Shown here: positions 1 to 64,000 of the stretch, one piece after another | How positions within the stretch are numbered: the first letter of the stretch is position 1 | Layout: every line of letters starts with the position of its first letter | DNA from: Alphaproteobacteria bacterium | Lineage (GTDB): Bacteria > Pseudomonadota > Alphaproteobacteria > Micropepsales > Micropepsaceae | Reading direction: 5' to 3' | DNA: 64,000 nt | NCBI GenBank assembly: GCA_017983635.1 | Contig: JAGOBA010000001.1 | Span: 186,001-250,000, forward strand | Program-made: the position numbers and the translations under genes | The notes under the pieces: model-generated | What the model saw: only the letters and a program-made list of their open reading frames with translations | Told to the model about the DNA's origin: nothing | The model's database searches: none

Positions 1-713
1 AACCCATGGTTCGAATACGCGAACATCTTGCCCGGCGGCAAAACGCGCGGCGGCATCGAGTGCGCGAGATACTGTCCCAGAGGCTCCACCATCGAAGCCA
101 TCGGCGCGCCGATCCCCAGATACTTGTCGTCGAAGCCTGCCGTGTGGGTCAGAATGTTCGACAGCGTCACCGGCTCCGGGTAGGTCGCCGGAATCTTGAA
201 CCCCGCAAGATACGTGTTCACGTCCGCGTTGAGATCGACCTTGCCCTGCTCGACCAGCTGCATGACCGCCGTCGCGGTGAATAGTTTCGAAATCGACGCG
301 ATCCGAAAGCGCGTGCGATCCGCATCGACCGGAATGCGCGCGCGCACGTCGGCGTAACCGTAGCCCGCCTTCAACGTGACCTTGCCGTCTTGAATGATCA
401 ATACGGTGGCCCCTGGAAACTGCCCCGACGTGATCAGCCCCAACATTAGGCCGTCGATGTAAGCTTTCAGCTGCGTTTGATCCGCCAGCACCGTGGGCGC
501 GCCGCCTGTAGACGGCGGCGCGTCGCCCGTCGACAAGTCAACCGTATTCGCCGGCGTCTCAATGCGCCCGGGTTGCTTGCCCAACGCGCCGCTCTCGCTG
601 CGTGGCGGCGCTTCGATCACCGGCGCACCAAAGCTCGGCGACGGCTCCTCCGCGAACGCAACATGCATCCACGCAAAAAGCATCACACCGATAACGAGAA
701 GTCGTCTACCCAC
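1..713 (-). CDS. Secreted serine hydrolase (beta-lactamase/class C PBP-like), 3' part missing
   Basis: Reading the minus strand from a GTG at 713 gives a signal peptide (about 21 residues, ending AFA), a low-complexity Pro/Gly linker to about residue 75, then a serine beta-lactamase-like fold. The catalytic SxxK is visible as SISK near residues 140-143 in the context FRIASISKLF, and the YxN motif is YSN near residue 233. The frame is open to the left edge, so the C-terminal half, including the expected third motif, lies outside the window. Family members act in the periplasm as esterases, D-aminopeptidases or peptidoglycan hydrolases; the substrate cannot be read from the sequence. The GTG start is chosen because the signal peptide follows directly; no strong RBS is seen. 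Confidence 0.8.
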   Translation of the reverse strand, partial: MGRRLLVIGVMLFAWMHVAFAEEPSPSFGAPVIEAPPRSESGALGKQPGRIETPANTVDLSTGDAPPSTGGAPTVLADQTQLKAYIDGLMLGLITSGQFPGATVLIIQDGKVTLKAGYGYADVRARIPVDADRTRFRIASISKLFTATAVMQLVEQGKVDLNADVNTYLAGFKIPATYPEPVTLSNILTHTAGFDDKYLGIGAPMASMVEPLGQYLAHSMPPRVLPPGKMFAYSNHG

Positions 714-885
714 ACCAAACCCGCAAGAGTCGCGCCCGGGAGATCGGGCCCCGATGCGCGATCTATCCAGCCCTTCTGTCAATTATCAACAGCAGTGCCT
801 TAGGATTCCTGAAGGCTGCGACCGCTACGTGCAAGTAACGATCGCTTTCCCTTCCCGGGGGCACGTTTCCGCCCCTTTCGGATGA

Positions 886-1791
886 TTACTCGGCGGCTTG
901 GGCATAGAGGGGACGCGGTGCAGCGGCCCTGACGCTCGCTTCCGTCCAGGTAACGATGCGAAGCTCGCCCGCCTCATCTTCGGTGAGCGCGGTGCAGCTC
1001 TCCACCCAGTCGCCGTCGTTGCAATAGAGGATCGCACCGACCTGGCGGATCTCCGCCTTGTGGATGTGACCGCAGACGACGCCGTCCACTTCACGCCGCT
1101 GCGCCTCGAGCACGACCGCCGCTTCGAACCGGTCGATGTATTCCACCGCGTCTTTCACCCGGCCCTTCAGCCACCGCGACAAGGACCAATACGGCAACCC
1201 AAGTAGCCGCCGCACTGCCGCGACGACATCGTTCAATCGAAGCGCCAGCGCGTAAGCCCTGTCGCCAAGGAGCGCCAACCAGCGCGCGTAGGTCACGATC
1301 CCATCGAAGTGATCGCCGTGCAGAACCAGCAAGCGCTTGCCGTCCGCCGTCTCATGGATCGCGTCGCCGGCCAGTTCGATGCCTGCAAACGACAGACCCA
1401 CATAACCGCGAAACGCCTCATCGTGATTGCCGGGGATGTAGATGACGCGCGTGCCACCCTGGACCTTCCGCAAGATCTCGTCGATCACGGCGTTGTGGCT
1501 GCGATGCCAGAACCAAGATCGGGTGAGCCGCCACCCGTCCACGATGTCGCCGACCAGGTAGAGCAAGTCGCAGTCGTTGTGCTGCAAGAAGTCGAGCAGC
1601 AAGTCCGCCTTGCAACCGCGCGTGCCCAAATGGGTATCGGAAATCCATATCGTTCGATGCCGCGCAACCTCGCGCACCGCACGCCCAACGCTTCGTCCAC
1701 TCTGACGGCCCGAGTGCCGGCGTCCGCCCAACCGACCGCTTCCCGCGGTCACAGTGTCTCTCGTGAGTGCCTCTACGGTCGTCATCGACAT
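886..1791 (-). CDS. Metallophosphoesterase, LpxH-like (UDP-2,3-diacylglucosamine diphosphatase family)
   Basis: The 301-residue product has the ordered binuclear-metal motifs of calcineurin-like phosphoesterases: SDTHLG, LVGDIVDG, GNHDE, LHGDHFD and GHIHKA. This set and spacing match the COG2908 group related to LpxH, which cleaves UDP-2,3-diacylglucosamine to lipid X in lipid A synthesis. Alphaproteobacteria often use LpxI for that step, so the physiological substrate here is uncertain. The ATG at 1791 is preferred over an upstream start at 1905 because it has a G-rich RBS (GGGGGC) just upstream and the upstream extension looks non-coding. A basic, Gly/Arg-rich N-terminal segment of about 40 residues precedes the catalytic domain. 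Confidence 0.85.
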   Translation of the reverse strand: MSMTTVEALTRDTVTAGSGRLGGRRHSGRQSGRSVGRAVREVARHRTIWISDTHLGTRGCKADLLLDFLQHNDCDLLYLVGDIVDGWRLTRSWFWHRSHNAVIDEILRKVQGGTRVIYIPGNHDEAFRGYVGLSFAGIELAGDAIHETADGKRLLVLHGDHFDGIVTYARWLALLGDRAYALALRLNDVVAAVRRLLGLPYWSLSRWLKGRVKDAVEYIDRFEAAVVLEAQRREVDGVVCGHIHKAEIRQVGAILYCNDGDWVESCTALTEDEAGELRIVTWTEASVRAAAPRPLYAQAAE

Positions 1792-1928
1792 CGCATCGCC
1801 CCCGTTACGCTCGTGCAACGAATCGCACGTGCACCAACGTGAACCTGGGTGCCAAATGTCGGTGAAGCTTTGATGGCGGTTCCACGACCAATTCGCGGAA
1901 AACAATGGTAAATGCTTGAAAGGCGTGA

Positions 1929-2123
1929 CTAGGGCCGAACCGTTTCCGCCGTCTTCTGAATGTCACGATGGCCGAACACGATGCCGTTGGCATCTTCGAT
2001 CGAGACCACCGCCTCTGCCCCATGCCGTTTCAGCAGTTGCACGGCGCAGTTCATCGCGGCGGGCTTCTCGCCGAAGGAATGCGTTTCGTTGAGTTGCGTA
2101 GCGTTCAGAATGACTTTGTACAT
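1929..2123 (-). CDS. Small hypothetical protein (64 aa)
   Basis: A 64-residue protein starting MYKVILNATQ, without signal peptide or membrane segment. The sequence reads as a small globular alpha/beta protein (hydrophobic strand, helix with KPAAMNCAVQLLKRHG, strand EAVVSIEDANGIVFG), which suggests it is real rather than a shadow. The ATG at 2123 has a GGTGGGCGGC run upstream and is preferred to an in-frame start at 2168. It lies upstream of the metallophosphoesterase on the same strand, about 140 bases apart. No family recognised. Confidence 0.55.
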   Translation of the reverse strand: MYKVILNATQLNETHSFGEKPAAMNCAVQLLKRHGAEAVVSIEDANGIVFGHRDIQKTAETVRP

Positions 2124-2436
2124 GCCGCCCACCAGTCCCCAGTACCTTGCACCACTCAAACCTTGCACCCGCCTTTAGTGCGCGAGAAGAGGTAACGGTG
2201 CAACGCGTTGGGACAACTTTCTCGGCCGCCGGTTTTCCACAGGACGCAGCGTGACCGCGGCAACATGGCTCAATCGCCAACGTATTGATCTCCCTGCCAT
2301 TTTTGGGACCGCGGAAATCAAGACCTTACCGCCGCATCTCTGTGACCGAGCCATCACAAAAGCTTCACCGAACCATGGTTCACGTCCACTCGCGAAAGCC
2401 GAGTTTTCGCGGACGCTTTCCATCAAGGGGTCATAG
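2124..2436. other. Gene-free stretch upstream of pstS, probable promoter region
   Basis: About 310 bases between the divergent small gene and pstS. No ORF in it looks protein-like. It holds the 11-bp-phased candidate Pho box at 2340-2368 and a good RBS (AAGGGG) just before the pstS ATG. Confidence 0.5.
2340..2368 (+). promoter_or_regulatory. Candidate Pho box (PhoB binding site) upstream of pstS
   Basis: Three heptamers start exactly 11 bases apart: CTGTGAC (2340), CCATCAC (2351) and GCTTCAC (2362). The 7-4-7 spacing is that of the PhoB box (CTGTCAT repeats). The first repeat matches the E. coli consensus at 5 of 7 positions, the second at 4 and the third at 3, so this is weak by sequence but right by spacing and position, about 70-100 bases before the pstS start. 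Confidence 0.4.
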
Positions 2437-3405
2437 ATGAAGACGAAATTCTGCTTGGTTGCGCTTCTGGCGACCACCTATCTGGCCGCGGCGGCCACAG
2501 CGGGCGACGCCGATCCGCGCTTTCAGGAATACAAACCCGTCTCGGGTGTTTCCGGAACGCTGAAGTCGATCGGCTCCGACACGCTCAACAACCTGATGAC
2601 GCTGTGGGCGGAAGACTTCAAGAAGCTCTATCCGGGCGTGAAGATCGAGGTCGAAGGCAAAGGTTCCTCGACGGCGCCGCCCGCGCTGATCGCGGGCACC
2701 GCGCAGTTCGGTCCGATGTCTCGCGCGATGCGCGCGCAGGAGAAGGACGCGTTCGAGGCCAAGTACGGCTACAAGCCCACCGAAGTTCGCGTCGCGGTCG
2801 ATGCGCTGGCCGTGTACGCGAACAAGGACAACCCCCTGAAGTGCCTTTCGCTCGGTCAGATCGACGGCATCTTCTCGGTGACCCGCAACTCCGGTTCGCC
2901 CGATATCACGAAGTGGGATCAACTCGGCCTGACGGGACCATACGCCGGCAAGGCGATCTCGATGTTCGGCCGCAATTCCGCGTCCGGCACCTATGGCTAC
3001 TTCAAAGAAGTCGGTCTGTTGAACGGCGATTTCAAAAGCTCGGTCAAAGAGCAACCAGGCTCGTCTGCCGTTGTTCAAGGGATCGCGGCCGACAAGTTCG
3101 CGATCGGCTACTCCGGCATCGGCTACAAGACCGCCGACGTGAAGGCGATCGCCGTTTCTGGCCGCGACGGGCAGTGCCAAGAGCCGAGCCAACAAAACGC
3201 CTACGCGGGAAAATACCCGATCACCCGCTTCCTTTACATCTACGTGAACAAGAACCCCTCGGCGCCGCTCGACCCCCTACGCGCCGAGTTCTTGAAGTTC
3301 GTGCTGTCGAAGAGCGGCCAGGAAGACACGGTGAAGGACGGCTACTATCCGATGCCGTTCGTGTTTGCACAGGAAGATCGCAACAAGCTGGGCCTCGGCC
3401 AGTAA
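2437..3405 (+). CDS. pstS: Phosphate ABC transporter, periplasmic phosphate-binding protein
   Basis: A 322-residue secreted protein: signal peptide of about 22 residues, then a type II periplasmic binding fold. Phosphate-contact style motifs are visible: SIGSDTLNNL, EGKGSSTAPPALIAG, GPMSR and GRNSASGTYGYF. It binds orthophosphate in the periplasm and delivers it to PstCA. The ATG at 2437 follows an AAGGGG RBS at normal spacing. It is the first gene of pstSCAB, with a possible Pho box upstream. A strong hairpin separates it from pstC, which fits the usual need for more binding protein than permease. No phoU, phoB or phoR is present nearby. Confidence 0.95.
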   Translation: MKTKFCLVALLATTYLAAAATAGDADPRFQEYKPVSGVSGTLKSIGSDTLNNLMTLWAEDFKKLYPGVKIEVEGKGSSTAPPALIAGTAQFGPMSRAMRAQEKDAFEAKYGYKPTEVRVAVDALAVYANKDNPLKCLSLGQIDGIFSVTRNSGSPDITKWDQLGLTGPYAGKAISMFGRNSASGTYGYFKEVGLLNGDFKSSVKEQPGSSAVVQGIAADKFAIGYSGIGYKTADVKAIAVSGRDGQCQEPSQQNAYAGKYPITRFLYIYVNKNPSAPLDPLRAEFLKFVLSKSGQEDTVKDGYYPMPFVFAQEDRNKLGLGQ

Positions 3406-3422
3406 CTTTCGCTTTGTGACGG

Positions 3423-3457
3423 GCTCCGGCGGCAGCTAGTTTGCCGCCGGAGCTTTT
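3423..3457 (+). terminator. Hairpin between pstS and pstC (partial terminator)
   Basis: A perfect 12-bp stem (GCTCCGGCGGCA at 3423-3434 against TGCCGCCGGAGC at 3442-3453, 7-base loop) followed by TTTT. Its place just after the binding-protein gene in an otherwise co-directional operon suggests partial termination or 3'-end protection of pstS mRNA. Confidence 0.75.
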
Positions 3458-3476
3458 CCGCATTCTTGGGGTTGAA

Positions 3477-6107
3477 ATGTCGGGTGGTGAGCAGAACGCC
3501 GCGGAGCCGAAACGCCCCGCCTCCGTCGTCTATCAGCGCGACAAGAAAACGAAGCTGTCGGTCACGCTCACCGACACGCTCGCGCATTACACGATCACCG
3601 TCGGCGGCATGCTCGTCATTATCGCCGTGTTCACGATCATGGCGTTCCTGGTTTACGTTTGCCTTCCGCTTCTCGATCAGGGAAGCGTTACCGGCACCAA
3701 ACAAATCAAGATCGGTGCCGCCGCTGCACCCTTCGTCGCGACCCAGATCGACGAACAACAGACGATCGGTGCCGACGTTCAACTCGACGGCCAGGTGAAA
3801 GCGTTTCACCTCGGCACCGGGACCCCGCTGGAGGCGCCTAGTTTCGATTTGGCCGGCGCCACTGCAACCGCCTTCGCGACGACGCTCCGCGGCGACGACG
3901 TGCTCTTCGGGTTTGCCGACGGCACCGTTCGCGCCGGACGCTTCGACCTAAAACAGCAAGTGCTCGCGACCGACAGCTTGCCCGCAGGCTTGCGCAATCT
4001 CGACGCGCGCGACCAAACCGACGGCAAGTCGGTCTTCTCGAAGATCCCCGGCCAATTCCGGCGCACCTCGGTCGAAGCCACGTTGGAAGCGCCCGTTCAA
4101 ATCGCCGCTGCGGGCACCGCCATCCTGAAGGCCGACTATCGTTCAGGCGGTACCGCCGAGCGTCCGCTCAAGACGTTCGTCACGCTCGATGCCGCGGGCC
4201 AACTGCGCCTTAGCCAGGCCTACAGCGAAATCAACATGATGACCGGCGTGGCGACGACGCAGGTCAGCAATGCCGTGATCCCGATCGAGGCGCGCAGCGA
4301 ACAGATCGTCAAGCTGCTGTTGAACACCCAGGGCGACCGCGTGCTTGTCGCCCTGCGCGACGGGACGATCCTACGCTATGCGACGCGCGACTTCGCCAAT
4401 CCGAAGCTGGCCGAGACCGTGAGGGTTTTGGCCGAAGGCGTCGCGCTCACCGCGATTTCGTATCAGAACGGCGAGAGTTCGATCGTCGTTGGCGGCTCGG
4501 ACGGTTCCGTCTCGATTTGGTTTGGCGTCGACAAGAAATCGAAAGACAGCACCGACGGCATCGTGCTCACCAAAGTGCACGTCGACTTCGAGAAGCAGCC
4601 CGCACCGATCGCCGACATCCGCGTCAGCCAGCGCACCCGCCTGTTCTCGACCGCCGACGCCGCCGGCACCGTGTGGATGCGCCACGGCACGACCGAGCGC
4701 ACGCTGCTGAAGCTGCCCGGTACGCCCGATGCGACTGGCTTGCAAGCAACCGCCTTCGCCCCCAAAGACGATGGCGTTCTGGGCGTCGGCAGGAACGGCG
4801 ATGCGACGCTCTGGAAGATCAACATCCCGCACCCCGAGACCACAATTCAGTCACTGTTCGGACAGGTCTTCTACGAGGGCTACACCGAACCGGAATACGT
4901 GTGGCAGTCGACGTCCGGCACCGACGCCGCCGAACCGAAGCTGTCGCTTATCCCGCTGATTTTCGGTACATTTAAGGCCGCGATCTACTCGCTGCTCTTT
5001 GCCGTTCCGATCGCGCTCTTCGCCGCGATTTACACCTCCGAGTTCCTGCACCCGCGCACCCGCTCCGTCGTGAAGCCGGTGATGGAACTCATGGCGACGA
5101 TCCCGTCGGTCGTGATCGGCTTCGTGGCCGCGCTCGTCCTCTCGCCGATCGTTGAGAACTGGATCGCTGCCGTGGTGATCGCCTTCGGCGTCGTGCCGCT
5201 TGCGCTGATCACGTTCGCGTTCCTCTGGCAGCTTCTGCCCGTCTCCGTCGCCAACACGATGGACGGCCTGCCGAAGCTGATCGCCTACTTCGCCGTCGTG
5301 GCGATGAGCGTCTGGATCGCCATCAAAGCCGGTCCGGCCATCGAACACGCGTTCTTTGCCGGCGACTTCAAACGCTGGACCTCGGGCGAAGGGTCCGGGC
5401 AGCCGTTCCTCTTCCTGCTGCTCCTTCCCGTCACATTCTTGATCGTCTTCATGACGGCAAGCGGGATCCTCGGAACCGGATACCAAACGTCACTGCGCGC
5501 GCTCGGCCACTTCAGCGCTGCGGCGCGCGAACTCGTGCGTTGGATCGCGCTCGCTGCCCTCGCGCTCGCTCTCGGTTGGGTTGCCTCTATCTTGCTGACC
5601 GGCGTTGGCGTCGACGCGCGCGGCGGCTTCATCGATACTTATGTGCAGCGCAACGCGCTCGTCACGTCGATTGCGATCGGCTTTGCCGTGATCCCGCTGA
5701 TCTACACCATCTCCGAAGACGCGCTGAACGCCGTGCCGGCCTACCTGCGCTCAGGGTCGTTGGCCTGCGGCGCCTCGCGCTGGCAAACCGCAAGCTGGAT
5801 CATTGTGCCGACGGCGGCATCGGGCATTTTCTCCGCGATCATGATCGGGCTCGGCCGGGCTGTCGGCGAGACGATGATCGTGCTCATGGTGTCCGGCAAC
5901 ACGCCGGTGCTGGACATGAACATCTTCAATGGCCTGCGAAGCCTCGCCGCCAACATCAATGTGGAGTTGCCGGAGGCCGTGGTCGGTTCCACACTTTACC
6001 GCACGCTTTTCCTGTGCGCGCTCGTGCTCTTCGTGATGACGTTCGTGATCAACACGGTCGCCGAGCTGGTTCGTCAACGCTATCGCAAACGCGCGGCGCA
6101 GCTATGA
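3477..6107 (+). CDS. pstC: Phosphate ABC transporter permease PstC with large periplasmic insert
   Basis: Inner-membrane permease of 876 residues. An N-terminal membrane segment (about 41-63) is followed by a roughly 400-residue hydrophilic region, then the permease core from about residue 465, with several membrane helices and the EAA-like loop ([28 protein letters not shown]). The insert contains WD40-like units ending in GTVW, GSVSIW or DATLWKI, so it may fold as a propeller in the periplasm. Classical PstC is about 320 residues; long forms are known in proteobacteria. The ATG at 3477 is chosen over a TTG at 3441, which lies in the hairpin arm. It overlaps pstA by ATGA. Confidence 0.9.
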   Translation: MSGGEQNAAEPKRPASVVYQRDKKTKLSVTLTDTLAHYTITVGGMLVIIAVFTIMAFLVYVCLPLLDQGSVTGTKQIKIGAAAAPFVATQIDEQQTIGADVQLDGQVKAFHLGTGTPLEAPSFDLAGATATAFATTLRGDDVLFGFADGTVRAGRFDLKQQVLATDSLPAGLRNLDARDQTDGKSVFSKIPGQFRRTSVEATLEAPVQIAAAGTAILKADYRSGGTAERPLKTFVTLDAAGQLRLSQAYSEINMMTGVATTQVSNAVIPIEARSEQIVKLLLNTQGDRVLVALRDGTILRYATRDFANPKLAETVRVLAEGVALTAISYQNGESSIVVGGSDGSVSIWFGVDKKSKDSTDGIVLTKVHVDFEKQPAPIADIRVSQRTRLFSTADAAGTVWMRHGTTERTLLKLPGTPDATGLQATAFAPKDDGVLGVGRNGDATLWKINIPHPETTIQSLFGQVFYEGYTEPEYVWQSTSGTDAAEPKLSLIPLIFGTFKAAIYSLLFAVPIALFAAIYTSEFLHPRTRSVVKPVMELMATIPSVVIGFVAALVLSPIVENWIAAVVIAFGVVPLALITFAFLWQLLPVSVANTMDGLPKLIAYFAVVAMSVWIAIKAGPAIEHAFFAGDFKRWTSGEGSGQPFLFLLLLPVTFLIVFMTASGILGTGYQTSLRALGHFSAAARELVRWIALAALALALGWVASILLTGVGVDARGGFIDTYVQRNALVTSIAIGFAVIPLIYTISEDALNAVPAYLRSGSLACGASRWQTASWIIVPTAASGIFSAIMIGLGRAVGETMIVLMVSGNTPVLDMNIFNGLRSLAANINVELPEAVVGSTLYRTLFLCALVLFVMTFVINTVAELVRQRYRKRAAQL

Positions 6108-7807
6108 CCGACACCACCGCCGCAATCCCCCGCCGCGACGCGCGCAGCGACTTGTCCGCGCACGGCGAGCCGTTCGTCTGGCTCATGGGTGCCGCGCTCG
6201 TCGGCGGCCTGGCCATGATCGTGGGCTTCCTCGCGTTCGTGATCTTCGTCGGCGCGGTCACGTTCTGGCCGCAGCCGATCGCGGTCGTGACCACCGGCGC
6301 CGGCAAAACGATCGCCGGCGAAGTCTTCCGCAGCGAAAGCTATCGCCCCTCGCCCGAACAGCTGGCTGAGAAGTCCGACGCCATCCGCGCGAAGATCACC
6401 GCCGACCTCGGCCTTGCCGACCGCACGCTCTATCGCGTCGGCAACTTCGACCTGTACGGCGAGGATTTCGTTTGGGTGCCGGTATTCGATGAAAAGTCGG
6501 TGACCTATCCCAAGGACATGTACCTGATCGAGCGGCTTGAGTGGGGGCCCTTCGTCGGCCGCGTGAAGGAGATCGATGCCGCCGGCACGAAGACCGCCGA
6601 ACCCACCTACGCCCAACTTCTTGCCGCCCACGAACAAGCGGTGACGCGGCGTACCGCGATCGAGCGGCTCGACAAGATCGAAATCGGCGGCATCAACCAC
6701 GAGATCGAGAAGCTGCGCCTCAAGGCCCGCCGCGCCGTTCTCGACTACGGCGCCGGCAGCGCAGAGGCTAAGGCCGTCGACGCCGAAGTCGCCGCGGAGA
6801 CCGCGAAGCTCGAGGCACGCTACAAGACACTCGAAGAGAAAGTCACAGCGCTTCGCCAAACCGACGACGCGATCACCACGACGCTGGAGGCGATCGACGG
6901 CCAGAGCAAGACGCTCCCGGTCTCGCGCCTGGTGCGGCTCTATCCGGCGAACGATCTGACGACTGAGGGCAAACTCTCCGTCTACCTCTCCCGCTGGGCC
7001 GAGTTCATCACCGCACCGCCGCGCGAGGCGAACACCGAAGGCGGCGTGCTGCCCGCGCTCGTCGGCACGCTTACGATGATGGTGCTCTTGAGCCTCGCCG
7101 TGGCGCCGTTCGGCATCGTGACCGCGCTCTACTTGCGCGAATATGCGAAGCAAGGCGCACTGGTTTCGTTCATCCGCATCTGCGTCAACAACTTGGCCGG
7201 CGTTCCGTCGATCGTCTACGGTGTTTTCGGCCTTGGCTTTTTCTGCTACATCGTCGGCGCCTCGATCGACGAGATGTTCTTTCCGGAAAAACTCCCGGCG
7301 CCGACATTCGGCACTGGCGGCATGCTCTGGGCGGCACTCACGCTTGCCCTTCTCACCGTACCTGTCGTGATCGTCGCTACCGAAGAAGCTCTGGCCGCCG
7401 TGCCGCGCACGATGCGCGAAGGCTCGCTCGCCTGCGGGGCCTCGAAGTGGCAGACGATTTGGCGCATCGTCCTCCCCCGCGCCGCCCCCGGCATCATGAC
7501 CGGCCTGATCCTGGCCATGGCCCGCGGCGCCGGCGAAGTTGCCCCGCTGATGATCGTGGGCGTCGTGAAGCTCGCGCCCGAGTTGCCGATCGACCTTTCG
7601 ATGCCGTTCGTGCACTTCGAGCGCAGCTTTATGCACCTGGGCTTTCACATCTATGACGTCGGCTTCCAGTCCCGCAACTCCGAGGCGGGCCGTCCGATGG
7701 TGTTCGTCACCACACTCCTGTTGATCGCGCTCGTTCTGGCGCTCAATGCTTTCGCAATCTATGTACGCAACCGCTTGAAGCGCTCGTACCAAGCCGGACA
7801 ATTCTGA
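6104..7807 (+). CDS. pstA: Phosphate ABC transporter permease PstA, long form
   Basis: A 567-residue permease starting at an ATG that overlaps the pstC stop (ATGA), so translation is probably coupled. One N-terminal membrane segment (about 25-50) is followed by a hydrophilic stretch of about 250 residues. This includes a charged, likely coiled-coil segment near residues 180-255 (helix rich in E, K and A). The permease core follows from about residue 320, with the conserved loop [20 protein letters not shown]. The N-terminal extension resembles the DUF3333-type region of proteobacterial PstA. It pairs with PstC to form the phosphate channel. Confidence 0.9.
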
Positions 7808-8622
7808 TGGCCGCATCCGTGCATTCCACCGACTTCGCCCCGACCGTCTATCACGTGACGGAAGGTCGAGGCGTGGGCCTGAAAGTCGAGCACTTCAACC
7901 TTTGGTACGGCCAGTCCCAGGCGCTCTGGAACGTCCACATGGACATCCAGAAGGGCCTTTGCACCGCGCTGATCGGCCCATCCGGTTGCGGCAAGTCCAC
8001 CCTGCTGCGTTCGATGAACCGCATGAACGACCTGATCGACGGCGTGCGAACGACGGGCGCCATGTCGATCGAGGGCGAACAGATCTTCGGTACCCGCATC
8101 GACGTCATCGCCCTGCGCAAACGCATGGGCATGGTATTCCAAAAGCCGAACCCGTTTCCGATGTCGATCACCGAGAACGTGATCTACCCGCTGCGCGTCG
8201 ACGGCGTGACGAACAAGAAGCTTCTGAAAGAAGCTGCCGAAGCCGCGCTCCGCGGCGCGGCGCTGTGGGACGAAGTCAAGGACCGCCTCGGCGAAAGCGC
8301 GCTTGGCCTCTCCGGCGGCCAGCAGCAGCGCCTGTGCATCGCCCGCGCGATCGCCGGCAACCCGGAAGTGCTCTTGATGGACGAGCCCTGCTCCGCCCTC
8401 GACCCGATCGCGACCGCCAAGATCGAGGAGCTGATCGACGAACTGAAAGGCCGCTACACGATCGTGATCGTGACCCACAACATGCAGCAGGCCGCGCGCG
8501 TGGCCGACAACACGGCGTTCATGTATTTGGGCCGCCTGATCGAGTACGGCGACACGAAGTCGATGTTCGAGCGTCCCCAAGTCAAACGCACCGAGGACTA
8601 CCTAACCGGCCGTTTTGGCTAG
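7807..8622 (+). CDS. pstB: Phosphate ABC transporter ATP-binding protein
   Basis: A 271-residue ABC ATPase that powers PstCA. Visible motifs are the Walker [10 protein letters not shown], the Q-loop region [12 protein letters not shown], the signature [15 protein letters not shown], the Walker [14 protein letters not shown] and the switch histidine in [19 protein letters not shown] after the Q-loop is characteristic of PstB. The ATG at 7807 overlaps the pstA stop by one base, showing tight operon structure. The N-terminus has a short extension of about 20 residues before the ABC domain. No phoU follows, which is unusual for this operon type. Confidence 0.96.
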
Positions 8623-8689
8623 GCTTTTTTGCCCCAGCCCGGGGACTTGCCTCGAAGCGGCTCAGCGGATAGAAACCGCCCCTCCAAAC

Positions 8690-8764
8690 GCGCCCTTCGT
8701 CTATCGGTTAGGACTCAAGATTTTCAATCTTGCAAGAGGGGTTCGACTCCCCTAGGGCGCGCCA
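8690..8764 (+). tRNA. tRNA-Glu (anticodon UUC)
   Basis: A complete cloverleaf: acceptor GCGCCCT/AGGGCGC, anticodon stem CAAGA/TCTTG enclosing loop TTTTCAA (anticodon TTC), T-arm AGGGG-TTCGACT-CCCCT, discriminator G and an encoded CCA at 8762-8764. It lies 67 bases after pstB and directly precedes the accessory region. Confidence 0.95.
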
Positions 8765-8802
8765 CTCCCCCAACATCGACGGCGGATTTGCGCCAAGAAC
8801 GC

Positions 8803-8844
8803 GAGACCAAGTGAGACAACTGAGACAGTGAGACACTGTCTCAG
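8803..8844. repeat. GAGAC repeat array ending in a perfect 10-bp palindrome
   Basis: GAGAC occurs at 8803, 8813, 8822 and 8830, spaced 10, 9 and 8 bases, and its complement GTCTC lies at 8838. The last units form a perfect inverted repeat, CTGAGACAGT (8820-8829) and ACTGTCTCAG (8835-8844), with a 5-base loop. It lies 40 bases beyond the tRNA-Glu CCA. Confidence 0.6.
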
Positions 8845-8970
8845 ATGGGTGTATCATATCAGATGAGCCAGTTCGCGGGCTTCGGCACTCTTACCGTTCT
8901 CAATCACGCCCCAACGGCAGCTACCCGTGCTTCCGCCACCTCGAGCGATTTTACAGTAGGACCCGCGACC

Positions 8971-10242
8971 TCAATGTTTGTTACAGGCCATCCTAAGCAA
9001 CCGCCTAGATTCGTCGCTAAGCGCTCGCGTCGTGTTGTCGCTCAGGGTCTCACACCGATCAATGCTCGCTCGACCGCTGGCAAGAGCAACTCTCGACAGA
9101 ATGGACTCGGTAAGCGACAGGCTGTTGAGCGGAGACATAATGGCCAGATCAACCGTACGATTTCGCAAGGTCGATCTCTCGATTGCAAATGCAGCAGCGG
9201 AATCCATCTCGCTTCCGCTCAACTGAATGCCAGTCGCGTTACCCACTATCTGTGAGCCTGTATTGACCGAGAGGGCAGAGTGGCTTTCAACGCCAACATC
9301 AAAGCCATAGATGGTTGAGCCCCTCACCTCAATCTTGCCTGAAACTCCGGTGCTAACCTGAACACCAACGCTTCTGCTCATGCCGGACCCAGCGATGCTC
9401 GCCGATTGAACGACTACATCACGCGCCCGACTTGCGTTCTGCGGAGTACCGATGCGAATGCCGACACCGCCAACGGTAATCCTGCTGGCGCCCTTGAGAA
9501 CAAAGCCCGCGTCCTTCACATCGATCCCTACGCCGTACCCGCCAATGATCACCCGATCGAGCGTAGCATTCGCCCCATCGTCTAGCTGAATTGCCGTCTC
9601 GACCCCTTCCCCAGCTAGTTCGAGTTCCGAGGCTGTCAGTTCGCTACCATCCGTTAGATGCAGCGTGGGGCTCGCTCGCCCCTTCGGCTGGAACCGCACG
9701 CGTGTGAGCGACAGACTAGCAGCCATCACCTCCATGCAAGACTCCAATCGAATACCCACGAACGAAACTGCCGTATCGTCAACACCAACGACCCGAACGC
9801 ATGGGCCAGTGATAGTGGGGCTACCCAACTTGGTTCCCGAGCGAATGGTCAGCGAGTATCGAATGACCGCTCCACCAGAGGGGATCGGCGAACCACCGTA
9901 CACGACGAGCTCTGCTTGTTTACGCCCCCGGCGGTCAATCTCAGCGATTGCCTCTGCAAGCGTCGGCCAACTCTTGCATACGGGCAGGTCACCAATACAG
10001 ACAGGACTTGCCGTCTGAGCCCGGGTTGGTGCCCCTGGTGCCGTCTTTCCACTTGAGGGACCACCAGGTGCCGGGCCTCTCGCCTTGTCGCAACCCGCTT
10101 GTCGGTCGGCCCCGACGCATGGATCATCAGCGCTTGCGGAAGTTGCCGCCACCAATGCCAACAGTGCCGCAAGAGCAACTGCTATCACTGAAAGATTCAC
10201 GGCACGAACAACACCGACACCAAGCAAAGTCCCGATTCTCAT
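8971..10242 (-). CDS. Secreted right-handed beta-helix-like protein
   Basis: A 423-residue protein with a signal peptide of about 38 residues and a Pro/Gly/Ser-rich linker to about residue 75. Repeated short strands with periodic V/I and G/N/D residues follow, in the style of a parallel beta-helix (pectate-lyase-like): SLTIRSG, VRVVGVDDTAVSFVGIRL, TLDRVIIGGYGVGIDVKDAG, KIEVRGSTIYGFDVGVES. No catalytic residues could be assigned. The ATG at 10242 is chosen for its strong RBS (GGAGGATCTT). It follows the 10287-11147 gene on the same strand at 44 bases, so the two are probably one operon. It is part of the island. Function unknown; a surface or polysaccharide-binding role is inference. Confidence 0.7.
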   Translation of the reverse strand: MRIGTLLGVGVVRAVNLSVIAVALAALLALVAATSASADDPCVGADRQAGCDKARGPAPGGPSSGKTAPGAPTRAQTASPVCIGDLPVCKSWPTLAEAIAEIDRRGRKQAELVVYGGSPIPSGGAVIRYSLTIRSGTKLGSPTITGPCVRVVGVDDTAVSFVGIRLESCMEVMAASLSLTRVRFQPKGRASPTLHLTDGSELTASELELAGEGVETAIQLDDGANATLDRVIIGGYGVGIDVKDAGFVLKGASRITVGGVGIRIGTPQNASRARDVVVQSASIAGSGMSRSVGVQVSTGVSGKIEVRGSTIYGFDVGVESHSALSVNTGSQIVGNATGIQLSGSEMDSAAAFAIERSTLRNRTVDLAIMSPLNSLSLTESILSRVALASGRASIDRCETLSDNTTRALSDESRRLLRMACNKH

Positions 10243-10286
10243 AAGATCCTCCGGTTCGCGCATGCTTGTATGCTTGTCAGCCACCT

Positions 10287-11147
10287 CTAAGGCAAGGGAA
10301 CATCAACCACACGAGCGTCTGACGTAAAGAGCACTTCAGCGCTAAGTTCGCCAACATTCTTGTTTGTTGGACCGAGAACAACCCTCGCGTCTCCAATCGC
10401 ACTTTCCCGTCTGCTTCTGGCTTCTTGCCTGACCACATCGAGTGCCGCCGTGCATGACTTGACTGTATCGGTCGCAGGAACCGGTGCTGAGCCGCCCGTC
10501 AAGCGCGCGAGGCTCGCGTCGATGGCCGCTATGATGGCCGTTTTGTCACCGACCACATCCTCAGCCTTCTGGCCAGCAAGGAACTGCTTTGCGCGGTAGA
10601 GGAGCTGCGCGCCCAGCGTCTTGTCCTGAGGGAGCCCCATGCCGGTTGCAAACATCCAACCTGCGAAGCGATCAGACGCGGGATTGTATCCCTTACCGGC
10701 CTCCATCCCCCTACACACAAGGCGCACGGCCTGGTCGCTTCTAAGCCAACCGTCTTGTGCTTCTCCAAGCAGAGCCTGAGCCTTCAATATCGCGTTAGCT
10801 CTGGCTTCGGGATCGAACCTCCCAAAGTAACAGTCGCTCGCCCGCTTCAGCTCCTCTTCTTGTCCCCCGCCTTTCGTGAACTTGACTCCCAGCTCTCGAA
10901 ATACAGGACAAAGGTTCGCGAAGGAGAGGATGCCCACGTAGCTCATGGTCGAGCTAGATTCTTGCTTCTTGCGCAGACTGTCTCGCTCCGCCTCGCGCAA
11001 CTTGGCCACGCACTTGTAGTCGACCTCTTCGCCGCCGAAAAATCCCTTTCCGACGCATTGAGCAGGCGCTTGCTCCTGTGCGTGAACGAACAACGGCGAA
11101 CTGGCCACCGTGAAAACTATCAGCAGAGCGCGGAACATCTGGCGCAT
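10287..11147 (-). CDS. Secreted hypothetical protein with a Sel1-like segment
   Basis: A 286-residue protein with a clear signal peptide (about 23 residues, ending VHA). The mature part has an even Cys content (about six Cys). One segment, FAGWMFATGMGLPQDKTLGA near residues 162-181, resembles a Sel1/TPR unit with the usual G-x-G-x-x-x-D pattern. The rest is unrecognised. It heads the two-gene operon with the beta-helix-like gene. A periplasmic role is likely from the signal peptide; the specific function is unknown. Confidence 0.65.
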   Translation of the reverse strand: MRQMFRALLIVFTVASSPLFVHAQEQAPAQCVGKGFFGGEEVDYKCVAKLREAERDSLRKKQESSSTMSYVGILSFANLCPVFRELGVKFTKGGGQEEELKRASDCYFGRFDPEARANAILKAQALLGEAQDGWLRSDQAVRLVCRGMEAGKGYNPASDRFAGWMFATGMGLPQDKTLGAQLLYRAKQFLAGQKAEDVVGDKTAIIAAIDASLARLTGGSAPVPATDTVKSCTAALDVVRQEARSRRESAIGDARVVLGPTNKNVGELSAEVLFTSDARVVDVPLP

Positions 11148-11460
11148 CGTCGTGATCCCCCAATACGGATTAGCCTATCGGCTAGACACTGGAGCATCGC
11201 TACAAACTTTTTTCTATTCAATGATTTTTTTGACGCCCCTGCTGGTTGTCCAAACGTCCGCGCAACTATCCGGTTGATTGAGTTTTCCCTCGTTTGGCTT
11301 GACTGCCCCTTAGGACTTACAGAAAATCGATGCCTCGCAGAGTCTGGTTCAGTCGGCAGCCATGGAACCATCTCGCTCGTCGACGATTGCTTCGCCCGAG
11401 CGGTCCATCGTTGCCACCAAGACCGCACTCTTCGAGTTGTTGAACAGAAGGAACGCGCAC
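11148..11460. other. Divergent intergenic region
   Basis: About 310 bases between the start of the secreted-protein operon (minus) and the membrane protein gene (plus). It is AT-richer than its surroundings (T runs near 11208-11232) and presumably carries both promoters. An in-frame ATG at 11362 could extend the plus-strand gene, but the extension does not look protein-like. Confidence 0.4.
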
Positions 11461-12090
11461 ATGACGACCGAGGAACGCTTGAAGCTGATCGAAGACACGC
11501 TCAACAAGCATGGTGAGGTGGTTGGCAGTCTGACCACGATTGGCCAAAGATTCACGGGAGGTGTCGTCGCAGTCGCTGCGTGCGTAGCAATTTTTTGGGG
11601 AACGACAGTATTTGGTATTGCCAATTCGCTGGCAGAGAAACTAGCGGACAAGGAAACGAAGGAAGCACTAGCACAGTTGAAGGACGACCTTAGTAGTGCA
11701 ACCAAGGCTGCGGATGACGCAAGCACCGCTGCCAAGGCGTTGAGATCTCTGGGGTTACCGCTCGTTGTAAGGCAGCACACGTGCGTCGAGGATTCCGGCA
11801 TGGCCGACGACGTCAATAATTCCAGCTGCGATGTCAGCTGCCAAGTCGACGAAATCGCCATTTCCGGATGGTGCGATGTGATCGATTCTGCCGCCGCCCC
11901 GCGCGGGACGCGCGGAATCGAGCGTTTCGGCTATCTGGCTGATCGCAGCAACGCCGGCAGCTCTGTACTACAACCCGAGCGCAGTTGGCATTGTGTTAGC
12001 GGGTCGAACGACCCAATCAAAACTGTGCGAGCAGGCGCGTTCTGCTTGAAGGCAGCCATCGTTGCGCCCCAAGCAAAGCAGACAAAATAG
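11461..12090 (+). CDS. Membrane-anchored hypothetical protein with coiled coil and Cys-rich tail
   Basis: A 209-residue protein starting MTTEERLKLIEDTLNK. A short cytoplasmic N-terminal helix is followed by one membrane segment (about residues 32-53), an Ala/Lys/Glu-rich coiled coil (about 55-95), and an outer domain with about seven Cys that ends in a pattern W-H-C ... A-G-A-F-C. The ATG at 11461 has AAGGA eight bases upstream, so it is preferred to the ATG at 11362. No family recognised. It lies in the island between the secreted-protein operon and the three-gene cassette. Confidence 0.6.
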   Translation: MTTEERLKLIEDTLNKHGEVVGSLTTIGQRFTGGVVAVAACVAIFWGTTVFGIANSLAEKLADKETKEALAQLKDDLSSATKAADDASTAAKALRSLGLPLVVRQHTCVEDSGMADDVNNSSCDVSCQVDEIAISGWCDVIDSAAAPRGTRGIERFGYLADRSNAGSSVLQPERSWHCVSGSNDPIKTVRAGAFCLKAAIVAPQAKQTK

Positions 12091-12121
12091 GGACGCGCAA
12101 TATTTTGCAACGACCGTTGCG

Positions 12122-12544
12122 CTACTGCCGCCTCGGCTCCATCAGCAACTCGGCTGCTCGTTGAATCTTCTTTCGAGTACCGGGCGAAAATCGTCCCCAA
12201 ACGCCGCCATGATACTTGTTCTCCGGCAGGGGATCGCACCCCACTTGGAGCGCCAGCTCCCGCAACTTGCCCACGTTGAGAGCCACGGCGCCAAAACTTG
12301 TCCCTGCGAGCACTGTCTCGACAGTCTCCCCGTCGGCTACCATCTTCTGCTCAATGTCGACCGACATGGAGCCATTCGGCTCCGACGACGCTGAGAAGAG
12401 CCCGCTCGATACCGAAAACGTTCCGTCGCCACGATCAATCCATTGATCCGGCGGAACACGACGGATTACCCGATGATCCCCGAGAATTTCAGGATCATCG
12501 TGCGGCAGCGTGCTCCCATCTGGCGCCTTTGGCGGATCGGCCAT
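12122..12544 (-). CDS. Hypothetical protein, third gene of TIGR04255 cassette
   Basis: A 140-residue cytoplasmic-looking protein. Its middle has RRVPPDQWIDRGDG, then SVSSGLFSASS and SMSVDIEQ. I recognise this as a pattern (RRI-P-W..., SS..F, mSVD) found in an uncharacterised group of small bacterial proteins. No catalytic site can be named. It starts five bases after the stop of the 12550-13008 gene and ends the cassette. A role in a mobile, possibly defence-related cassette is inference from context only. Confidence 0.65.
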   Translation of the reverse strand: MADPPKAPDGSTLPHDDPEILGDHRVIRRVPPDQWIDRGDGTFSVSSGLFSASSEPNGSMSVDIEQKMVADGETVETVLAGTSFGAVALNVGKLRELALQVGCDPLPENKYHGGVWGRFSPGTRKKIQRAAELLMEPRRQ

Positions 12545-12549
12545 GCCAC

Positions 12550-13008
12550 TTAGCGAGCCGGAACGAGCTGTTGAATTCGAGCAAAGTTTCCGACGACGTC
12601 GAACTCGTCCTCTTGGGCATTCCGCTCGTAGACGACCTGCACACGATAGGGCGCGAGCACATGAACCTCAAGATGAACATCCCGCTTGTGCCACTCAAGC
12701 TGCAGAGAACCATCTGAGATCGGCACAATTTGCGGCGACACCGCAGTGTCGTCCATCACCGCCGCCAGGATTCGAAGGGCAAACTGGAGAACTTCCCGCT
12801 TAACCGGCAAGCCGCCGTACCCGTCCCAACCACGCTCCAAACGCATCAGATGACCCAGCCTCTGGTGAACAGCGATCTGCCATTCGACACTTGCCAGCGT
12901 GAGGGCCTGCGTTGACGCGATGTCGGTAGAGGCTGCGTGCAGTTGTCTCGACCAAGGGCCAACTGGCGACGATACGTCAAACTCGCTTTTCCGCAGCGTT
13001 GCATTCAT
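12550..13008 (-). CDS. Hypothetical protein, middle gene of TIGR04255 cassette
   Basis: A 152-residue protein with an N-terminal helical part and the motif RLERGWDGYGGLPVKREVL near residues 57-75. That W-D-G-Y-G-x-x-P pattern recurs in small uncharacterised bacterial proteins. A beta-rich C-terminal half follows (ISDGSLQLEWHKRDVHLEVHV). The ATG at 13008 overlaps the stop of the upstream gene as ATGA, implying translational coupling; the in-frame ATG at 13023 would lie inside that gene. No signal peptide or membrane segment. Function unknown. Confidence 0.7.
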   Translation of the reverse strand: MNATLRKSEFDVSSPVGPWSRQLHAASTDIASTQALTLASVEWQIAVHQRLGHLMRLERGWDGYGGLPVKREVLQFALRILAAVMDDTAVSPQIVPISDGSLQLEWHKRDVHLEVHVLAPYRVQVVYERNAQEDEFDVVGNFARIQQLVPAR

Positions 13009-13817
13009 CTCGTGCGTCCCCACACTTTGTGCATTTCCGTGGTCGTGAACTTCAGAAACGTCTCGGAGATTTTTGCCCGCGCGGCATCGAAGAACGCCAT
13101 TGATGCATCAACCGTAGGTGCGCTTGGCGCGCCGCGCGCGGTTAAGGTCATCTGCAACACCTCCCCGTCTTGAACGTGCGTCATCGGGTCCACGCTTATG
13201 TGCAAGCGCCCGACCGGTTCATTGACCTCGTTGCGGATCACAAGGCGCACGGCAAAGCGCGCGTCTTCAAACTGGAGCGAACTTTCGACAGGCGACCATG
13301 CCGAGAAAACCTCATTGATCCGTCGCCAAGAATTGCCCGAGGGAATGGATATCAGGTTGACATAGGTCAACTCGCACTGGTTCGGCGCGATGCGCGCGCC
13401 CAGTGTGGTATCGGCCCAGCGCGTGAACTTTGAGAACTCTTCAACGAAGCTGCCTCGCATTGCCTCGTATCTCGGATACACGTCCTCGCTTTTCAATTTC
13501 CGCCAGTTGTGCACGAAGCGGTCATTCTGAATCTGAATGAGCTCTTTCTCCGACTCGTCAAGGAACCAGTACCTCAACGGCGGCACACCCATTTCAAACG
13601 ATATGGGCGGAAACGGAACCGGCGCTGGCCCAAACGTCTCGAACGCGGCAGCCAAGGGGCGTTGAATTTGATCCTTCGGAAAGCGCGACCGGAAAAGGTC
13701 CCAAGCGGCGGCCATCTTCAGGGGCGAGAGTCCGACCAACTGATCAAATTGTATCGACAATGCGACCTCGCTAAGGGGCGGTCGATCAAACTCGGGCAAA
13801 TCGGTGGGTCGTGACAT
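13005..13817 (-). CDS. TIGR04255-family (sporadically distributed) protein
   Basis: A 270-residue cytoplasmic protein. The N-terminus (FDRPPLSEVALSIQFDQL) has the P-P-L-x-E-V-x-x-S-I-Q-F signature I associate with the sporadically distributed TIGR04255 family. The mid-region pattern LTYVNLISIPSG and the C-terminal acidic/aromatic part also fit. The biochemical function of the family is not established. The ATG at 13817 is chosen because the family signature begins soon after it; an alternative ATG at 13898 has a somewhat better RBS. It is the first gene of a coupled three-gene unit in the tRNA-linked island. Confidence 0.75.
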   Translation of the reverse strand: MSRPTDLPEFDRPPLSEVALSIQFDQLVGLSPLKMAAAWDLFRSRFPKDQIQRPLAAAFETFGPAPVPFPPISFEMGVPPLRYWFLDESEKELIQIQNDRFVHNWRKLKSEDVYPRYEAMRGSFVEEFSKFTRWADTTLGARIAPNQCELTYVNLISIPSGNSWRRINEVFSAWSPVESSLQFEDARFAVRLVIRNEVNEPVGRLHISVDPMTHVQDGEVLQMTLTARGAPSAPTVDASMAFFDAARAKISETFLKFTTTEMHKVWGRTR

Positions 13818-14019
13818 CGAACTGTGCGACGGACGCTTTTCCTGATGGTGGGAATATAGGGGAGATTCGTCGCCTGAACGACCTAGCGTTTCGATCATTT
13901 TTTCTCGCTTGCTGAAGGAGTTGTTTACCACTCGATTCGGTCGATCGCGCTCAATTGCCGGAAAAGCGCCCGCTGGAAAGCCGGCGCTCCTAAAGGGGGG
14001 GCCTCTTGTTGCTTGCCCC

Positions 14020-15438
14020 CTACCCCAACACGTCATACTCCCGCTCCTCCCACGTCCGCGGATAGTCCGGCGTGCCCCATTCGGGCGGGGGCCAGAGTTT
14101 GTTCAGTTGCGTTGACGCCTCACCCTCCCGCCACCCCGCCGGCATCAGCGGCCGCCTTGGCACCAGTCTCTGCAACAGCGCGCCATACCGGAACGCGTCC
14201 GCGGCGTGGCTGGTCCAGTCGTGGTGGGGGTGGTCTTCGAAGGTTCGGCGGGAGTCGTTCCAGTGGCGTTGGTATTGCTTGAGCGCGGCGAGGCCGCGTT
14301 CGCAGCGGGCTTCGTCGAACCAGCAGCGGGGCAGGATCGTTCGGACCGCGTTGATGCCGTCGGCGACGCGCAGGTTGGGCGCGATCACGGCGCGCGCGGT
14401 GGCGCCGCCGATCCCGAGCTCGCGCAGCGTTTCCAGGCGCGAGCGGCCGGTGCCGAGTTCGCGCACCGCCACGTCGTGCGGCAGAATGTGGCGCTCATAC
14501 GCATAGCCCTTCGCGTGCAGCACGTCGGCGTAGTGGTCGAGGCCCTCCCCACTCGCCTCGTAGTAGTCCAACACATGCAGTTCCTCGCCGGCCCGGGCCA
14601 CGAACCAGATCGCGGTCGCGTCGTTCATGCCCAAATCCCACCAGGTCTCCACGCGTTGTTCGCTTTGCGGGGACAGTGTCGTGAGGCGCCCGTCGCGCGC
14701 CGCCTGTTCGATGAGCTTCCCGTAGTAGCTGCCCACCAGAGCCGCCGTGAACGAGCAATAGAATTCTTGGCGCACCAGTTCGTCCGGCATGCCGGCGCGG
14801 CGCTCTTCCTCGATCACCTCGGCCGCAATCGCGCCGGAGTCGGCAACGGTCAACCGCTCGGCGAACCACGCGTCGTTCTTCGCCGCCATCTCAAAGAGCT
14901 TCTGCCCGTGGTTCGCGCCGCGCGGCGTGAACGCAAACGCGGCCCAGCCGTCGTTCTCCGCCAAAATCGGGCGCAGATGCTCCCAACAGGCCGGGTTCTG
15001 CAACGCGTATTCGGAAAAGACCAGCCCCGCCGGATTGCCGCCGATCAAGGCCTCGTTGAAATTGTCGGCGCCCACGATCTGCCAGACGGAACCGTTCTGC
15101 AGCTTCAGCTTCATGTCGGCCTCCGTGCGGTTCGCGATGAGCGCGCGCGGCCAATGATCCAGGAACGCGCGCCCGTCCTTCGTCACCCCGTCCCACAAAA
15201 TCTTGCGCCCCTGCTTCGCGGTCGGAAACACATGCCAATAGACGCCGGGCCTAAGCGAACTCGCGACCGCGGTCGCGTTGAGGAGGAGCAAATCCTTGCC
15301 CGCCCGCCGGTGCCAGAGCAGCACGGCACGCTTCTTCCCGTCCTGCAGCAGCGCCTTCAACACGGGCTTTTGATAATCGCGCGGGATCCAGTTGTGCGGG
15401 AGGGGAACGGCGAGTGTGGGGGATGGTGATTGGGTCAT
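14020..15438 (-). CDS. Phage terminase large subunit (TerL)
   Basis: A 472-residue DNA-packaging motor. The ATPase half shows an adenine-binding Q-like region (RDYQKPVL), an atypical Walker A (LLWHRRAGKD) and a Walker B region (AGLVFSEYAL). The RNase H-like nuclease half shows WWDLGMNDATAIWFV and HDWTSHAADAFRYGAL, matching the Asp-based catalytic motifs. All key motifs look intact. The ATG at 15438 gives a normal N-terminus; the longer open frame upstream is non-coding. The small subunit precedes it, but no portal, protease or capsid gene follows, so the pair is orphaned. Confidence 0.85.
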   Translation of the reverse strand: MTQSPSPTLAVPLPHNWIPRDYQKPVLKALLQDGKKRAVLLWHRRAGKDLLLLNATAVASSLRPGVYWHVFPTAKQGRKILWDGVTKDGRAFLDHWPRALIANRTEADMKLKLQNGSVWQIVGADNFNEALIGGNPAGLVFSEYALQNPACWEHLRPILAENDGWAAFAFTPRGANHGQKLFEMAAKNDAWFAERLTVADSGAIAAEVIEEERRAGMPDELVRQEFYCSFTAALVGSYYGKLIEQAARDGRLTTLSPQSEQRVETWWDLGMNDATAIWFVARAGEELHVLDYYEASGEGLDHYADVLHAKGYAYERHILPHDVAVRELGTGRSRLETLRELGIGGATARAVIAPNLRVADGINAVRTILPRCWFDEARCERGLAALKQYQRHWNDSRRTFEDHPHHDWTSHAADAFRYGALLQRLVPRRPLMPAGWREGEASTQLNKLWPPPEWGTPDYPRTWEEREYDVLG

Positions 15439-15500
15439 GGTGGTTGGGGCCTTAAAAGATACGTCATGGCCGGGCTTGACGAGAATTGAATGCGCGCGAG

Positions 15501-15956
15501 TCATTCCTTCCTTGGCCGCGCGTCGATGAGCGCGGGTTGTTTTTCGGTTTCGGGGACGGTTTTGGCGTTCAGGAAATCTTGGATGACGATCGTCACGTTT
15601 TGCGGCGGGAGAGGCACGTTTTCGCGGTATTGGTGCGGGCGGAGTGCTTTGAGCCGCGCGAGCAGCAGCCCGTCGGAATACTTGCGTTTGGCGCCGCATT
15701 GCTCGCCGCGGTGAAAGACCGGCTCGTCGTAGCCGTCGCGCCCGCGCCGGTCGGCCTCTTCTTCGAGCAAGTCGGCGGCGACGCCCAGAGCCTCCAGCCA
15801 CAACTTGGCGAAGTCGTCGTCCTCGCGCCGCCAGCGATAGACCGTGCTCCGCGCGTAGCCGGCCGCCTCGCACGCCGCACGCACGTTGTGACCGTTTTCA
15901 AGCGCAGCAAAGAAGGCCGTGTCGCCTTGCGGCGACCGGATGGGCGGCATCGACAT
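15501..15956 (-). CDS. Phage terminase small subunit-like protein (TerS)
   Basis: A 151-residue protein with an N-terminal helix-turn-helix (VRAACEAAGYARSTVYRWR, about residues 26-44), the DNA-recognition element expected of a terminase small subunit. A helical body and a Pro-rich tail follow. It lies 62 bases upstream of TerL on the same strand, the usual TerS-TerL order. The ATG at 15956 has GGAG nine bases upstream. TerS picks the phage DNA for packaging; here it may be a remnant or may serve a helper element. Confidence 0.75.
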   Translation of the reverse strand: MSMPPIRSPQGDTAFFAALENGHNVRAACEAAGYARSTVYRWRREDDDFAKLWLEALGVAADLLEEEADRRGRDGYDEPVFHRGEQCGAKRKYSDGLLLARLKALRPHQYRENVPLPPQNVTIVIQDFLNAKTVPETEKQPALIDARPRKE

Positions 15957-16217
15957 TGTGCTGAACTCCAGCAAACGCAAGGCTGCGGCCGAAGCCCGTT
16001 CGGGCCCGGCACGCAAATCCGCAGCGTGTACAATTGGAGCGCCGAATATCGCCGAAAGCGCCGAACAAAAGAAGAACGCAAATTGTCGCAGGCGGTCGGG
16101 CATCTCGATGACCCACGCCCGCTGATCGGCGGCTCAAACGGATATTGCGATGTCATTCGGTGCGCTGAGGGGTTTATGGTTAGGGCCATCCGCTTTTTCT
16201 CAACAGGAGTTCGCCCC

Positions 16218-17249
16218 ATGCGCAATTTGAAAGGTCATGAGATCCGGCTGAAGAGCCGTCCGGTCGGGATGCCGGCCGACGAGAATTTCGAGTATGTGGA
16301 GGCTGCCGTTGCCGAGCCTAAGGATGGCGAGGTTTTGGTGCGCAATGTGTGGATGTCGGTCGATCCTTACATGCGCGGGCGCATGGTGGACCGCGAAAGC
16401 TACGTGCCGCCGTTTCAGATCGGCCAACCTCTGCAAGGCGGCGCGATCGGGCAAGTGATCGCCGCCGGCAAGGGGGCGCACTTCGCGGTCGGCGACTATC
16501 TGAACCACATGTTGGGCTGGCGCGAGTATGCGGTCGTGGGACCGATGGCGATGCCGCAGAAGGTCGATCCGAAGCTCGCGCCGGTGCAGAGTTTCCTCGG
16601 CGCGCTCGGCATGCCGGGGCTGACCGCCTATGCCGGGCTCTTCAAGGTGGGGTCGTTCAAGCCGGGCGAGACGGTTTTCGTGTCGGCGGCGTCGGGCGCC
16701 GTCGGTTCGATCGTCTGTCAACTCGCGAAGGCGCATGGCGCCTATGTCGTGGGCTCGGCCGGGTCGGACGAGAAGTGCCAATGGCTGTTGAAAGAGGCCA
16801 AGATCGACAAGGCGATCAACTACAAGACCACGGCCGATCTCGACAAGGCGGTCGGGGCGGCGTTCCCGAAGGGGATCGACGTTTATTTCGAGAATGTCGG
16901 CGGCAAGCATTTGGAAGCCGCGCTCAACCACATGAAGGTGTTCGGGCGCATCGCGGTGTGCGGGATGATCGAGCAATACAACAACACGGCGCCGGCACCG
17001 GGGCCTTGGAACATCATCATGACGATCCCGAAGAGCCTGCGCATCGAGGGCTTCGTCGTGTCGAACCACTTCGATCTGCTGCCGAAGTTCCATCAAGAGA
17101 TGGGCAAGCTGATCGGCGAAGGCAAAATGAAGTGGCACGAAACGGTCGTCGAAGGATTACAGAACGCACCGAAAGCGTTCTTGGGTCTCTTCAAGGGCGA
17201 AAACTTCGGCAAGGCGCTGGTCAAGATCGGGCCGGACAAGGCGGTTTAA
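16218..17249 (+). CDS. NADP-dependent oxidoreductase, zinc-free MDR family (CurA/PTGR-like)
   Basis: A 343-residue medium-chain reductase without zinc ligands. The N-terminal GroES-like domain includes NVWMSVDPYMRGRM, typical of the leukotriene B4 dehydrogenase/CurA group. The cofactor loop is SAASGAVGSIVCQLAK, and GGKHLEAALNHMK plus CGMIEQYN follow. Members reduce double bonds of alpha,beta-unsaturated carbonyls using NADPH in the cytoplasm. The ATG at 16218 has AGGAG at correct spacing. A paralog follows on the same strand. Confidence 0.9.
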   Translation: MRNLKGHEIRLKSRPVGMPADENFEYVEAAVAEPKDGEVLVRNVWMSVDPYMRGRMVDRESYVPPFQIGQPLQGGAIGQVIAAGKGAHFAVGDYLNHMLGWREYAVVGPMAMPQKVDPKLAPVQSFLGALGMPGLTAYAGLFKVGSFKPGETVFVSAASGAVGSIVCQLAKAHGAYVVGSAGSDEKCQWLLKEAKIDKAINYKTTADLDKAVGAAFPKGIDVYFENVGGKHLEAALNHMKVFGRIAVCGMIEQYNNTAPAPGPWNIIMTIPKSLRIEGFVVSNHFDLLPKFHQEMGKLIGEGKMKWHETVVEGLQNAPKAFLGLFKGENFGKALVKIGPDKAV

Positions 17250-17276
17250 CTTCGCCTCGCGCTTGCCAACAACAGG

Positions 17277-17301
17277 CCGTGCATCACCAAATGATGCACG
17301 G
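17277..17301 (+). terminator. Hairpin between the two MDR paralogs
   Basis: A perfect 10-bp inverted repeat (CCGTGCATCA / TGATGCACGG) with a 5-base loop, in the 78-base gap. The T-run after it is weak, so termination may be partial. Confidence 0.5.
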
Positions 17302-17327
17302 TTGATTCGAGGTCGAGGGGCGGGACA

Positions 17328-18335
17328 ATGACCACCTACCGTCGTTGGGTGTTGGCAAAGCGGCCGGAGGGCGTGCCCTCCGCCGATGACTTTGCGCTGG
17401 AGCAGGCGAGCTTGCCCGAGGTGACCGAGGGCCAGGCGCTGATCCGCGTGTCTCATATCTCCGTCGATCCGGGGATGCGGTCGCGGTTGTCGGGCGACTC
17501 CTACGCCCCTGCCCTGCCGCTCGGCGCGCCGATCGAAAGTGCGGGCGTGGGCAAGGTGATCGCCTCGCGCAATCCGAAACTGAAAGAAGGCGCGGATGTT
17601 TGGGGCGGCTTCGGCTGGCAGACGCATTTTTTGAGCGACGGGCGCGGGGTGCAGGTGCTCGATCCTGAGATCTACAAGGGCGCCGTCAAGCCGACGGCTG
17701 CGATCGGCGTGTTCGGGATTCCGGGGCTGACCGCGTTCTTCGGGTTGTTCGAAATCGGCAAGCCGAAGGAAGGCAACGTCGTCGTGATTTCGTCGGCAGC
17801 GGGAACCGTCGGCGCGACGGCCGGGCAGATCGCGAAGATCTTGGGCTGCACGACGATCGGGCTCGCGGGGTCCGATGCGAAGTGCGCGTATCTGAAGGAG
17901 ATCGGCTTCGACGTTGCGATCAACTACAAGAGCGCGGGCGATCTGACCGCCGCGTTCAAGGCGGCGGCGCCGAAGGGGATCGACATCTACTTCGACAATG
18001 TGGGCGGCGAGACGCTGGATGCCGCGATCTTGAACATGCGCAAAGGTGGGCGCATCGTCGTGTCGGGCCAGATCGCGGAGTACAACGCCGTCGAGCCGCG
18101 CGGCATTCGCCACACGCTGCCCTTCATCACGCAGCGGCTGAGGATGGAAGGGCTCGTCGTCTACGACTACGGCGTGCAGTTCGCGGAGGCGCGGGCGCAG
18201 ATGGCGGAATGGGTGCGCGAGGGTAAGCTCAGCTATCGCGAAGAGATCATCGAAGGGATCGAGCAGGCGCCGGCGGCGTTCATCGGGCTTTTCACCGGCG
18301 ACAGTTTCGGCAGACGCCTGGTGCATGTGGGATGA
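17328..18335 (+). CDS. NADP-dependent oxidoreductase, zinc-free MDR family (second paralog)
   Basis: A 335-residue paralog of the preceding gene. It has RVSHISVDPGMRSRL in the N-domain, the cofactor loop SSAAGTVGATAGQIAKILG, the GGETLDAAILNMRKGGRIVVSGQI region and a LFTGDSFGRRLVHVG C-terminus. Same expected chemistry: NADPH-dependent reduction of enone-type substrates. It starts 78 bases after the first paralog and converges on the hypothetical gene at 18352. The GGGGCGGGACA before the ATG is an adequate RBS. Confidence 0.88.
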   Translation: MTTYRRWVLAKRPEGVPSADDFALEQASLPEVTEGQALIRVSHISVDPGMRSRLSGDSYAPALPLGAPIESAGVGKVIASRNPKLKEGADVWGGFGWQTHFLSDGRGVQVLDPEIYKGAVKPTAAIGVFGIPGLTAFFGLFEIGKPKEGNVVVISSAAGTVGATAGQIAKILGCTTIGLAGSDAKCAYLKEIGFDVAINYKSAGDLTAAFKAAAPKGIDIYFDNVGGETLDAAILNMRKGGRIVVSGQIAEYNAVEPRGIRHTLPFITQRLRMEGLVVYDYGVQFAEARAQMAEWVREGKLSYREEIIEGIEQAPAAFIGLFTGDSFGRRLVHVG

Positions 18336-18351
18336 GTAAGCAGGGGCGGCA

Positions 18352-19053
18352 TCAGGCTCTTCGCCAGATGCTCGCTTGCGCCAAGAGGCTCTCCCGCAAA
18401 ACGGAAAACTGCATGACCTCGTCGGGGCCGAGCGCGTATTCGATCGCGGCGCGGTCGCCGACACGCAGCACAAGCTCGCAGGTCATCCCGACATCGCTCA
18501 ACGGCTCCGGCCGGTAGCAGCGGCCGGCGTAGAGGTTCGCGAGGTCGCCGGCGGCGGGCTCCGCCGTCAACAAATAGATCCACGGCGAGGCCGGCGATGA
18601 GATTTGCACGAGCTGCCAATCGGAGCGCCGTGCGATACCGCGGCTGGTCCAAGCACCCTGCCCTCGCCAGGCCGCGACCGCTTGCGTGAGATGCTCCGTG
18701 GGCGGAGCATAAGCCGGCCAGAACGTGGCGGCGAACGGATGGCCACGCAGAGCTTCCGCTGCACCGGGACCCAGAAGGTTCGCGGGGATGTGCAAGTTCA
18801 ACGGCCGCTCGCCGCAGGCCGCGACGGAGGCGGCGACGGGGACGAGGCCCGCTTCTCGTGCGTCCCAACAACCGGCGAGCCGCTGAGCGTCGGCGCGCCA
18901 GCCGTCGTTGTCGATGAACTGACGCGGGATGAAGTAGGTCTCGCTGCCAGCACGGACGGCGACGTCCGGATACTTCGCGGCGGTGCGATCGAGATGCGCT
19001 TTGAGGCCGATCAGCCCAGCGCCAAGCGCACACCAGATGAGCAATGCCCGCAT
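18352..19053 (-). CDS. Hypothetical membrane-anchored or secreted protein
   Basis: A 233-residue protein with an N-terminal hydrophobic segment (MRALLIWCALGAGLIGL) acting as a signal or anchor, so the body is likely periplasmic. It contains five or so Cys. The segments SETYFIPRQFIDN and WIYLLTAEPAAG read as strands of a globular domain. No family recognised. It converges with the MDR gene at 16 bases and is co-directional with the DAHP synthase upstream. Confidence 0.65.
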   Translation of the reverse strand: MRALLIWCALGAGLIGLKAHLDRTAAKYPDVAVRAGSETYFIPRQFIDNDGWRADAQRLAGCWDAREAGLVPVAASVAACGERPLNLHIPANLLGPGAAEALRGHPFAATFWPAYAPPTEHLTQAVAAWRGQGAWTSRGIARRSDWQLVQISSPASPWIYLLTAEPAAGDLANLYAGRCYRPEPLSDVGMTCELVLRVGDRAAIEYALGPDEVMQFSVLRESLLAQASIWRRA

Positions 19054-19110
19054 CGCCGGCCCCCAAATCCCTGAGACAGGCTAGCCGCGATCAAGCCAAC
19101 TGCAAAAGCG

Positions 19111-20484
19111 TCACTGCGCCGCGACGGCTTTCTGGGCTTTGACGCGTTCGGCGCGGACGCCTTCGGCCACCAGGAAAGCGAGTTCCAACGACTGATTGGC
19201 GTTCAGGCGCGGGTCGCAATGCGTGTGGTAGCGGCTCGAGAGGTCGGCGTCGGTTATTGCGGTGGCGCCGCCGGTGCACTCGGTCACGTTCTGGCCGGTG
19301 AGCTCCAAATGGACGCCGCCGGCGTGCGTGCCTTCGGCGCGATGGACCGCGAAGAAGGTTTGCACTTCTTTCAGCACGCGATCGAACGGGCGGGTCTTGA
19401 AACCCGTCGTCGACTTGATCGTGTTGCCGTGCATCGGATCGCAGGACCAGACGACCTTGCGGCCTTCGCGCTTGATCGTGCGGACGAGGCGCGGGAGATG
19501 CTCCTCAACCTTGTCGGACCCGAAGCGGGCGATTAGCGTCAACCGGCCGGGTTCGTTCGCCGGGTTCAGGATATCGCAGATGCGGATCAGCTCGTCGTTC
19601 GTGAGCGAAGGGCCGCACTTCACGGCGAGCGGGTTGTTGATGCCGCGCGCGTATTCGAGATGCGCGCCGTCGAGGTTGCGCGTGCGGTCGCCGATCCAGA
19701 GCAAGTGCGCCGAGGTGTCGTACCAGTCGCCGGTCGTGGAATCGATGCGCGTCATCGCCTGCTCGTAACCCAGCAGCAACGCTTCGTGGCTGGTGTAGAA
19801 CTCGGTCGTGCGCAGTTGCGGCGCGGAGTCCGGCGTGATGCCGCAAGCTTCCATGAACTCCAGAGTCTCGGAGATGCGATCGGCGAGCGCGCGGTAGCGT
19901 TCGCCCGAGGGCGAGCCCGCGATGAAGCCCAGATTCCACCGGTGCACGTTGTGCAGGTCGGCGTAACCGCCCGATGCAAACGCGCGCAGCAGGTTCAGCG
20001 TCGATGCCGCCTGCGCGTAGGCTTGGATCATGCGTTCCGGATCGGGCTCGCGCGAGGTCTTGTCGAAGGGCGCCGCGTTGACGATGTCGCCGCGATAGGA
20101 CGGCAGTTCGACGCCGTCGAGCGCTTCCATGTCGGAGGAGCGGGGCTTGGCGAATTGGCCGGCGATGCGGCCGACCTTCACGACTGGCATGGCGCCCGCG
20201 AACGTCAAGACGACGGCCATCTGCAGCAGGACGCGGAACGTGTCGCGGATGTTGTCGGGGTGGAACTCGGCGAAGGACTCGGCGCAGTCACCGCCTTGGA
20301 GCAGGAACGCGCGGCCTTCGGCGACGTCGGCCAGCGCGCGCTTCAGGTTTCGCGCTTCGCCGGCGAACACGAGCGGCGGAAACGACTTTAGGCGCGTCTC
20401 GACGCGCGTTTGAGCGTCGGGGTCCGCGTAGTTCGGGATCTGCGCGACGGGGCGCGCGCGCCAGCTGCCGGGGTTCCAATTCAT
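19111..20484 (-). CDS. Class II 3-deoxy-7-phosphoheptulonate (DAHP) synthase
   Basis: A 457-residue enzyme joining phosphoenolpyruvate and erythrose 4-phosphate as the first step of the shikimate pathway. Class II (plant-like) signatures are plain: [53 protein letters not shown] and the C-terminal [15 protein letters not shown]. Conserved Cys, Lys, His, Glu and Asp metal- and PEP-binding residues are present. The ATG at 20484 has AAGGCG upstream and matches the family start (WNPGSWR); the frame is open to 20541 but that part is non-coding. Usual family length. Confidence 0.95.
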
Positions 20485-20553
20485 GGGTTTTCGCCTTTCA
20501 GGCGTTAGATAGCGCCTGCGCACACCCATTGCCAGTTTCACAGCGTCGCGCGG

Positions 20554-20904
20554 TTAATCATCCTCCTCCGACAGCAGCGAATTGGCGGTGTCGCTCAGGA
20601 TCACCTGGCGCAACGACGCGATCAGGCCGTCGGCGCGATCTTGGCGGCGGTTCGATTGCGTCCACGAAAAGGTCGGCTGACGCGCCTCTATGCCGGCCAA
20701 GAATTCGGCACCCAGCGTGTGGCTCACGTAGATCCAGTAACGATCACCGGCAAAGTCGAGCCAGAAGCCGCGGCTGTCGGGCGTCTCGTCGCCGATGTCG
20801 GCTTCGGGGACGGCGTGCATGAGCCCCTCGCGTAGCCACGCGATGAGAGCTTGGCGTTCGGTCGCGGCGAACCGGGACGCGGTGAAACGAAAACGATGGT
20901 GCAT
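20554..20904 (-). CDS. Hypothetical protein (116 aa)
   Basis: A soluble protein of 116 residues with a helical N-terminus, a strand pair (FWLDFAGDRYWIYVSHTLG) and an acidic tail. No signal peptide, membrane segment or recognisable motif. It lies between the DAHP synthase and rpiA, all on the minus strand, with gaps of about 70 and 120 bases. The composition looks like a genuine globular protein. Function unknown. Confidence 0.6.
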   Translation of the reverse strand: MHHRFRFTASRFAATERQALIAWLREGLMHAVPEADIGDETPDSRGFWLDFAGDRYWIYVSHTLGAEFLAGIEARQPTFSWTQSNRRQDRADGLIASLRQVILSDTANSLLSEEDD

Positions 20905-21024
20905 GGACCCCAGGAATGGCGTTGTCTCGCCATCATCGGCGACCAGGCCCTTGCGCGCCGCTAATGCGCAACGGACGTTTTTAGCAGGTATCCCTAACGT
21001 GCCGCCACCCGGGGGCAGTTCAAC

Positions 21025-21741
21025 CTAGTGGTGCGGCGGTTCGATCGTGGTTACGCCACCCGGCGTGCCGATCAAGGCAATGCTGGCGAGGGAGATAAAC
21101 AGACCGTGATCGACGACGCCCGGAATCTGCTCCAGGGCGCGGGCCAAGCGTTCCGGGTCAGGAATAGATTCGGCGGAGCAATCGGCGATCAAGTTGCCGC
21201 TGTCGGTCTTGAAGGGATGCGCCTCACCGCCGCGAAGACGCATGAGGTTCTGCGAGCAGCCTGCCCGGGCCGCAGCTTCGGCGATGCGCTCCATCGTGAC
21301 CGTGTGCGCGAAGGGGACGATTTCCACCGGCAGCGGAAAGCGGCCGAGGACGTCGACGACCTTTGCGGCGTCGGCGATGACCAGCATGCGATTGGACGCT
21401 GCGGCGACGATTTTCTCCCGCAGCAATGCGCCGCCGCCGCCTTTGATCAAGACAAGGTTCGGGCCGACTTCGTCCGCACCGTCGACGGTCAGGTCGAGAT
21501 GGCGAACCGTGTTCAGGTCGCCGACCGCAATCCCAAGTTCTCGGGCGAGCGTGGTTGTCCGTTCGGATGTTGCGACGGTTGTGAGCTTGAGGCCCGCTTT
21601 CACGCGCGGCGCGAGGGCGCGCACGAAGTGCTCTGCGGTGGAGCCGGTGCCCAGCCCCAGGCGCATGCCCGGCTTCACATATTCGAGAGCGGCTTCGGCC
21701 GCTGCGCGCTTTTGATCGTCGATCGTCATGTTGTTCGCCAT
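21025..21741 (-). CDS. rpiA: Ribose-5-phosphate isomerase A
   Basis: A 238-residue enzyme interconverting ribose 5-phosphate and ribulose 5-phosphate in the non-oxidative pentose phosphate pathway. Family motifs are visible: GLGTGSTAEHFV (phosphate loop), TSERT, DLTVDGADEV, IKGGGGALLREKIVA and the C-terminal PGVVDHGLF. Catalytic Asp, Glu and Lys equivalents are present. Length is normal. The ATG at 21741 is taken; MTIDD at 21729 is an alternative, and neither has a strong RBS. Confidence 0.93.
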   Translation of the reverse strand: MANNMTIDDQKRAAAEAALEYVKPGMRLGLGTGSTAEHFVRALAPRVKAGLKLTTVATSERTTTLARELGIAVGDLNTVRHLDLTVDGADEVGPNLVLIKGGGGALLREKIVAAASNRMLVIADAAKVVDVLGRFPLPVEIVPFAHTVTMERIAEAAARAGCSQNLMRLRGGEAHPFKTDSGNLIADCSAESIPDPERLARALEQIPGVVDHGLFISLASIALIGTPGGVTTIEPPHH

Positions 21742-22155
21742 GGCGCCACTATAGGAGCGACTTACCCTCGCGTGCAAAGGCCCACGTTTGAAATCTGTGA
21801 GTCATTCGATACTGCGGCCAAAAGCCCAGCAATCCGGCTATCGGAACGATACCTTGATGGTGGACGCCCCAGGGCTCAAATGTGATGCTCGTAACACGCA
21901 CTCGTTTTCGCGATCGGGCATTTTCTCAGACACTGTTTGTTTCAGTGTTGTCGTAGACGGATCGTTCGCTGCGGTGCGGGAAGCGTGTGACGAGGTTCGG
22001 GTCGCGCCGTGCGCCGGGTTTGTTGGTTAAGCCGTTGTGAACGCCGTCACAGCAAGTCGACACGCATTGACCGATCCTGAACCAATTCATGGCAATGTGT
22101 CACAAGCACGTGTGCTGAAACTTCTGCCACGTTTTAGCCGCGGGCCAGGATCAAA
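21742..22155. other. Gene-free stretch between rpiA and the hemolysin III-like gene
   Basis: About 410 bases separating divergent genes. A short open frame at 21788-22030 has no protein-like character. I see no tRNA, repeat or clear hairpin; it presumably holds both promoters. Confidence 0.4.
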
Positions 22156-22845
22156 GTGGTCGACATGAGCGTAGAGAGCGACGACAGAACCGAGTTCAAC
22201 TACCCCGTCTATTCGCGGGGCGAGGTCATGGCCGACGCGGCCGCGCACGTGCTCGGCGTTTTGTTCGGTCTGGTCGCTACGATCGCTCTCGTCATCACCG
22301 CTTCGCAGCACGATCACTTCCTTCTCATTCTTGGCGCCAGCCTCTACGGGCTTGGGCTCATTTCAATGCTGACGTGTTCGGCCGCCTACAATCTTTGGCC
22401 GCCGTCGCCGACGAAGGAACTGCTGCGCCGCTTCGACCATGCTGCCATCTTCCTCATGATTGCCGGAACTTATACCCCGCTGCTGCTCAACCGCGTCGGC
22501 GGCGAGTGGGGGGTCGGGCTGCTTGGGTTTGTGTGGGCGGTGGCGCTGGTCGGCGCTGCGATGAAGCTCGTCTTCCCGCGCCGGTGGGAATCGATCACGC
22601 TGGCGCTCTATCTCGGGCTCGGCTGGTCGATCTTGGCTGCGGTCAACCCGCTAATCGAATCCGTGTCTATGCAGAGCCTGGTGCTGATCGCCGTCGGCGG
22701 CGTGATCTACAGCATCGGCGTCGTCTTCCATCTCTGGGAGAAGCTGCCGTATCAGAACGCGATCTGGCATTGGCTGGTGCTGACCGCCGCCGCCTGCCAC
22801 TACATCGCCGTCTTCAACGAAGTGGCGATTGCCGGGACGATGTAG
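22156..22845 (+). CDS. Hemolysin III / PAQR-family membrane protein
   Basis: A 229-residue inner-membrane protein with about seven helices. Family marks include the N-terminal EVMADAAAHVLGVLFG, the SAAYNLWP region, RRFDHAAIFLMIAGTYTP with the conserved H and D, and the C-terminal WHWLVLTAAACHYIAVF with two His. PAQR-type proteins place these His and Asp residues around a zinc; roles in lipid or membrane homeostasis are proposed. The GTG at 22156 has AGGA six bases upstream; the ATG at 22165 is an alternative. Confidence 0.88.
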   Translation: MVDMSVESDDRTEFNYPVYSRGEVMADAAAHVLGVLFGLVATIALVITASQHDHFLLILGASLYGLGLISMLTCSAAYNLWPPSPTKELLRRFDHAAIFLMIAGTYTPLLLNRVGGEWGVGLLGFVWAVALVGAAMKLVFPRRWESITLALYLGLGWSILAAVNPLIESVSMQSLVLIAVGGVIYSIGVVFHLWEKLPYQNAIWHWLVLTAAACHYIAVFNEVAIAGTM

Positions 22846-22887
22846 GCGCTTGAGGCGCTGAAATTTAGTCTCACACGAAGCCGCTCC

Positions 22888-24711
22888 TTACTCCACCGTC
22901 ACCGACTTCGCCAGGTTACGCGGCTGATCCACGTCCGTGCCTTTTACGACGGCTGTGTGGTAGGCGAGGAGTTGGACGGGGATCGTGTAGAGCAGCGGGG
23001 TTGCGAAGGAGTCCACTTCGGGGACTTCGATGCGGGCCCAGACTTTGCTGCCGCCGAGTTCCAGACCGCGCTTGTCCGAGATCAAGATCACCTTGCCTTT
23101 GCGCGCCATCGACTCTTGCATGTTCGAGATCGTCTTTTCGAACAAATGATCGTGCGGGGCGATGACGACGACGGGCACGTCCTCGTCGATCAGGGCGATG
23201 GGCCCATGCTTCATCTCGCCGGCCGCGTAGCCTTCGGCGTGGATGTAGGAGATTTCCTTCAGCTTCAGCGCGCCTTCCATCGCGATCGGAAATGAGAGGC
23301 CGCGGCCGAGATAGAGGACGTCGCGCGCCTTGGCGATTTCGTGTGCGAGGCTTTGGTAGATCGGGTCCTGCGCGAGCAGCGTCACGATGTGGCGCGGCAC
23401 TTCCAACAAGGTCTGCGTTAGGCGCGTTTCATCCTCGCGCGTGAGGTGGCCCCGCGCCCGCCCCGCGGCGATCGCCAGCGCCCCTAAGACCGCAAGCTGA
23501 CAGGTGAACGCCTTCGTGGAGGCGACGCCGAGTTCGGGGCCGGCGTGGGTCGGGAAGATGACTTCGGATTCGCGTGCGATCGTGCTCGACGGGACGTTGA
23601 CGACGGAGGCGATGTGCTGGCCCTGCTCCTTGCAGTAGCGCAGCGCGGCGAGGGTGTCGGCCGTTTCGCCCGATTGCGAGACGAACACAGCGAGGCCGCC
23701 GCGCGGCATCGGCGCTTCGCGATAGCGGAACTCCGACGCGACGTCGATTTCGACGGTCATGCGGGCCAGGCGTTCGAACCAGTATTTCGCGACCAGCGTG
23801 GCGTAGTGGGCGGTGCCGCAGGCGACCAGCGTAAGCTTCGGTATGGTCGCGAAGTCGAACGGCAGTTTCGGCAGGCTGACGGCGTTCGTCACCGGATTGA
23901 TGACGCTGTTTAGCGTGTGACCGATGACTTCCGGCTGTTCGAAGATTTCCTTCGCCATGAAGTGGCGGTGCGAACCCTTGTCGACGAGGCTTGCGGAGAC
24001 CGATGTGATCGTCACTTCGCGGTTCACGGGGCGGTCGTTCTGATCGAAGATCGAAACGCCGTCGGTCTTCACGATCGCGATGTCGCCGTCTTCGAGGTAA
24101 GAAATCCTGTTCGTGAGCGGCGCCAAGGCGAAAGCGTCCGAGCCCAGATACATCTCCTTGGTTCCGTAACCGACGGCAAGCGGTGGACCGGAGCGTGCGC
24201 CTATCATTAGGCCTTCGTGGTCCTTGAAGATGATGCCGAGCGCGAAGGCGCCGCGCAGGCGCTTGATCGCAGTCGAGGCCGCCTTCACGGGATCCATACC
24301 CTGGCTGAGATACTCCGTAATCAGGTGCACCGAGACTTCGGTATCGGTTTCAGTGTGGAACTGGTGGCCCTTTTTCTCCAACTCCTCGCGCAGTTCGCGG
24401 AAGTTCTCGATGATGCCGTTGTGCACGACAGCCACGCGATCGGAGACGTGGGGGTGAGCGTTGGTTTCGTTCGGCACGCCGTGCGTCGCCCAGCGGGTGT
24501 GGCCGATACCGGTGGAGCCGGGGAGCGGTTTCTCATGCAACACGCGGTCGAGGCCAGAGAGTTTGCCGGGCGCGCGGCGGCGTTCGATCTGACCGTTTAC
24601 GAGCGTTGCGATGCCTGCGGAATCATAGCCGCGATATTCGAGGCGCTTCAGCGAGTCCAAGATGATCGGTGCTGCGTCGGGGTTGCCGACGATGCCAACG
24701 ATGCCGCACAT
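22888..24711 (-). CDS. glmS: Glutamine-fructose-6-phosphate aminotransferase (isomerizing)
   Basis: A 607-residue enzyme making glucosamine 6-phosphate from fructose 6-phosphate and glutamine, the entry to UDP-GlcNAc for peptidoglycan and lipid A. Cys2 of MCGIVGIVG is the glutaminase nucleophile. GHTRWATHG and the TDTEV segment line the glutaminase site. Two SIS domains follow (SQSGETADTLAAL, TKAFTCQLAVLGAL), and the C-terminus is PRNLAKSVTVE. The ATG at 24711 has AAGGAG and starts five bases after the glmU stop, so the pair is co-transcribed. Confidence 0.97.
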   Translation of the reverse strand: MCGIVGIVGNPDAAPIILDSLKRLEYRGYDSAGIATLVNGQIERRRAPGKLSGLDRVLHEKPLPGSTGIGHTRWATHGVPNETNAHPHVSDRVAVVHNGIIENFRELREELEKKGHQFHTETDTEVSVHLITEYLSQGMDPVKAASTAIKRLRGAFALGIIFKDHEGLMIGARSGPPLAVGYGTKEMYLGSDAFALAPLTNRISYLEDGDIAIVKTDGVSIFDQNDRPVNREVTITSVSASLVDKGSHRHFMAKEIFEQPEVIGHTLNSVINPVTNAVSLPKLPFDFATIPKLTLVACGTAHYATLVAKYWFERLARMTVEIDVASEFRYREAPMPRGGLAVFVSQSGETADTLAALRYCKEQGQHIASVVNVPSSTIARESEVIFPTHAGPELGVASTKAFTCQLAVLGALAIAAGRARGHLTREDETRLTQTLLEVPRHIVTLLAQDPIYQSLAHEIAKARDVLYLGRGLSFPIAMEGALKLKEISYIHAEGYAAGEMKHGPIALIDEDVPVVVIAPHDHLFEKTISNMQESMARKGKVILISDKRGLELGGSKVWARIEVPEVDSFATPLLYTIPVQLLAYHTAVVKGTDVDQPRNLAKSVTVE

Positions 24712-24716
24712 GAAGC

Positions 24717-26078
24717 TTACTCCTTTTTCGCCTTCGCGGCCTTTTCGGCGCGCTTCTTGGCACGAAACTTTGCTGCCCAACCGGGCACTTGACGTTGCTC
24801 GTTGCGCTCGACCGCAAGCGCATCCTTCTCAACCGCTTTGGTGATCACGCTGCCGGCGCCGATGTTAGCGCCGTCGCCGATCTTCACCGGCGCGACCAAC
24901 GCGGTGTTCGAGCCGATGAACGCGTCGGCGCCGATGTCGGTGAGGTGCTTGTCGAAGCCGTCGTAGTTGCAGGTGATGGTGCCGGCCCCGATGTTGGCGC
25001 GCGCCCCGACGCGGGCGTCGCCGATATAGGCCAGGTGATTTGCCTTGGCGCCGTCTTCGATGACGGCCTTTTTGATTTCGACGAAATTGCCGATGTGGAC
25101 GTCGCGGCCGAGTTGGGCGCCCGGGCGCAATCTCGCGAAGGGGCCGAGGATCGCGCCCTCCCCCACGGTGCAGCCTTCGAAGTGGCAGAAGCCGTTGATG
25201 CGAACGTTGTCGGCGATCGTGACCTTGGGGCCGAAGAAGACGTTCGGTCCGACCGTCACGTCGCGGCCGAGCTTTGTGTCGTAGCTGAACCAAACGGTGT
25301 CAGGGTCGACCAGCGTCGCGCCGTCCAGCATTGCGCGCTCGCGCAGGCGGCGTTGCATGATGCTTTCGACGCTTGCGAGCTCGACGCGCGAGTTGATGCC
25401 GAGGACGTCTTCGGCGGGAACTTCAACCGCAATGCAACGCTTGTTGCGGCGGCGGGCGCCGGCGACGATGTCGGTGAGGTAGAATTCCTTTTGTGCGTTG
25501 TCGTTCTTCAGTTCGCCGAGCAGTGCGCGCAGCAAGCCGACATCGAGCAGGAAGCCGCCGGCGTTGCAGAAATCGATCTTCTCTTGCTCAGCCGTTGCGT
25601 CACGCGCTTCGACGATGCCGTCGAGGTCGCCGTTGCCAAGCAGGATCAGGCGGCCGTACGGCGCGGGGTCGGCGGGCTTGAAGCCCATCAAGGCGAGGTC
25701 GGCGCCGGCGGCGCGCGCCGCCAACAACTTCGCTAGCGTCGCCTGCGTCAACAGGGGGTTGTCGCCGTAGAGAACGACGACGTCGCCCTGGAATCCCGCG
25801 AGGGCGGGAAGTGCGCTGCGGGCGGCGTCGCCGGTGCCAAGCGGCGGGTCTTGGATGGCGGTGCTGGCGCCGTGGCTTTGGGCGTAGGCGGCAATGTCTT
25901 GCTGACCGGCGCCGACGACGACTACGAGTTTGGCCGTGCCCAGCGATTGCAGCGCCACCAGGATGTGACCGAGAATCGGCATACCGGCGACCGGGTGCAG
26001 GACCTTAGGCAGCGCGGACTTCATGCGCGTGCCTTTGCCGGCGGCGAGGACGACTGCTGCGAGGGGGCGTTTGCTCAA
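24717..26078 (-). CDS. glmU: Bifunctional GlmU: N-acetylglucosamine-1-P uridyltransferase / glucosamine-1-P acetyltransferase
   Basis: A 453-residue enzyme for the last two steps to UDP-GlcNAc. The uridyltransferase domain starts AVVLAAGKGTRMKSALPKVL and has PLGTGDAA, YGDNPLL and NAG...GINSR. The left-handed beta-helix acyltransferase domain shows hexapeptide repeats (GEGAILGPFARLRPGAQLG, AYIGDARVGARANIGAGTI, CNYDGFDKH) with the catalytic His region and ends in a Lys-rich tail. It precedes glmS in a two-gene operon. A divergent promoter region of about 150 bases separates it from the HAD gene. Confidence 0.97.
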   Translation of the reverse strand: MSKRPLAAVVLAAGKGTRMKSALPKVLHPVAGMPILGHILVALQSLGTAKLVVVVGAGQQDIAAYAQSHGASTAIQDPPLGTGDAARSALPALAGFQGDVVVLYGDNPLLTQATLAKLLAARAAGADLALMGFKPADPAPYGRLILLGNGDLDGIVEARDATAEQEKIDFCNAGGFLLDVGLLRALLGELKNDNAQKEFYLTDIVAGARRRNKRCIAVEVPAEDVLGINSRVELASVESIMQRRLRERAMLDGATLVDPDTVWFSYDTKLGRDVTVGPNVFFGPKVTIADNVRINGFCHFEGCTVGEGAILGPFARLRPGAQLGRDVHIGNFVEIKKAVIEDGAKANHLAYIGDARVGARANIGAGTITCNYDGFDKHLTDIGADAFIGSNTALVAPVKIGDGANIGAGSVITKAVEKDALAVERNEQRQVPGWAAKFRAKKRAEKAAKAKKE

Positions 26079-26229
26079 ACCTGAACCGTGAAAAAAATGG
26101 GGGACTTCCGGCGTTTCGGCGCGCGGGACCGTTACATGGCGTTATGACATGGCGAAATAAAGAAATGTTTCGCTTTCTTGCCGCGACCATGGCACGAGGC
26201 GGTCTCTAAGCCATTGAGAGCATTATACC

Positions 26230-26907
26230 TTGCCACCTTTTCCAGAGACCGTGGTCTTCGACCTGGACGGCACGCTTGTGGACACGGCACCCGACCTGAC
26301 GGCCGCGCTGAACGCGGTGATGGTCGCCCAGGGGCGGCGGCCGGTGCCGCTCGACGATGTGCGGCACATGGTGGGGCGTGGCGCGCGGCACCTGATCGAG
26401 CGGGCGATGGAGGCCACGGGCGCGCCCGCCAGCCTCAAGCAAACCGACGACATGTTTCGGGATTTCCTGATCCACTATGATGCAAATATCTCGGCGACCA
26501 GCCGGCCCTTCGAGCGGGTCGTAGAGGTGGCGGAGCGCCTGCGGGTGCGTGGACACAAGCTTGGCATCTGCACGAACAAGCCGGAGGCGCTGTCTTTGAA
26601 GCTGATGGGCGAGCTTGGTCTGCGGTCGTTGTTCCCGGTGATTCTAGGTGCCGACAGCCGGCCCTATCGCAAGCCCGATCCGCGGCATCTGTTCGACACG
26701 ATTGCCGCGCTTGGCGGCGATCCGAGCAGTGCGGTGTTGATCGGCGACAGTGAAACGGACGTGAAGACGGCGCGGGCGGCGAATGTGCCTGTCGTGGTTG
26801 TCAGCTTCGGCTATACGGAGATCCCGCCGCGCGAACTGGGCGCGGATGTGGTGATCGACCATTTCGACGCGCTCGAACAAGCACTTAGCGGGCTTGGCCG
26901 CGCTTGA
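26230..26907 (+). CDS. gph: HAD-family phosphatase, phosphoglycolate phosphatase-like
   Basis: A 225-residue HAD hydrolase with all four motifs: FDLDGTLVDT (nucleophile Asp), ICTNKP, the KPDP lysine and IGDSETDVKTA. A helical cap lies between motifs I and II. The size and cap match phosphoglycolate phosphatase (Gph), which clears 2-phosphoglycolate formed in DNA repair; substrate assignment is by family only. The start is a TTG at 26230, the only suitable codon before the motif apart from a GTG at 26250 that would trim the first strand. Confidence 0.82.
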   Translation: MPPFPETVVFDLDGTLVDTAPDLTAALNAVMVAQGRRPVPLDDVRHMVGRGARHLIERAMEATGAPASLKQTDDMFRDFLIHYDANISATSRPFERVVEVAERLRVRGHKLGICTNKPEALSLKLMGELGLRSLFPVILGADSRPYRKPDPRHLFDTIAALGGDPSSAVLIGDSETDVKTARAANVPVVVVSFGYTEIPPRELGADVVIDHFDALEQALSGLGRA

Positions 26908-26949
26908 CTTGACGGGTGGCGCGCCCCTATAGCCTTTCGTTCCGGAAAC

Positions 26950-27024
26950 GGGCGCTTAGCTCAGCGGGAGAGCACTACCTTCACACGGTAGGGGTCGCTG
27001 GTTCAATCCCAGCAGCGCCCACCA
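26950..27024 (+). tRNA. tRNA-Val (anticodon CAC)
   Basis: A complete cloverleaf: acceptor GGGCGCT/AGCGCCC, D-arm GCTC/GAGC, anticodon stem CTACC/GGTAG with loop TTCACAC (anticodon CAC, reads GUG), T-arm GCTGG-TTCAATC-CCAGC, discriminator A and encoded CCA. Confidence 0.95.
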
Positions 27025-27083
27025 TCCTCTGGCGAGGCGCGGGCTGCGCCACCATATCATTTGAGTAGGTTGACGCGCGCCCA

Positions 27084-27854
27084 ATGGAATTCTTTTTCGA
27101 CCCGCAAGTTTGGTTCGCTTTTTTCACATTGACGGCGCTCGAGATCGTGCTCGGGGTCGACAACATCGTCTTCATCGCCATCCTGGCCGGGCGTCTGCCG
27201 GCGGAAGACCGGGCGGCGGCACGCCAGATCGGCCTGTCCGTCGCGCTCGCGACGCGGCTCGCGCTGCTGGTGACGCTGTTCTATCTCTCCCACTTGGAAG
27301 GCAAGAGCGGCATCTTCCTGTTCGGTCACGAGTTGTCGTGGCGCGACGTGGTTTTGGGTGCGGGCGGATTGTTTCTGATCTGGAAGTCCGTCGTCGAGAT
27401 GAACGTCGAGGTCAGACCGCACAAGCACGTGCGCAAGGAGAAGGTGAGCGACCGGCCGAAAGCCGCGTTTGCTTGGATCATCGTTCAGATCGCGATCATC
27501 GACATCGTGTTCTCTATCGACTCGGTGATTACCGCGGTTGGGATCGCGCAGCAGATCGAGGTCATGGCGGCGGCGATCATCATCTCCGTCTTCGTGATGA
27601 TGGTGGCGATCAACCCGATCTCGGCCTTCATCGACAAGCACAAAGAGATCAAGATCGTCGCCTTAAGCTTTTTGTTGCTGGTCGGGTTCATCCTGCTGGC
27701 CGAAGCGCTCGGCACGCCGATCCCGAAGGGGTATCTCTACTTCGCGCTCGGCTTTGCGGCGATGGTGCAGGTGCTGATCCTGTGGGCGAACTCCAGCGAG
27801 CAACAGATGGAGACACTGGCCAAAGCGCACGAGGACCAGAAGGACACTGTTTGA
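27084..27854 (+). CDS. TerC-family integral membrane protein
   Basis: A 256-residue protein with about seven to eight helices. TerC signatures are the acidic intramembrane motifs LEIVLGVDNIVFIAILAGRLP near the N-terminus and the repeat-related IIDIVFSIDSVITAVGI in the middle. A charged cytoplasmic loop (about 105-125) is rich in Lys and His. Family members are linked to tellurite resistance or to metal (Mn) export and loading of secreted enzymes; here the substrate is not determined. It lies 60 bases after tRNA-Val. Confidence 0.9.
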   Translation: MEFFFDPQVWFAFFTLTALEIVLGVDNIVFIAILAGRLPAEDRAAARQIGLSVALATRLALLVTLFYLSHLEGKSGIFLFGHELSWRDVVLGAGGLFLIWKSVVEMNVEVRPHKHVRKEKVSDRPKAAFAWIIVQIAIIDIVFSIDSVITAVGIAQQIEVMAAAIIISVFVMMVAINPISAFIDKHKEIKIVALSFLLLVGFILLAEALGTPIPKGYLYFALGFAAMVQVLILWANSSEQQMETLAKAHEDQKDTV

Positions 27855-27866
27855 GCTCAGAGCTGC

Positions 27867-28931
27867 ATGTGGTCCGACCGACGCATCGTTGATCTCTTCG
27901 GGATCGGGCATCCGATCATTCAGGCACCTATGGCCGGCGCTCAGGGTGCGGAGATGGCGATCGCGGTGAGTGCTGCGGGCGGGTTGGGGTCGTTGCCCTG
28001 TGCGCTGCTGACCGCCGATCAGGTGCGGAGCGAACTTCAACGCATTCGCCAGCAGACCGACCGGCCGTTCAATCTGAACTTCTTCTGTCACCAACGGCCG
28101 GCAGACGCTCCCGACGTCGAAGCGCGGTGGGTGCGCCGGCTGCAGCCCTATCGTGACGAGCTGGGCGTCGGCGACGCGACCGTGAAGGGTGGCCGGGCGC
28201 CGTTCGACGAGACGGCGTGCGCACTGGTCGAAGAGTTTCGACCGCGCGTCGTGAGCTTTCACTTTGGTTTGCCGGAGGCGTCGCTGCTGGAACGCGTGAG
28301 GCGGGCCGGGTCACTCGTTCTGTCGTCGGCCACAACGGTGGCGGAGGCGCGATGGCTCGACGAGCGCGGCGTCGACGCGATCATCGCGCAGGGTGTCGAG
28401 GCGGGCGGTCATCGCGGGATGTTTTTGAGCGACGATATTGCCGGCCAGGTCGGCACGTTCGCGTTGGTGCCGCAAGTGGTCGATGCGGTTCGGGTGCCGG
28501 TCATTGCGGCCGGCGGAATTGGCGATGCGCGCGGGATCGCGGCGGCATTGACGTTGGGCGCGTCGGCGGTGCAGATCGGGACGGCGTATCTGTTGTGTCC
28601 GGAGTCCAAGATTTCGCCGCTCTATCGCGCGGCATTGAAGGCGGCCGACGGTGCGCAGACGACGCTGACGAATGTCTTTACCGGGCGGCCCGCACGGGGA
28701 ATCTTCAACCGGGCGATCCGCGAGCTTGGTCCGATGAGTGCGGAGGCACCGGCGTTTCCGAATGCGGCGAGTGCGATGCTGCCGCTGCGAATGAAGGCGG
28801 AGGCTCAGGGATCAGCGGACTTTACGCCGTTGTGGTCGGGGCAGGCGCCGCGGTTTGCGCGCGAGATGCCGGCGGCCGAGCTGACGCGAGCTTTGGTCGA
28901 TGACATGCGGCTACTTGCAAGGCGCGGATGA
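27867..28931 (+). CDS. Nitronate monooxygenase-like FMN-dependent enzyme (NMO/2-nitropropane dioxygenase family)
   Basis: A 354-residue TIM-barrel flavoprotein. Motifs are HPIIQAPMAGAQG (start of barrel), GGLGSLPCALL, FNLNFFCHQ, AQGVEAGGHRG (with the class I catalytic His), VIAAGGIGDARG and GASAVQIGTAYLLCPES. These match class I nitronate monooxygenases, which oxidise propionate-3-nitronate and related nitronates. The ATG at 27867 lies 12 bases after terC, so co-transcription is likely. Its 3' end overlaps the convergent lipoprotein gene by about 20 bases. Confidence 0.88.
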   Translation: MWSDRRIVDLFGIGHPIIQAPMAGAQGAEMAIAVSAAGGLGSLPCALLTADQVRSELQRIRQQTDRPFNLNFFCHQRPADAPDVEARWVRRLQPYRDELGVGDATVKGGRAPFDETACALVEEFRPRVVSFHFGLPEASLLERVRRAGSLVLSSATTVAEARWLDERGVDAIIAQGVEAGGHRGMFLSDDIAGQVGTFALVPQVVDAVRVPVIAAGGIGDARGIAAALTLGASAVQIGTAYLLCPESKISPLYRAALKAADGAQTTLTNVFTGRPARGIFNRAIRELGPMSAEAPAFPNAASAMLPLRMKAEAQGSADFTPLWSGQAPRFAREMPAAELTRALVDDMRLLARRG

Positions 28932-29846
28932 CGTTGCGGCGTTGTCCGCCGTGAAGGCTTCGATCGCCTTCCACGCGCGCTCGCCCTTGAGATCGCGCAG
29001 CAGCATGTGGAAGCCGTCGTTGTAGCAGACGACTTGGCGCGTGCCCGGCATGGCGGCGGCGGCGTCCTTGATCGGTTGCGACGGGACGACTTCGTCGCCG
29101 TCGGCGTAGAGTACTATCGTCGGCGTCGCGATCTTTGGCGCTGATTGCCAGGCCGCCTCCATCAGGTCGACGAGGCCGTTCAGGGCGTCAACGCGCGTTG
29201 TCTTGATCACGTAGGGGTCGCGGCCGAGGGCGATGAGCATCTGCTCGTTGTCGGACGGTTTGACCGCGACGTTGCGGCCGGAGAGGCGGCTGCCAGGGGC
29301 GAGTTGCATCATGATCCAAAGGCCCGAGCGCTTGATGATGTCGAGATTTGACCAACCCCAGAGCGCGGGCGAGACGAGGATCAAGCCGTCGGCGACCGGT
29401 TCGCTGCTTCGTGCGGCGGCGAGCATCGCGACGGCGCCGCCCATGCTTTCGCCCAACAGATAGACGCGCGCGTTCGGATGGCGGGCGCGGACGAGTGCGA
29501 TGAACGTACGTGCGTCCTCGGCCATGACTTCGTGGCCGGGCCAGCGGCCGTTGCCTTCGGTGCGGCCGAAGCCGCGCTGATCGAAGGCATAGGTCGCGAT
29601 GCCTTTGGTTTGCCAGTACTTCGCGGCCGGTTCGATGAACTGGCCGTAGTCGTTCATGCCGTGCAGCGCGACGATGACGGTGCTTTCGTTCGACGCTTGC
29701 CACTCGCTGAGGCCGAGGATGAAGCCGTCACTCGCGCGCCAGTGGCCTTGGTCGACGAAGGCGGGCGGCGTTGGGCCCGGGCCCGGGGCCAAGCGCTCGG
29801 CGACGCAGGCGGTGAGAAGGAGGGACAGTATCAACGCTACAAACAA
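28911..29846 (-). CDS. Alpha/beta hydrolase lipoprotein, monoacylglycerol lipase/lysophospholipase-like
   Basis: A hydrolase of about 311 residues with a lipoprotein signal (LFVALILSLLLTAC, lipobox LTAC), then an alpha/beta hydrolase fold. VALHGMNDYG forms the oxyanion region, LLGESMGGAVAM carries the nucleophile Ser, VLYADGDEVVP the Asp and NDGFHMLL the His. Likely anchored in the envelope and acting on lipids. The TTG at 29846 with GGAAGGGC upstream is taken as start. The alternative ATG at 30017 overlaps the upstream gene stop as ATGA, but it would add 57 residues translated from an intergenic repeat (29850-29990). Confidence 0.75.
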   Translation of the reverse strand: MFVALILSLLLTACVAERLAPGPGPTPPAFVDQGHWRASDGFILGLSEWQASNESTVIVALHGMNDYGQFIEPAAKYWQTKGIATYAFDQRGFGRTEGNGRWPGHEVMAEDARTFIALVRARHPNARVYLLGESMGGAVAMLAAARSSEPVADGLILVSPALWGWSNLDIIKRSGLWIMMQLAPGSRLSGRNVAVKPSDNEQMLIALGRDPYVIKTTRVDALNGLVDLMEAAWQSAPKIATPTIVLYADGDEVVPSQPIKDAAAAMPGTRQVVCYNDGFHMLLRDLKGERAWKAIEAFTADNAATSSAPCK

Positions 29847-29849
29847 GCC

Positions 29850-29990
29850 CTTCCCCCCTTGAGGGGGAAGGTGGATCGCCGCGAAGCGGCGAGACGGATG
29901 GGGGGCCGTTGCATTGCTTGCCGCGCGCGTCACCCCCCCATCAGGCACGCGCGTTCCGCGCGTGCGAGCTTCCCCCTCAAGGGGGGAAGC
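29850..29990. repeat. Cloverleaf-like intergenic repeat, copy A
   Basis: About 140 bases bounded by C/G-rich hairpins of the type CTTCCCCCTTGAGGGGGAAG, with internal hairpins (CGCCGCGAAGCGGCG; CACGCGCGTTCCGCGCGTG) and an outer stem GATGGGGGG/CCCCCCCATC. It shares architecture with copies at 48036 and 50281. It lies in the 5' part of the lipoprotein gene frame. Confidence 0.8.
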
Positions 29991-30013
29991 GCTTGGTGTT
30001 GGGGTTCCCACGC

Positions 30014-30604
30014 TCATTGCGGCTTCAAGATACGCGAAACGCGCTTGCGGAGGTGTGGCAGGAGGTCCTCTTCGAACCAGGGATTTTTCTTGGCCCAGGC
30101 GTTGTTGCGCCAGGAGGGGTGCGGCATGGGGATGAAATCGGGGCCGTAGTCGCGCCAGGCCTTCACGGTGTCGGTGAGCGTCTCCTTGCGGCGGTCCTTG
30201 AGGTGCCAAGCCTGCGCGTACATGCCGACGAGCAGCGTAAGCTCGACGCGCTTGAGGCCGGCGAAGACTTTGTCGCGCCAGGCGGGCGCACATTCTTTGC
30301 GCGGGGGTAGGTCACCGCCCTTCGCGTCCAAGCCTGGGAAGCAGAACCCCATCGGTACGATTGCGATCTTCGTGTCGTCGTAGAACGTGTCCTTGTCGAC
30401 GCCGAGCCAGTCGCGCAGGCGGTCGCCGGAGGGATCGGTGAACGGCATACCGCTAGCGTGCACGCGGGTGCCGGGCGCCTGGCCGGCGATTACGAGGCGG
30501 GCGGTTTGCTTGGCGCGGAGCACCGGGCGGGGCTCGTGCGGCAGATGCTCGGCGCAAATGCGGCAGGCGCGGATGTCTTTTAAAAGCCCTGGGAAGCTCG
30601 TCAT
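30014..30604 (-). CDS. Uracil-DNA glycosylase superfamily protein
   Basis: A 196-residue protein with the UDG fold motifs: VIAGQAPGTRVHASGMPFTDPSGDRL (catalytic-loop region) and the C-terminal MPHPSWRNNAW (DNA-binding HPS motif). Only two Cys (CRIC) sit at the N-terminus, fewer than the four that bind Fe-S in family 4 UDGs. It therefore belongs to a divergent uracil-DNA-glycosylase-like group whose repair activity is not certain. The ATG at 30604 is taken. Its stop overlaps a possible ATG of the lipoprotein gene by ATGA. Confidence 0.8.
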   Translation of the reverse strand: MTSFPGLLKDIRACRICAEHLPHEPRPVLRAKQTARLVIAGQAPGTRVHASGMPFTDPSGDRLRDWLGVDKDTFYDDTKIAIVPMGFCFPGLDAKGGDLPPRKECAPAWRDKVFAGLKRVELTLLVGMYAQAWHLKDRRKETLTDTVKAWRDYGPDFIPMPHPSWRNNAWAKKNPWFEEDLLPHLRKRVSRILKPQ

Positions 30605-30623
30605 CCGTGCACCCGCAATAGAA

Positions 30624-30652
30624 AGGCCCGCGCGTCGGTCACGCACGGGCCT
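30624..30652 (-). terminator. Terminator after the repeat-lectin gene
   Basis: On the minus strand, a 12-bp stem with one mismatch (AGGCCCGTGCGT / ACGCGCGGGCCT, loop GACCG) followed by TTTCTATT, about 20 bases after the stop at 30673. Confidence 0.75.
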
Positions 30653-30672
30653 GCATGTCTATCGCATTCGGC

Positions 30673-31695
30673 TTACTGGATCACGCCGCCGAGATTCTCC
30701 CAGCCGCCCCAGGCCGCGCCGTCCCACCATTTGTGCCACATCGCGTTGCCGGGTCCTTTGACAAAGCAGTCGATACGGTTGGCGGACCAGCTGGTGCAGA
30801 CCGGTGCGCTGGCGAGGATGCCGCCTTGGGATTCCCAACCGCTCCACGAAGCGCCGTTCCACCATTTGTGCCACATGCCGCCGTCTTTACCCTTCACGAA
30901 GCAATCGAGGCGGTTCGCGGACCACGCGGTGCAGTCGATGTCGCCGTTGAACTTCCCGCCCTGCTTCTCCCACGCGCCCCAACCGGCGCCGGCCCACCAG
31001 GTGTGCCAGAGGCCGTTGTCGACGCCGCGCACGAAGCAGTCGAGACGACCCGCGCCCCAGGAGACGCATTCCGGATCGCCCTTCATGATGCCACCGAGAT
31101 TTTCCCAACCGCCCCAGGCAGCGCCGTCCCACCAGCGATGCCACATCGCGTTGAGCGGGCCGCGCACGAAGCAGTCGATGCGGTTTGCACTCCACGAGAC
31201 GCAATTTGGTGCGCCTTGGAGAATGCCGCCGAGGTTTTCCCAACCGCCCCACGACGAGCCGTTCCACCACTTGTGCCACATGGCGTTGTCGGTGCCGCGG
31301 ACGAAGCAGTCGATGCGGTTGGCGCTCCAGCTGGTGCAGTTGATGTCGCTGGTCAGGACGCCGCCAAGGTTTTCCCAGCCGCCCCAGGCCGCGCCGTCCC
31401 ACCACTTGTGCCACATGGCGTTGTCGGTGCCGCGGGCGAAGCAGTCGATGCGGTTGGGGGACCATGTCGTGCAGCTGATGTCGCTCGTCAGCACGCCGCC
31501 GAGGCTTTCCCATCCGCCCCACGCGGCGCCGTTCCACCAGCGGTGCCACATCGCGTTGTCGGTGCCGCGGGCAAAGCAGTCGATGCGGTTGGCCGACCAC
31601 GAAACGCATGTTGGTTTCGCCTCGGCCACCGAGACCGAGCCCGTGGCGAACTGAAGAGCTACAGCGATCGCCGCCGCAGCAAATAATCGAAGCAT
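30673..31695 (-). CDS. Secreted seven-repeat beta-propeller, PLL-type lectin-like
   Basis: A 340-residue protein with a signal peptide (about 26 residues, ending AEA) and then exactly seven tandem repeats of about 45 residues. The consensus runs C[11 protein letters not shown], then [25 protein letters not shown]. The Trp-rich WHKWW...W.GWE..GG pattern and seven-fold count match the seven-bladed propeller lectins of the Photorhabdus PLL type, which bind fucose and related sugars between blades. Each repeat here has a Cys pair ten residues apart, likely a disulfide and fitting export. The RBS AAGGGAG precedes the ATG. It is monocistronic, with its own terminator. Confidence 0.85.
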
Positions 31696-31838
31696 GAAGT
31701 TTCACTCCCTTAAAGCGAAGGACGTCGGCCCCCCGCGTTTTGGTCCCAAGCGTCCTGCCTGGTTGAGTGCGCTTTTAGCATGATTGACCGGCCCGCTATG
31801 CGGCTCCGGTCACAGGACGGTGGGAAAGCGCTCGCCCA

Positions 31839-33632
31839 TTACGCTTGCGCTTCGGCGATCAAAGCGCGCGGCAGGGGAATCGGAAACTCCAGCAACATCT
31901 GCGCCAGTGCTTTGCCCTGGGGGTCGTTGCGCAGGCTCGCGACTCCGCCGCCGCCAAGGGCGTCGTGCAGCAGGAAGTTCAGCGCGTGCGTGCCGGGGAG
32001 GTCCCAGCGTTCCACTCTGCCCTTGCCGCCGTCGAAGAGGTGGACGAACCACTTTGCTACCGCGGCTTCGGTCAGGGCGGCGCGGATGTAAGGGGCGAAG
32101 GCGGGCTTGCGCGCCATGACGCCGATGTTCGAGTTGTTGCCCTTGTCGCCGGAGCGGGCGAAGGCGACGGCAATGAGGGGCACAGACTGTGTTGTCGGTT
32201 CTGTGGGCGCGTCGACCTTGGGGCGCACGAGCATCTTTGGGTCGAAGCCGCCGGACGTGTCGATCGGCGTTGCGGAGCTGTCCCCGGCGACGTGGACTGT
32301 CACCGTCACTTCTTTCTTTGGGATCAAACACGAGAAGTGGCGCACAACGGGCGTCACCTTCGGGCGCAAGCCGGCATAACCGGAGGTTCCGGGCGCGAAG
32401 GACGTTCCGGACGAGGTCAGTTCGCGCATCATGATTTCGAGCGGCTCTTTTCGCGCGTGCTTGGCGGCGAGTTTGAGGATCGCTTCGCGGCCGTTCACGT
32501 GGTGTTTGTGCGGGCCGTAGGAGTCCTCATCGCCCAAGACTTCGATGCTGGTTTCGGTGAAGGCGCCCCAGTTGCGTTGGCGCAGGATGGTTTCCATGCG
32601 CTTGAGCACAGCTTCGCCGGTGCGGCGCGCCTTCGCGGCCGCATCAATGCCGCCGATCGCGACGAGGTTGCCGACGCGGAAGCCGTCTTCGTAGGTGGTC
32701 GAGCACTTGTAGGTGGTGGTCGGCGGGTAACCCTTCGCGCCTTTGACGCTGACGCGGTCTTTGCCGACTTGCTCGATCTTCACCTGGCTGAAATCGCAGA
32801 TGACGTCGGGCAGCATGTAGGCTTGCGGGTCGCCGATTTCGTAGAGCATCTGCTCGCCGACCGTGCCGACGCTGACCAAGCCGCCCGTGTCGTCCGGCTT
32901 CGTCGCGACGAAGCTCCCGTCAGCCGCGACTTCGGCGATGGCGTAGCCGATGTTTTCCCACTCCGGCACTTGGTCCCAGTCGGTGAAAATGCCGCCGCAG
33001 GCTTGCGCGCCGCATTCGACGATGTGGCCGGCGAGGCTGCCCCCCGCGAGCTTATCGACGTCTTGTGGGGTCCAGCCGAATTCGTGGATGCAAGCACCGA
33101 GCGTGACCGCGCTGTCGACGCAGCGGCCGGTGATGACGACGTCGGCGCCTTTTGCCAGCGCGGCGGCGACGGGGAAGCCGCCAAGATAGGCGTTCATGCT
33201 GATCGGTTTGTCCGGCAAAGGCTCGCCGGTGAACATCTCTTTGACGCCTTGCGTCTTCCACTTGTCGAGTTGCGGCAGGACATCGTCGCCTTCGACGTAG
33301 GCAACTTTCAACGCGACGCCTTGTTTGGCGAGCAAGGCCTCGAGCGCCTCCGCACAGGCTTTCGGGTTCACGCCGCCGGCGTTGGCGATGACTTTGATCC
33401 TCTTCGCCGCCACGTCGCGCGCAATCGCGGCCATGGTGACGGTGACGAAGTCGTGCGCGTAGCCGAAGCGCGGGTCCTTCTCTCGCGCGCGGGCCATGAT
33501 CGACATCGTGATCTCAGCCAGATAGTCGAAGACGAGGTAGTCGATGTTACCCTTCGTCACGAGCTGCGGCGCGGAGGTGAAGCTGTCGCCCCAGAAGCCC
33601 GATGCGCAGCCGATGCGGATGGTTTTGGTCAT
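31839..33632 (-). CDS. AtuA-like protein (acyclic terpene utilisation, DUF1446 family)
   Basis: A 597-residue cytoplasmic protein. The N-terminus (IRIGCASGFWGDSFTSAPQLV) and IDYLVFDYLAEITMSIMAR are typical of the DUF1446/AtuA domain. VITGRCVDSAVTLG, EWENIGYAIAEV and the C-terminal domain with ARSGDKGNNSNIGVMAR and LPGTHALNFLLHDALGGGG also fit; in some genomes this C-terminal part is a separate protein. AtuA lies in citronellol/geraniol catabolic clusters of Pseudomonas, with biochemical function still unclear. Nearby acyl-CoA dehydrogenase and CoA-transferase genes fit an acyl-CoA catabolic context. Confidence 0.88.
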   Translation of the reverse strand: MTKTIRIGCASGFWGDSFTSAPQLVTKGNIDYLVFDYLAEITMSIMARAREKDPRFGYAHDFVTVTMAAIARDVAAKRIKVIANAGGVNPKACAEALEALLAKQGVALKVAYVEGDDVLPQLDKWKTQGVKEMFTGEPLPDKPISMNAYLGGFPVAAALAKGADVVITGRCVDSAVTLGACIHEFGWTPQDVDKLAGGSLAGHIVECGAQACGGIFTDWDQVPEWENIGYAIAEVAADGSFVATKPDDTGGLVSVGTVGEQMLYEIGDPQAYMLPDVICDFSQVKIEQVGKDRVSVKGAKGYPPTTTYKCSTTYEDGFRVGNLVAIGGIDAAAKARRTGEAVLKRMETILRQRNWGAFTETSIEVLGDEDSYGPHKHHVNGREAILKLAAKHARKEPLEIMMRELTSSGTSFAPGTSGYAGLRPKVTPVVRHFSCLIPKKEVTVTVHVAGDSSATPIDTSGGFDPKMLVRPKVDAPTEPTTQSVPLIAVAFARSGDKGNNSNIGVMARKPAFAPYIRAALTEAAVAKWFVHLFDGGKGRVERWDLPGTHALNFLLHDALGGGGVASLRNDPQGKALAQMLLEFPIPLPRALIAEAQA

Positions 33633-33656
33633 GGACTTCAGGCCTTCGATTGACGA

Positions 33657-34034
33657 TTAGCGGATCAATTCAATCTCAACATTGTGCGGTAACCCCACCC
33701 ACGCCGCCTCAGCACACATGGCAGGTCGACCGGTACTAAGCGCCAGAGCTAAGCAAAATCGATCTCCGAGGGACAGTCCCGCAGATCGAGTCAACGGACG
33801 CAGCAAGGCCGCCGTCAGAGCGTGTTTCGCTGAGACAGGTACGACAACAATTGGAAGGTGTCTTATTTCTGCAAGCACTTCGGCTGGGTCGCGGGCCCAC
33901 TCGGTCGCCTTCGTCAATACTTCTGCCAGATTCGCCGCGGACATTAGGGCGCCGTCTAGCCGTTCAGCGACCTTCTCGGCACCCGGTTCTCCGCGGATAA
34001 ACGCGATCAGCGCGCTTCCATCGAGGACGGTCAC
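33657..34034 (-). CDS. PIN-domain ribonuclease toxin (VapC/FitB-like)
   Basis: A 125-residue PIN domain: MTVLDGSALIAFIRGE with the first catalytic Asp, NLAEVLTKA with the conserved Glu, and LSLGDRFCLALAL with the later Asp. Type II toxins of this kind cleave RNA when freed from the antitoxin. The start is a GTG at 34034 overlapping the antitoxin stop as GTGA; the apparent ATG at 34046 lies inside the antitoxin gene. Standard length for the family. It is followed, 25 bases on, by the AtuA-like gene. Confidence 0.88.
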   Translation of the reverse strand: MTVLDGSALIAFIRGEPGAEKVAERLDGALMSAANLAEVLTKATEWARDPAEVLAEIRHLPIVVVPVSAKHALTAALLRPLTRSAGLSLGDRFCLALALSTGRPAMCAEAAWVGLPHNVEIELIR

Positions 34035-34387
34035 TCCTCGCCCCACATTGCGCGCCGCTCCGACAGAAATGTGTCCACCGCGGATTCGTCCTTGCGGTCA
34101 GCGAACATCTCTCGAAGCTTCTGCAGTGCAGCTTGGGCATCCGGCTTCAATGCTTTTCGTTCCTTGGGTGTGAGACGATCCTTTGCCGATCCCTTTGACT
34201 GACGGACAACGCTTCGTGCGCGTTTCAACCAGTCTTTATCGGCGGCCTTCGCCGTGTCGACCTTGTTCAGACCCTCAAGAACCAAGCGCCGCGCCTCGGC
34301 CTCCATGCTGCGCCCGTTGATTGCGGCTTGCTTGCGCAGACGGTCGCGCTCTTTGTCGGGAAAGCTGCGTATCGTTAAGGTGGCCAT
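34031..34387 (-). CDS. RHH antitoxin (FitA/VapB-like)
   Basis: A 118-residue antitoxin. The N-terminal ribbon-helix-helix reads MATLTIRSFPDKERDRLRKQ, then NGRSMEAEARRLVLEGL. The charged C-terminal tail binds the PIN toxin in this family. It is longer than typical FitA (about 80 residues), with an extra Lys/Ala-rich stretch. The ATG at 34387 is chosen by homology of the RHH start. Twin palindromes upstream at 34424 and 34435 are the likely autoregulatory operator. Confidence 0.85.
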   Translation of the reverse strand: MATLTIRSFPDKERDRLRKQAAINGRSMEAEARRLVLEGLNKVDTAKAADKDWLKRARSVVRQSKGSAKDRLTPKERKALKPDAQAALQKLREMFADRKDESAVDTFLSERRAMWGEE

Positions 34388-34423
34388 TCTATCGCCCTTC
34401 GCGCTCTCAGCGAACCGCCATAG

Positions 34424-34442
34424 TGCTAGCATTTTGCTAGCA
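34424..34442. promoter_or_regulatory. Twin-palindrome operator of the toxin-antitoxin operon
   Basis: Two identical 8-bp palindromes TGCTAGCA at 34424-34431 and 34435-34442, with starts 11 bases (one helical turn) apart, 37-55 bases upstream of the antitoxin ATG. This is the arrangement expected for cooperative RHH binding. Confidence 0.7.
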
Positions 34443-34446
34443 AATG

Positions 34447-35595
34447 TCAACCAAGCGATTTTAACAGATTCCGCGCAATCACCAACTGCTGCACCTGGCT
34501 CGTGCCTTCATAAATGCGGAAGATGCGCACGTCCCGGTAGAAGCGTTCGACGCCGTAGTCGGTGACGTAGCCGGCACCGCCGTGGATCTGGACGGCGCGG
34601 TCGGCGACGCGGCCGACCATTTCGCTCGCGTAGTATTTCGAGCACGCGGCTTCCATGGTGACGTTTTCGCCGGCGTCGCGCTTCTTGGCGGCGTCGAGGA
34701 TCATGCAGCGGGCGGCGTAGGCTTCGGTCTGCGAATCCGCGAGCATCGCCTGGATCAGCTGGAACTCGGCAATCTTTTGACCGAACTGTTCGCGTTCGAG
34801 CGCGTATTTCGCGGCGTCGCGGATGAGGCGTTCGGCGACGCCGACGCAGACCGCGCCGATATGGATGCGGCCGCGGTCGAGCACCTGCATGGCGACACGG
34901 AAACCCTGCCCCTCCTTGCCCAGCATGCAATCGGCGGGCACGTGGCAATCCTCGAACACGACGTCGCAAATGTGCGCGCCTTGTTGGCCCATCTTGCGTT
35001 CGGGTTTGCCGATCGTGATGCCCGTCAGGTTCGACGGCACGAAGAAGGCGGAGATACCGCCCGCGCCCTTGTTCGAGGGGTCGGTGCGTGCCATCAGCGT
35101 GAAGACGGAGGCCTTGTTCGCGTTCGTGATGTAACGCTTCGTACCGTTGACGACGTAGTCGTTGCCTTTGCGGATTGCGGTCGCGCGCAGCGATGCGGCG
35201 TCGGAGCCGGCGCCGGGCTCCGTCAGGCAGAAGCTTGCGATCGCGTCGCCCGACGCAAGTTTCGGGAGCCAGTGGCGTTTCTGATCGTCACGGCCAAACA
35301 TCACGACGCCTTGACTACCGATGCCGACATTGGTGCCGATGACGGAGCGGAAGGCGGGCGAGGTCTTGCCGAGCTCGAAGCAGACGAGCACTTCCTCTTC
35401 CATCGTCAGGCCGAGGCCGCCGTATTCGGTCGGGATCGAGATGCCGAACAGGCCGAGCTCGCGCATCTCCTGCACGATGTCGTTGGGCACGAGATCTTCG
35501 CGGGCAACCTTGTCTTCGATGGGGACCAGCCGCTCGCTCACAAAGCGGCGGACGGAGGTGATCAGTTGGTCGCGGGTTTCGAGGTCGAGGGGCAT
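34447..35595 (-). CDS. Acyl-CoA dehydrogenase
   Basis: A 382-residue FAD enzyme oxidising acyl-CoA to 2-enoyl-CoA. Visible are FCLTEPGAGSDAASLRATA (FAD loop), GTKRYITNANKASVF, the YALEREQFGQKIAEFQLIQ helix and QIHGGAGYVTDYGVERFYRDVRI near the C-terminus. At the usual catalytic Glu site of that last motif the residue is Asp (VTDY), which occurs in some family members or moves the base to the other Glu position. It ends only five bases from the TA operator and is divergent from the CoA-transferase. Confidence 0.93.
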   Translation of the reverse strand: MPLDLETRDQLITSVRRFVSERLVPIEDKVAREDLVPNDIVQEMRELGLFGISIPTEYGGLGLTMEEEVLVCFELGKTSPAFRSVIGTNVGIGSQGVVMFGRDDQKRHWLPKLASGDAIASFCLTEPGAGSDAASLRATAIRKGNDYVVNGTKRYITNANKASVFTLMARTDPSNKGAGGISAFFVPSNLTGITIGKPERKMGQQGAHICDVVFEDCHVPADCMLGKEGQGFRVAMQVLDRGRIHIGAVCVGVAERLIRDAAKYALEREQFGQKIAEFQLIQAMLADSQTEAYAARCMILDAAKKRDAGENVTMEAACSKYYASEMVGRVADRAVQIHGGAGYVTDYGVERFYRDVRIFRIYEGTSQVQQLVIARNLLKSLG

Positions 35596-35733
35596 GGTTG
35601 GTCCTTAGCGTTTGCAAACTTGTAGCGGCACTGGCGGGCGAGCGCGAGCATGGAAATGCTCGTCGCAGCTCAAGACCAACGATTTGCTTGGCTCCTGCGA
35701 ATTGCTATCCAGATGTGAACGAGGAGTTCTCCG

Positions 35734-36951
35734 ATGACTCACAATACCGGCGCCTTACGCGGCGTCAAAATTGTCGACCTTTCGCGTGTTTTGGCGGGAC
35801 CCTATGCCACGCAGATCTTGGGCGATCATGGGGCGGATATCATCAAGGTCGAGCCGCCGCTGGGGGACGAGACGCGGGAGTGGGGGCCGCCGTTTCGGGG
35901 CGATGAGGGGGAGCGTGGGCCGTCGGCCTATTACGTCAACATCAACCGCAACAAGCGCGGCATGGCGCTCGATCTGACGAAGCCCGAGGCGCGCGACGTG
36001 GTGTTCAAGCTGCTCGAAGACGCGGACGTGCTGGTCGAGAATTTCAAGATCGGGACCATGGAGCGTTGGGGCATGGGCTACGACGCGCTGTCGAAGCGCT
36101 TCCCGAAGTTGATCCATGCGCGGGTGACAGGGTTCGGCGTCGAAGGGCCGCTGGGCGGGATGCCGGGCTATGACGCGTGCGTGCAAACGATGGTGAGCTT
36201 GCCGAACTGCAACGGCTCCGTTGAATCGGGGCCGGTGAAGCTTGGCGTGCCGATGGTCGACATGACGACGGGGATGAACCTCGTCATCGGCATTCTGCTG
36301 GCACTGCACGAGCGGCACCGGTCGGGCAAGGGGCAGTTCGTGGAAGTGGCGCTCTACGATGCGGGGCTGACGATCCTGCATCCGCATTCGGGCAATTGGC
36401 TGATGGGCGGCAAGCTGCCGAAGCTTCTGGGGAACGCGCACCCTAACCTCGCGCCTTACGATCTCTTTCCGACGGCGACGCGGCCCATTCTGCTTGGCGT
36501 CGGCAACGATGCGCAGTTCAAGAAGGCGATGGCGGTGTTGGGGCTGCCGCAGCTGGCCGAGGATGCGCGCTTCAAGACGAATGCGGACCGCAATGCCAAC
36601 CGCGCCGCGCTGACCAAGATTTTGACCGAGGCGTTTGCAACACGCGACGGCGTGGCGATGACGGCGGCATTTCTGAAGGCCGGCGTTCCGGCGGGTCCGC
36701 TGAACACGATCGAAGAAGTGCTCACCGATCCGCAGACTGCCGCGCGCGACATGCTTGTGGAGCGAAACGGGTATCGCGGGATCGCCTCCGCGGTGAAAAT
36801 GTCGAGAAGCAAATCGTCCACGCGTCACACTCCCCCGGATTTCGGTCAGGACAACCGCGCAGTGTTGCAGGAAGCCGGGTATGATGCCGCCGCGATCGAA
36901 CAACTGATCGTGGTGGGGGCGGTTTGCGATAAACCGCAAGGGACGACATGA
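35734..36951 (+). CDS. CaiB/BaiF family III CoA-transferase
   Basis: A 405-residue enzyme that moves CoA between carboxylic acids. The N-terminus GVKIVDLSRVLAGPYATQILGDHGAD is diagnostic. VNINRNKRGMALDLTKPEAR and VLVENFKIGTMERWGMGYD, with the catalytic Asp region downstream (PGYDACVQTMVSL), follow. The ATG at 35734 has GAGGAG. Paired divergently with the acyl-CoA dehydrogenase, it probably activates or recycles a carboxylic acid in the same pathway. It overlaps the next gene by ATGA. Confidence 0.92.
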   Translation: MTHNTGALRGVKIVDLSRVLAGPYATQILGDHGADIIKVEPPLGDETREWGPPFRGDEGERGPSAYYVNINRNKRGMALDLTKPEARDVVFKLLEDADVLVENFKIGTMERWGMGYDALSKRFPKLIHARVTGFGVEGPLGGMPGYDACVQTMVSLPNCNGSVESGPVKLGVPMVDMTTGMNLVIGILLALHERHRSGKGQFVEVALYDAGLTILHPHSGNWLMGGKLPKLLGNAHPNLAPYDLFPTATRPILLGVGNDAQFKKAMAVLGLPQLAEDARFKTNADRNANRAALTKILTEAFATRDGVAMTAAFLKAGVPAGPLNTIEEVLTDPQTAARDMLVERNGYRGIASAVKMSRSKSSTRHTPPDFGQDNRAVLQEAGYDAAAIEQLIVVGAVCDKPQGTT

Positions 36952-37358
36952 GAGTATTTTCGGCGTGGCTTGCGCTGGCGTTCGGGACGTTTCTTTCGGT
37001 GGCCGAGGCCGTGCGTAATTCTGGCGAAGTGCAGTGGTGGCCGTTCTGGGTCGTCGACTATCTCGCCGTCGCGCTGTTGATGTGGGGCGCGGTTGCTATC
37101 CTATGGCGGCCGAGCGAACGCGGGATCGGCATTCTGACCGCCGGCTGGGGCTTCACCTCGGCGATGTTCTACATGTCGCTGTTCTCCCACATTTCGACAT
37201 TGCAGACGACCGGCGGCGAGGTCGCCGAGATCAACGCGCAGTCGGCGCTGGACGAGCCGTGGCTGACGGTCGTGATCGGCGTGTTGTTCGCGGTCACCCT
37301 GATTGGCCTTGCGACCAGCCTCGTCGCCGAAATGCGCCGGGCGGTGGTTGAGGCTTAG
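36948..37358 (+). CDS. Small integral membrane protein (hypothetical)
   Basis: A 136-residue inner-membrane protein with four predicted helices (about 3-20, 29-52, 58-80, 101-125). W-rich loops EVQWWPFWVVDYLAVAL are notable. The start overlaps the CoA-transferase stop (ATGA), so it is translationally coupled. No family recognised. A long inverted repeat follows its stop. Confidence 0.7.
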   Translation: MRVFSAWLALAFGTFLSVAEAVRNSGEVQWWPFWVVDYLAVALLMWGAVAILWRPSERGIGILTAGWGFTSAMFYMSLFSHISTLQTTGGEVAEINAQSALDEPWLTVVIGVLFAVTLIGLATSLVAEMRRAVVEA

Positions 37359-37378
37359 TGCGCCCTATCCCATAAATG

Positions 37379-37465
37379 TGTCATGGTCCGCGAAGGCGGA
37401 CCACCCACGACTTTGCTGAGTCGAAGAGAGAAGTCGTGGGTGGTCCGCCTTCGCGGACCATGACA
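37379..37465. repeat. Perfect 34-bp inverted repeat (intergenic element)
   Basis: Arms at 37379-37412 and 37432-37465 are exact reverse complements, with a 19-base loop. Each arm contains a smaller hairpin (GGTCCGC-GAAG-GCGGACC). The right arm is followed by TTTTT, so it can end transcription of the upstream gene. It looks like a mobile intergenic repeat unit. Confidence 0.85.
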
Positions 37466-37490
37466 TTTTTGGGTTTGAAGAACTTTTTTG

Positions 37491-38516
37491 ATGAAACTCA
37501 GCGTTGTTGATCAATCGCCGATACGCAAGGGCGGGACCGCGGCGGATGCTTTGCGGGAGACGATTGCGCTTGCGAAGGCGTGCGAGCGGTTCGGATATTC
37601 GCGCTATTGGCTGGCGGAACATCACAATACGTCGTCGTTTGCGGGCTCGTCGCCGGAGGTTCTGATCGCGCGGCTGGCGACGGAGACGACGCGGATGCGC
37701 ATCGGCTCGGGCGGCGTGATGCTGCCGCATTATTCGCCGCTGAAAGTGGCGGAGAATTTCCGCGTGCTGGAGACACTCTATCCGGGCCGCGTCGACTTGG
37801 CGATCGGGCGTGCGCCGGGCGCGGATGGGCGCACGAGCGTCGCACTACAGGCGGGGCCGCAGGCGTGGGACGTCGGCGTGTTCCCGCAGCAGGCCGCCTT
37901 GTTGCGGCACTATCTGGAAGAGTCGGCGGGCCTCGCGGTGTGGCCGGAAAATCATCCCTATCGACAGATTCACGCCTCGCCGCGCGGGCCGGGGATGCCG
38001 GAGATGTGGATGCTGGCGTCGAGCGTGAACGGCGCGGTTTATGCGGCGGAGCTTGGGCTGCCGCTGTCGTTTGCCCAGTTCATCTCGCCGGATGGAAGCG
38101 GTGCTGACGCTGCGGAGGTTTATCGCAAGCAGTTCAAAGCGCACGCGCCAGGCGACCGGCCGCGCGTGAGCGTTGCGGTCTTTGCGTTGGCGGCCGAGAG
38201 CGAGGACGAAGCGGAGCGCCTGTGCGCGACGCGCAATTTGTGGGTGATGCAGCTGCTGCGCAATCAGGCGGGGCCGTTCCCCTCGCCGGAGGAAGCGCTT
38301 GCCTATCCCTTCACGGCAGAGGATCGCGTGATGCTGCGTGCCATCGCCGGGCGCGGGGTTACGGGGACGCCGGACCGGGTGAAGCTGGGCCTTGAGCGCA
38401 TGGCGGCGGAGTACGGCGCGGAGGAGGTGATCGTGCTCACGATCACCTATGACTTTGCGGCCAGGGTTAGGTCTTATGAGTTGCTGGCCGAGGCTTTCCG
38501 TTTGCCTCACGCCTGA
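37491..38516 (+). CDS. LLM-class (luciferase-like) flavin-dependent oxidoreductase
   Basis: A 341-residue TIM-barrel flavoprotein. MKLSVVDQSPIRKG, GYSRYWLAEHHN, RIGSGGVMLPHYSPLKVAENF and LYPGRVDLAIGRAPGAD are typical of the subgroup often called alkanal monooxygenase-like. It uses reduced flavin to oxidise a substrate that cannot be read from the sequence. The ATG at 37491 is taken; a TTG just before it is also in frame. The last 50 bases overlap the convergent MFS gene. Confidence 0.9.
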   Translation: MKLSVVDQSPIRKGGTAADALRETIALAKACERFGYSRYWLAEHHNTSSFAGSSPEVLIARLATETTRMRIGSGGVMLPHYSPLKVAENFRVLETLYPGRVDLAIGRAPGADGRTSVALQAGPQAWDVGVFPQQAALLRHYLEESAGLAVWPENHPYRQIHASPRGPGMPEMWMLASSVNGAVYAAELGLPLSFAQFISPDGSGADAAEVYRKQFKAHAPGDRPRVSVAVFALAAESEDEAERLCATRNLWVMQLLRNQAGPFPSPEEALAYPFTAEDRVMLRAIAGRGVTGTPDRVKLGLERMAAEYGAEEVIVLTITYDFAARVRSYELLAEAFRLPHA

Positions 38517-39939
38517 GCTTGCGCAGGACGCGGCGTTCGACCAGGCGGCGAATGCGGCGCTGCACCTCCGGCGTGATCGGGAACGTCCACAGCAGCGCGA
38601 TCGCGGGTACGTAAAACGCGATCGGCAACAGCGAGAAGACGGTGGTCAGGGCTGTGAGCGCTTCCGGTGTTTTGACGGCATCGGCCGAACTGAACCCGAG
38701 CCAGCCGACCAGCATCAAGGCAAAGCCCGCGCCGAGCGCGTCACCGCCTTTGATGGCGAGACCGAAGAAAGAGATTAGCAGGCCGGCGCGCGGCTCATGC
38801 GTTCTGAGCGAATCCAGGTCCACAACGTCGGCGGCAATCGACTGGCCCAGGGTGTAAGGCGCCGAGAAGGCCGCCCCGAGGGCTGCGAACAGCACCATGT
38901 TGGGCCAGTAGCCACCCGCCTGCGCCAACGGCAGCAGCGCGAAGACGGCGACGCCGATCATCATGGCAAGCGAGAGCGCTTTATGCTTCGTGATCCGACC
39001 GCCGAGCCAAATCCAGAGCGGCGCGAAGGCGATGGCCGAGACGATGAGGGCGAGAGGGAAGTGGTTGCCTTGTGACTTGGTCAGGCCGACGGCATCGACG
39101 AGGTAGAAGAGGAACAACACTTCCGCGGCACGAGAGGCGATGCGCACGAAGAGCGTGGCGCCGAACAGGCGCATGAATGGCAGGTTCGTGAGTGCGGCTT
39201 GAGCGCCCTTCCACACGGAGACGTGTTTCGCCTCGCCATAGGCGGGCTCCGGCGTCGACCAGAACATGATCGCGACGCCGACGGGTGTGAGCGCGACGAT
39301 GGTCCAGCCCAGCACCTCCATCGCGTGCCAGTAGCCGCCGCCGTTCAGTGCACCCACGGCGGCTCCGGTTCCGACGATCACCGGGATAGCGCCCGCCAGC
39401 GCAAGGCCAACCAGCGTGAATATCTCGCGTACGCCGGTGATGCGCGAACGCTCGTTGTAGTCGCCCGACAGCTCCGCGCCCCAGGCGCCGTAGGGGATCG
39501 TGATCATCGTCCAGCCGAGATAGAAAACGGCGATCCAAATCAAGAGATGCGTTTCCGTGGCGTCGGCCGGCGGCATGAAGAGCATGTAGATGCCGAGCGC
39601 AAAGACCGGCGCGCCGAGCAGAACCCAGGTTCGGCGGCGGCCGAGGCTCCACGTCGTGCGATCGCTGGCGTAGCCGATGATCGGGTCGACGATGAAGTCC
39701 GCGAGACGCGCGACGAGGAGGATCAAGCCGACCGTCTCAATGCTGATCTTTAGGTCTTCGGCGTAGAACTTCGACACGAAGACGGCGATTGGCAGGCCCG
39801 CGAAGGCGAGCGGGATTGCGAGTTGGCCGAAGCCTAGGATCGTGAGCCACGGAAGGCGCTCTCTCGACGCCGCGGATTCTGGGGGGCGGTGCACGTTAAG
39901 CTCCGCCCACGCGGCGCGATTGCAGCGCCCGCTTGTCAT
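38467..39939 (-). CDS. MFS transporter, glycoside-pentoside-hexuronide (MelB-like) type
   Basis: A 490-residue carrier with 12 predicted helices. The ADFIVDPIIGYASDRTTWSLGRRRTW loop (conserved D-R-G-R-R pattern) and GAWGAELSGDYNERSRITGVREIF are hallmarks of the GPH/MelB group, which import sugars or related solutes with cations. A Lys/Arg-rich cytoplasmic C-terminus follows. The start at 39939 is adopted; GTG codons some 40 bases downstream are alternatives. It converges with and overlaps the LLM gene. Confidence 0.88.
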   Translation of the reverse strand: MTSGRCNRAAWAELNVHRPPESAASRERLPWLTILGFGQLAIPLAFAGLPIAVFVSKFYAEDLKISIETVGLILLVARLADFIVDPIIGYASDRTTWSLGRRRTWVLLGAPVFALGIYMLFMPPADATETHLLIWIAVFYLGWTMITIPYGAWGAELSGDYNERSRITGVREIFTLVGLALAGAIPVIVGTGAAVGALNGGGYWHAMEVLGWTIVALTPVGVAIMFWSTPEPAYGEAKHVSVWKGAQAALTNLPFMRLFGATLFVRIASRAAEVLFLFYLVDAVGLTKSQGNHFPLALIVSAIAFAPLWIWLGGRITKHKALSLAMMIGVAVFALLPLAQAGGYWPNMVLFAALGAAFSAPYTLGQSIAADVVDLDSLRTHEPRAGLLISFFGLAIKGGDALGAGFALMLVGWLGFSSADAVKTPEALTALTTVFSLLPIAFYVPAIALLWTFPITPEVQRRIRRLVERRVLRKLRREANGKPRPATHKT

Positions 39940-39969
39940 GACTCAGATTCATGCGATCCCCTCGAAGTC

Positions 39970-40350
39970 TCAAGCGCGCGTGCCGATATAGGCGAAGAAC
40001 AGACAGCCAAAGCCGATGAGGAGCATTAGCATATCGAACTGGAAGAGTGGCAAGACCACGGGGAGCGAAACCAGCGGCAGAACCGTCACAAAACTCGCGA
40101 TCGCCAGAACGACCAGGGCATAGATGCGAATGCGCCGCGAAATCGACGGGGACGCTGCGTCCAGCGCGGCGCGTTCACTTGCCGCATAGGCGGAGGCCAG
40201 GCAGAGGAGACCGACGATGGGCATCAGGACGTTGACCTGAAGGAAGAGGACCTTCAGGGGCAATGAAGCGATGCCGACCGAGCCCAGGGCTGCGAGAATG
40301 CCTGCGACCCAAAGCATCCAGGACTGCAGGCGGGCGATGGAGCGGGTCAT
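39970..40350 (-). CDS. Small integral membrane protein (hypothetical)
   Basis: A 126-residue protein with four predicted helices (about 12-30, 35-58, 76-98, 100-122) and a basic loop (SISRRIRIY) between the two hairpins. No family recognised. It lies between the MFS gene and the four-helix-bundle gene on the same strand, overlapping the latter stop by about four bases (40347-40350). Confidence 0.65.
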   Translation of the reverse strand: MTRSIARLQSWMLWVAGILAALGSVGIASLPLKVLFLQVNVLMPIVGLLCLASAYAASERAALDAASPSISRRIRIYALVVLAIASFVTVLPLVSLPVVLPLFQFDMLMLLIGFGCLFFAYIGTRA

Positions 40351-40754
40351 GGGGTGTTGGGGGATGGGGAATGGGTGATGGGGGATCTCCTAGGCGCGGC
40401 GAGAGTTTGGCGCAACTTTGTCAGCATCCGTCCAACCGACGAGGCGAGTGATAGCGCTTGTTCGACCGCCGGACCAGAAACAAGCTTTAGGCGCTGAACC
40501 AGCAGCAGGAACGTCTCGGTCTCGGCCAGCGAGCCACGCGCGATGCTGATGAAGTTCGCATAGTCTTTGCGTGTCCCGCGCATAAAGCCTTCCGCGATGT
40601 TTGCAGGGACGGATGCTGTTGCGCGGATCAACTGAGCGGACAGGCGATATTCTTCCTGGCGCGGCATCTGTCTGGTCAACCGATAGGTGGCCTCAGCTAG
40701 GTCCATCGCCGCCTGCCAAACTCGAAGCTCCCGATAGGACGCAATCTGCGCCAT
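40347..40754 (-). CDS. Four-helix bundle protein (23S rRNA-intervening-sequence family)
   Basis: A 135-residue protein of the IVP/S23-type four-helix bundle group: ELRVWQAAMDLAEATYRLTRQMP, ASVPANIAEGFMRGTRKDYANF and ARGSLAETETFLLLV match the family. Members occur inside rRNA intervening sequences or as free-standing genes, often near diversity-generating or mobile elements; function is unclear. The last dozen residues (RSPITHSPSPNTP) come from an intergenic G-rich repeat, so the natural stop was probably lost. Confidence 0.85.
   Translation of the reverse strand: MAQIASYRELRVWQAAMDLAEATYRLTRQMPRQEEYRLSAQLIRATASVPANIAEGFMRGTRKDYANFISIARGSLAETETFLLLVQRLKLVSGPAVEQALSLASSVGRMLTKLRQTLAAPRRSPITHSPSPNTP
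40354..40386. repeat. Short G-rich GGGGAATGGGTGATGGG repeat
   Basis: A run of degenerate GGTGATGGGG/GGGGAATGGG units, read through at the 3' end of the four-helix-bundle gene. Related units lie at 40768-40805, 52862-52912 and 54108-54174. Confidence 0.6.
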
Positions 40755-40803
40755 GCTTCAACCCTCCTCCCCCATCACCTATCCCCTAAACACCATTCCC
40801 TCA

Positions 40804-42051
40804 TCACGGCAGCAACCCCACCACAGCCGCCGTCATGCAGGTCGACAGCGTGCCGGGGATGATCGACAGAAGCGACAACTCTACAATCTCATCGCGCCGG
40901 CTTGGTGCCAGCGCGCTGACGCCGGCGATCATCATGCCGACTGACCCTAGGTTGGCGAAGCCGCACATGGCGTAGACCATCAGTAGTTTCGAGCGTTCGC
41001 TCAGAGCATCGGCGGGCAATGCGGCGAGATTGAGGTAGGCGATGAACTCGTTCAGCACTGTTTTCGTGCCCATGAGGCTGCCGGCGGTTGCGGCGTCGGC
41101 CCAGGGAACGCCGATCAGCCAGACGACCGGGGCGAAGATCCAGCCCAGGATGCGCTCGAACGAGAGCGGGGTGCCCGCGATCTCGACATTGCCGACGATG
41201 ATGTTCGCCAGCGCGACCAGCGCGATCATCACGACCAGCATGGCGATGATGTTGAGGTACATCTTCATGCCGTCTTCGGCGCCGGTGGCGATGGCGTCCA
41301 TCGTCGAGCGGTAGAGCTTCGCTTCGCCTACAGTTGCCGGTGTCGTTTCGTCGCCGGGGATCATCACCTTGGCGAGCAGGATGGAGGCTGGAAGCGAGAG
41401 CAGCGAGGCCACGATGATGTGACCGAGCGCGCCGGGGAGGACGGGGGTGAGCACGGCCGCGAAAAGCACGAGCACGGTGCCGGCGACGTTCGCCAGGCCG
41501 CAGGTGAAGAGCGTGAAGAGTTCGCTGCGGGTCATCTTTTCGAGATACGGCTTGATCAGCATCGGCGCTTCGATCTGGCCGAGAAAGATGTTCGAGGCGC
41601 AGCCGAGGCCGAGCGCACCGCCGATCTTCATCGAGCGCTCAAGGACGACGGCGAACCCCTTCACGATGATGGGGAGGATGCGCCAATGCCAGAGCAGTGC
41701 CGAGAGCGCCGACATGACGATCACGATCGGGAGCACCGTGAAGGCGATCGTGACCATGGCGTTCGGGTTCTTGACCTCGAACGGCGGGGTGCCGCCAGCC
41801 GTGTAGCCGAAGACGAAGGAGGAGCCCTTGGCGGTCGCGGCTTGGATCGCGTCGACGACGATGTTCAGCGACAGCAACGCTTGGCGCATGACGGGCACGC
41901 CCAACAGAATGGCGGCGAGGATGATCTGGAGGCCGATGCCGACCACAACGATTTGCCACGGGAACGCGCGGCGGTTCTCAGACAGCGCCCACGCGATGGC
42001 GACGAAGACGGCGAGGCCGAGCGCGCTTTGAAGCTGCGGGGGAAAGTCCAT
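40804..42051 (-). CDS. Concentrative nucleoside transporter (CNT/NupC family)
   Basis: A 415-residue inner-membrane symporter importing nucleosides with H+ or Na+. Family motifs are FVFGYTAGGTPPFEV, ALGLGCASNIFLGQIEAPMLIKPYL (the gate motif with GQIEAP), MTRSELFTLFTCGLANVAG, TVLNEFIAYLNL and MCGFANLGSVGMMIAG. Length is normal. It follows the SRPBCC gene on the same strand, about 70 bases away. Confidence 0.95.
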   Translation of the reverse strand: MDFPPQLQSALGLAVFVAIAWALSENRRAFPWQIVVVGIGLQIILAAILLGVPVMRQALLSLNIVVDAIQAATAKGSSFVFGYTAGGTPPFEVKNPNAMVTIAFTVLPIVIVMSALSALLWHWRILPIIVKGFAVVLERSMKIGGALGLGCASNIFLGQIEAPMLIKPYLEKMTRSELFTLFTCGLANVAGTVLVLFAAVLTPVLPGALGHIIVASLLSLPASILLAKVMIPGDETTPATVGEAKLYRSTMDAIATGAEDGMKMYLNIIAMLVVMIALVALANIIVGNVEIAGTPLSFERILGWIFAPVVWLIGVPWADAATAGSLMGTKTVLNEFIAYLNLAALPADALSERSKLLMVYAMCGFANLGSVGMMIAGVSALAPSRRDEIVELSLLSIIPGTLSTCMTAAVVGLLP

Positions 42052-42118
42052 CTGGCCTCGTGCGAGTCGCTATTGCAGGCATCATGCGAACCTAAGGCGA
42101 GGGTGTACAGCAGAGCGG

Positions 42119-42577
42119 CTACGTGCGCTCTGCAGCCGCTTTCAGTTCCTTCAACTGCCGTTGTGCAGCCCATTCAATGGTCATTCGCAAAATGGGCCAG
42201 AGAAGCCGCATGTACCAACGGTCGAGGTCTATGCGGCTCGTGACCGTCAGCCGAGACACCGTCCCAAACTGCTCGACCTCGTATCGCGAAGCGGCACGGT
42301 CCCGGCCGCGTCGCAAGGACATCGACCCGGTGAACTCGATCACCCTCGGCGGAGAGAATTCTGTGACCTCGACCTCGCCTTGCGCCGGCTTTTCACCCTC
42401 GGCGGCGGCAGCAAAGAAGCGCATCCGTGTGCCGCGGCGCAACGGCCCGCTGGGCTCGTGCTCGACCCGCTCAATCATCGGGAACCCACGCATCAACAAC
42501 TGAGGATCCGAAAGCAATTCAAACACCCGCCGGGCCGGCGCACGGATATCGATCTGACTTTTGTGACTTTGCGTCAT
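42119..42577 (-). CDS. SRPBCC-family (START-like) protein
   Basis: A 152-residue lipid/hydrophobic-ligand-binding fold: IDIRAPARRVFELLSDPQLL at the start, VEVTEFSPPRVIEF mid-way, and a long C-terminal helix (MRLLWPILRMTIEWAAQRQLKEL) typical of polyketide-cyclase/START-like proteins. Ligand unknown. It starts ten bases after the 42588-43853 gene and is probably co-transcribed with it. Confidence 0.8.
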   Translation of the reverse strand: MTQSHKSQIDIRAPARRVFELLSDPQLLMRGFPMIERVEHEPSGPLRRGTRMRFFAAAAEGEKPAQGEVEVTEFSPPRVIEFTGSMSLRRGRDRAASRYEVEQFGTVSRLTVTSRIDLDRWYMRLLWPILRMTIEWAAQRQLKELKAAAERT

Positions 42578-42587
42578 CGCTGATATT

Positions 42588-43853
42588 CTACTGGCGGCTA
42601 CCGACAACGACGGGCGCCGGGCGCACCACCCAGTCGTAGGTCGGGCGCACCTCACCGCCTTTGAAGGTCACACCCCCGCGACTGAGCAACAAATCCTTAC
42701 GCACGCGCTCGTGCGCGTAGGAAAACGCCATGATCCCGTGCGCGGCGACCGGCTTTACCTCCCCCCGATCGCTAATGCCATTCAGATTCAGATCTCGCCA
42801 GAGCGCGAGGCCTTTCAGTTCGGTGCCGGCGAGGCGGCCGTCGCCGTTGTCGTCGAGTGCGCCCAGTGCTTGATAGCCGTTGTCCCAGAACGCGACCCAA
42901 GTGACGGAGCCGAAGAGTTGGTAGCCGCTGGTGATGGTCCGCTTATCCTTCGGATCCCAGACGAGCCAGGCGGCGTTCGTGTTGAGCCAGCCCAAACGTT
43001 GCGCCCCACCCTGCCCCGTGAAGTCGAATTTCACCGGCGACGCGCGGTCGATCAGATCGTCGAACGCGGCGTTCGCTTCGAGCGGCACCAAGATCGGCGT
43101 GACGTACATCGCCGGCGGGTGCGCCTCGAGCCGAGCCTTCACGCGCGCAATGAGATGCTTGTCGGAGAGTTTCTTAGCAATCCGCGAGAAGTGTTCCGCA
43201 GCCTCCTCAAGGACGACATGCAGATCCCACTCCATCGGTTCCGGCCCCGTCGACGATAACGCCTCGGTGCGCTTCAATCCCTCGTTCATGCAAAAGCGCA
43301 GCTCGTTGCGCGCCAAGGGCTTCTTACCCGCGCGGTCGAAAGCAAACGCGAGCGCAAGACGCGTGCGCAGATTTGCCGGCTCGAGATTTCGCGCTTTGAG
43401 ATACGCATCGATCGCGGCCCGCAGGTGCGCATTTGGTGTCGGCGACAAGTCGAACGCGTGATTTGGGACCTCCCGCCGAGGCCCCAGCGTATAGGAGCGC
43501 GCTTCGCAGCGTTCGCCGGGCTTTGGAGGCGGAAAGTTCTCGCGGTTGCCCTTGCCCATGGTCTGCGCATCAAGCTTTTCGCAATCGTCGATCCGACCCT
43601 CCGCGATGTCGTCCGGCCGCTCTCGGAAGACGGGAAGCGCGGCGGCCTGCTTCAGGTAAGCAAGCAGGTGAACCCTGCCGATCGCGCGCCAGCGCTGCGC
43701 GGGTTCCAGGTTCTGCGTGTTGCGGTCGAGGTTGGCGAGCAAACGCTCGATCGGAACTTCGTCCACCCGGTCCGCGGGAACGAGCGCGAAGATGGCAAGG
43801 GCTGGCGACGCTACGACCGCGAGGGCAAGGCAGAACAACGCGCTGAGGCGCAT
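42588..43853 (-). CDS. Secreted hypothetical protein with paired Ca-binding-like loops
   Basis: A 421-residue protein with a signal peptide (about 20 residues, ending ALA). Roughly residues 100-235 are helical. Near the C-terminus are two EF-hand/dockerin-style loops: LGALDDNGDGRLAGTELKGL and LWRDLNLNGISDRGEVKPV. This pair also occurs in repeat-containing exported proteins and suggests calcium binding. The ATG at 43853 begins the signal peptide; the frame stays open to 45125 but overlaps the SDR and HPP genes and is not coding there. Function unknown; a periplasmic or outer-surface location is inferred. Confidence 0.75.
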   Translation of the reverse strand: MRLSALFCLALAVVASPALAIFALVPADRVDEVPIERLLANLDRNTQNLEPAQRWRAIGRVHLLAYLKQAAALPVFRERPDDIAEGRIDDCEKLDAQTMGKGNRENFPPPKPGERCEARSYTLGPRREVPNHAFDLSPTPNAHLRAAIDAYLKARNLEPANLRTRLALAFAFDRAGKKPLARNELRFCMNEGLKRTEALSSTGPEPMEWDLHVVLEEAAEHFSRIAKKLSDKHLIARVKARLEAHPPAMYVTPILVPLEANAAFDDLIDRASPVKFDFTGQGGAQRLGWLNTNAAWLVWDPKDKRTITSGYQLFGSVTWVAFWDNGYQALGALDDNGDGRLAGTELKGLALWRDLNLNGISDRGEVKPVAAHGIMAFSYAHERVRKDLLLSRGGVTFKGGEVRPTYDWVVRPAPVVVGSRQ

Positions 43854-44003
43854 GATCGGGGGCGCTCCGGATAGACTTCGAGCCACTCTATCCACATGTG
43901 CCGCTGCGTCCACGGCGGGCGGCATTGCGGACAGTTGATTTCCGTGGGAAAGCGGGGCAGAACCAGCAAAATCTCGCAACTGCAGCAATCCGAGGAAAGA
44001 GAC

Positions 44004-44906
44004 ATGTCCATTCGCTTTGACGGCAAGGTCGCCATCGTTACGGGAGCCGGCGGCGGCTTGGGGCGCGCGCATGCGCTTGATCTCGCGCGCCGCGGTGCCA
44101 AGGTCGTGATCAACGACCTGGGTGGGTCGGTCGACGGCTCGGGCGGTTCGTCGGAAGCAGCCAAGAAGGTCGTCGAGGAGATCAAGGCATTCGGCGGCAC
44201 GGCGATCGCGAACGGCGCCTCGGTCACGGACGACGCAGGCGTTGCGGGTCTGGTGAAGCAGACGATGGACGCTTTCGGCCGCATCGACATTTTGATCAAC
44301 AACGCCGGCGTGCTGCGCGACAAGAGCTTCTCGAAGATGGAGATAAAGGATTTTTCCTTCGTGCTCGACGTGCATTTGATCGGCTCGGTCAAGGTCACCA
44401 AGGCGTGCTGGGAGACGATGAAGGCGCAGCAGTACGGGCGCATTCTGATGACATCGTCCTCGTCGGGGCTTTACGGCAACTTCGGGCAGACGAACTATGG
44501 CGCGGCGAAGCTTGGCCTGGTCGGGTTCATGAACACGCTGAAGCTTGAAGGGCAGAAGGACAACATTCGCGTCAATGCGCTGGCGCCCGTCGCCGGCACG
44601 CGCATGACGGAAAACCTTATGCCGCCGCAAGCGTTGGAGCAGTTGAAGCCGGAGTTCGTGACACCGGGCGTCGTGTACTTGGTCAGTGAGGACGCGCCGA
44701 ACGGCGTGATCCTGGCGGCCGGCGGCGGCGCGTTCGCGGTGGCGCAGATTGTCGAATCCAACGGCGCGTTCTTGGGCCAGCAGGGGTTGACGGCCGAGAC
44801 GGTCGCCGAGAACTGGGGCAAGATCTCCGACATGAACGGCGCGAAGGCCTACTTCATGGGCGGCGAGCAAACGCAGAAGTTCTTCGCGCGGATCAGCGGG
44901 AATTAG
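44004..44906 (+). CDS. SDR dehydrogenase, 3-hydroxyacyl-CoA dehydrogenase (MFE-2-like) type
   Basis: A 300-residue short-chain dehydrogenase. The cofactor loop is TGAGGGLGRAHA, with NDLGGSVDG characteristic of the peroxisomal multifunctional enzyme type 2 dehydrogenase domain. NNAG, the catalytic Ser region SSSSGLYGNFGQTNYGAAK (Tyr/Lys pair) and VNALAPVAGTRMTE follow. It likely oxidises 3-hydroxyacyl-CoA in beta-oxidation. The ATG at 44004 has GAGGAAAGAG upstream. Confidence 0.92.
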   Translation: MSIRFDGKVAIVTGAGGGLGRAHALDLARRGAKVVINDLGGSVDGSGGSSEAAKKVVEEIKAFGGTAIANGASVTDDAGVAGLVKQTMDAFGRIDILINNAGVLRDKSFSKMEIKDFSFVLDVHLIGSVKVTKACWETMKAQQYGRILMTSSSSGLYGNFGQTNYGAAKLGLVGFMNTLKLEGQKDNIRVNALAPVAGTRMTENLMPPQALEQLKPEFVTPGVVYLVSEDAPNGVILAAGGGAFAVAQIVESNGAFLGQQGLTAETVAENWGKISDMNGAKAYFMGGEQTQKFFARISGN

Positions 44907-44931
44907 CCCCCTGCCCCACACGACGATCGCC

Positions 44932-45354
44932 GTGCGCGCCATCGGTGGCGCGCTCGGCATTGCGGTGATGACGACGCTGGCCCATGCGGCGGGGCAACCG
45001 TTGATGAGTGTGCCGTTTGCGACGTCGATCGTGTTGGTGATGGGGTCACCGGAGGCGCCGCCCGCACGGCCGCGGGCCATCGTGGGCGGGCATTTGATTT
45101 CCGCCGGCGCCGCCGTCTTGTGCACGCTGTTGTTCGGCGAGGCGATGTGGGTCGCGCCGCTGGGGGTGGGGCTTGCGATTGCCGCGATGCACGCGCTCGA
45201 TGCGTTTCATCCGCCTGCGGGGATCAGCCCGCTGATCGTCACAAACGCGCACGCGAGCGCGCTGTTCGTTTTGTCACCCGTGCTGACGGGCGCGCTGATC
45301 CTGGTCGCGTTCGCGTTCGTCTACCACCGGCTCTCGGGCGAGCGGTGGCCATAG
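44932..45354 (+). CDS. HPP-family membrane protein (short form)
   Basis: A 140-residue protein with about four helices. VPFATSIVLVMGSPEAPPAR and PRAIVGGHLISA, then ALDAFHPPAGISPLIV, match the HPP family, named for the H-P-P motif. The start is a GTG at 44932. Typical members are about 20-50 residues longer at the N-terminus, so this copy may be short. It follows the SDR by 25 bases. Some relatives are implicated in nitrite transport, but the role here is unknown. Confidence 0.78.
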   Translation: MRAIGGALGIAVMTTLAHAAGQPLMSVPFATSIVLVMGSPEAPPARPRAIVGGHLISAGAAVLCTLLFGEAMWVAPLGVGLAIAAMHALDAFHPPAGISPLIVTNAHASALFVLSPVLTGALILVAFAFVYHRLSGERWP

Positions 45355-45455
45355 AACCTCGCGGAGGTTGCCGAGCTTGCAGACGAGACTGTTCGCAGGG
45401 AATACTCAGGCTTCTGCCCCCTATGCGGCCGTCAGCTGCCTGCGCGGAGTTAGAG

Positions 45456-46889
45456 GTGCCAAATTTCTTAGGACACGTTGATCGGGTCGACCAGTTCCTT
45501 ATCGCGGGTTGGGCGTTGGTTGACACAAACCCCGAGGCGCAGCCCGAGATCAGGATCATCCAGCAAGGCCGGGTCGTGGTTTCCCTCCGGCCCGCCTTTC
45601 TCGCGCCGCAGCTGCGCTCCGCGCTTAGACTTGCGCCGTCGAGTGCTCCGCCGTTGTACGCTTGGCGATTATGGTTCCCGTTGAGCAACGGCGTCACGCC
45701 CGGCATTCCGTTCAACATCGTCTTTTCAGAGAACAACAGCGCGCTGACTCTGGGACAAGACCGCACGATTGAGCTTGCCCCCGGCATCGACGCCGAGGCC
45801 CGCGCGGATTTGATGGAGGAAACCCTAGTCTTCCCATCGCTCAAACTGGACAAGGATGCCGTTAGAGTTTGGTGGAAGGTCGCTGGGCCCACCGCGCCCA
45901 ACCCGCCACAGCGTCTTCCAATCGAACTGGATGGTCGACCGATCGGATGGTTGGAGCGCAGCCAAGAGCCCTTTCTGTTCGACAAACCCGTCTACACCGG
46001 TCGCATCGACCTATCACCGGAGATGTTATTTTCCGAGCACACCCACCTTGCCAGGCTGCGCGTCGGAATCGGTCAAGAAACACCCCGTGCGTCCGCTCAC
46101 AATTCAATCAGGACGCTCGTCTTGCCGCGGACCCTTTTCCGTGATCAGCACAATGTTCCCGACCTCTCGAACATACATCGGGTTTCTGGCCCAACGTCCG
46201 ATCAGACTCAATATCTGGTTGGTGGCGTGACGACGTTTCTGCAGCTCGAAGCATTGTCGCACCGCTACTTTGGCCGGTCGATATTCAGTTTTCCGATGGT
46301 CGTTGACTGGGGCGTGGGGTGCGCGCGGGTCATGCGGAATTTCTTCGACGCGAGCATGCCCGGTGCTTCGGATCGCAACCGCGTTCAGCGCGTTCTCGGT
46401 CTCGATATCGATGAAGTCAACATCGACTGGTGTAACGCGAATCTGAGCGGACTTGGCCAGTACGAACGGCTTGGCTTCGAGGGGTTCGAGCTTGAATCCG
46501 CCAGCGTCGACTTTCTTTACGGAATTTCGGTGATGACACACCTCACGGAGTTCCACCAACATCTTTGGCTTGCCGAGATCGCGCGCGTTCTGAAACCTGG
46601 CGGTTGTGCCGTTCTCACAACCCATGGCGAGTTTGTCGTATATGGCGAGTATGCGCTTTCGGGGAGCGTGGGAATCTCAACGCCATTTGTCGATAAGTTT
46701 GGGTTCTTTGACGGCGTGCCCGACAACGCGCTTGGCGATGGGTTGGACACCTATTACAGGGCCACCTACCATGCGAGGCGGTACATTCGTGAGAACTGGG
46801 GCCGTTACCTTGAGGTCTTGGACATCGTCCCTGCCGCAAATGCTTTTCGGCAAGATTTCGTCGTATTGAAGAAGAATCTCGTCACGTAG
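45456..46889 (+). CDS. SAM-dependent methyltransferase with N-terminal beta domain
   Basis: A 477-residue protein. The N-terminal part begins with FLGHVDRVDQFLIAGWALVD, a G-x-V-D...GWA-x-D motif seen in modules attached to surface-polysaccharide enzymes. The C-terminal class I methyltransferase shows VDWGVGCARVMRNF (SAM loop), VLGLDIDEVNIDWC, DFLYGISVMTHLTEFHQHLWL and ARVLKPGGCAVLTTHGE. Probably modifies a glycan or lipid in envelope synthesis; inference only. The GTG at 45456 with GGAG six bases upstream is preferred over the ATG at 45423. Base composition is a little less GC-rich than its neighbours. Confidence 0.8.
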   Translation: MPNFLGHVDRVDQFLIAGWALVDTNPEAQPEIRIIQQGRVVVSLRPAFLAPQLRSALRLAPSSAPPLYAWRLWFPLSNGVTPGIPFNIVFSENNSALTLGQDRTIELAPGIDAEARADLMEETLVFPSLKLDKDAVRVWWKVAGPTAPNPPQRLPIELDGRPIGWLERSQEPFLFDKPVYTGRIDLSPEMLFSEHTHLARLRVGIGQETPRASAHNSIRTLVLPRTLFRDQHNVPDLSNIHRVSGPTSDQTQYLVGGVTTFLQLEALSHRYFGRSIFSFPMVVDWGVGCARVMRNFFDASMPGASDRNRVQRVLGLDIDEVNIDWCNANLSGLGQYERLGFEGFELESASVDFLYGISVMTHLTEFHQHLWLAEIARVLKPGGCAVLTTHGEFVVYGEYALSGSVGISTPFVDKFGFFDGVPDNALGDGLDTYYRATYHARRYIRENWGRYLEVLDIVPAANAFRQDFVVLKKNLVT

Positions 46890-46893
46890 CGGG

Positions 46894-46924
46894 GAGAGGT
46901 CAGGGTGCAAGGTCCCGACCTCTC
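46894..46924 (+). terminator. Hairpin after the methyltransferase gene
   Basis: GAGAGGTC-A-GGG pairs with CCC-GACCTCTC around an 8-base loop: an 11-bp stem with one bulge. It lacks a T-run, and its right arm overlaps the stop of the outer-membrane remnant on the other strand. Confidence 0.5.
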
Positions 46925-47153
46925 AATCCAGCGGGATTGTCGCCCTCAGCCGCACGTCGTCCGTTTCGAGATTGATGTCGCCTTGATCGGCGCCCGCAAA
47001 CGTGACGTCGCTGCGGCCGTAGTCGCTATGGCGATACTCAAGCCCGAAGCGCCAACCGCTTTGCGCTTGCCACTCGATGCCGGTGCCGGCCGTCCAACCC
47101 GCCAGTGCCTTTGCTGTCGCCGACCCCGCTGATGAACCGCAGATGAGTGGGCG
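46923..47153 (-). pseudogene. Fragment of an outer-membrane beta-barrel (Opa/OmpA-like) protein
   Basis: Directly after the SDR stop, in the same minus-strand frame, is an open stretch of about 76 codons ending at 46923. It reads ALAGWTAGTGIEWQAQSG, then RFGLEYRHSDYG and DDVRLRATIPLD. The GWTAG.G.EW...W....EY...D.G pattern and alternating C-terminal strand are typical of the last strands of an alphaproteobacterial porin-family barrel. The N-terminal two-thirds and signal peptide are absent, so this is a truncated remnant. Confidence 0.65.
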
Positions 47154-48020
47154 TCAACGCTGTCCGGGTTCCGAGATCATGCCCTTGGCCGGACCGCCGC
47201 GCTTCTTGTTCTCTTCGGTGCAAAGGCGTTCGATTTCGGGCATCTGGGCTACGTAAGGCTTTGGGTTGCCGGCGGCGAACCATCTGAGGGCGAGGGCTGC
47301 GCGCACCCATCCGGGTGCCAGCACACGACGTTTGCGGGTGAGGACGCCGTCGACGATGGCGTTGTTCGCAATGTCGACGGGCGAGATGCGTTTTAGCGGC
47401 CCCGGCAGGCGCTCGCGCACATAGGTGAAGGCCGGATGCTCCCCGCCCGCTTTCACCAGGTCGGTTTCGAGCCAGCAAAAATATGCGACGCCGACATCGA
47501 TGCCTTTGTGCAGGACCTCGGCGCGGAAGGTGTTGAGGAGGCTCTCGGTCGCGGACTTGCTGGCACCGTAAGCCGCAAGGCCCGGCGGCGCGAGGGCGGC
47601 GGCAATCGAGGCAACGCTGAGGAAGTAGCCTTTCGACTCCGCCAGATGCGGCAGCGAGGCTTGGACCGCGTTGAAAGTGCCCTCAACGTTGACCGCCATG
47701 ACGCGGCGGAAGTGGTCCGGCGCCATGGTCGCCAGCAGATCGAAGTTCGCGATGCCGGCGTTCGAAACGACGACATCGATGCGGCCGAAGCGCTCGCGCA
47801 CGCCTTCAAACGCACTGCCGACCGCTGTACGGTCGGTCATGTCAGCTTCGAAAGCGACCGCGCGCTCGCCGATGGCCTTGGCGTTCTGCCGCAGGAGATC
47901 GCCTTCGAGGCCGACTAAACCGACGGCGTAGCCCTTCTTCGCGAGGCCTGCGGCGACGCCGGCGCCTATGCCGCGCGCGGCGCCGGTGACGATGGCGACT
48001 TTGGACACTGACTTGCTCAT
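47154..48020 (-). CDS. SDR-family oxidoreductase
   Basis: A 288-residue short-chain dehydrogenase: cofactor loop TGAARGIGAGVAAGLA, VSNAG, the catalytic SVASIAAALAPPGLAAYGASKS (Ser/Tyr/Lys) and a hydrophobic C-terminal extension (WVRAALALRWFA). This matches the classical-type group with a membrane-associating tail. Substrate unknown. Copy B of the cloverleaf repeat separates it from the acyl-CoA dehydrogenase. Confidence 0.9.
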   Translation of the reverse strand: MSKSVSKVAIVTGAARGIGAGVAAGLAKKGYAVGLVGLEGDLLRQNAKAIGERAVAFEADMTDRTAVGSAFEGVRERFGRIDVVVSNAGIANFDLLATMAPDHFRRVMAVNVEGTFNAVQASLPHLAESKGYFLSVASIAAALAPPGLAAYGASKSATESLLNTFRAEVLHKGIDVGVAYFCWLETDLVKAGGEHPAFTYVRERLPGPLKRISPVDIANNAIVDGVLTRKRRVLAPGWVRAALALRWFAAGNPKPYVAQMPEIERLCTEENKKRGGPAKGMISEPGQR

Positions 48021-48035
48021 GCCAACGACCAGAGG

Positions 48036-48174
48036 CTTCCCCCCTTGCGGGGGAAGCTGGCGCGCCGAAGGCGCGACTGATGGGGGGTGACGCGCGTTAG
48101 CGCGCTATGCGCGTTACCCCCCATCCGTCTCGCCGCCTTTGGCGGCGATCGACCTTCCCCCGCAAGGGGGGAAG
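48036..48174. repeat. Cloverleaf-like intergenic repeat, copy B
   Basis: About 139 bases: terminal hairpins CTTCCCCCCTTGCGGGGGAAG and its counterpart at 48154-48174, internal hairpins CGCGCCGAAGGCGCG and CGCCGCCTTTGGCGGCG, and an outer stem GATGGGGGG/CCCCCCATC. It has the same plan as copies at 29850 and 50281. Confidence 0.8.
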
Positions 48175-48195
48175 GCTTCAATCCGTCCAGTTTCA

Positions 48196-49404
48196 TCACA
48201 GCCCCAGCACCAGCTTGGCCATGATGTTGCGCTGGATCTCGTTGGAGCCGGCGTAGATCGCCGCCTTGCGGAGGTTGAAGTAGTACGGCGCGGTGGTCAC
48301 GGCGTAGTCGGGCTGCGGCCACGGCTCGTTGACGCGCGCCCAAGGGTTTTGCACGAACGGCATCGCACCGTACTGGACCGCTTCCAGCGCCAGCTCCGTT
48401 ATCGCTTGCTGCAACTCGGTGCCGCGGGTCTTGAACAACGACGATTCCGCGCCGGGGCGGCCGCCGGTCGCGAGTTTCGAAAAGACGCGCAGTTCGGTGA
48501 ACTCCAGCGCGTGGAGCTGGATTTCCACTTCTTCGATCTTGCGGCGAAAGTCCGCGTCGTCGATCAGCCGCCGGCCGTCGGCGCCTTCGGCGGCGGCGAT
48601 CGTGCGCACTTTCTTCAGCGACCGTTTCAGGCCGGGCGCGTAGGCGTTGCCACGCTCGAACTCGAGCAGATATTTGGCGTAGGTCCAGCCTTCGTCCTGC
48701 TTGCCGATCAGGTTTTCCTTCGGCACCCGCACGTCGTCGAAGAAGACCTGGTTGATTTCCTGCTCGTTGTCGGGCGGGCCGTCGAGCGTCACGATCGGTT
48801 TGACGGTGATGCCCGGCGTCTTCATGTCGATGAGAATAAACGAGATGCCCTCTTGCGGCTTCTTGCCCGGCGTCGTGCGCACGAGGCAGAAAATCCAATC
48901 CGCCCATTGGGCATGCGTCGTCCAAATCTTCGTACCGTTGCAGAGGTAGTGATCGCCCTTATCCTCGGCGCGCATGGCGAGGCTTGCCAGGTCGGAGCCG
49001 GAGCCGGGTTCGGAATAGCCTTGGCACCACCAGATGTCCGACGACAGGATCGGCGGCAGGTGCCGCTTCTTCTGTTCGTCGTTGCCGAACGCCATGATGA
49101 CGGGCGCGACCATCTTCAGCCCCATCGGACTGACGATCGGCGTGCCGGCCGCCGACATTTCGAGGTCGAAGATGTACTTCTGGTTCGCCGTGAAACCCGG
49201 ACCGCCCATGGCCTTCGGCCAGTTCACGGCCGCCCAGCCGCGTTCATAAAGCGCCTTCTGCCATTTCACCTGACCGGTCTTGTCGAGGTAGCCGTTCTTG
49301 GAGAAGGACATCTTGCGGCGGAGGTCTTCGTCGTATTTCTCCGCAATGAACGCGCGCACTTCATCGCGAAATTTCAGATCGTCGTTGCTGAAAGAGAGTT
49401 CCAT
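48196..49404 (-). CDS. Acyl-CoA dehydrogenase (long FadE type)
   Basis: A 402-residue FAD enzyme. WCQGYSEPGSGSDLASLAMR is the FAD/substrate loop of the larger ACAD type that handles branched or ring-bearing acyl-CoAs. GTKIWTTHAQWADWIFCLVRT, ISFILIDMKTPGI and IYAGSNEIQRNIMAKLVLGL complete the picture. It is a paralog of the enzyme at 54175. It starts at 49404, 13 bases after the monooxygenase-like gene, so the two are probably co-transcribed. Confidence 0.93.
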   Translation of the reverse strand: MELSFSNDDLKFRDEVRAFIAEKYDEDLRRKMSFSKNGYLDKTGQVKWQKALYERGWAAVNWPKAMGGPGFTANQKYIFDLEMSAAGTPIVSPMGLKMVAPVIMAFGNDEQKKRHLPPILSSDIWWCQGYSEPGSGSDLASLAMRAEDKGDHYLCNGTKIWTTHAQWADWIFCLVRTTPGKKPQEGISFILIDMKTPGITVKPIVTLDGPPDNEQEINQVFFDDVRVPKENLIGKQDEGWTYAKYLLEFERGNAYAPGLKRSLKKVRTIAAAEGADGRRLIDDADFRRKIEEVEIQLHALEFTELRVFSKLATGGRPGAESSLFKTRGTELQQAITELALEAVQYGAMPFVQNPWARVNEPWPQPDYAVTTAPYYFNLRKAAIYAGSNEIQRNIMAKLVLGL

Positions 49405-49417
49405 TGGCTGAAATACC

Positions 49418-49708
49418 TCAGAGCTTCTCGAGCAGTTCGATGCCTGGCCGCCCGTCGAGAACGGCACCAAGTTTCGGACCTGCCGCGGCCATGTGCGGGG
49501 TCGTGCGGTGCGCCGCGAGGTCGGCGTCGCTCTTGTACTGTTCCATGACGATGTAGGTCGAGGCGTTCGCCTTCGACTTAAAGAGTTCGTATTGGAGCGC
49601 GCCGGGTTCGTTCTTCTTCACCGCGGCTTGCAGTTCGAGGAAGAGGGCTTCGAACTCCGATTCTTTGCCGGGTTTGATTTTGAGCGTGGCGACGATGCCG
49701 ATGGTCAT
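49418..49708 (-). CDS. Antibiotic-biosynthesis-monooxygenase (ABM) domain protein
   Basis: A 96-residue ferredoxin-like ABM fold: MTIGIVATLKIKPGKESEFE, NEPGALQYELFKSKANAST and YIVMEQYKSDADLAAHRTTP are the classic segments of YgiN-type quinol monooxygenases. These act as cofactor-free oxygenases or as small stress proteins. It sits between the GNAT gene and the acyl-CoA dehydrogenase on the same strand. Confidence 0.88.
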   Translation of the reverse strand: MTIGIVATLKIKPGKESEFEALFLELQAAVKKNEPGALQYELFKSKANASTYIVMEQYKSDADLAAHRTTPHMAAAGPKLGAVLDGRPGIELLEKL

Positions 49709-49748
49709 GGGCGTTCTCCGATGTGAATGGTGATTGCTGCCAAGTAGA

Positions 49749-50252
49749 CTAAAGCGGGCGACGAAGCACAAGGGTGCGGCGCAGCCGTTTCGCTTCGGGA
49801 TCGAGTTCGCGCGTGGTCTCGTACACGAAGCCTTCCGTAGCGTAGAGGTGGCGCGCTTTCGTGTTGGGCTCGACGACGCCGAGGCGGATCACGGTGCCGC
49901 CTTGCACGCGCACCCAGCCATAGAGCGCATGCAAGCATCGCCGCCCTGCCCCGCCGCCGCGCACAGCTTTCGAGAGGAAGATGAGGCCGAGGTGCCAGAT
50001 GTGCGGTTCGGGGTAGCTGCGGATTAGATCGATGACACCCTCGACGCGGCCATTGCGTTCGAGCGCGAACGTGAACTTGTCCTCGCGCGTGCGACCCGGC
50101 GGTAGCGCGTCGCGCACTTCGTCGACGGGAAAAGCGCGGCCGTTGGCTTCGAAGTACTCGGGGTCTTCGTCGAAGAGGGCTTGCAACGGTGCCACGTCGC
50201 GCGCTTCGAAAGGGCGCGCAGTAAAGCCGACGATTTGAGGTGGCGACGTCAT
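49749..50252 (-). CDS. GNAT-family N-acetyltransferase
   Basis: A 167-residue acetyltransferase. The fold is visible as RPFEARDVAPLQALFDEDP at the start, the beta-hairpin VEGVIDLIRSYPEPHIWHLGLIFLSKAVRGGG (acetyl-CoA loop R-G-G-G-A-G-R) and VVEPNTKARHLYATEGFVYE near the end. Substrate unknown. The ATG at 50252 is taken. Cloverleaf repeat copy C lies immediately upstream. Confidence 0.88.
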   Translation of the reverse strand: MTSPPQIVGFTARPFEARDVAPLQALFDEDPEYFEANGRAFPVDEVRDALPPGRTREDKFTFALERNGRVEGVIDLIRSYPEPHIWHLGLIFLSKAVRGGGAGRRCLHALYGWVRVQGGTVIRLGVVEPNTKARHLYATEGFVYETTRELDPEAKRLRRTLVLRRPL

Positions 50253-50280
50253 TGATCCCTTTCTCAACAATTGCCCCGCG

Positions 50281-50422
50281 CTTCTCCCCAACGGGGAGAA
50301 GCTGGCGCGCCGCGAAGCGGCGTGACTGATGAGGGGAGCCCGCGGCGAGTGCTTTCGCGGTGTCCCCTCATCGGTCTCGGGCGCCCTAGGCGCCGATCCA
50401 CCTTCTCCCGTTCCGGAAGAAG
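50281..50422. repeat. Cloverleaf-like intergenic repeat, copy C (divergent)
   Basis: About 142 bases with terminal hairpins CTTCTCCCCAACGGGGAGAAG and a similar pair at 50402-50422, an internal CGCGCCGCGAAGCGGCG hairpin, an outer stem TGATGAGGGGA/TCCCCTCATC and GGGCGCCCTAGGCGCC. Same order as copies A and B but with sequence drift. Confidence 0.75.
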
Positions 50423-50435
50423 GGCTAGGGCAGAA

Positions 50436-51236
50436 TTACTTTCCCTTGTAGTTCCCCGGGCGCTTTTCGAAAAAGGCGTTCACGGCTTCCGCATGGTCCT
50501 CGGTGTGGTGGGCGAGCGCCTGCATGGCGGCCGAGAGTTCCATGATGTTGTCAAAACTCGTGGCTTGGCCTTCACGGAGCAGGCGCTTGGTCATGCGCAG
50601 CACGTCGGGCGGTTGGGCTGCCATGCGCTGGGCGAGCTTCATGGCTTCGTCCATCAATGTTGCTGCGGGGACCACTTTGGACACCAGGCCCCAGCTCAGC
50701 GCGGTCGGGGCGTCGATGGTTTCGCCGGTGTAGAGCAGCTCGCTGGCGCGGGCCATGCCGATGACGCGCGGGAGGAGCCACGCGCCGCCGTCGCCCGGGA
50801 TGAGTCCGATCTTCAAGAACGTAGCACCAAAGATGGCGGTGTCGCTGGCGATACGCGTGTCGGCAAGGCAGGCAACATCGTTGCCAAGGCCGATCGCCGG
50901 GCCGTTCACGGCGGCGATCACCGGCACCTCAATGCCCCACACGCTGCGTACGATCTTGTGGATGCCGGTGCGGTAGCGTTCGCGGATCGAGACGCCGGGA
51001 CCGGCAAAGGCGCCTCCCCGTTCGCGCATCGCCTTCACGTCGCCGCCGGCGGAGAACGCCTTGCCGGCGCCGGTCAAGATCACGGCGCGGACGCCACGGT
51101 CGGCGTTGATCCTCGCGGCGGCGGCCGCGAAGACATCGCCGTCGCCGTCGTGGCCGAGGGGGTTGCGCGACTCGGCGCGGTTGATGGTCAGCGTGACCAC
51201 AGGGCCGTTCACTTCAAAAAGTAAGACTTCGCTCAT
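50436..51236 (-). CDS. Enoyl-CoA hydratase/isomerase family protein
   Basis: A 266-residue crotonase-fold enzyme: TLNRA-type TLTINRAESRNPL, AVILTGAGKAFSAGGDVKAM (CoA/oxyanion loop), VPVIAAVNGPAIGLGNDVACLADTRIAS and GLIPGDGGAWLLPRVIG (active-site Glu position is Asp in PGDGG). The C-terminal helix carries FFEKRPGNYKGK. Catalyses hydration or isomerisation of enoyl-CoA. The ATG at 51236 has GGCAGGG upstream. It fits the surrounding fatty-acyl catabolic genes. Confidence 0.92.
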   Translation of the reverse strand: MSEVLLFEVNGPVVTLTINRAESRNPLGHDGDGDVFAAAAARINADRGVRAVILTGAGKAFSAGGDVKAMRERGGAFAGPGVSIRERYRTGIHKIVRSVWGIEVPVIAAVNGPAIGLGNDVACLADTRIASDTAIFGATFLKIGLIPGDGGAWLLPRVIGMARASELLYTGETIDAPTALSWGLVSKVVPAATLMDEAMKLAQRMAAQPPDVLRMTKRLLREGQATSFDNIMELSAAMQALAHHTEDHAEAVNAFFEKRPGNYKGK

Positions 51237-51397
51237 TTCATGGCCCTGCCATTTGTGGGTGTTCACACGAAGGTAACCATGTGACCGCGCGGCGCAAGCG
51301 GCCGCACGCGCATCCACGCGACTTGCCCAGTCTTCCTTAACGGCTGGCGGGGCATGATGCACGCCGATTTGGTGGGGTGTGGGGTCCCGGTTTGCAG

Positions 51398-52855
51398 ATG
51401 GATGCGACCGCAAGAGCCAGTTTCTCGACTGCGCAACCTGGCGGCGGCGGGATGCTGACGGCTGCGCGTTTTGCGAAGCTACGTCACGACCAGTTCTGCC
51501 TGGCGCAAACGAACACAGCGCCGTCGGCGTACGGCATGCCGGTGTTCGCGCTCATTCTGTGCGCCATGATGGTGCAGTGGGTGCCGGTGACGGAACTCGC
51601 GCTTTGGTTCGGGGCGGTGCTTGTGTTCATCGCACCGGGGATCGCGCTGAACCTAATGTTCGCGCGGGCGGGCAAGCCGATCAAAGACTCCGAGCGCTGG
51701 CAGTTTGCGTTTACGTTGACGTCCGGCGCGTTCGCGGTGGTGTGGGCTGCGCCGCCATTTCTGTTTTGGCACCACATGGACACGATCGGCCACTTGCTGC
51801 TGAGCGTGAACTTGGCGTGCTGCATCGCCGGTACGGCCGCGCTGCAAGCGGCGTGCCCGAGGCTCGCCGTCGCGTCGATTACGCCGTACTCGCTCGCGCT
51901 GATCGTGCCACCGCTGTTCGAGGGCTCAGCGCTTTACTACGGGTTGAGCGGATTGAGCATCGGGTTCGTTCTGTTCATGGCACAGCTCGCCTATCATATG
52001 CATATGACGTCGCGCGACATGCTGATGCTGCGCGAGGACAAGAGCGAACTGATCGAGCAGCTCACCGCTGCGAAGATTGAATCCGACAAGGCGCGGTTGC
52101 GTGCGGAAGCCGCCAGCCAGGCGAAGTCGGAGTTCCTGGCCAATATGAGCCATGAGTTGCGCACGCCCTTGAACGCGATCTTGGGCTTCTCCGAGATCAT
52201 GAAGGGCGAGGTTTTCGGCAGTCTAGGCTCGCCGCAGTATGTCGAGTACGCTAACCATATTCACGGTAGCGGCCAACACCTGCTGGGCCTTATCAACGAC
52301 GTGCTGGATTTGTCGCGCATCGAGGCCGGCCGCTTTGTGGTGCGGGCGACCGAGATCGACGTGCGCGAGGCGGTGCAGAGCGCGCTCGCTATGTTCGAGG
52401 TGCGCGCCGCGGAAGGCAACGTTACGCTGAAATTCGACGGCGACCCCGCGTTGCCCTTGCTGTTGGCGGACGAACGGGCGTTGCGCCAAGTTCTGCTCAA
52501 TCTGATTTCGAACGCGCTCAAGTTTACGCGCGTCGGCGGCAAGGTCACCGTGTTCGCGAAACGCACCACGGGCGGTGGCATGGATCTCGGCGTCAGCGAT
52601 ACCGGCGTTGGCATCGATCCGGCGGACGTGGCCACCGTGTTCGAGGCCTTCGGTCAGGGCCAGCACGACATTGCCATGCGCGAGAAGGGCACGGGCCTGG
52701 GCCTGCCGATCGTGCGTGGGCTAATCGAGGCGCACGGCGGCAAAGTGAAGCTCACCAGCGAACTCGGCAAGGGAACGACAGTGACCTGCTGGTTTCCCCG
52801 CGAACGACTGACCGCGCCGCAGCCCGTGCCGATCCGGCTGGCGACGGTTATCTAG
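51398..52855 (+). CDS. Membrane sensor histidine kinase
   Basis: A 485-residue kinase. The N-terminal half carries about six membrane helices (residues 45-205), a short coiled coil follows, then HisKA with the phospho-acceptor His near residue 252 (FLANMSHELRTPLNAILGFSEIM). The HATPase domain has the N box LLNLISNALKFT, G1 DTGVGI and G2 GTGLGLPIV. The H-box with NAILGFSEIM resembles the PleC/DivJ-type alphaproteobacterial kinases. No response regulator is adjacent, so it is an orphan. The ATG at 51398 is chosen; a GTG at 51377 is in frame. Confidence 0.92.
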   Translation: MDATARASFSTAQPGGGGMLTAARFAKLRHDQFCLAQTNTAPSAYGMPVFALILCAMMVQWVPVTELALWFGAVLVFIAPGIALNLMFARAGKPIKDSERWQFAFTLTSGAFAVVWAAPPFLFWHHMDTIGHLLLSVNLACCIAGTAALQAACPRLAVASITPYSLALIVPPLFEGSALYYGLSGLSIGFVLFMAQLAYHMHMTSRDMLMLREDKSELIEQLTAAKIESDKARLRAEAASQAKSEFLANMSHELRTPLNAILGFSEIMKGEVFGSLGSPQYVEYANHIHGSGQHLLGLINDVLDLSRIEAGRFVVRATEIDVREAVQSALAMFEVRAAEGNVTLKFDGDPALPLLLADERALRQVLLNLISNALKFTRVGGKVTVFAKRTTGGGMDLGVSDTGVGIDPADVATVFEAFGQGQHDIAMREKGTGLGLPIVRGLIEAHGGKVKLTSELGKGTTVTCWFPRERLTAPQPVPIRLATVI

Positions 52856-52861
52856 CGGATG

Positions 52862-52912
52862 GTGTTTGGGGAATGGGTAATGGTGCACCAATCACCATCA
52901 CCCAATCACGAT
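52862..52912. repeat. G-rich GGGGAATGGGTAATGG repeat, hairpin form
   Basis: Contains GGGTAATGGTG and CACCATCACCC, an inverted repeat with one mismatch. Same family as the units at 40354, 40768 and 54108. Confidence 0.6.
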
Positions 52913-52915
52913 AAC

Positions 52916-54046
52916 CTAATCCAGCGATGCGTACCGCTTCAAATGGTGGTCGACGTTTCCGAACATGGTGTCGATCATTGTTAGACGCTTGAAGTAGTGG
53001 CCGACGTTGAGTTCGTCGGTCATGCCCATGCCGCCATGCAACTGCACCGCGTTCTGGCCGATGAAGCGGCCGGCCTTGCCGATTTGGACTTTCGCGGCGG
53101 AGGCCGCTTTCTTGCGCTCAATTTCGCTTTCGCCAAGCTTCAGCGTCACCATAAAGGTAATCGAGACCGACTGTTCGTAGTTCATGAACATGTCGACCAT
53201 GCGATGCTGCAGCACTTGGAATTTGCCGATCGGCACGCCGAATTGCTTGCGGGTCTTGCAGTACTCGACGGTCGTGTCGTTCAGCACTTTCATGGCGCCG
53301 ATGGACTCGGCCGAGAGCGCCGCGATGCCTTCGTCGACGACTTGTTCGATCAGCGGCAAGCCGTTGTCGGCTTGACCGACAAGTGCGTCGGCGCCGAGGG
53401 CGACGTTTTCGAACGTCACTTCGGATGCGCGCAGGCCATCGACCGTCGGATAGTCGCGGCACGAGACGCCTTTGGCTTTCTTATCGACGACAAAGACGGA
53501 GACGCCCTTCTCATCGCGCTGACCGCCGGCGGTGCGGGCGCTTACGATCAACGTATCGGCCCACGGGGCACCGATGACGACGGCTTTGTGGCCGTTCAGC
53601 GTGTAGCCGGCGCCGGACTTTTTCGCGGTCACGTTCAGGTCGGCGAGGTTGTAGCGGCCCTGCGGCTCCGCGAACGCGAAGGCGATGACACGTTTGCCTT
53701 CGATGATCTGCGGGATCATCTGTTCCTTTTGCGCCTTCGTGCCGCCGTGGCGCAGGAAGCCACCGCCGAGGACGACCGTTCCAAGATAGGGCTCGATCAC
53801 CAGGCCACGGCCGAACTCTTCCATGATGATCATGGTTTCGACCGGGCCGCCGCCGAGGCCGCCGAAGTCTTCGGCGAACGGCGCGCCAAGAAGGCCCAGT
53901 TCGGCGAACTGCGTCCAGTTCTTCGGGCTCCAGCCGCTATCGCTTTTGACCAACGCGCGACGCTTTTCAAACGTGTAGTCGTTCTGAACGAATTTCTGCA
54001 CGCTGTTGCGCAGCAGCGTTTGTTCTTCGGTGAAGGAGAAGTCCAT
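52916..54046 (-). CDS. Acyl-CoA dehydrogenase (small FadE subunit type)
   Basis: A 376-residue flavoprotein. IAFAFAEPQGRYNLADLNV replaces the classic TEPGAGSD loop, as seen in the smaller partner of heteromeric acyl-CoA dehydrogenases. YCKTRKQFGVPIGKFQVLQHRMVDMFM and QLHGGMGMTDELNVGHYFKRL (Glu at the usual catalytic position) are present. Immediately upstream lies the 396-residue type, and such pairs form alpha2beta2 enzymes acting on steroid side chains in actinobacteria and proteobacteria. Flanked on both sides by G-rich intergenic repeats. Confidence 0.92.
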   Translation of the reverse strand: MDFSFTEEQTLLRNSVQKFVQNDYTFEKRRALVKSDSGWSPKNWTQFAELGLLGAPFAEDFGGLGGGPVETMIIMEEFGRGLVIEPYLGTVVLGGGFLRHGGTKAQKEQMIPQIIEGKRVIAFAFAEPQGRYNLADLNVTAKKSGAGYTLNGHKAVVIGAPWADTLIVSARTAGGQRDEKGVSVFVVDKKAKGVSCRDYPTVDGLRASEVTFENVALGADALVGQADNGLPLIEQVVDEGIAALSAESIGAMKVLNDTTVEYCKTRKQFGVPIGKFQVLQHRMVDMFMNYEQSVSITFMVTLKLGESEIERKKAASAAKVQIGKAGRFIGQNAVQLHGGMGMTDELNVGHYFKRLTMIDTMFGNVDHHLKRYASLD

Positions 54047-54107
54047 CGGGGCGTGTCCAGTTGCTGAGTTGTCGTGTGATTAGCGAATTGGCGGCGGTCG
54101 CGCAAAT

Positions 54108-54174
54108 GGGGGATGGGGAATAGGGTTCGGGGATGGGTTTCCCCAATCCCCATCACCCAATCACCAGTCCCCGC
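54108..54174. repeat. G-rich GGGGATGGGGAATAGGG repeat, hairpin form
   Basis: A G-rich half (GGGGATGGGGAATAGGG, GGGGATGGG) followed by its C-rich complement (CCCCAATCCCCATCACCC), so the unit can fold on itself. It lies in the gap between the two adjacent acyl-CoA dehydrogenase genes. Confidence 0.6.
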
Positions 54175-55365
54175 TTACAGGCCGAGGACCATCTTCGCAA
54201 TGATGTTGCGTTGGATCTCACTGGAGCCGCCGTAGATCGTGGTGCGGCGGGTGAGGAAGTAGTTCTGCGAAGCGCCGTGCGAATAGTCCGGGCCGGGGAC
54301 GTATTCGTTCGTCATCTTGTCGTGCGCGAACGGGCGGTACGGGTTGCCGTAATAGGCGATCGCTTCCAGCGTGAGCTCGGTCAGGCGCTGTTGGATGTCG
54401 GTGCCTTTGATCTTCAGAATGGAGGCTTCCGGGCCGTGGCCGCCGTTGGACTCGCGTGCCAACGTGCGCAGTTCGGTGAACTCCAGCGAGAGCAGGTCGA
54501 TCTCGAGTTCGGCGATGTTGCGCGCAAACATTGCATCATCCAGCAGCGGCTTGCCGCCATCTTGCTCGGCGGTTGCGAGCTTCTTCAGACGCTCGACGCC
54601 GCGTTTGGAGCGGGCGACGCCGGCAATCCCGGCGCGTTCGTGGCCCAGCAGGAACTTCGCGTAGGTCCAGCCCTCGTTCTCCTTGCCGATCAGATTCTTG
54701 ACCGGGACCTTGACATTGTCGAGGAAGACCTCATTGACCTCATGCGCGCCGTCCATCGTGATGATCGGACGGACGGAGACGCCGGGCGTCTTCATGTCGA
54801 TGAGCAGGAACGAGATGCCCTCTTGCTGCTTGGCCTTCGGGTCGGTGCGGACGAGGCAGAAGATCCAGTCGGCGTATTGGGCGAGCGTCGTCCAGGTCTT
54901 TTGTCCGTTGACGATGTAGTGGTCGCCCTCGCGCACAGCGGTCGTTTTCAGCGAGGCGAGATCGGAGCCCGAGCCCGGCTCGGAATAGCCTTGGCACCAC
55001 CAGCGTTCGCCGGAGAGAATCTTGGGAAGGTGTTCTTTCTTCTGTTCCTCGTTGCCGAAGGTGTAGATCACGGGGCCGACCATCGCGAGGCCGAAGGGCA
55101 GCGTCATCGGCGTGTCGGCGGAGGCGCACTCTTCGCCAAAGATGTACTTCCGGGTCGAGGTCCAACCGGTACCGCCGTATTCCTTCGGCCACGAAGGCGC
55201 GACCCAGCCCTTCTTGTAGAGCGCTTGATGCCAGACTAGGAAGTCGGCCTTGCCCTCGTACTCGCGGCGGGACTTGCCGCGCACGTGTTCCGGGATGGCT
55301 TCGGCGATGAAGGCGCGCACTTCTTTGCGGAAGGCTTCGTCAGCGGGGGTGAAATCGAGGTCCAT
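54175..55365 (-). CDS. Acyl-CoA dehydrogenase (large FadE subunit type)
   Basis: A 396-residue FAD enzyme, paralogous to the one at 48196. WCQGYSEPGSGSDLASLKTT, GQKTWTTLAQYADWIFCLVRT, ISFLLIDMKTPGVSV and the C-terminal IYGGSSEIQRNIIAKMVLGL are shared. With the smaller neighbour at 52916 it probably forms a heterotetramer for branched or cyclic acyl-CoA. The ATG at 55365 is taken. Confidence 0.93.
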   Translation of the reverse strand: MDLDFTPADEAFRKEVRAFIAEAIPEHVRGKSRREYEGKADFLVWHQALYKKGWVAPSWPKEYGGTGWTSTRKYIFGEECASADTPMTLPFGLAMVGPVIYTFGNEEQKKEHLPKILSGERWWCQGYSEPGSGSDLASLKTTAVREGDHYIVNGQKTWTTLAQYADWIFCLVRTDPKAKQQEGISFLLIDMKTPGVSVRPIITMDGAHEVNEVFLDNVKVPVKNLIGKENEGWTYAKFLLGHERAGIAGVARSKRGVERLKKLATAEQDGGKPLLDDAMFARNIAELEIDLLSLEFTELRTLARESNGGHGPEASILKIKGTDIQQRLTELTLEAIAYYGNPYRPFAHDKMTNEYVPGPDYSHGASQNYFLTRRTTIYGGSSEIQRNIIAKMVLGL

Positions 55366-55478
55366 GGTCTGCGTCCTGCGTGAGTCCGACAAATTGTCAG
55401 TGTAATGATAGCTGGCGCTTGGGTTGATTCAACACCTCTATCTTGTGGCCACCCCCACGGCGCGTTAACACCGGTGCG

Positions 55479-55697
55479 ATGTCAGCTGTCATCGAAAGCC
55501 CCTGCGTCAAGGTCTGCGCCATTGACGCTACGACAGGTTGGTGCCTGGGTTGTGGCCGCTCTATGCGGGAGATCGGCGCGTGGGGCTCGCTCTCGCCCGA
55601 AGCACGGCGGGCCGTGATGGCCGAGCTCGAGGGGCGCAAGGCGAAGATCCCTGACCGGGCGGCTCGCGCGGGGCAGTACCGGTTGCCGGGGTCATGA
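55479..55697 (+). CDS. DUF1289 family small protein
   Basis: A 72-residue protein with the DUF1289 pattern: SPCVKVCAIDATTGWCLGCG (four Cys, likely metal or Fe-S binding), then GWGSLSPEAR-like and a helical tail. Function of the family unknown. It overlaps the MOSC gene by ATGA. Confidence 0.88.
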   Translation: MSAVIESPCVKVCAIDATTGWCLGCGRSMREIGAWGSLSPEARRAVMAELEGRKAKIPDRAARAGQYRLPGS

Positions 55698-56236
55698 GCG
55701 GTCGCGTGATCGCTTTGGCCGTCAGCGGCACGCATACGACGTCGAAGCCACTGGTGGAGCGCGTCCGGTTCGTCGAGGGGCTTGGTGTCGAGGGTGACGC
55801 GCATGCGGGGGTGACGGTGAGGCACCGCTCGCGCGTCGCGATCGACCCCACTCAGCCGAACCTGCGGCAGGTACATTTGATTCACGGCGAGCTTATCGAC
55901 GATCTGCGCGCGAAGGGGTTCGCGGCTGCGCCGGGCGTGATGGGAGAGAACGTGACCACGCGGGGTGTCGACTTGTTGGCGCTGCCGCGCGGAACGCGAT
56001 TGCGGCTGGGTGCGAGCGCGGTCGTCGAGGTGACCGGGTTACGCAACCCTTGCACCCAGCTGGACGGGCTTCAGCCCGGACTGATGGAAGCCGTGCTGGT
56101 TCGCGATCCGGCGCGTGGCTTGATCCGTCTGGCCGGCGTGATGGGCGTGGTGATTGACAGCGGTGTAGTTGCCGTTGGCGATGCGATCGCGGTGGAGCTG
56201 CCTTCGGGCGCCCATGCGGCGTTGAGGCCGGTGTAG
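55694..56236 (+). CDS. MOSC-domain protein
   Basis: A 180-residue MOSC (molybdenum cofactor sulfurase C-terminal) domain. Visible are VEGLGVEGDAHAG, GVMGENVTTRGVDL with the G-E-N motif, and GLRNPCTQLDGLQPGL with the conserved Cys expected to carry sulfur. MOSC proteins serve in Moco-dependent transfers and detoxification. It is coupled to the DUF1289 gene. Confidence 0.92.
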   Translation: MSGRVIALAVSGTHTTSKPLVERVRFVEGLGVEGDAHAGVTVRHRSRVAIDPTQPNLRQVHLIHGELIDDLRAKGFAAAPGVMGENVTTRGVDLLALPRGTRLRLGASAVVEVTGLRNPCTQLDGLQPGLMEAVLVRDPARGLIRLAGVMGVVIDSGVVAVGDAIAVELPSGAHAALRPV

Positions 56237-56305
56237 TCTTTGGCCGCGGGCATCCCTGCTCGCCCTTGTGGCTTTGAAAATGAAAAGGCGCGGTTCCAGG
56301 AAGAT

Positions 56306-57034
56306 ATGATTACCATCCCCACTAACCCCGCCTATCATTTGCTCTTCGACGCTCTCGCGTGGGGGACGGGGATGGCGGTTGGGGTGGCGCTCTACCGGTG
56401 GCGGCTCAGGGAGGTGACGGCCCGGGTCGCGCGCGTGGCGGATGGCGGGTATTTCGCTTGTCTAGCGGTCGGGGCGATCGTGGGCGCGTATCTCACAGGG
56501 TCGCTTACGTTTTGGGGACAGGGTGTTTTTGCGCTCGCGCATTCGGTGGCGGGCGCGTTGGTCGGCGCGATCGTCGGCGTTGAAGTCTACAAGGCCACGC
56601 GTGGTATTCGCATGTCGACGGGGATCGTGTTCGCCGGGCCGTTTGCGGCGGGTGTTGCGGTTGGGCGGTGGGGTTGTCTGTTCGCGGGGATTCCCGATCA
56701 GACATTTGGAATTGCGACTTTCCTGCCCTGGGCCGTCGATCTAGGCGACGGGATCGGACGGCATCCGGTGCAGGTCTACGAGTCGTTCTCGATGGCGCTG
56801 TTCACGCTTGTGTTTGCGCTGGGCTTGCGGGGGCGAGCGGAATGGGCGATGCGGCATGGGTTCTATTGGCTGGCGATCGTGTATGGAGCGCAGCGCTTTG
56901 CGTGGGAGTTCTTGAAGCCCTACCCCACGCTTGTTGGACCGCTGAATCATTTCCATCTAATGTGCGCGGGATTGGTCGCGTACGGGGCGATCATGATTGA
57001 TAGAGAGAGGCGTTCGCAGCGTGAGATTGTTTAG
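56306..57034 (+). CDS. Divergent prolipoprotein diacylglyceryl transferase (Lgt)-like membrane protein
   Basis: A 242-residue inner-membrane protein with about six or seven helices. Lgt-like marks are FALAHSVAGALVGAIVG (conserved His region), GRWGCLFAGIPDQTFG (in place of GRxGNFxNGE) and GIGRHPVQVYESF (compare RHPSQLYE). A C-terminal R-F-x-W-E-F-L-K-P pattern follows. The replacement of the usual Asn-Phe suggests a substrate different from prolipoproteins. The ATG at 56306 has AGGA upstream. It precedes the Tes-like radical SAM gene by 28 bases and is probably co-transcribed. Confidence 0.8.
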   Translation: MITIPTNPAYHLLFDALAWGTGMAVGVALYRWRLREVTARVARVADGGYFACLAVGAIVGAYLTGSLTFWGQGVFALAHSVAGALVGAIVGVEVYKATRGIRMSTGIVFAGPFAAGVAVGRWGCLFAGIPDQTFGIATFLPWAVDLGDGIGRHPVQVYESFSMALFTLVFALGLRGRAEWAMRHGFYWLAIVYGAQRFAWEFLKPYPTLVGPLNHFHLMCAGLVAYGAIMIDRERRSQREIV

Positions 57035-57062
57035 TTTGCTGATTCTCAAGTAAGGAACGCCC

Positions 57063-58493
57063 ATGAACCGGCAGGTCGACCTCAAGAGCACCTCCGTGTT
57101 GCCGGTTCGCAAGTCGGCGCCGTATCTGTTTCATGCACAGACGACGAGTCTGTGCGAGGTGTGCCTCAAACTCGTGCCGGCGAAGATTCTGATCGAGGGC
57201 GATGATGTCTTCTATCAGAAACGCTGCGCTGAACATGGTGTGCAGAAGACGCTCATTTCGAGCGACGCGACGTACTGGAAGAGTTGCAAGGACTATTTGA
57301 AGCCGGGCGACCGGCCGCTGGCGCCGCAGACGCATACGGAGCGCGGGTGTCCTTATGATTGCGGGTTGTGTCCGGATCATGAGCAGCACTCCTGTCTCGC
57401 GATCATCGAGATCAATGAGGCGTGCAATCTGTCGTGTCCGGTGTGTTTCGCGGATTCTTCGGTGAAGCGGACGGGGCATCGCGACCTGGCGACGATCGAG
57501 CGGATGATGGATACGCTGGTCGAGAGCGAGGGCGAGCCGGACCTGCTGCAGATTTCCGGTGGCGAGCCCACCATTCACCCACAGTTCTTCGAAATTCTCG
57601 ACGCGGCAAAGCGGCGGCCGATCCGGCATTTGATGATCAACACGAACGGTGTGCGGATCGCGCGCGAGCCTGAATTCGCGGCGCGGCTTGCCACCTATAT
57701 GCCGCGCTTTGAGGTTTATCTTCAGTTCGACTCGTTGAAGCGCGAGGCGTTGATGAATTTGCGCGGTGCAGACTTGCGCGCCGTTCGGCAACAGGCGCTG
57801 GAGGCACTGGAGAAGCACAACATCTCGACCACGTTGGTCGTGACGCTGAAGAAGGGCGTGAACGACGGCGAGGTCGCCGACATTGTGCGCCATGCGCTGG
57901 AGTGGAAATGCGTGCGCGGCGTCACGTTGCAGCCGATCCAGGACGCCGGGCGCAATGATGGGTTCGATCCGAAGGCGCACCGGGTGTTGCTCAGCGATGT
58001 GCGGCGCGAGGTGGCAAAGGCTGGCGTGTTTGCGCTCGAAGACATGATCCCCCTGCCCTGCAATCCGGACGCGATTTCGATCGGCTATGGCTTGCGCAAC
58101 GGTAAGACCGTGGCGCCGATCACGTCGATGATCCCACGCGAAGTGCTGGTGGAGGCCGCGCCGAACACGGTGACGTTCGAGGCGTTTCCAGAATTGCGCC
58201 GGCGGATGTTCGACCTGCTGTCGCTCTCGACCGCGGCGGCGGACACGTCGGACAAGCTTGCCGCCTTGCTGTGTTGCCTACCGGAGGCCGCGGTGCCGCA
58301 GGAGATCGGCTACGAGCACACGTTCCGCGTCGTGATCGTCCAGTTCATGGACCGTTTCAACTTCGACTTGGGCGGCGTGAAGCGCAGCTGCGTCCACTTC
58401 GTCGAGCCGGACGGGAAGATCTACCCGTTCGATACGTTCAACACGTTCTACCGGGAGGGCGCGGCGGGACAAGCGGCGGCTCAGCGTGGGTAA
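57063..58493 (+). CDS. Radical SAM protein of the MJ0619/Tes (tetraether lipid synthase)-like family
   Basis: A 476-residue protein. Cysteines are laid out as a rubredoxin-like set (C31, C34, C55, C75), a first CX3CX2C (C96, C100, C103, in GCPYDCGLCPDH), and the radical SAM CX3CX2C (C121, C125, C128, in CNLSCPVCFA). ISGGEPTIHP is the SAM-binding GGE motif. This order matches MJ0619-type proteins. The archaeal member is a tetraether lipid synthase joining lipid tails by C-C bonds, with a rubredoxin-like iron and several Fe-S clusters. Others of the family act as radical methylases. Function here is inferred: a lipid-tail C-C coupling or methylation. It sits after the Lgt-like gene and before small membrane proteins. 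Confidence 0.85.
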   Translation: MNRQVDLKSTSVLPVRKSAPYLFHAQTTSLCEVCLKLVPAKILIEGDDVFYQKRCAEHGVQKTLISSDATYWKSCKDYLKPGDRPLAPQTHTERGCPYDCGLCPDHEQHSCLAIIEINEACNLSCPVCFADSSVKRTGHRDLATIERMMDTLVESEGEPDLLQISGGEPTIHPQFFEILDAAKRRPIRHLMINTNGVRIAREPEFAARLATYMPRFEVYLQFDSLKREALMNLRGADLRAVRQQALEALEKHNISTTLVVTLKKGVNDGEVADIVRHALEWKCVRGVTLQPIQDAGRNDGFDPKAHRVLLSDVRREVAKAGVFALEDMIPLPCNPDAISIGYGLRNGKTVAPITSMIPREVLVEAAPNTVTFEAFPELRRRMFDLLSLSTAAADTSDKLAALLCCLPEAAVPQEIGYEHTFRVVIVQFMDRFNFDLGGVKRSCVHFVEPDGKIYPFDTFNTFYREGAAGQAAAQRG

Positions 58494-58965
58494 CGGCCGT
58501 CCCAATACGCGCGTCGGCTTCGAGCATAACGCACTCACCATCGGTGGACTGGCTTGGCTTTCACTCGTCGCGACGTGGTGCGCCTGGGTCGTTATTCGAT
58601 ACCTTCTGTCTGACAGCACAACAGCCGCCGCGTGGGCTCTGCCCTCGGCAATGGCGCTGGGGGTTGGGCCCTATGCACTCATCCCAGGGTATGCGGCGTG
58701 GTGGTTTGGGAAGCGGCAGGCGGGGTATGAGGCCGGGCGGCATCTTCGCGATTGGTGGTGGCGGGTGCCGCAGGCGCTTGGGGTTGCTTGCGCTGCTGGG
58801 TATTGGGTTCTGGGCGCGCTTCCGATTGTCGATCTGTTGAAGGGATTTGGCAGTTGCGGCACGGAAGCGGTGCCGTGTGGCGGATTGGCGATCGCCTATT
58901 TGTCGTCAGCGCTGTTGTTCTGGATTCCTGGTTGGTTGTTCTATTGGATGTCGACACGGCCTTAG
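58486..58965 (+). CDS. Small integral membrane protein downstream of the Tes-like gene
   Basis: A 159-residue protein with four predicted helices (about 19-40, 48-70, 95-113, 132-155) and Cys in a loop (GSCGTEAVPCG). The GTG at 58486 overlaps the end of the radical SAM gene by eight bases, implying coupled translation. No family recognised. Confidence 0.65.
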   Translation: MGNGRPNTRVGFEHNALTIGGLAWLSLVATWCAWVVIRYLLSDSTTAAAWALPSAMALGVGPYALIPGYAAWWFGKRQAGYEAGRHLRDWWWRVPQALGVACAAGYWVLGALPIVDLLKGFGSCGTEAVPCGGLAIAYLSSALLFWIPGWLFYWMSTRP

Positions 58966-58978
58966 CGAGGGTTCTTCG

Positions 58979-59200
58979 ATGAGCAACGACATGCGGAGGC
59001 TGATCGGGCTGATCTTGATCGTCATCGGTGCACTGTGGCTCGTGTTTACGGGGCTCTGTACGGTGTCGGTCGCTTTGTTCATCTTCCAGTCGTATGGCCC
59101 GACGATGAACGACTTCGTCACGATCGTTGCCGTCGCCGGCGGGTCGACGCTGCTCGGTTGGGCGGTCTATGCCATGGGCAAGCGATTGAGGAGGTCATAG
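58979..59200 (+). CDS. Two-helix membrane protein, tandem paralog 1
   Basis: A 73-residue protein with two membrane helices and a basic C-terminus. RRLIGLILIVIGALWLVFTG, then LC, matches the next two genes. No known family. Confidence 0.6.
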   Translation: MSNDMRRLIGLILIVIGALWLVFTGLCTVSVALFIFQSYGPTMNDFVTIVAVAGGSTLLGWAVYAMGKRLRRS

Positions 59201-59203
59201 CCT

Positions 59204-59455
59204 GTGAGCGAGTCCATGCCTGAGCCAGGCCCGGTTCGCCGCTTGATTGGTCTTGTCCTGATCGCGATTGGGGCGCTTTGGATGGCTGGCGCTGGGTTGT
59301 GCAGCGCGGCGTTCGTGGTCACGCTGTTCACCGAGGGCGGTGACTTTCGCGAAGCGTTGAGTATCGTGCCGATGATCGTCTTGGTCGGCGGATTTTCGAT
59401 CGGGATGGGGTTTGTATTCTATGTGGTGGGGCGCGCTTTGAGGCCGAAAGCATGA
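59204..59455 (+). CDS. Two-helix membrane protein, tandem paralog 2
   Basis: An 83-residue protein, GTG start, three bases after paralog 1. It shares RRLIGLVLIAIGALWMAGAG, then LC, and a C-terminal GRALR motif. It overlaps the next gene by ATGA. Confidence 0.6.
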   Translation: MSESMPEPGPVRRLIGLVLIAIGALWMAGAGLCSAAFVVTLFTEGGDFREALSIVPMIVLVGGFSIGMGFVFYVVGRALRPKA

Positions 59456-59697
59456 CGGACCAGGGACCTGGAGCGACGCAGCGGTTCATCGGGTTGGCGC
59501 TGATGGTGGTCGCGGGGCTTTGGATGGCATTCAGCGGACTTTGTGCGGTTGGGGTGCTCACGACTGTCGTTTCGGAGAGCGCCGCTACGAGCGACATGCT
59601 CGGTTTGGGACTTGCGGTGCTCTTTATCAGTGGTCTTTCGGCGGCGGGGGGCTATGCGATCTTCGTCACCGGACGCAGCCTGATGGGCGGAAAGTAA
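59452..59697 (+). CDS. Two-helix membrane protein, tandem paralog 3
   Basis: An 81-residue protein, ATG start overlapping paralog 2. It shares R-F-I-G-L, G-L-W-M, G-L-C and the C-terminal GRSL. No known family; the triplet arises from tandem duplication. Confidence 0.6.
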   Translation: MTDQGPGATQRFIGLALMVVAGLWMAFSGLCAVGVLTTVVSESAATSDMLGLGLAVLFISGLSAAGGYAIFVTGRSLMGGK

Positions 59698-59824
59698 GTA
59701 ACGGTCTGCGTTACGGCGGCGTTATGTTGTGACGGACGCACGCGGTCACGATGCGGTCACATTGCGGGCCAATCGTCACCGTTTTTCGGGTGCTTCCTGG
59801 GTCGTGGGGACATGGAGAGACCCG

Positions 59825-60331
59825 ATGACCACGCTCACCCGCCCGCTCGGCTATATCGCCCTTCTCTATTGGTTCGTGTTTTGGCTGCTCAACGGCATGG
59901 ACAAGTTCATGCATGGCGCGACCGTCGCCGCGGGCGGCACGCCCCTCTTCGTGTGGTTCGGCAAGGACCGGGGGGAGCAATTCGGAAAGTACTTCGAACG
60001 TCTCGACCTGCCGACGGAGGGTATTGCGCCGCTGCTCGCCACCTGCGGGGTGCTGGAACTGGGGGTGGCAGTTCTTTTCGGGATGGCTTTGTTGGGCACG
60101 CGAATGTTCGAAGTTTGGCTGGGTGCCGCCTTTGCCGCCTGCGCGCTGATGTTTGTCGGGTTCAGCGCTTGGGACGTGGTCGCGGGCGATCGGGCGGAGC
60201 TGCTGGAGCACGGGACCTATCTGGGCGTCGTCTTCATTACAGCGGCGTTCCTAACAGTGACGCAGTTTCAGCCAGTGGTATGGCGCGCGCCGCGCACTCA
60301 ACCGCGCGGCGGCCTCGCGGTAACATCGTAA
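59825..60331 (+). CDS. Four-helix membrane protein (DoxX-like architecture)
   Basis: A 168-residue inner-membrane protein with four predicted helices (about 8-25, 68-90, 95-118, 130-152). An N-terminal NGMDKFMHGATVAAGGTPLF and the loop following it recall DoxX-like proteins. Assignment to a family is tentative. It is separated from the trio by 127 bases and may have its own promoter. Confidence 0.6.
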   Translation: MTTLTRPLGYIALLYWFVFWLLNGMDKFMHGATVAAGGTPLFVWFGKDRGEQFGKYFERLDLPTEGIAPLLATCGVLELGVAVLFGMALLGTRMFEVWLGAAFAACALMFVGFSAWDVVAGDRAELLEHGTYLGVVFITAAFLTVTQFQPVVWRAPRTQPRGGLAVTS

Positions 60332-60536
60332 ACGCGATAACGACATGGTTTGTGGTACGCGTGGCTTCGGTCACTAGCCATAGCGTGAAGCGTTACGGTG
60401 ACATCCGTCCAGAATCACCCCCGCTGTTTGCCATTTGCTCGCCTTTGCGTTGACGCGCCTGACGCCATTTCGTCAAATCTCCTCAGAACTTAGAAGCCAA
60501 ATTGGCCATCTTAGGTAAACGGTTGAGGAGTGTCGG

Positions 60537-62810
60537 ATGACGACCGCGCCTGCGCGTGCCGTTCCCAGTTTGTTTGCAATGACGCTTCGCTCCTCGCTTA
60601 TGGCGGCGGCGTCGGGTGCTTTGTTGGTTGCGTTGGCACCGGCGGCCAACGCTGCGTGCGTCGGTGATGGAACCCCGAATACTTGTACGCTGGTACTTGC
60701 AGGGCCGGGCCTTAATGAGGCCGACATCGCGACGGGCACCGGAACCGGCGGCGGCGACGTCGACAAGCTGGTTTTCAACACTGCGGGACTAACCCTGAGC
60801 GCCGATGCGATCGGCGGTTCGGGTACCTCGATTGGCGGTGTCATTCGCTTCATCGAATATGAACAAGCGCAAGTCGCCGGTGGCGATCTTACGCTTACGG
60901 GTTTGCCGTCTCTATCATCCCCCACCACATCGCTGAGCTGGACCGTCAATGCCGGTGCGACGCTGACGGTGCTTGGTGGAGACGCGATCGGCAACGCGAG
61001 TTCAGTGGTGCTTGACGGCAGACTTAATGTGAACGAGTCCGAAACCGTCGGCGTATTGTCGGGTGCTGCAACAGGGCAAATCGATATCGCGCTCGGTAAA
61101 ATCTTTTCGGCAAATGGCGGCGTGGCGACGACGTTCGCGGGCACCATCACCGGTGCCGGCGGCTTTACGAAGATCGGCGGCGGCAAGCTCATTTTGAACA
61201 ACGGCGGAAACTCGTTTGCCGGACCGCTCGGCGTGACTGGCGGCACCTTGGAAATCGGTCAAACGAATGCGATCGCGAGCGCAGCATCGGTGACTATTTC
61301 AGGCGGTGGCCAGCTCACGTCGCAGGGCACGCCGAGCTATACCGTCGGCGGTCCAGTCACCATCATTGCGGGGCCGGTCAACGCTGTGCCAAGCCGGCTC
61401 ACCGGAAACGCTATCATCAACGGCAATGTGAGCAGCAACGGCGGATTGCAGCCCGGTAACACTTCGCTTGTGGGGGCGACCGAAAATCCCGGTCAGGACA
61501 TGGGATCGATCCTGATCAACGGCGACTACGCGGCGACCGGCAGCCGGGCTTATGTCGGCATGTTTATCGACATCGATGCGGCGTTGGCGATCAATACCGC
61601 TGCTGGGACGAACATCGTCACGCAGACCGGGAATTTCATTTCCCCGGCCGCGAACGGCACGGCGGGCACGACGCACGACTTCCTCAACATCCGCGACAAC
61701 ATCACCCCGGGCGCGAACCCAACCTTATTTGCAGTCGCTTCGTTCACAGCGGCGCCGGTCGGTGGGCCAACCTCCGGTAACGGTATCCAAGTCATCCGGA
61801 TCGGCGGCACGAATTCGGGCAACGACTTCAGGCAAGGTTCCGCGCTCAATGCGGGGGCCTATCAGTACCTGCTCAAGTATGTGGGGAACTACAACGTCGC
61901 CGGCGACGACGGCTACTTCCTGCAATCAGCGACGCGTGACGAGCTTTTTGCCCACGCGGCAATCCTTTCGGCGGGTCAGGCTGCCATTCGCCATTGTTTC
62001 CGCGACGACCAACGCGTTCCCGATAGTCCGAAGGGGGCCACGTATGGCCGCGCCTGGATCGGCTACCGGCAAGGCAGCACGTCGTTCGGTCCGGACACCG
62101 GCATCGATGCCAGCGAAGATTTCAGCTGCACGACGGGCGGTATGGATTGGCGCATGGGCGCCGGTTGGATTGGCGGCGTTTCGGGTGGCTTTGGCGACGC
62201 ATCCGGCGACCTGACGACGCCAGCCGGCGTTGGAGCGTTCACCGGCAACCTGCGCGTGGTCGAGGCGTACGCCGCGTTCACAAGCTCGGCGTTTTTTCTG
62301 AACTTGTCCGGCGGCTACGCCGACATGGACTGGATTTACAGCGGCGCTCTCCTGGCTTCGACGAGGGCGTCGACGGGCGGGTTCATCGGCTCGGCTCAAG
62401 CCGGCATCGGTCTCGGCGTGGAACCGATTGCGATGAAGCTCATGGGATCGGTGAACTATGACGGGACGGATTGCGGCGAGAGCTGCTTCGGCCTGGCGTC
62501 GACCGAAGAGACCGGGCTGATTGAAGCCAAGGCGAGCTTGCGCTTCGATGGCATTACCTGGGGCGGTTCGGTGCGGCCGTGGGCGCAGGTGTCGTACTCA
62601 ACCGTTCTGTCCGACGGCATCAACAAGGTGGCTATGGGTGCGGTCTCGGTGACGGCCGACACCAACGACGAGTTGCTGTCGATCGACGCCGGTATGCAGT
62701 CGTATCTCGATCAGAACTTGGCCCTATTCCTCGACGGCGGGTATCACGAGAGCTTGCAGAAGGACGTCACGGGCTACCGGGCGGGGCTTGGGTTGAAGCT
62801 CTATTGGTAA
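60537..62810 (+). CDS. Autotransporter-type outer-membrane protein
   Basis: A 757-residue protein with a signal sequence of about 40 residues (ending ANA). A beta-helical passenger carries an autotransporter-associated repeat (FTKIGGGKLILNNGGNSFAG, then GVTGGTLEIGQTNAI). The C-terminal barrel of about 270 residues begins near GATYGRAWIGYRQG and ends in LGLKLYW, the aromatic terminal residue expected for BAM insertion. It presents or releases the passenger at the cell surface; target unknown. GAGGAG lies nine bases upstream of the ATG, and an intrinsic terminator follows. Confidence 0.88.
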   Translation: MTTAPARAVPSLFAMTLRSSLMAAASGALLVALAPAANAACVGDGTPNTCTLVLAGPGLNEADIATGTGTGGGDVDKLVFNTAGLTLSADAIGGSGTSIGGVIRFIEYEQAQVAGGDLTLTGLPSLSSPTTSLSWTVNAGATLTVLGGDAIGNASSVVLDGRLNVNESETVGVLSGAATGQIDIALGKIFSANGGVATTFAGTITGAGGFTKIGGGKLILNNGGNSFAGPLGVTGGTLEIGQTNAIASAASVTISGGGQLTSQGTPSYTVGGPVTIIAGPVNAVPSRLTGNAIINGNVSSNGGLQPGNTSLVGATENPGQDMGSILINGDYAATGSRAYVGMFIDIDAALAINTAAGTNIVTQTGNFISPAANGTAGTTHDFLNIRDNITPGANPTLFAVASFTAAPVGGPTSGNGIQVIRIGGTNSGNDFRQGSALNAGAYQYLLKYVGNYNVAGDDGYFLQSATRDELFAHAAILSAGQAAIRHCFRDDQRVPDSPKGATYGRAWIGYRQGSTSFGPDTGIDASEDFSCTTGGMDWRMGAGWIGGVSGGFGDASGDLTTPAGVGAFTGNLRVVEAYAAFTSSAFFLNLSGGYADMDWIYSGALLASTRASTGGFIGSAQAGIGLGVEPIAMKLMGSVNYDGTDCGESCFGLASTEETGLIEAKASLRFDGITWGGSVRPWAQVSYSTVLSDGINKVAMGAVSVTADTNDELLSIDAGMQSYLDQNLALFLDGGYHESLQKDVTGYRAGLGLKLYW

Positions 62811-62832
62811 TCCGCAATCCCCTGAATTTTCC

Positions 62833-62862
62833 AAGGGCCGCGAGCGATTGCGGCCCTTTTCG
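62833..62862 (+). terminator. Intrinsic terminator after the autotransporter gene
   Basis: A perfect 9-bp stem (AAGGGCCGC / GCGGCCCTT, 8-base loop) with a T-rich end, 23 bases after the stop. Confidence 0.85.
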
Positions 62863-62924
62863 TTGTCCCGCGAGCCTTCGAACATGATTAGATCGTGCCG
62901 CTTAACACGGGAGCCGCGCGGGCC

Positions 62925-63770
62925 ATGGCGACAGTCCTCATCACCGGCGCTTCGGCGGGCATCGGCCGGGCGACCGCGATCAAGTTGGCGGCCCAGGGGC
63001 ACCATGTGATCGCGGCGGCGCGCAACCTAGCCGCGCTTGAGCACATCAAACGCACGGCGAAGGGCAAGGTCGATGTTCTTGCGCTTGATGTGACATCGCA
63101 GGAGTCGGTCGATGCGGCGAAGGCTGAGGTTCCCTCACTCGTCGGTCAAGACGGCTTAGACGTCCTGATCAACAACGCGGGCTACGCGCTGACAGGACCG
63201 CTTGAGCAGGTAACCGACGCGGATCTCAAGGCGCAGTTCGAGACCAACGTGTTCGGGCCAATGCGCATGGTCCGGGCGTTCCTGCCGCAGATGCGCGAGC
63301 GGCGGCGCGGGCGGATCATCAACATCTCCAGCGTCGTGGGGCGGCTCGCCCTGCCCTTTTTCGGCCCTTACAATTCGACGAAGCATGCGATTGAGGCGCT
63401 GTCGGATGCCTTACGCAACGAGCTCAGGCCGTTCGGGATCGAGGTCGTCATCATCGAACCCGGCGCGATCAACACCGGCTTCGGCGAGATTGAGCGCAAG
63501 AGCTTGGAGACGTATGCGACCGGCTCGCCTTACGCGGAGCAGGTGAAGAAGGTCATGGCGTTTCAACGGGAGCTGCATCCGAACGCGGCAAAGCCGGAAA
63601 CGGCGGCGGCAGCAATCGTGAGAGCGGTCGAAGCGCGCAAGCCGCGGGCGCGTTATGTCGTTCCGTTCCTGCCGAACCGGGCGTTCATCGCACTCGCTGA
63701 GTTTTTGCCGACGGAAGCCTCGGACGCGGTGATCCAAAACATCACGGGCCTGCGCGGCGTGCGGCCCTGA
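62925..63770 (+). CDS. SDR-family oxidoreductase
   Basis: A 281-residue short-chain dehydrogenase: TGASAGIGRATAIKLA cofactor loop, NNAGYALTGP, the catalytic ISSVVGRLALPFFGPYNSTK (Ser/Tyr/Lys) and EPGAINTGF. The ATG at 62925 is chosen over upstream codons because VLITG follows directly. Substrate unknown. Confidence 0.92.
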   Translation: MATVLITGASAGIGRATAIKLAAQGHHVIAAARNLAALEHIKRTAKGKVDVLALDVTSQESVDAAKAEVPSLVGQDGLDVLINNAGYALTGPLEQVTDADLKAQFETNVFGPMRMVRAFLPQMRERRRGRIINISSVVGRLALPFFGPYNSTKHAIEALSDALRNELRPFGIEVVIIEPGAINTGFGEIERKSLETYATGSPYAEQVKKVMAFQRELHPNAAKPETAAAAIVRAVEARKPRARYVVPFLPNRAFIALAEFLPTEASDAVIQNITGLRGVRP

Positions 63771-63779
63771 GCCGAAGCG

Positions 63780-63989
63780 TTACTTTACCTTGTTCGGCTT
63801 GTCCGGGCCGTCGTCGAGCCGTGGCGGTTTGAACTGGCCGCGCCCGTTGTCGTGATCGAATGCCAGAATGGCCACACCGATCAGATACGCAACAAAGTGA
63901 CGGTTGTTGGCGATCGCCCAGCGCCACACCTCGTGGAGCTGAGCAATCGCCCACTTCTCGTCAACCTGAGGCTTGGTGTGCCTCGTCAT
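63780..63989 (-). CDS. Small hypothetical protein (69 aa)
   Basis: A 69-residue protein with one hydrophobic stretch (HFVAYLIGVAILAFD), so it may be membrane-anchored, and a Pro/Lys-rich tail. It converges on the SDR at nine bases. The upstream region runs to the window edge. Function unknown. Confidence 0.5.
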   Translation of the reverse strand: MTRHTKPQVDEKWAIAQLHEVWRWAIANNRHFVAYLIGVAILAFDHDNGRGQFKPPRLDDGPDKPNKVK

Positions 63990-64000
63990 GCGGCCAACTT

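Follow-up and report, generated by a model that had tools for sequence, protein, structure and literature searches.

Between positions 56306 and 59697, the window, a stretch of 64,000 nucleotides from an alphaproteobacterial contig, encodes in this order a membrane protein of the Lgt family, a radical SAM protein sharing the fold of Tes/MJ0619, and three small membrane proteins in tandem (Table 1). Across many phyla the first two genes occur as an obligate pair, and the small proteins carry an invariant cysteine that, by analogy with lipoproteins, makes them candidate lipid acceptors. Both folds, Lgt and Tes, handle lipids. We tentatively favor, at somewhat less than even confidence, a dedicated system in which the Lgt-like enzyme would lipidate the small-protein cysteine and the radical enzyme would modify alkyl chains. 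The gene set is bacterial, conserved and apparently undescribed. A search of the open-access literature, to which most subscription journals do not belong, found no relevant paper in which a diacylglyceryl transferase is combined with tetraethers or a radical SAM enzyme.

Table 1 Genes of the locus, in positions of the window.
Feature	Length	Position	Strand	Basis or remark
Lgt-like membrane enzyme	242 aa	56306..57034	+	Pfam LGT, residue comparison, AF2 model, 5azb
Tes/TrsS-superfamily radical SAM protein	476 aa	57063..58493	+	profiles, motifs, structure match
Multi-TM orphan ORF, GTG start	159 aa	58486..58965	+	doubtful part, unconserved
Small 2-TM protein s1	73 aa	58979..59200	+	candidate lipid acceptor
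Small 2-TM protein s2	83 aa	59204..59455	+	candidate lipid acceptor
Small 2-TM protein s3	81 aa	59452..59697	+	candidate lipid acceptor

The radical SAM gene starts 28 bases after the Lgt-like gene, and the 159-aa membrane ORF overlaps its end by 8 bases. These positions, together with the three tandem small ORFs, agree with a preliminary description of the locus made from the sequence. The overlapping ORF had been listed there as a coupled membrane protein; the overlap stands, but the ORF does not belong to the conserved part. It has no Pfam or NCBIfam match above cut-off, and it is not a conserved component because tblastn finds copies solely in the window's own genome. A further membrane ORF (168/200 aa, 59825-60331) is common to the window and one relative only. 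Apart from the radical SAM protein, the operon encodes membrane proteins throughout.

The Lgt-like gene adjoins the radical SAM gene in every one of the 85 distinct loci having sequence at that place (85/85), which come from Alpha-, Beta- and Gammaproteobacteria, Bacilli and Cyanobacteria. Among 299 Pseudomonadota genomes, the same nine carry both genes and none carries one alone; the Lgt-like subfamily scores at least 259 bits in these nine, and the next score is 106 bits. The co-occurrence for which the preliminary description had proposed a neighborhood survey is essentially complete. Neighbor clustering of the Lgt-paired loci revealed no recurrent third enzyme gene and no other lipid-biosynthesis gene recurring beside the pair. 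The remaining clusters that recurred consisted of shadow ORFs or seemed to reflect synteny within particular orders.

The identity of the first gene as a divergent Lgt-like protein is confirmed by both domain and fold. It passes Pfam LGT (PF01790) with 55.1 bits against a gathering threshold of 24.9, but does not reach the equivalog cut-off for orthodox Lgt (TIGR00544, 20.1 versus 118.9 bits). Its AF2 model (pLDDT 93.9) matches 5azb in Foldseek with an E-value of 6e-5 and a probability of 1.00, the only match under 0.001, and aligns to this structure with a Z-score of 13.1, the next structure reaching 5.5. The host genome carries a separate canonical Lgt, and residues were compared with this protein and with E. 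coli Lgt. The equivalents of R143 and R239, which are R121 and R197 in the window protein, are invariant in all 23 Lgt-like rows, and those of G154, H196, Y235 and E243 (as E/D) are also kept. In contrast, Y26 is replaced by D/E, H103 mostly by hydrophobic residues and N146 by an invariant cysteine, with none of the 23 rows keeping the originals; the window protein has D, A and C at these positions. Furthermore, E151 is lost, R246 is changed to K, and the head domain is about half as long as in E. coli Lgt. Y26, H103 and N146 are essential in the E. coli enzyme (PMC13251419). Some other Lgt proteins carry different residues at H103 and N146.

Alignment of the radical SAM protein recovered the three motifs in the MJ0619/Tes order that had been read from the sequence beforehand, using Tes motifs from the literature for comparison (PMC9433317). 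More specifically, the rubredoxin-like site C31-X2-C34-X20-C55-X2-H58 has a spacing identical to C9X2C12X20C33X2H36 of MJ0619, and its four residues are invariant in all aligned rows. The N-terminal auxiliary [4Fe-4S] site (C96-X3-C100-X2-C103 with H106) and the SAM cluster (C121-X3-C125-X2-C128; Pfam Radical_SAM, 77.5 bits) are likewise present. The Tes-type fold is equally clear: the single sequence matches GDGT-MAS in the PDB with an E-value of 9e-64, and the predicted model aligns to 7tom (GDGT-MAS) with a Z-score of 46.4 and an rmsd of 2.4 over 397 residues spanning 20-466, while the next structure has a Z-score of 19.8. The RiPP maturases SuiB and SkfB belong to the second tier of matches, with Z-scores near 19.

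The profile search and tree proposed for this protein do not support membership in Tes. The Tes model NF045702 gives 266 bits, short of its equivalog cut-off of 450, and MJ0619 itself scores 733. The best-scoring NCBIfam model is TrsS (NF045646), matched at full length with 304 bits, again below the equivalog cut-off of 490. In the tree, the Lgt-paired radical SAM proteins form their own clade, standing together when some long branches are omitted (SH-aLRT 95-98); archaeal Tes proper is represented here solely by MJ0619, and long branches leave the exact place of MJ0619, L040, L145 and L146 unsure. The ligands of the Tes C-terminal cluster, which the preliminary description did not consider, are not conserved. 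The positions of C438/C455/C456/C470 in MJ0619 are occupied by I/S/C/D in the window protein, so that one of the four cysteines is kept, and the position of Met439 is Val; throughout the Lgt-paired clade, positions 455 and 470 are S and D/E. In Tes, this cluster bears a substrate-bound intermediate (PMC9433317). Invariant cysteines of the window protein include C111 and, in its C-terminal part, C333, C404, C405 and C443.

A defense role was considered and rejected, as the PADLOC viperin match is weak (51 bits, radical SAM core only) and the TrsS/Tes scores are five to six times higher. Neither MJ0619 nor the radical SAM family had a relative on viral contigs, so nothing points to a gene set of viral origin, and PHROGs returned generic radical SAM only.

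The small ORFs do encode membrane proteins, as previously described, but the description missed their invariant cysteine, which adds a third component to the locus. The first TM helix ends in ...VFTGLC27T in s1 (Cys codon 59057-59059), ...AGAGLC33S in s2 (59300-59302) and ...AFSGLC31A in s3 (59542-59544). Small membrane proteins with this motif occur within 1.5 kb of the pair at 79 of 94 loci. The vicinity of the pair, 260 kb in all, contains 112 small two-TM ORFs with [GA]-x-C at a hydrophobic exit, versus 6 in 738 kb of distant flank. Like the gene pair, these cysteine proteins recur in more than one phylum, which speaks against a chance arrangement. Where a pair has no downstream small protein, one is often found upstream or between the two genes; at some loci (e.g., L080, L106, L113, L119, L120) the stretch read contains none. 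The cysteine and the glycine at -2 are each present in 81 of 87 aligned rows, above every other column. Of 105 sites, 84 have G at -2 and the other 21 have A, and L is the commonest residue at -1. The proteins match no Pfam family above cut-off, and TGLC, AGLC and SGLC in s1-s3 do not satisfy the lipobox [LVI][ASTVI][GAS]C. Because the net charge is +1.3 before and -0.6 after the cysteine, which lies a median of 21 residues past the last K/R (quartiles 19.5-21), the cysteine is predicted to face the outer side, where Lgt works.

These features suggest how a lipid-anchoring system could operate. In a first step, the Lgt-like enzyme would move a (diacyl)glyceryl lipid onto the cysteine of the adjacently encoded small proteins, where their signal-anchor-like helix reaches the outer side; R143 and R239, which the enzyme keeps, are the arginines by which the phospholipid's diacylglyceryl moiety is held and activated. 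Since the lost residues set the enzyme apart from canonical Lgt, and the G-x-C context sets the cysteine apart from a lipobox, the small proteins would serve as private acceptors that stay uncleaved in the membrane as lipid-bearing proteins. In a second step, the radical SAM protein, which combines a lipid-binding architecture of the Tes type with a C-terminal cluster of different ligation, would act from the cytoplasmic side on alkyl chains, either those of the phospholipid donor or those of the lipid already attached, through coupling, methylation, thiolation or desaturation, which are indistinguishable here. It is possible, though on the unlikely side, that this is a new lipid-anchoring route in which the Lgt-like enzyme loads a diacylglyceryl group onto the membrane-embedded cysteine and the radical enzyme, its cluster rewired, modifies or cross-links the bound tails into membrane-spanning or otherwise unusual protein-bound lipids; hosts in which such lipids would occur include Bradyrhizobium, Paenibacillus, Caulobacter and cyanobacteria.

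Several points weigh against lipid anchoring. As G-[LGA]-C does not conform to the lipobox, the acceptor role is drawn by analogy, and the cysteine could serve otherwise, in a disulfide, metal binding or subunit contact. E. coli Lgt cannot do without Y26 and N146 (PMC13251419), so it may be that thiols are not acceptors of diacylglycerol from the Lgt-like protein in the first place. Furthermore, with the cysteine on the outer side and a radical SAM domain that is presumably cytosolic, what the two enzymes have in common must be a lipid rather than a site. The loci at which the stretch read contains no such small protein also count against this reading.

Were the radical SAM enzyme to couple or modify phospholipid tails as Tes does, the Lgt-like protein would remodel the head group or glycerol of that lipid, with no protein as acceptor, and the small proteins would be scaffold or lipid-delivery subunits. 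Such free-lipid synthesis is rather unlikely, even with a strong GDGT-MAS match over all domains, a Tes crystal that bound E. coli ester phospholipids (PMC9433317), bacterial Tes homologs proposed for brGDGT synthesis (PMC8941075), and the invariant C333, C404, C405 and C443, which could still bind a cluster. It is at odds with the single conserved Tes C-terminal cysteine, the absent Met439 and the lack of other recurrent lipid-biosynthesis neighbors, and it leaves the invariant cysteine of the small proteins without explanation. That cysteine instead shifts the likeliest product from a free membrane-spanning lipid toward a lipid-anchored protein. The preliminary proposal of a lipid-related locus holds for the Lgt family, the Tes fold and the obligate pairing, but Tes-type activity, tail-to-tail C-C coupling giving tetraether or diabolic-type lipids, is not supported, given the profile score, the separate clade and the C-terminal residues.

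A lipid-unrelated role within the TrsS redox/selenium-linked radical SAM group, with the Lgt-like gene co-opted as a small-molecule membrane transferase, is improbable. TrsS is the top NCBIfam model, and other TrsS-like relatives sit with methyltransferase and thioredoxin/CcdA-type genes; yet the score is below the cut-off, no methyltransferase recurs beside genes of the Lgt-paired clade, the clade is separate in the tree, and the rest of the operon consists of membrane proteins. Peptide chemistry appears quite improbable as well. Small linked, often tandem peptides beside a radical SAM enzyme are reminiscent of RiPP gene sets, SuiB and SkfB are among the second-tier structures, and an Lgt-like protein devoid of Y26, H103 and N146 could be a former transferase that now acts as a membrane partner, leaving the radical SAM enzyme to modify the small protein, for example by a thioether at the cysteine or by methylation. 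However, the cysteine lies at the outer helix end, far from a cytosolic enzyme, domain searches (Pfam, NCBIfam) show no RiPP recognition domain, and a dead transferase would not need invariant R143/R239.

If the lipid-anchoring reading is true, bacteria of several phyla share an unrecognized system that unites protein lipidation with radical lipid-tail chemistry, two lipid chemistries not known to meet, and one cysteine in small co-encoded proteins offers a concrete candidate substrate. The findings also have a geochemical side. Counts of possible branched tetraether producers have included bacterial 'Tes homologs' (PMC8941075, PMC11868695); as at least the large Lgt-paired clade lacks most Tes C-terminal ligands and travels with an Lgt-like gene, such counts may be inflated.

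Among known systems, Tes/GDGT-MAS (MJ0619; 7TOL/7TOM; NF045702) shares with the window protein the whole-chain fold, the rubredoxin site, the N-terminal C-X3-C-X2-C with His, the SAM CX3CX2C and the SAM-contact Arg/Gln residues. Unlike Tes, the window protein reaches about a third of the MJ0619 score on the Tes model, its clade has the extra invariant C111, C333, C404 and C405, and its family is always beside an Lgt-like gene. TrsS (NF045646) differs in that the window gene has no in-frame TGA. TrsS-like genes at L142-L144, L147 and L148 adjoin a methyltransferase gene, an arrangement seen in M. vanbaalenii and on haloarchaeal plasmids; no such gene lies next to the window gene. Downstream of the radical SAM gene in the five methyltransferase-linked relatives, an Lgt-like gene and a matching small protein are both absent. 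Mss, elb and Ger, considered here from the literature alone, are comparable as bacterial enzymes for which the coupling or etherification of lipid tails has been proposed or demonstrated (PMC11868695, PMC13274423). E. coli Lgt (5AZB) shares Pfam LGT, the helical-bundle fold and the R143/G154/H196/Y235/R239/E243 equivalents, and differs at Y26, H103, N146, E151 and R246 and in its longer head domain. Finally, s1-s3 resemble lipobox lipoproteins in their basic n-region, hydrophobic helix and cysteine at the outer membrane interface, but the small proteins have Gly at -2, often Leu at -1, a hydrophobic stretch of about 20 residues and usually a second TM helix after the cysteine.

The alphaproteobacterial assembly measures 4.6 Mb, and the locus is on its contig 10. 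Its reading frames agree in coordinates with the preliminary description, which had placed a radical SAM gene 28 bases past an Lgt-like gene, followed by a membrane ORF and three small membrane proteins. An alternative TTG start of the Lgt-like frame is possible at 56240; the ATG at 56306 agrees with the family alignment. No strong promoter or terminator rose above the shuffled-sequence background at the locus.

Reading frames of the locus and its flanks
Feature	Position	Strand	Remark
DUF1289 protein and MOSC-domain protein	55443-56236		directly upstream
Lgt-family protein	56306-57034	+	ORF
Radical SAM protein	57063-58493	+	ORF, 28 bases past the Lgt-like end
Membrane ORF, 159 aa	58486-58965	+	ORF
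Three small membrane proteins	58979-59697	+	ORFs
Multi-helix membrane protein	59825-60331		128 bases past the last small gene
Repetitive ORF, 757 aa	60537-62810		directly past the locus; resembles autotransporter/outer-membrane barrel protein

The 159-aa ORF had a homolog in none of the relatives fetched and is therefore not counted as a firm part of the set. The multi-helix protein matched no Pfam family and is common to only one of these relatives; in one same-genus genome (L041), a copy with 75% identity follows the small genes. Conservation of the DUF1289 and MOSC genes beside the Lgt-like gene stops at three close relatives: L031, L032 and L033/L042.

The pairing of the Lgt-like and radical SAM genes, for which the preliminary description had proposed a survey, holds throughout. 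A genome scan returned at least 578 confirmed relatives, the best 80 of which were read. In the loci read, the Lgt-like gene adjoins the radical SAM gene at all 85 distinct loci with sequence there, lying about 2 kb away at L118 and downstream at L040; at the four loci without such a neighbor, the contig starts or stops at the radical SAM gene. Among 299 evenly drawn Pseudomonadota genomes, the radical SAM clade occurs in nine, and the Lgt-like subfamily in the same nine and no others (259-309 bits), the next match being in the canonical Lgt range at 106 bits. The pair is thus obligate.

Invariant-cysteine small proteins form a third component of the set, beyond the preliminary account. Almost all loci encode small proteins, between one and four apiece, of about 60-150 aa with two to three helices. 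Their genes usually overlap the radical SAM gene end by 4 bases; sometimes they precede the Lgt-like gene or separate it from the radical SAM gene. In an alignment of 87 small proteins (covering loci other than L094-L121, which are mostly from Bacilli), the Cys and the Gly at -2 are each present in 81, with only one other Gly comparable (80). The Cys pattern was observed in 75 of 79 loci, versus 30 of 79 when the Cys was placed randomly within each protein. Up to 1.5 kb from the pair (260 kb in all, 79 of 94 loci), 112 small ORFs combine two helices with a [GA]-x-C behind a hydrophobic stretch, compared with 6 in 738 kb of flank lying beyond 4 kb. The Cys follows the last basic residue by a median of 21 residues (quartiles 19.5 and 21), and it lies at the outer face according to the distribution of charges. 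In Bacilli (LNAACFG), Mycobacterium (GGLCTG, GVCTG) and one cyanobacterium (LNGTCS), it is instead the last helix that ends in this Cys. The close relative L031 carries a tandem row of four such genes; the product of the last has lost the Cys.

The model of the Lgt-like protein (pLDDT 93.9) has E. coli Lgt (5azb) as its sole significant structural match (Z 13.1 versus 5.5 for the next), and a canonical Lgt is also present in the genome (236 bits). Six residues are essential to E. coli Lgt (Y26, H103, R143, N146, G154, R239; PMC13251419, PMC4728403); of these, R143, G154 and R239 are invariant in the Lgt-like rows. In contrast, Y26 is D/E in nearly all, H103 is a non-His, mostly hydrophobic residue, and N146 is an invariant Cys; GRxGCxxxGxxDxTxG...GDGxxRHP replaces the Lgt signature motif. 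H103 and N146 also differ in some Lgt proteins outside this subfamily (PMC13251419), so these losses suggest, without proving, that the acceptor or the mechanism has changed.

The donor-side arginines are kept, other essential residues are lost, and the small proteins that are always co-encoded are most strongly conserved at a Cys placed at a helix end; the simplest reading is that the paralog would use this Cys. E. coli Lgt transfers diacylglycerol from phosphatidylglycerol, at the outer face, to a Cys at a helix end. Read from the anatomy of the locus, the Lgt-like paralog would lipidate the putative acceptor Cys of the small proteins, and the Tes-like enzyme would alter that lipid, either ahead of the transfer or following it.

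The radical SAM protein was compared with the archaeal tetraether synthase Tes (MJ0619, GDGT-MAS). TrsS (304 bits) and Tes (266 bits) score far above all other NCBIfam models, but both cut-offs (490 and 450 bits) are missed. GDGT-MAS is the closest solved structure by sequence, and the AlphaFold2 model (pLDDT 81.6; residues 366-413 poor) matches it with Z 46.4 over 397 residues, the second-best structure reaching Z 19.8. In a maximum-likelihood tree, the protein falls in a 41-row clade of Lgt-paired proteins (SH-aLRT 98; 95-97 with some long branches omitted) spanning Proteobacteria, Bacilli, Cyanobacteria, Melainabacteria and Bacteroidota. MJ0619 and the plasmid homologs of haloarchaea and M. 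vanbaalenii fall elsewhere.

Five such plasmid relatives (L142, L143, L144, L147, L148) show no Lgt-like gene and represent a different, methyltransferase-linked system, with a methyltransferase gene after the radical SAM relative and various thioredoxin/redoxin, CcdA, DUF547 and DUF3179 genes nearby; the L148 radical SAM gene is apparently split into two frames. LGT-family neighbors also occur at the actinobacterial loci L145 (Mycobacterium branderi) and L146 (Nonomuraea) and at L040. L145 (4241-7434, plasmid-borne) encodes, in this order, an Lgt-like protein, two tandem small membrane proteins (GGLCTG/GVCTG) and the radical SAM protein, and an M. avium plasmid matches over a span equal to L145's (the matched stretch alone). 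At L040 (6731-9056), in a same-family genome, the radical SAM paralog is strongly diverged (32% identity) and is accompanied by an LGT-family neighbor of its own and by a small protein of four helices containing one Cys.

Compared with the Tes ligand positions (PMC9433317), the radical SAM protein retains the rubredoxin, N-terminal cluster and SAM-cluster ligands. At the C-terminal cluster, however, C438, C455, C456 and C470 become I, S, C and D, and Met439 becomes V; S at 455 and D/E at 470 are clade-wide. Since L145, L146 and L040, long branches of unsure placement, are paired yet retain Cys at 455, 456 and 470, the pairing may predate the ligand loss. C333, C404, C405 and C443 (the C456 equivalent) stay invariant throughout the diverse rows aligned (22 and 29) and could hold a cluster with other ligands, a suggestion tempered by the position of C404 and C405 in the poorly modeled region. 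One sulfur of the Tes C-terminal cluster bonds the substrate between two hydrogen abstractions (PMC9433317), and with these ligands changed the Tes reaction should not be assumed.

Our search of the open literature turned up no account of the Lgt-like/radical SAM pair, of its triad with the small proteins, or of those proteins. Earlier work recognizes a group of bacterial Tes homologs, which it suspects of brGDGT synthesis (PMC8941075, PMC11868695), and the Lgt-paired clade is probably among those counted in these surveys. The parts belong to known superfamilies, while their combination seems new, and the gene set may constitute a categorically new system.
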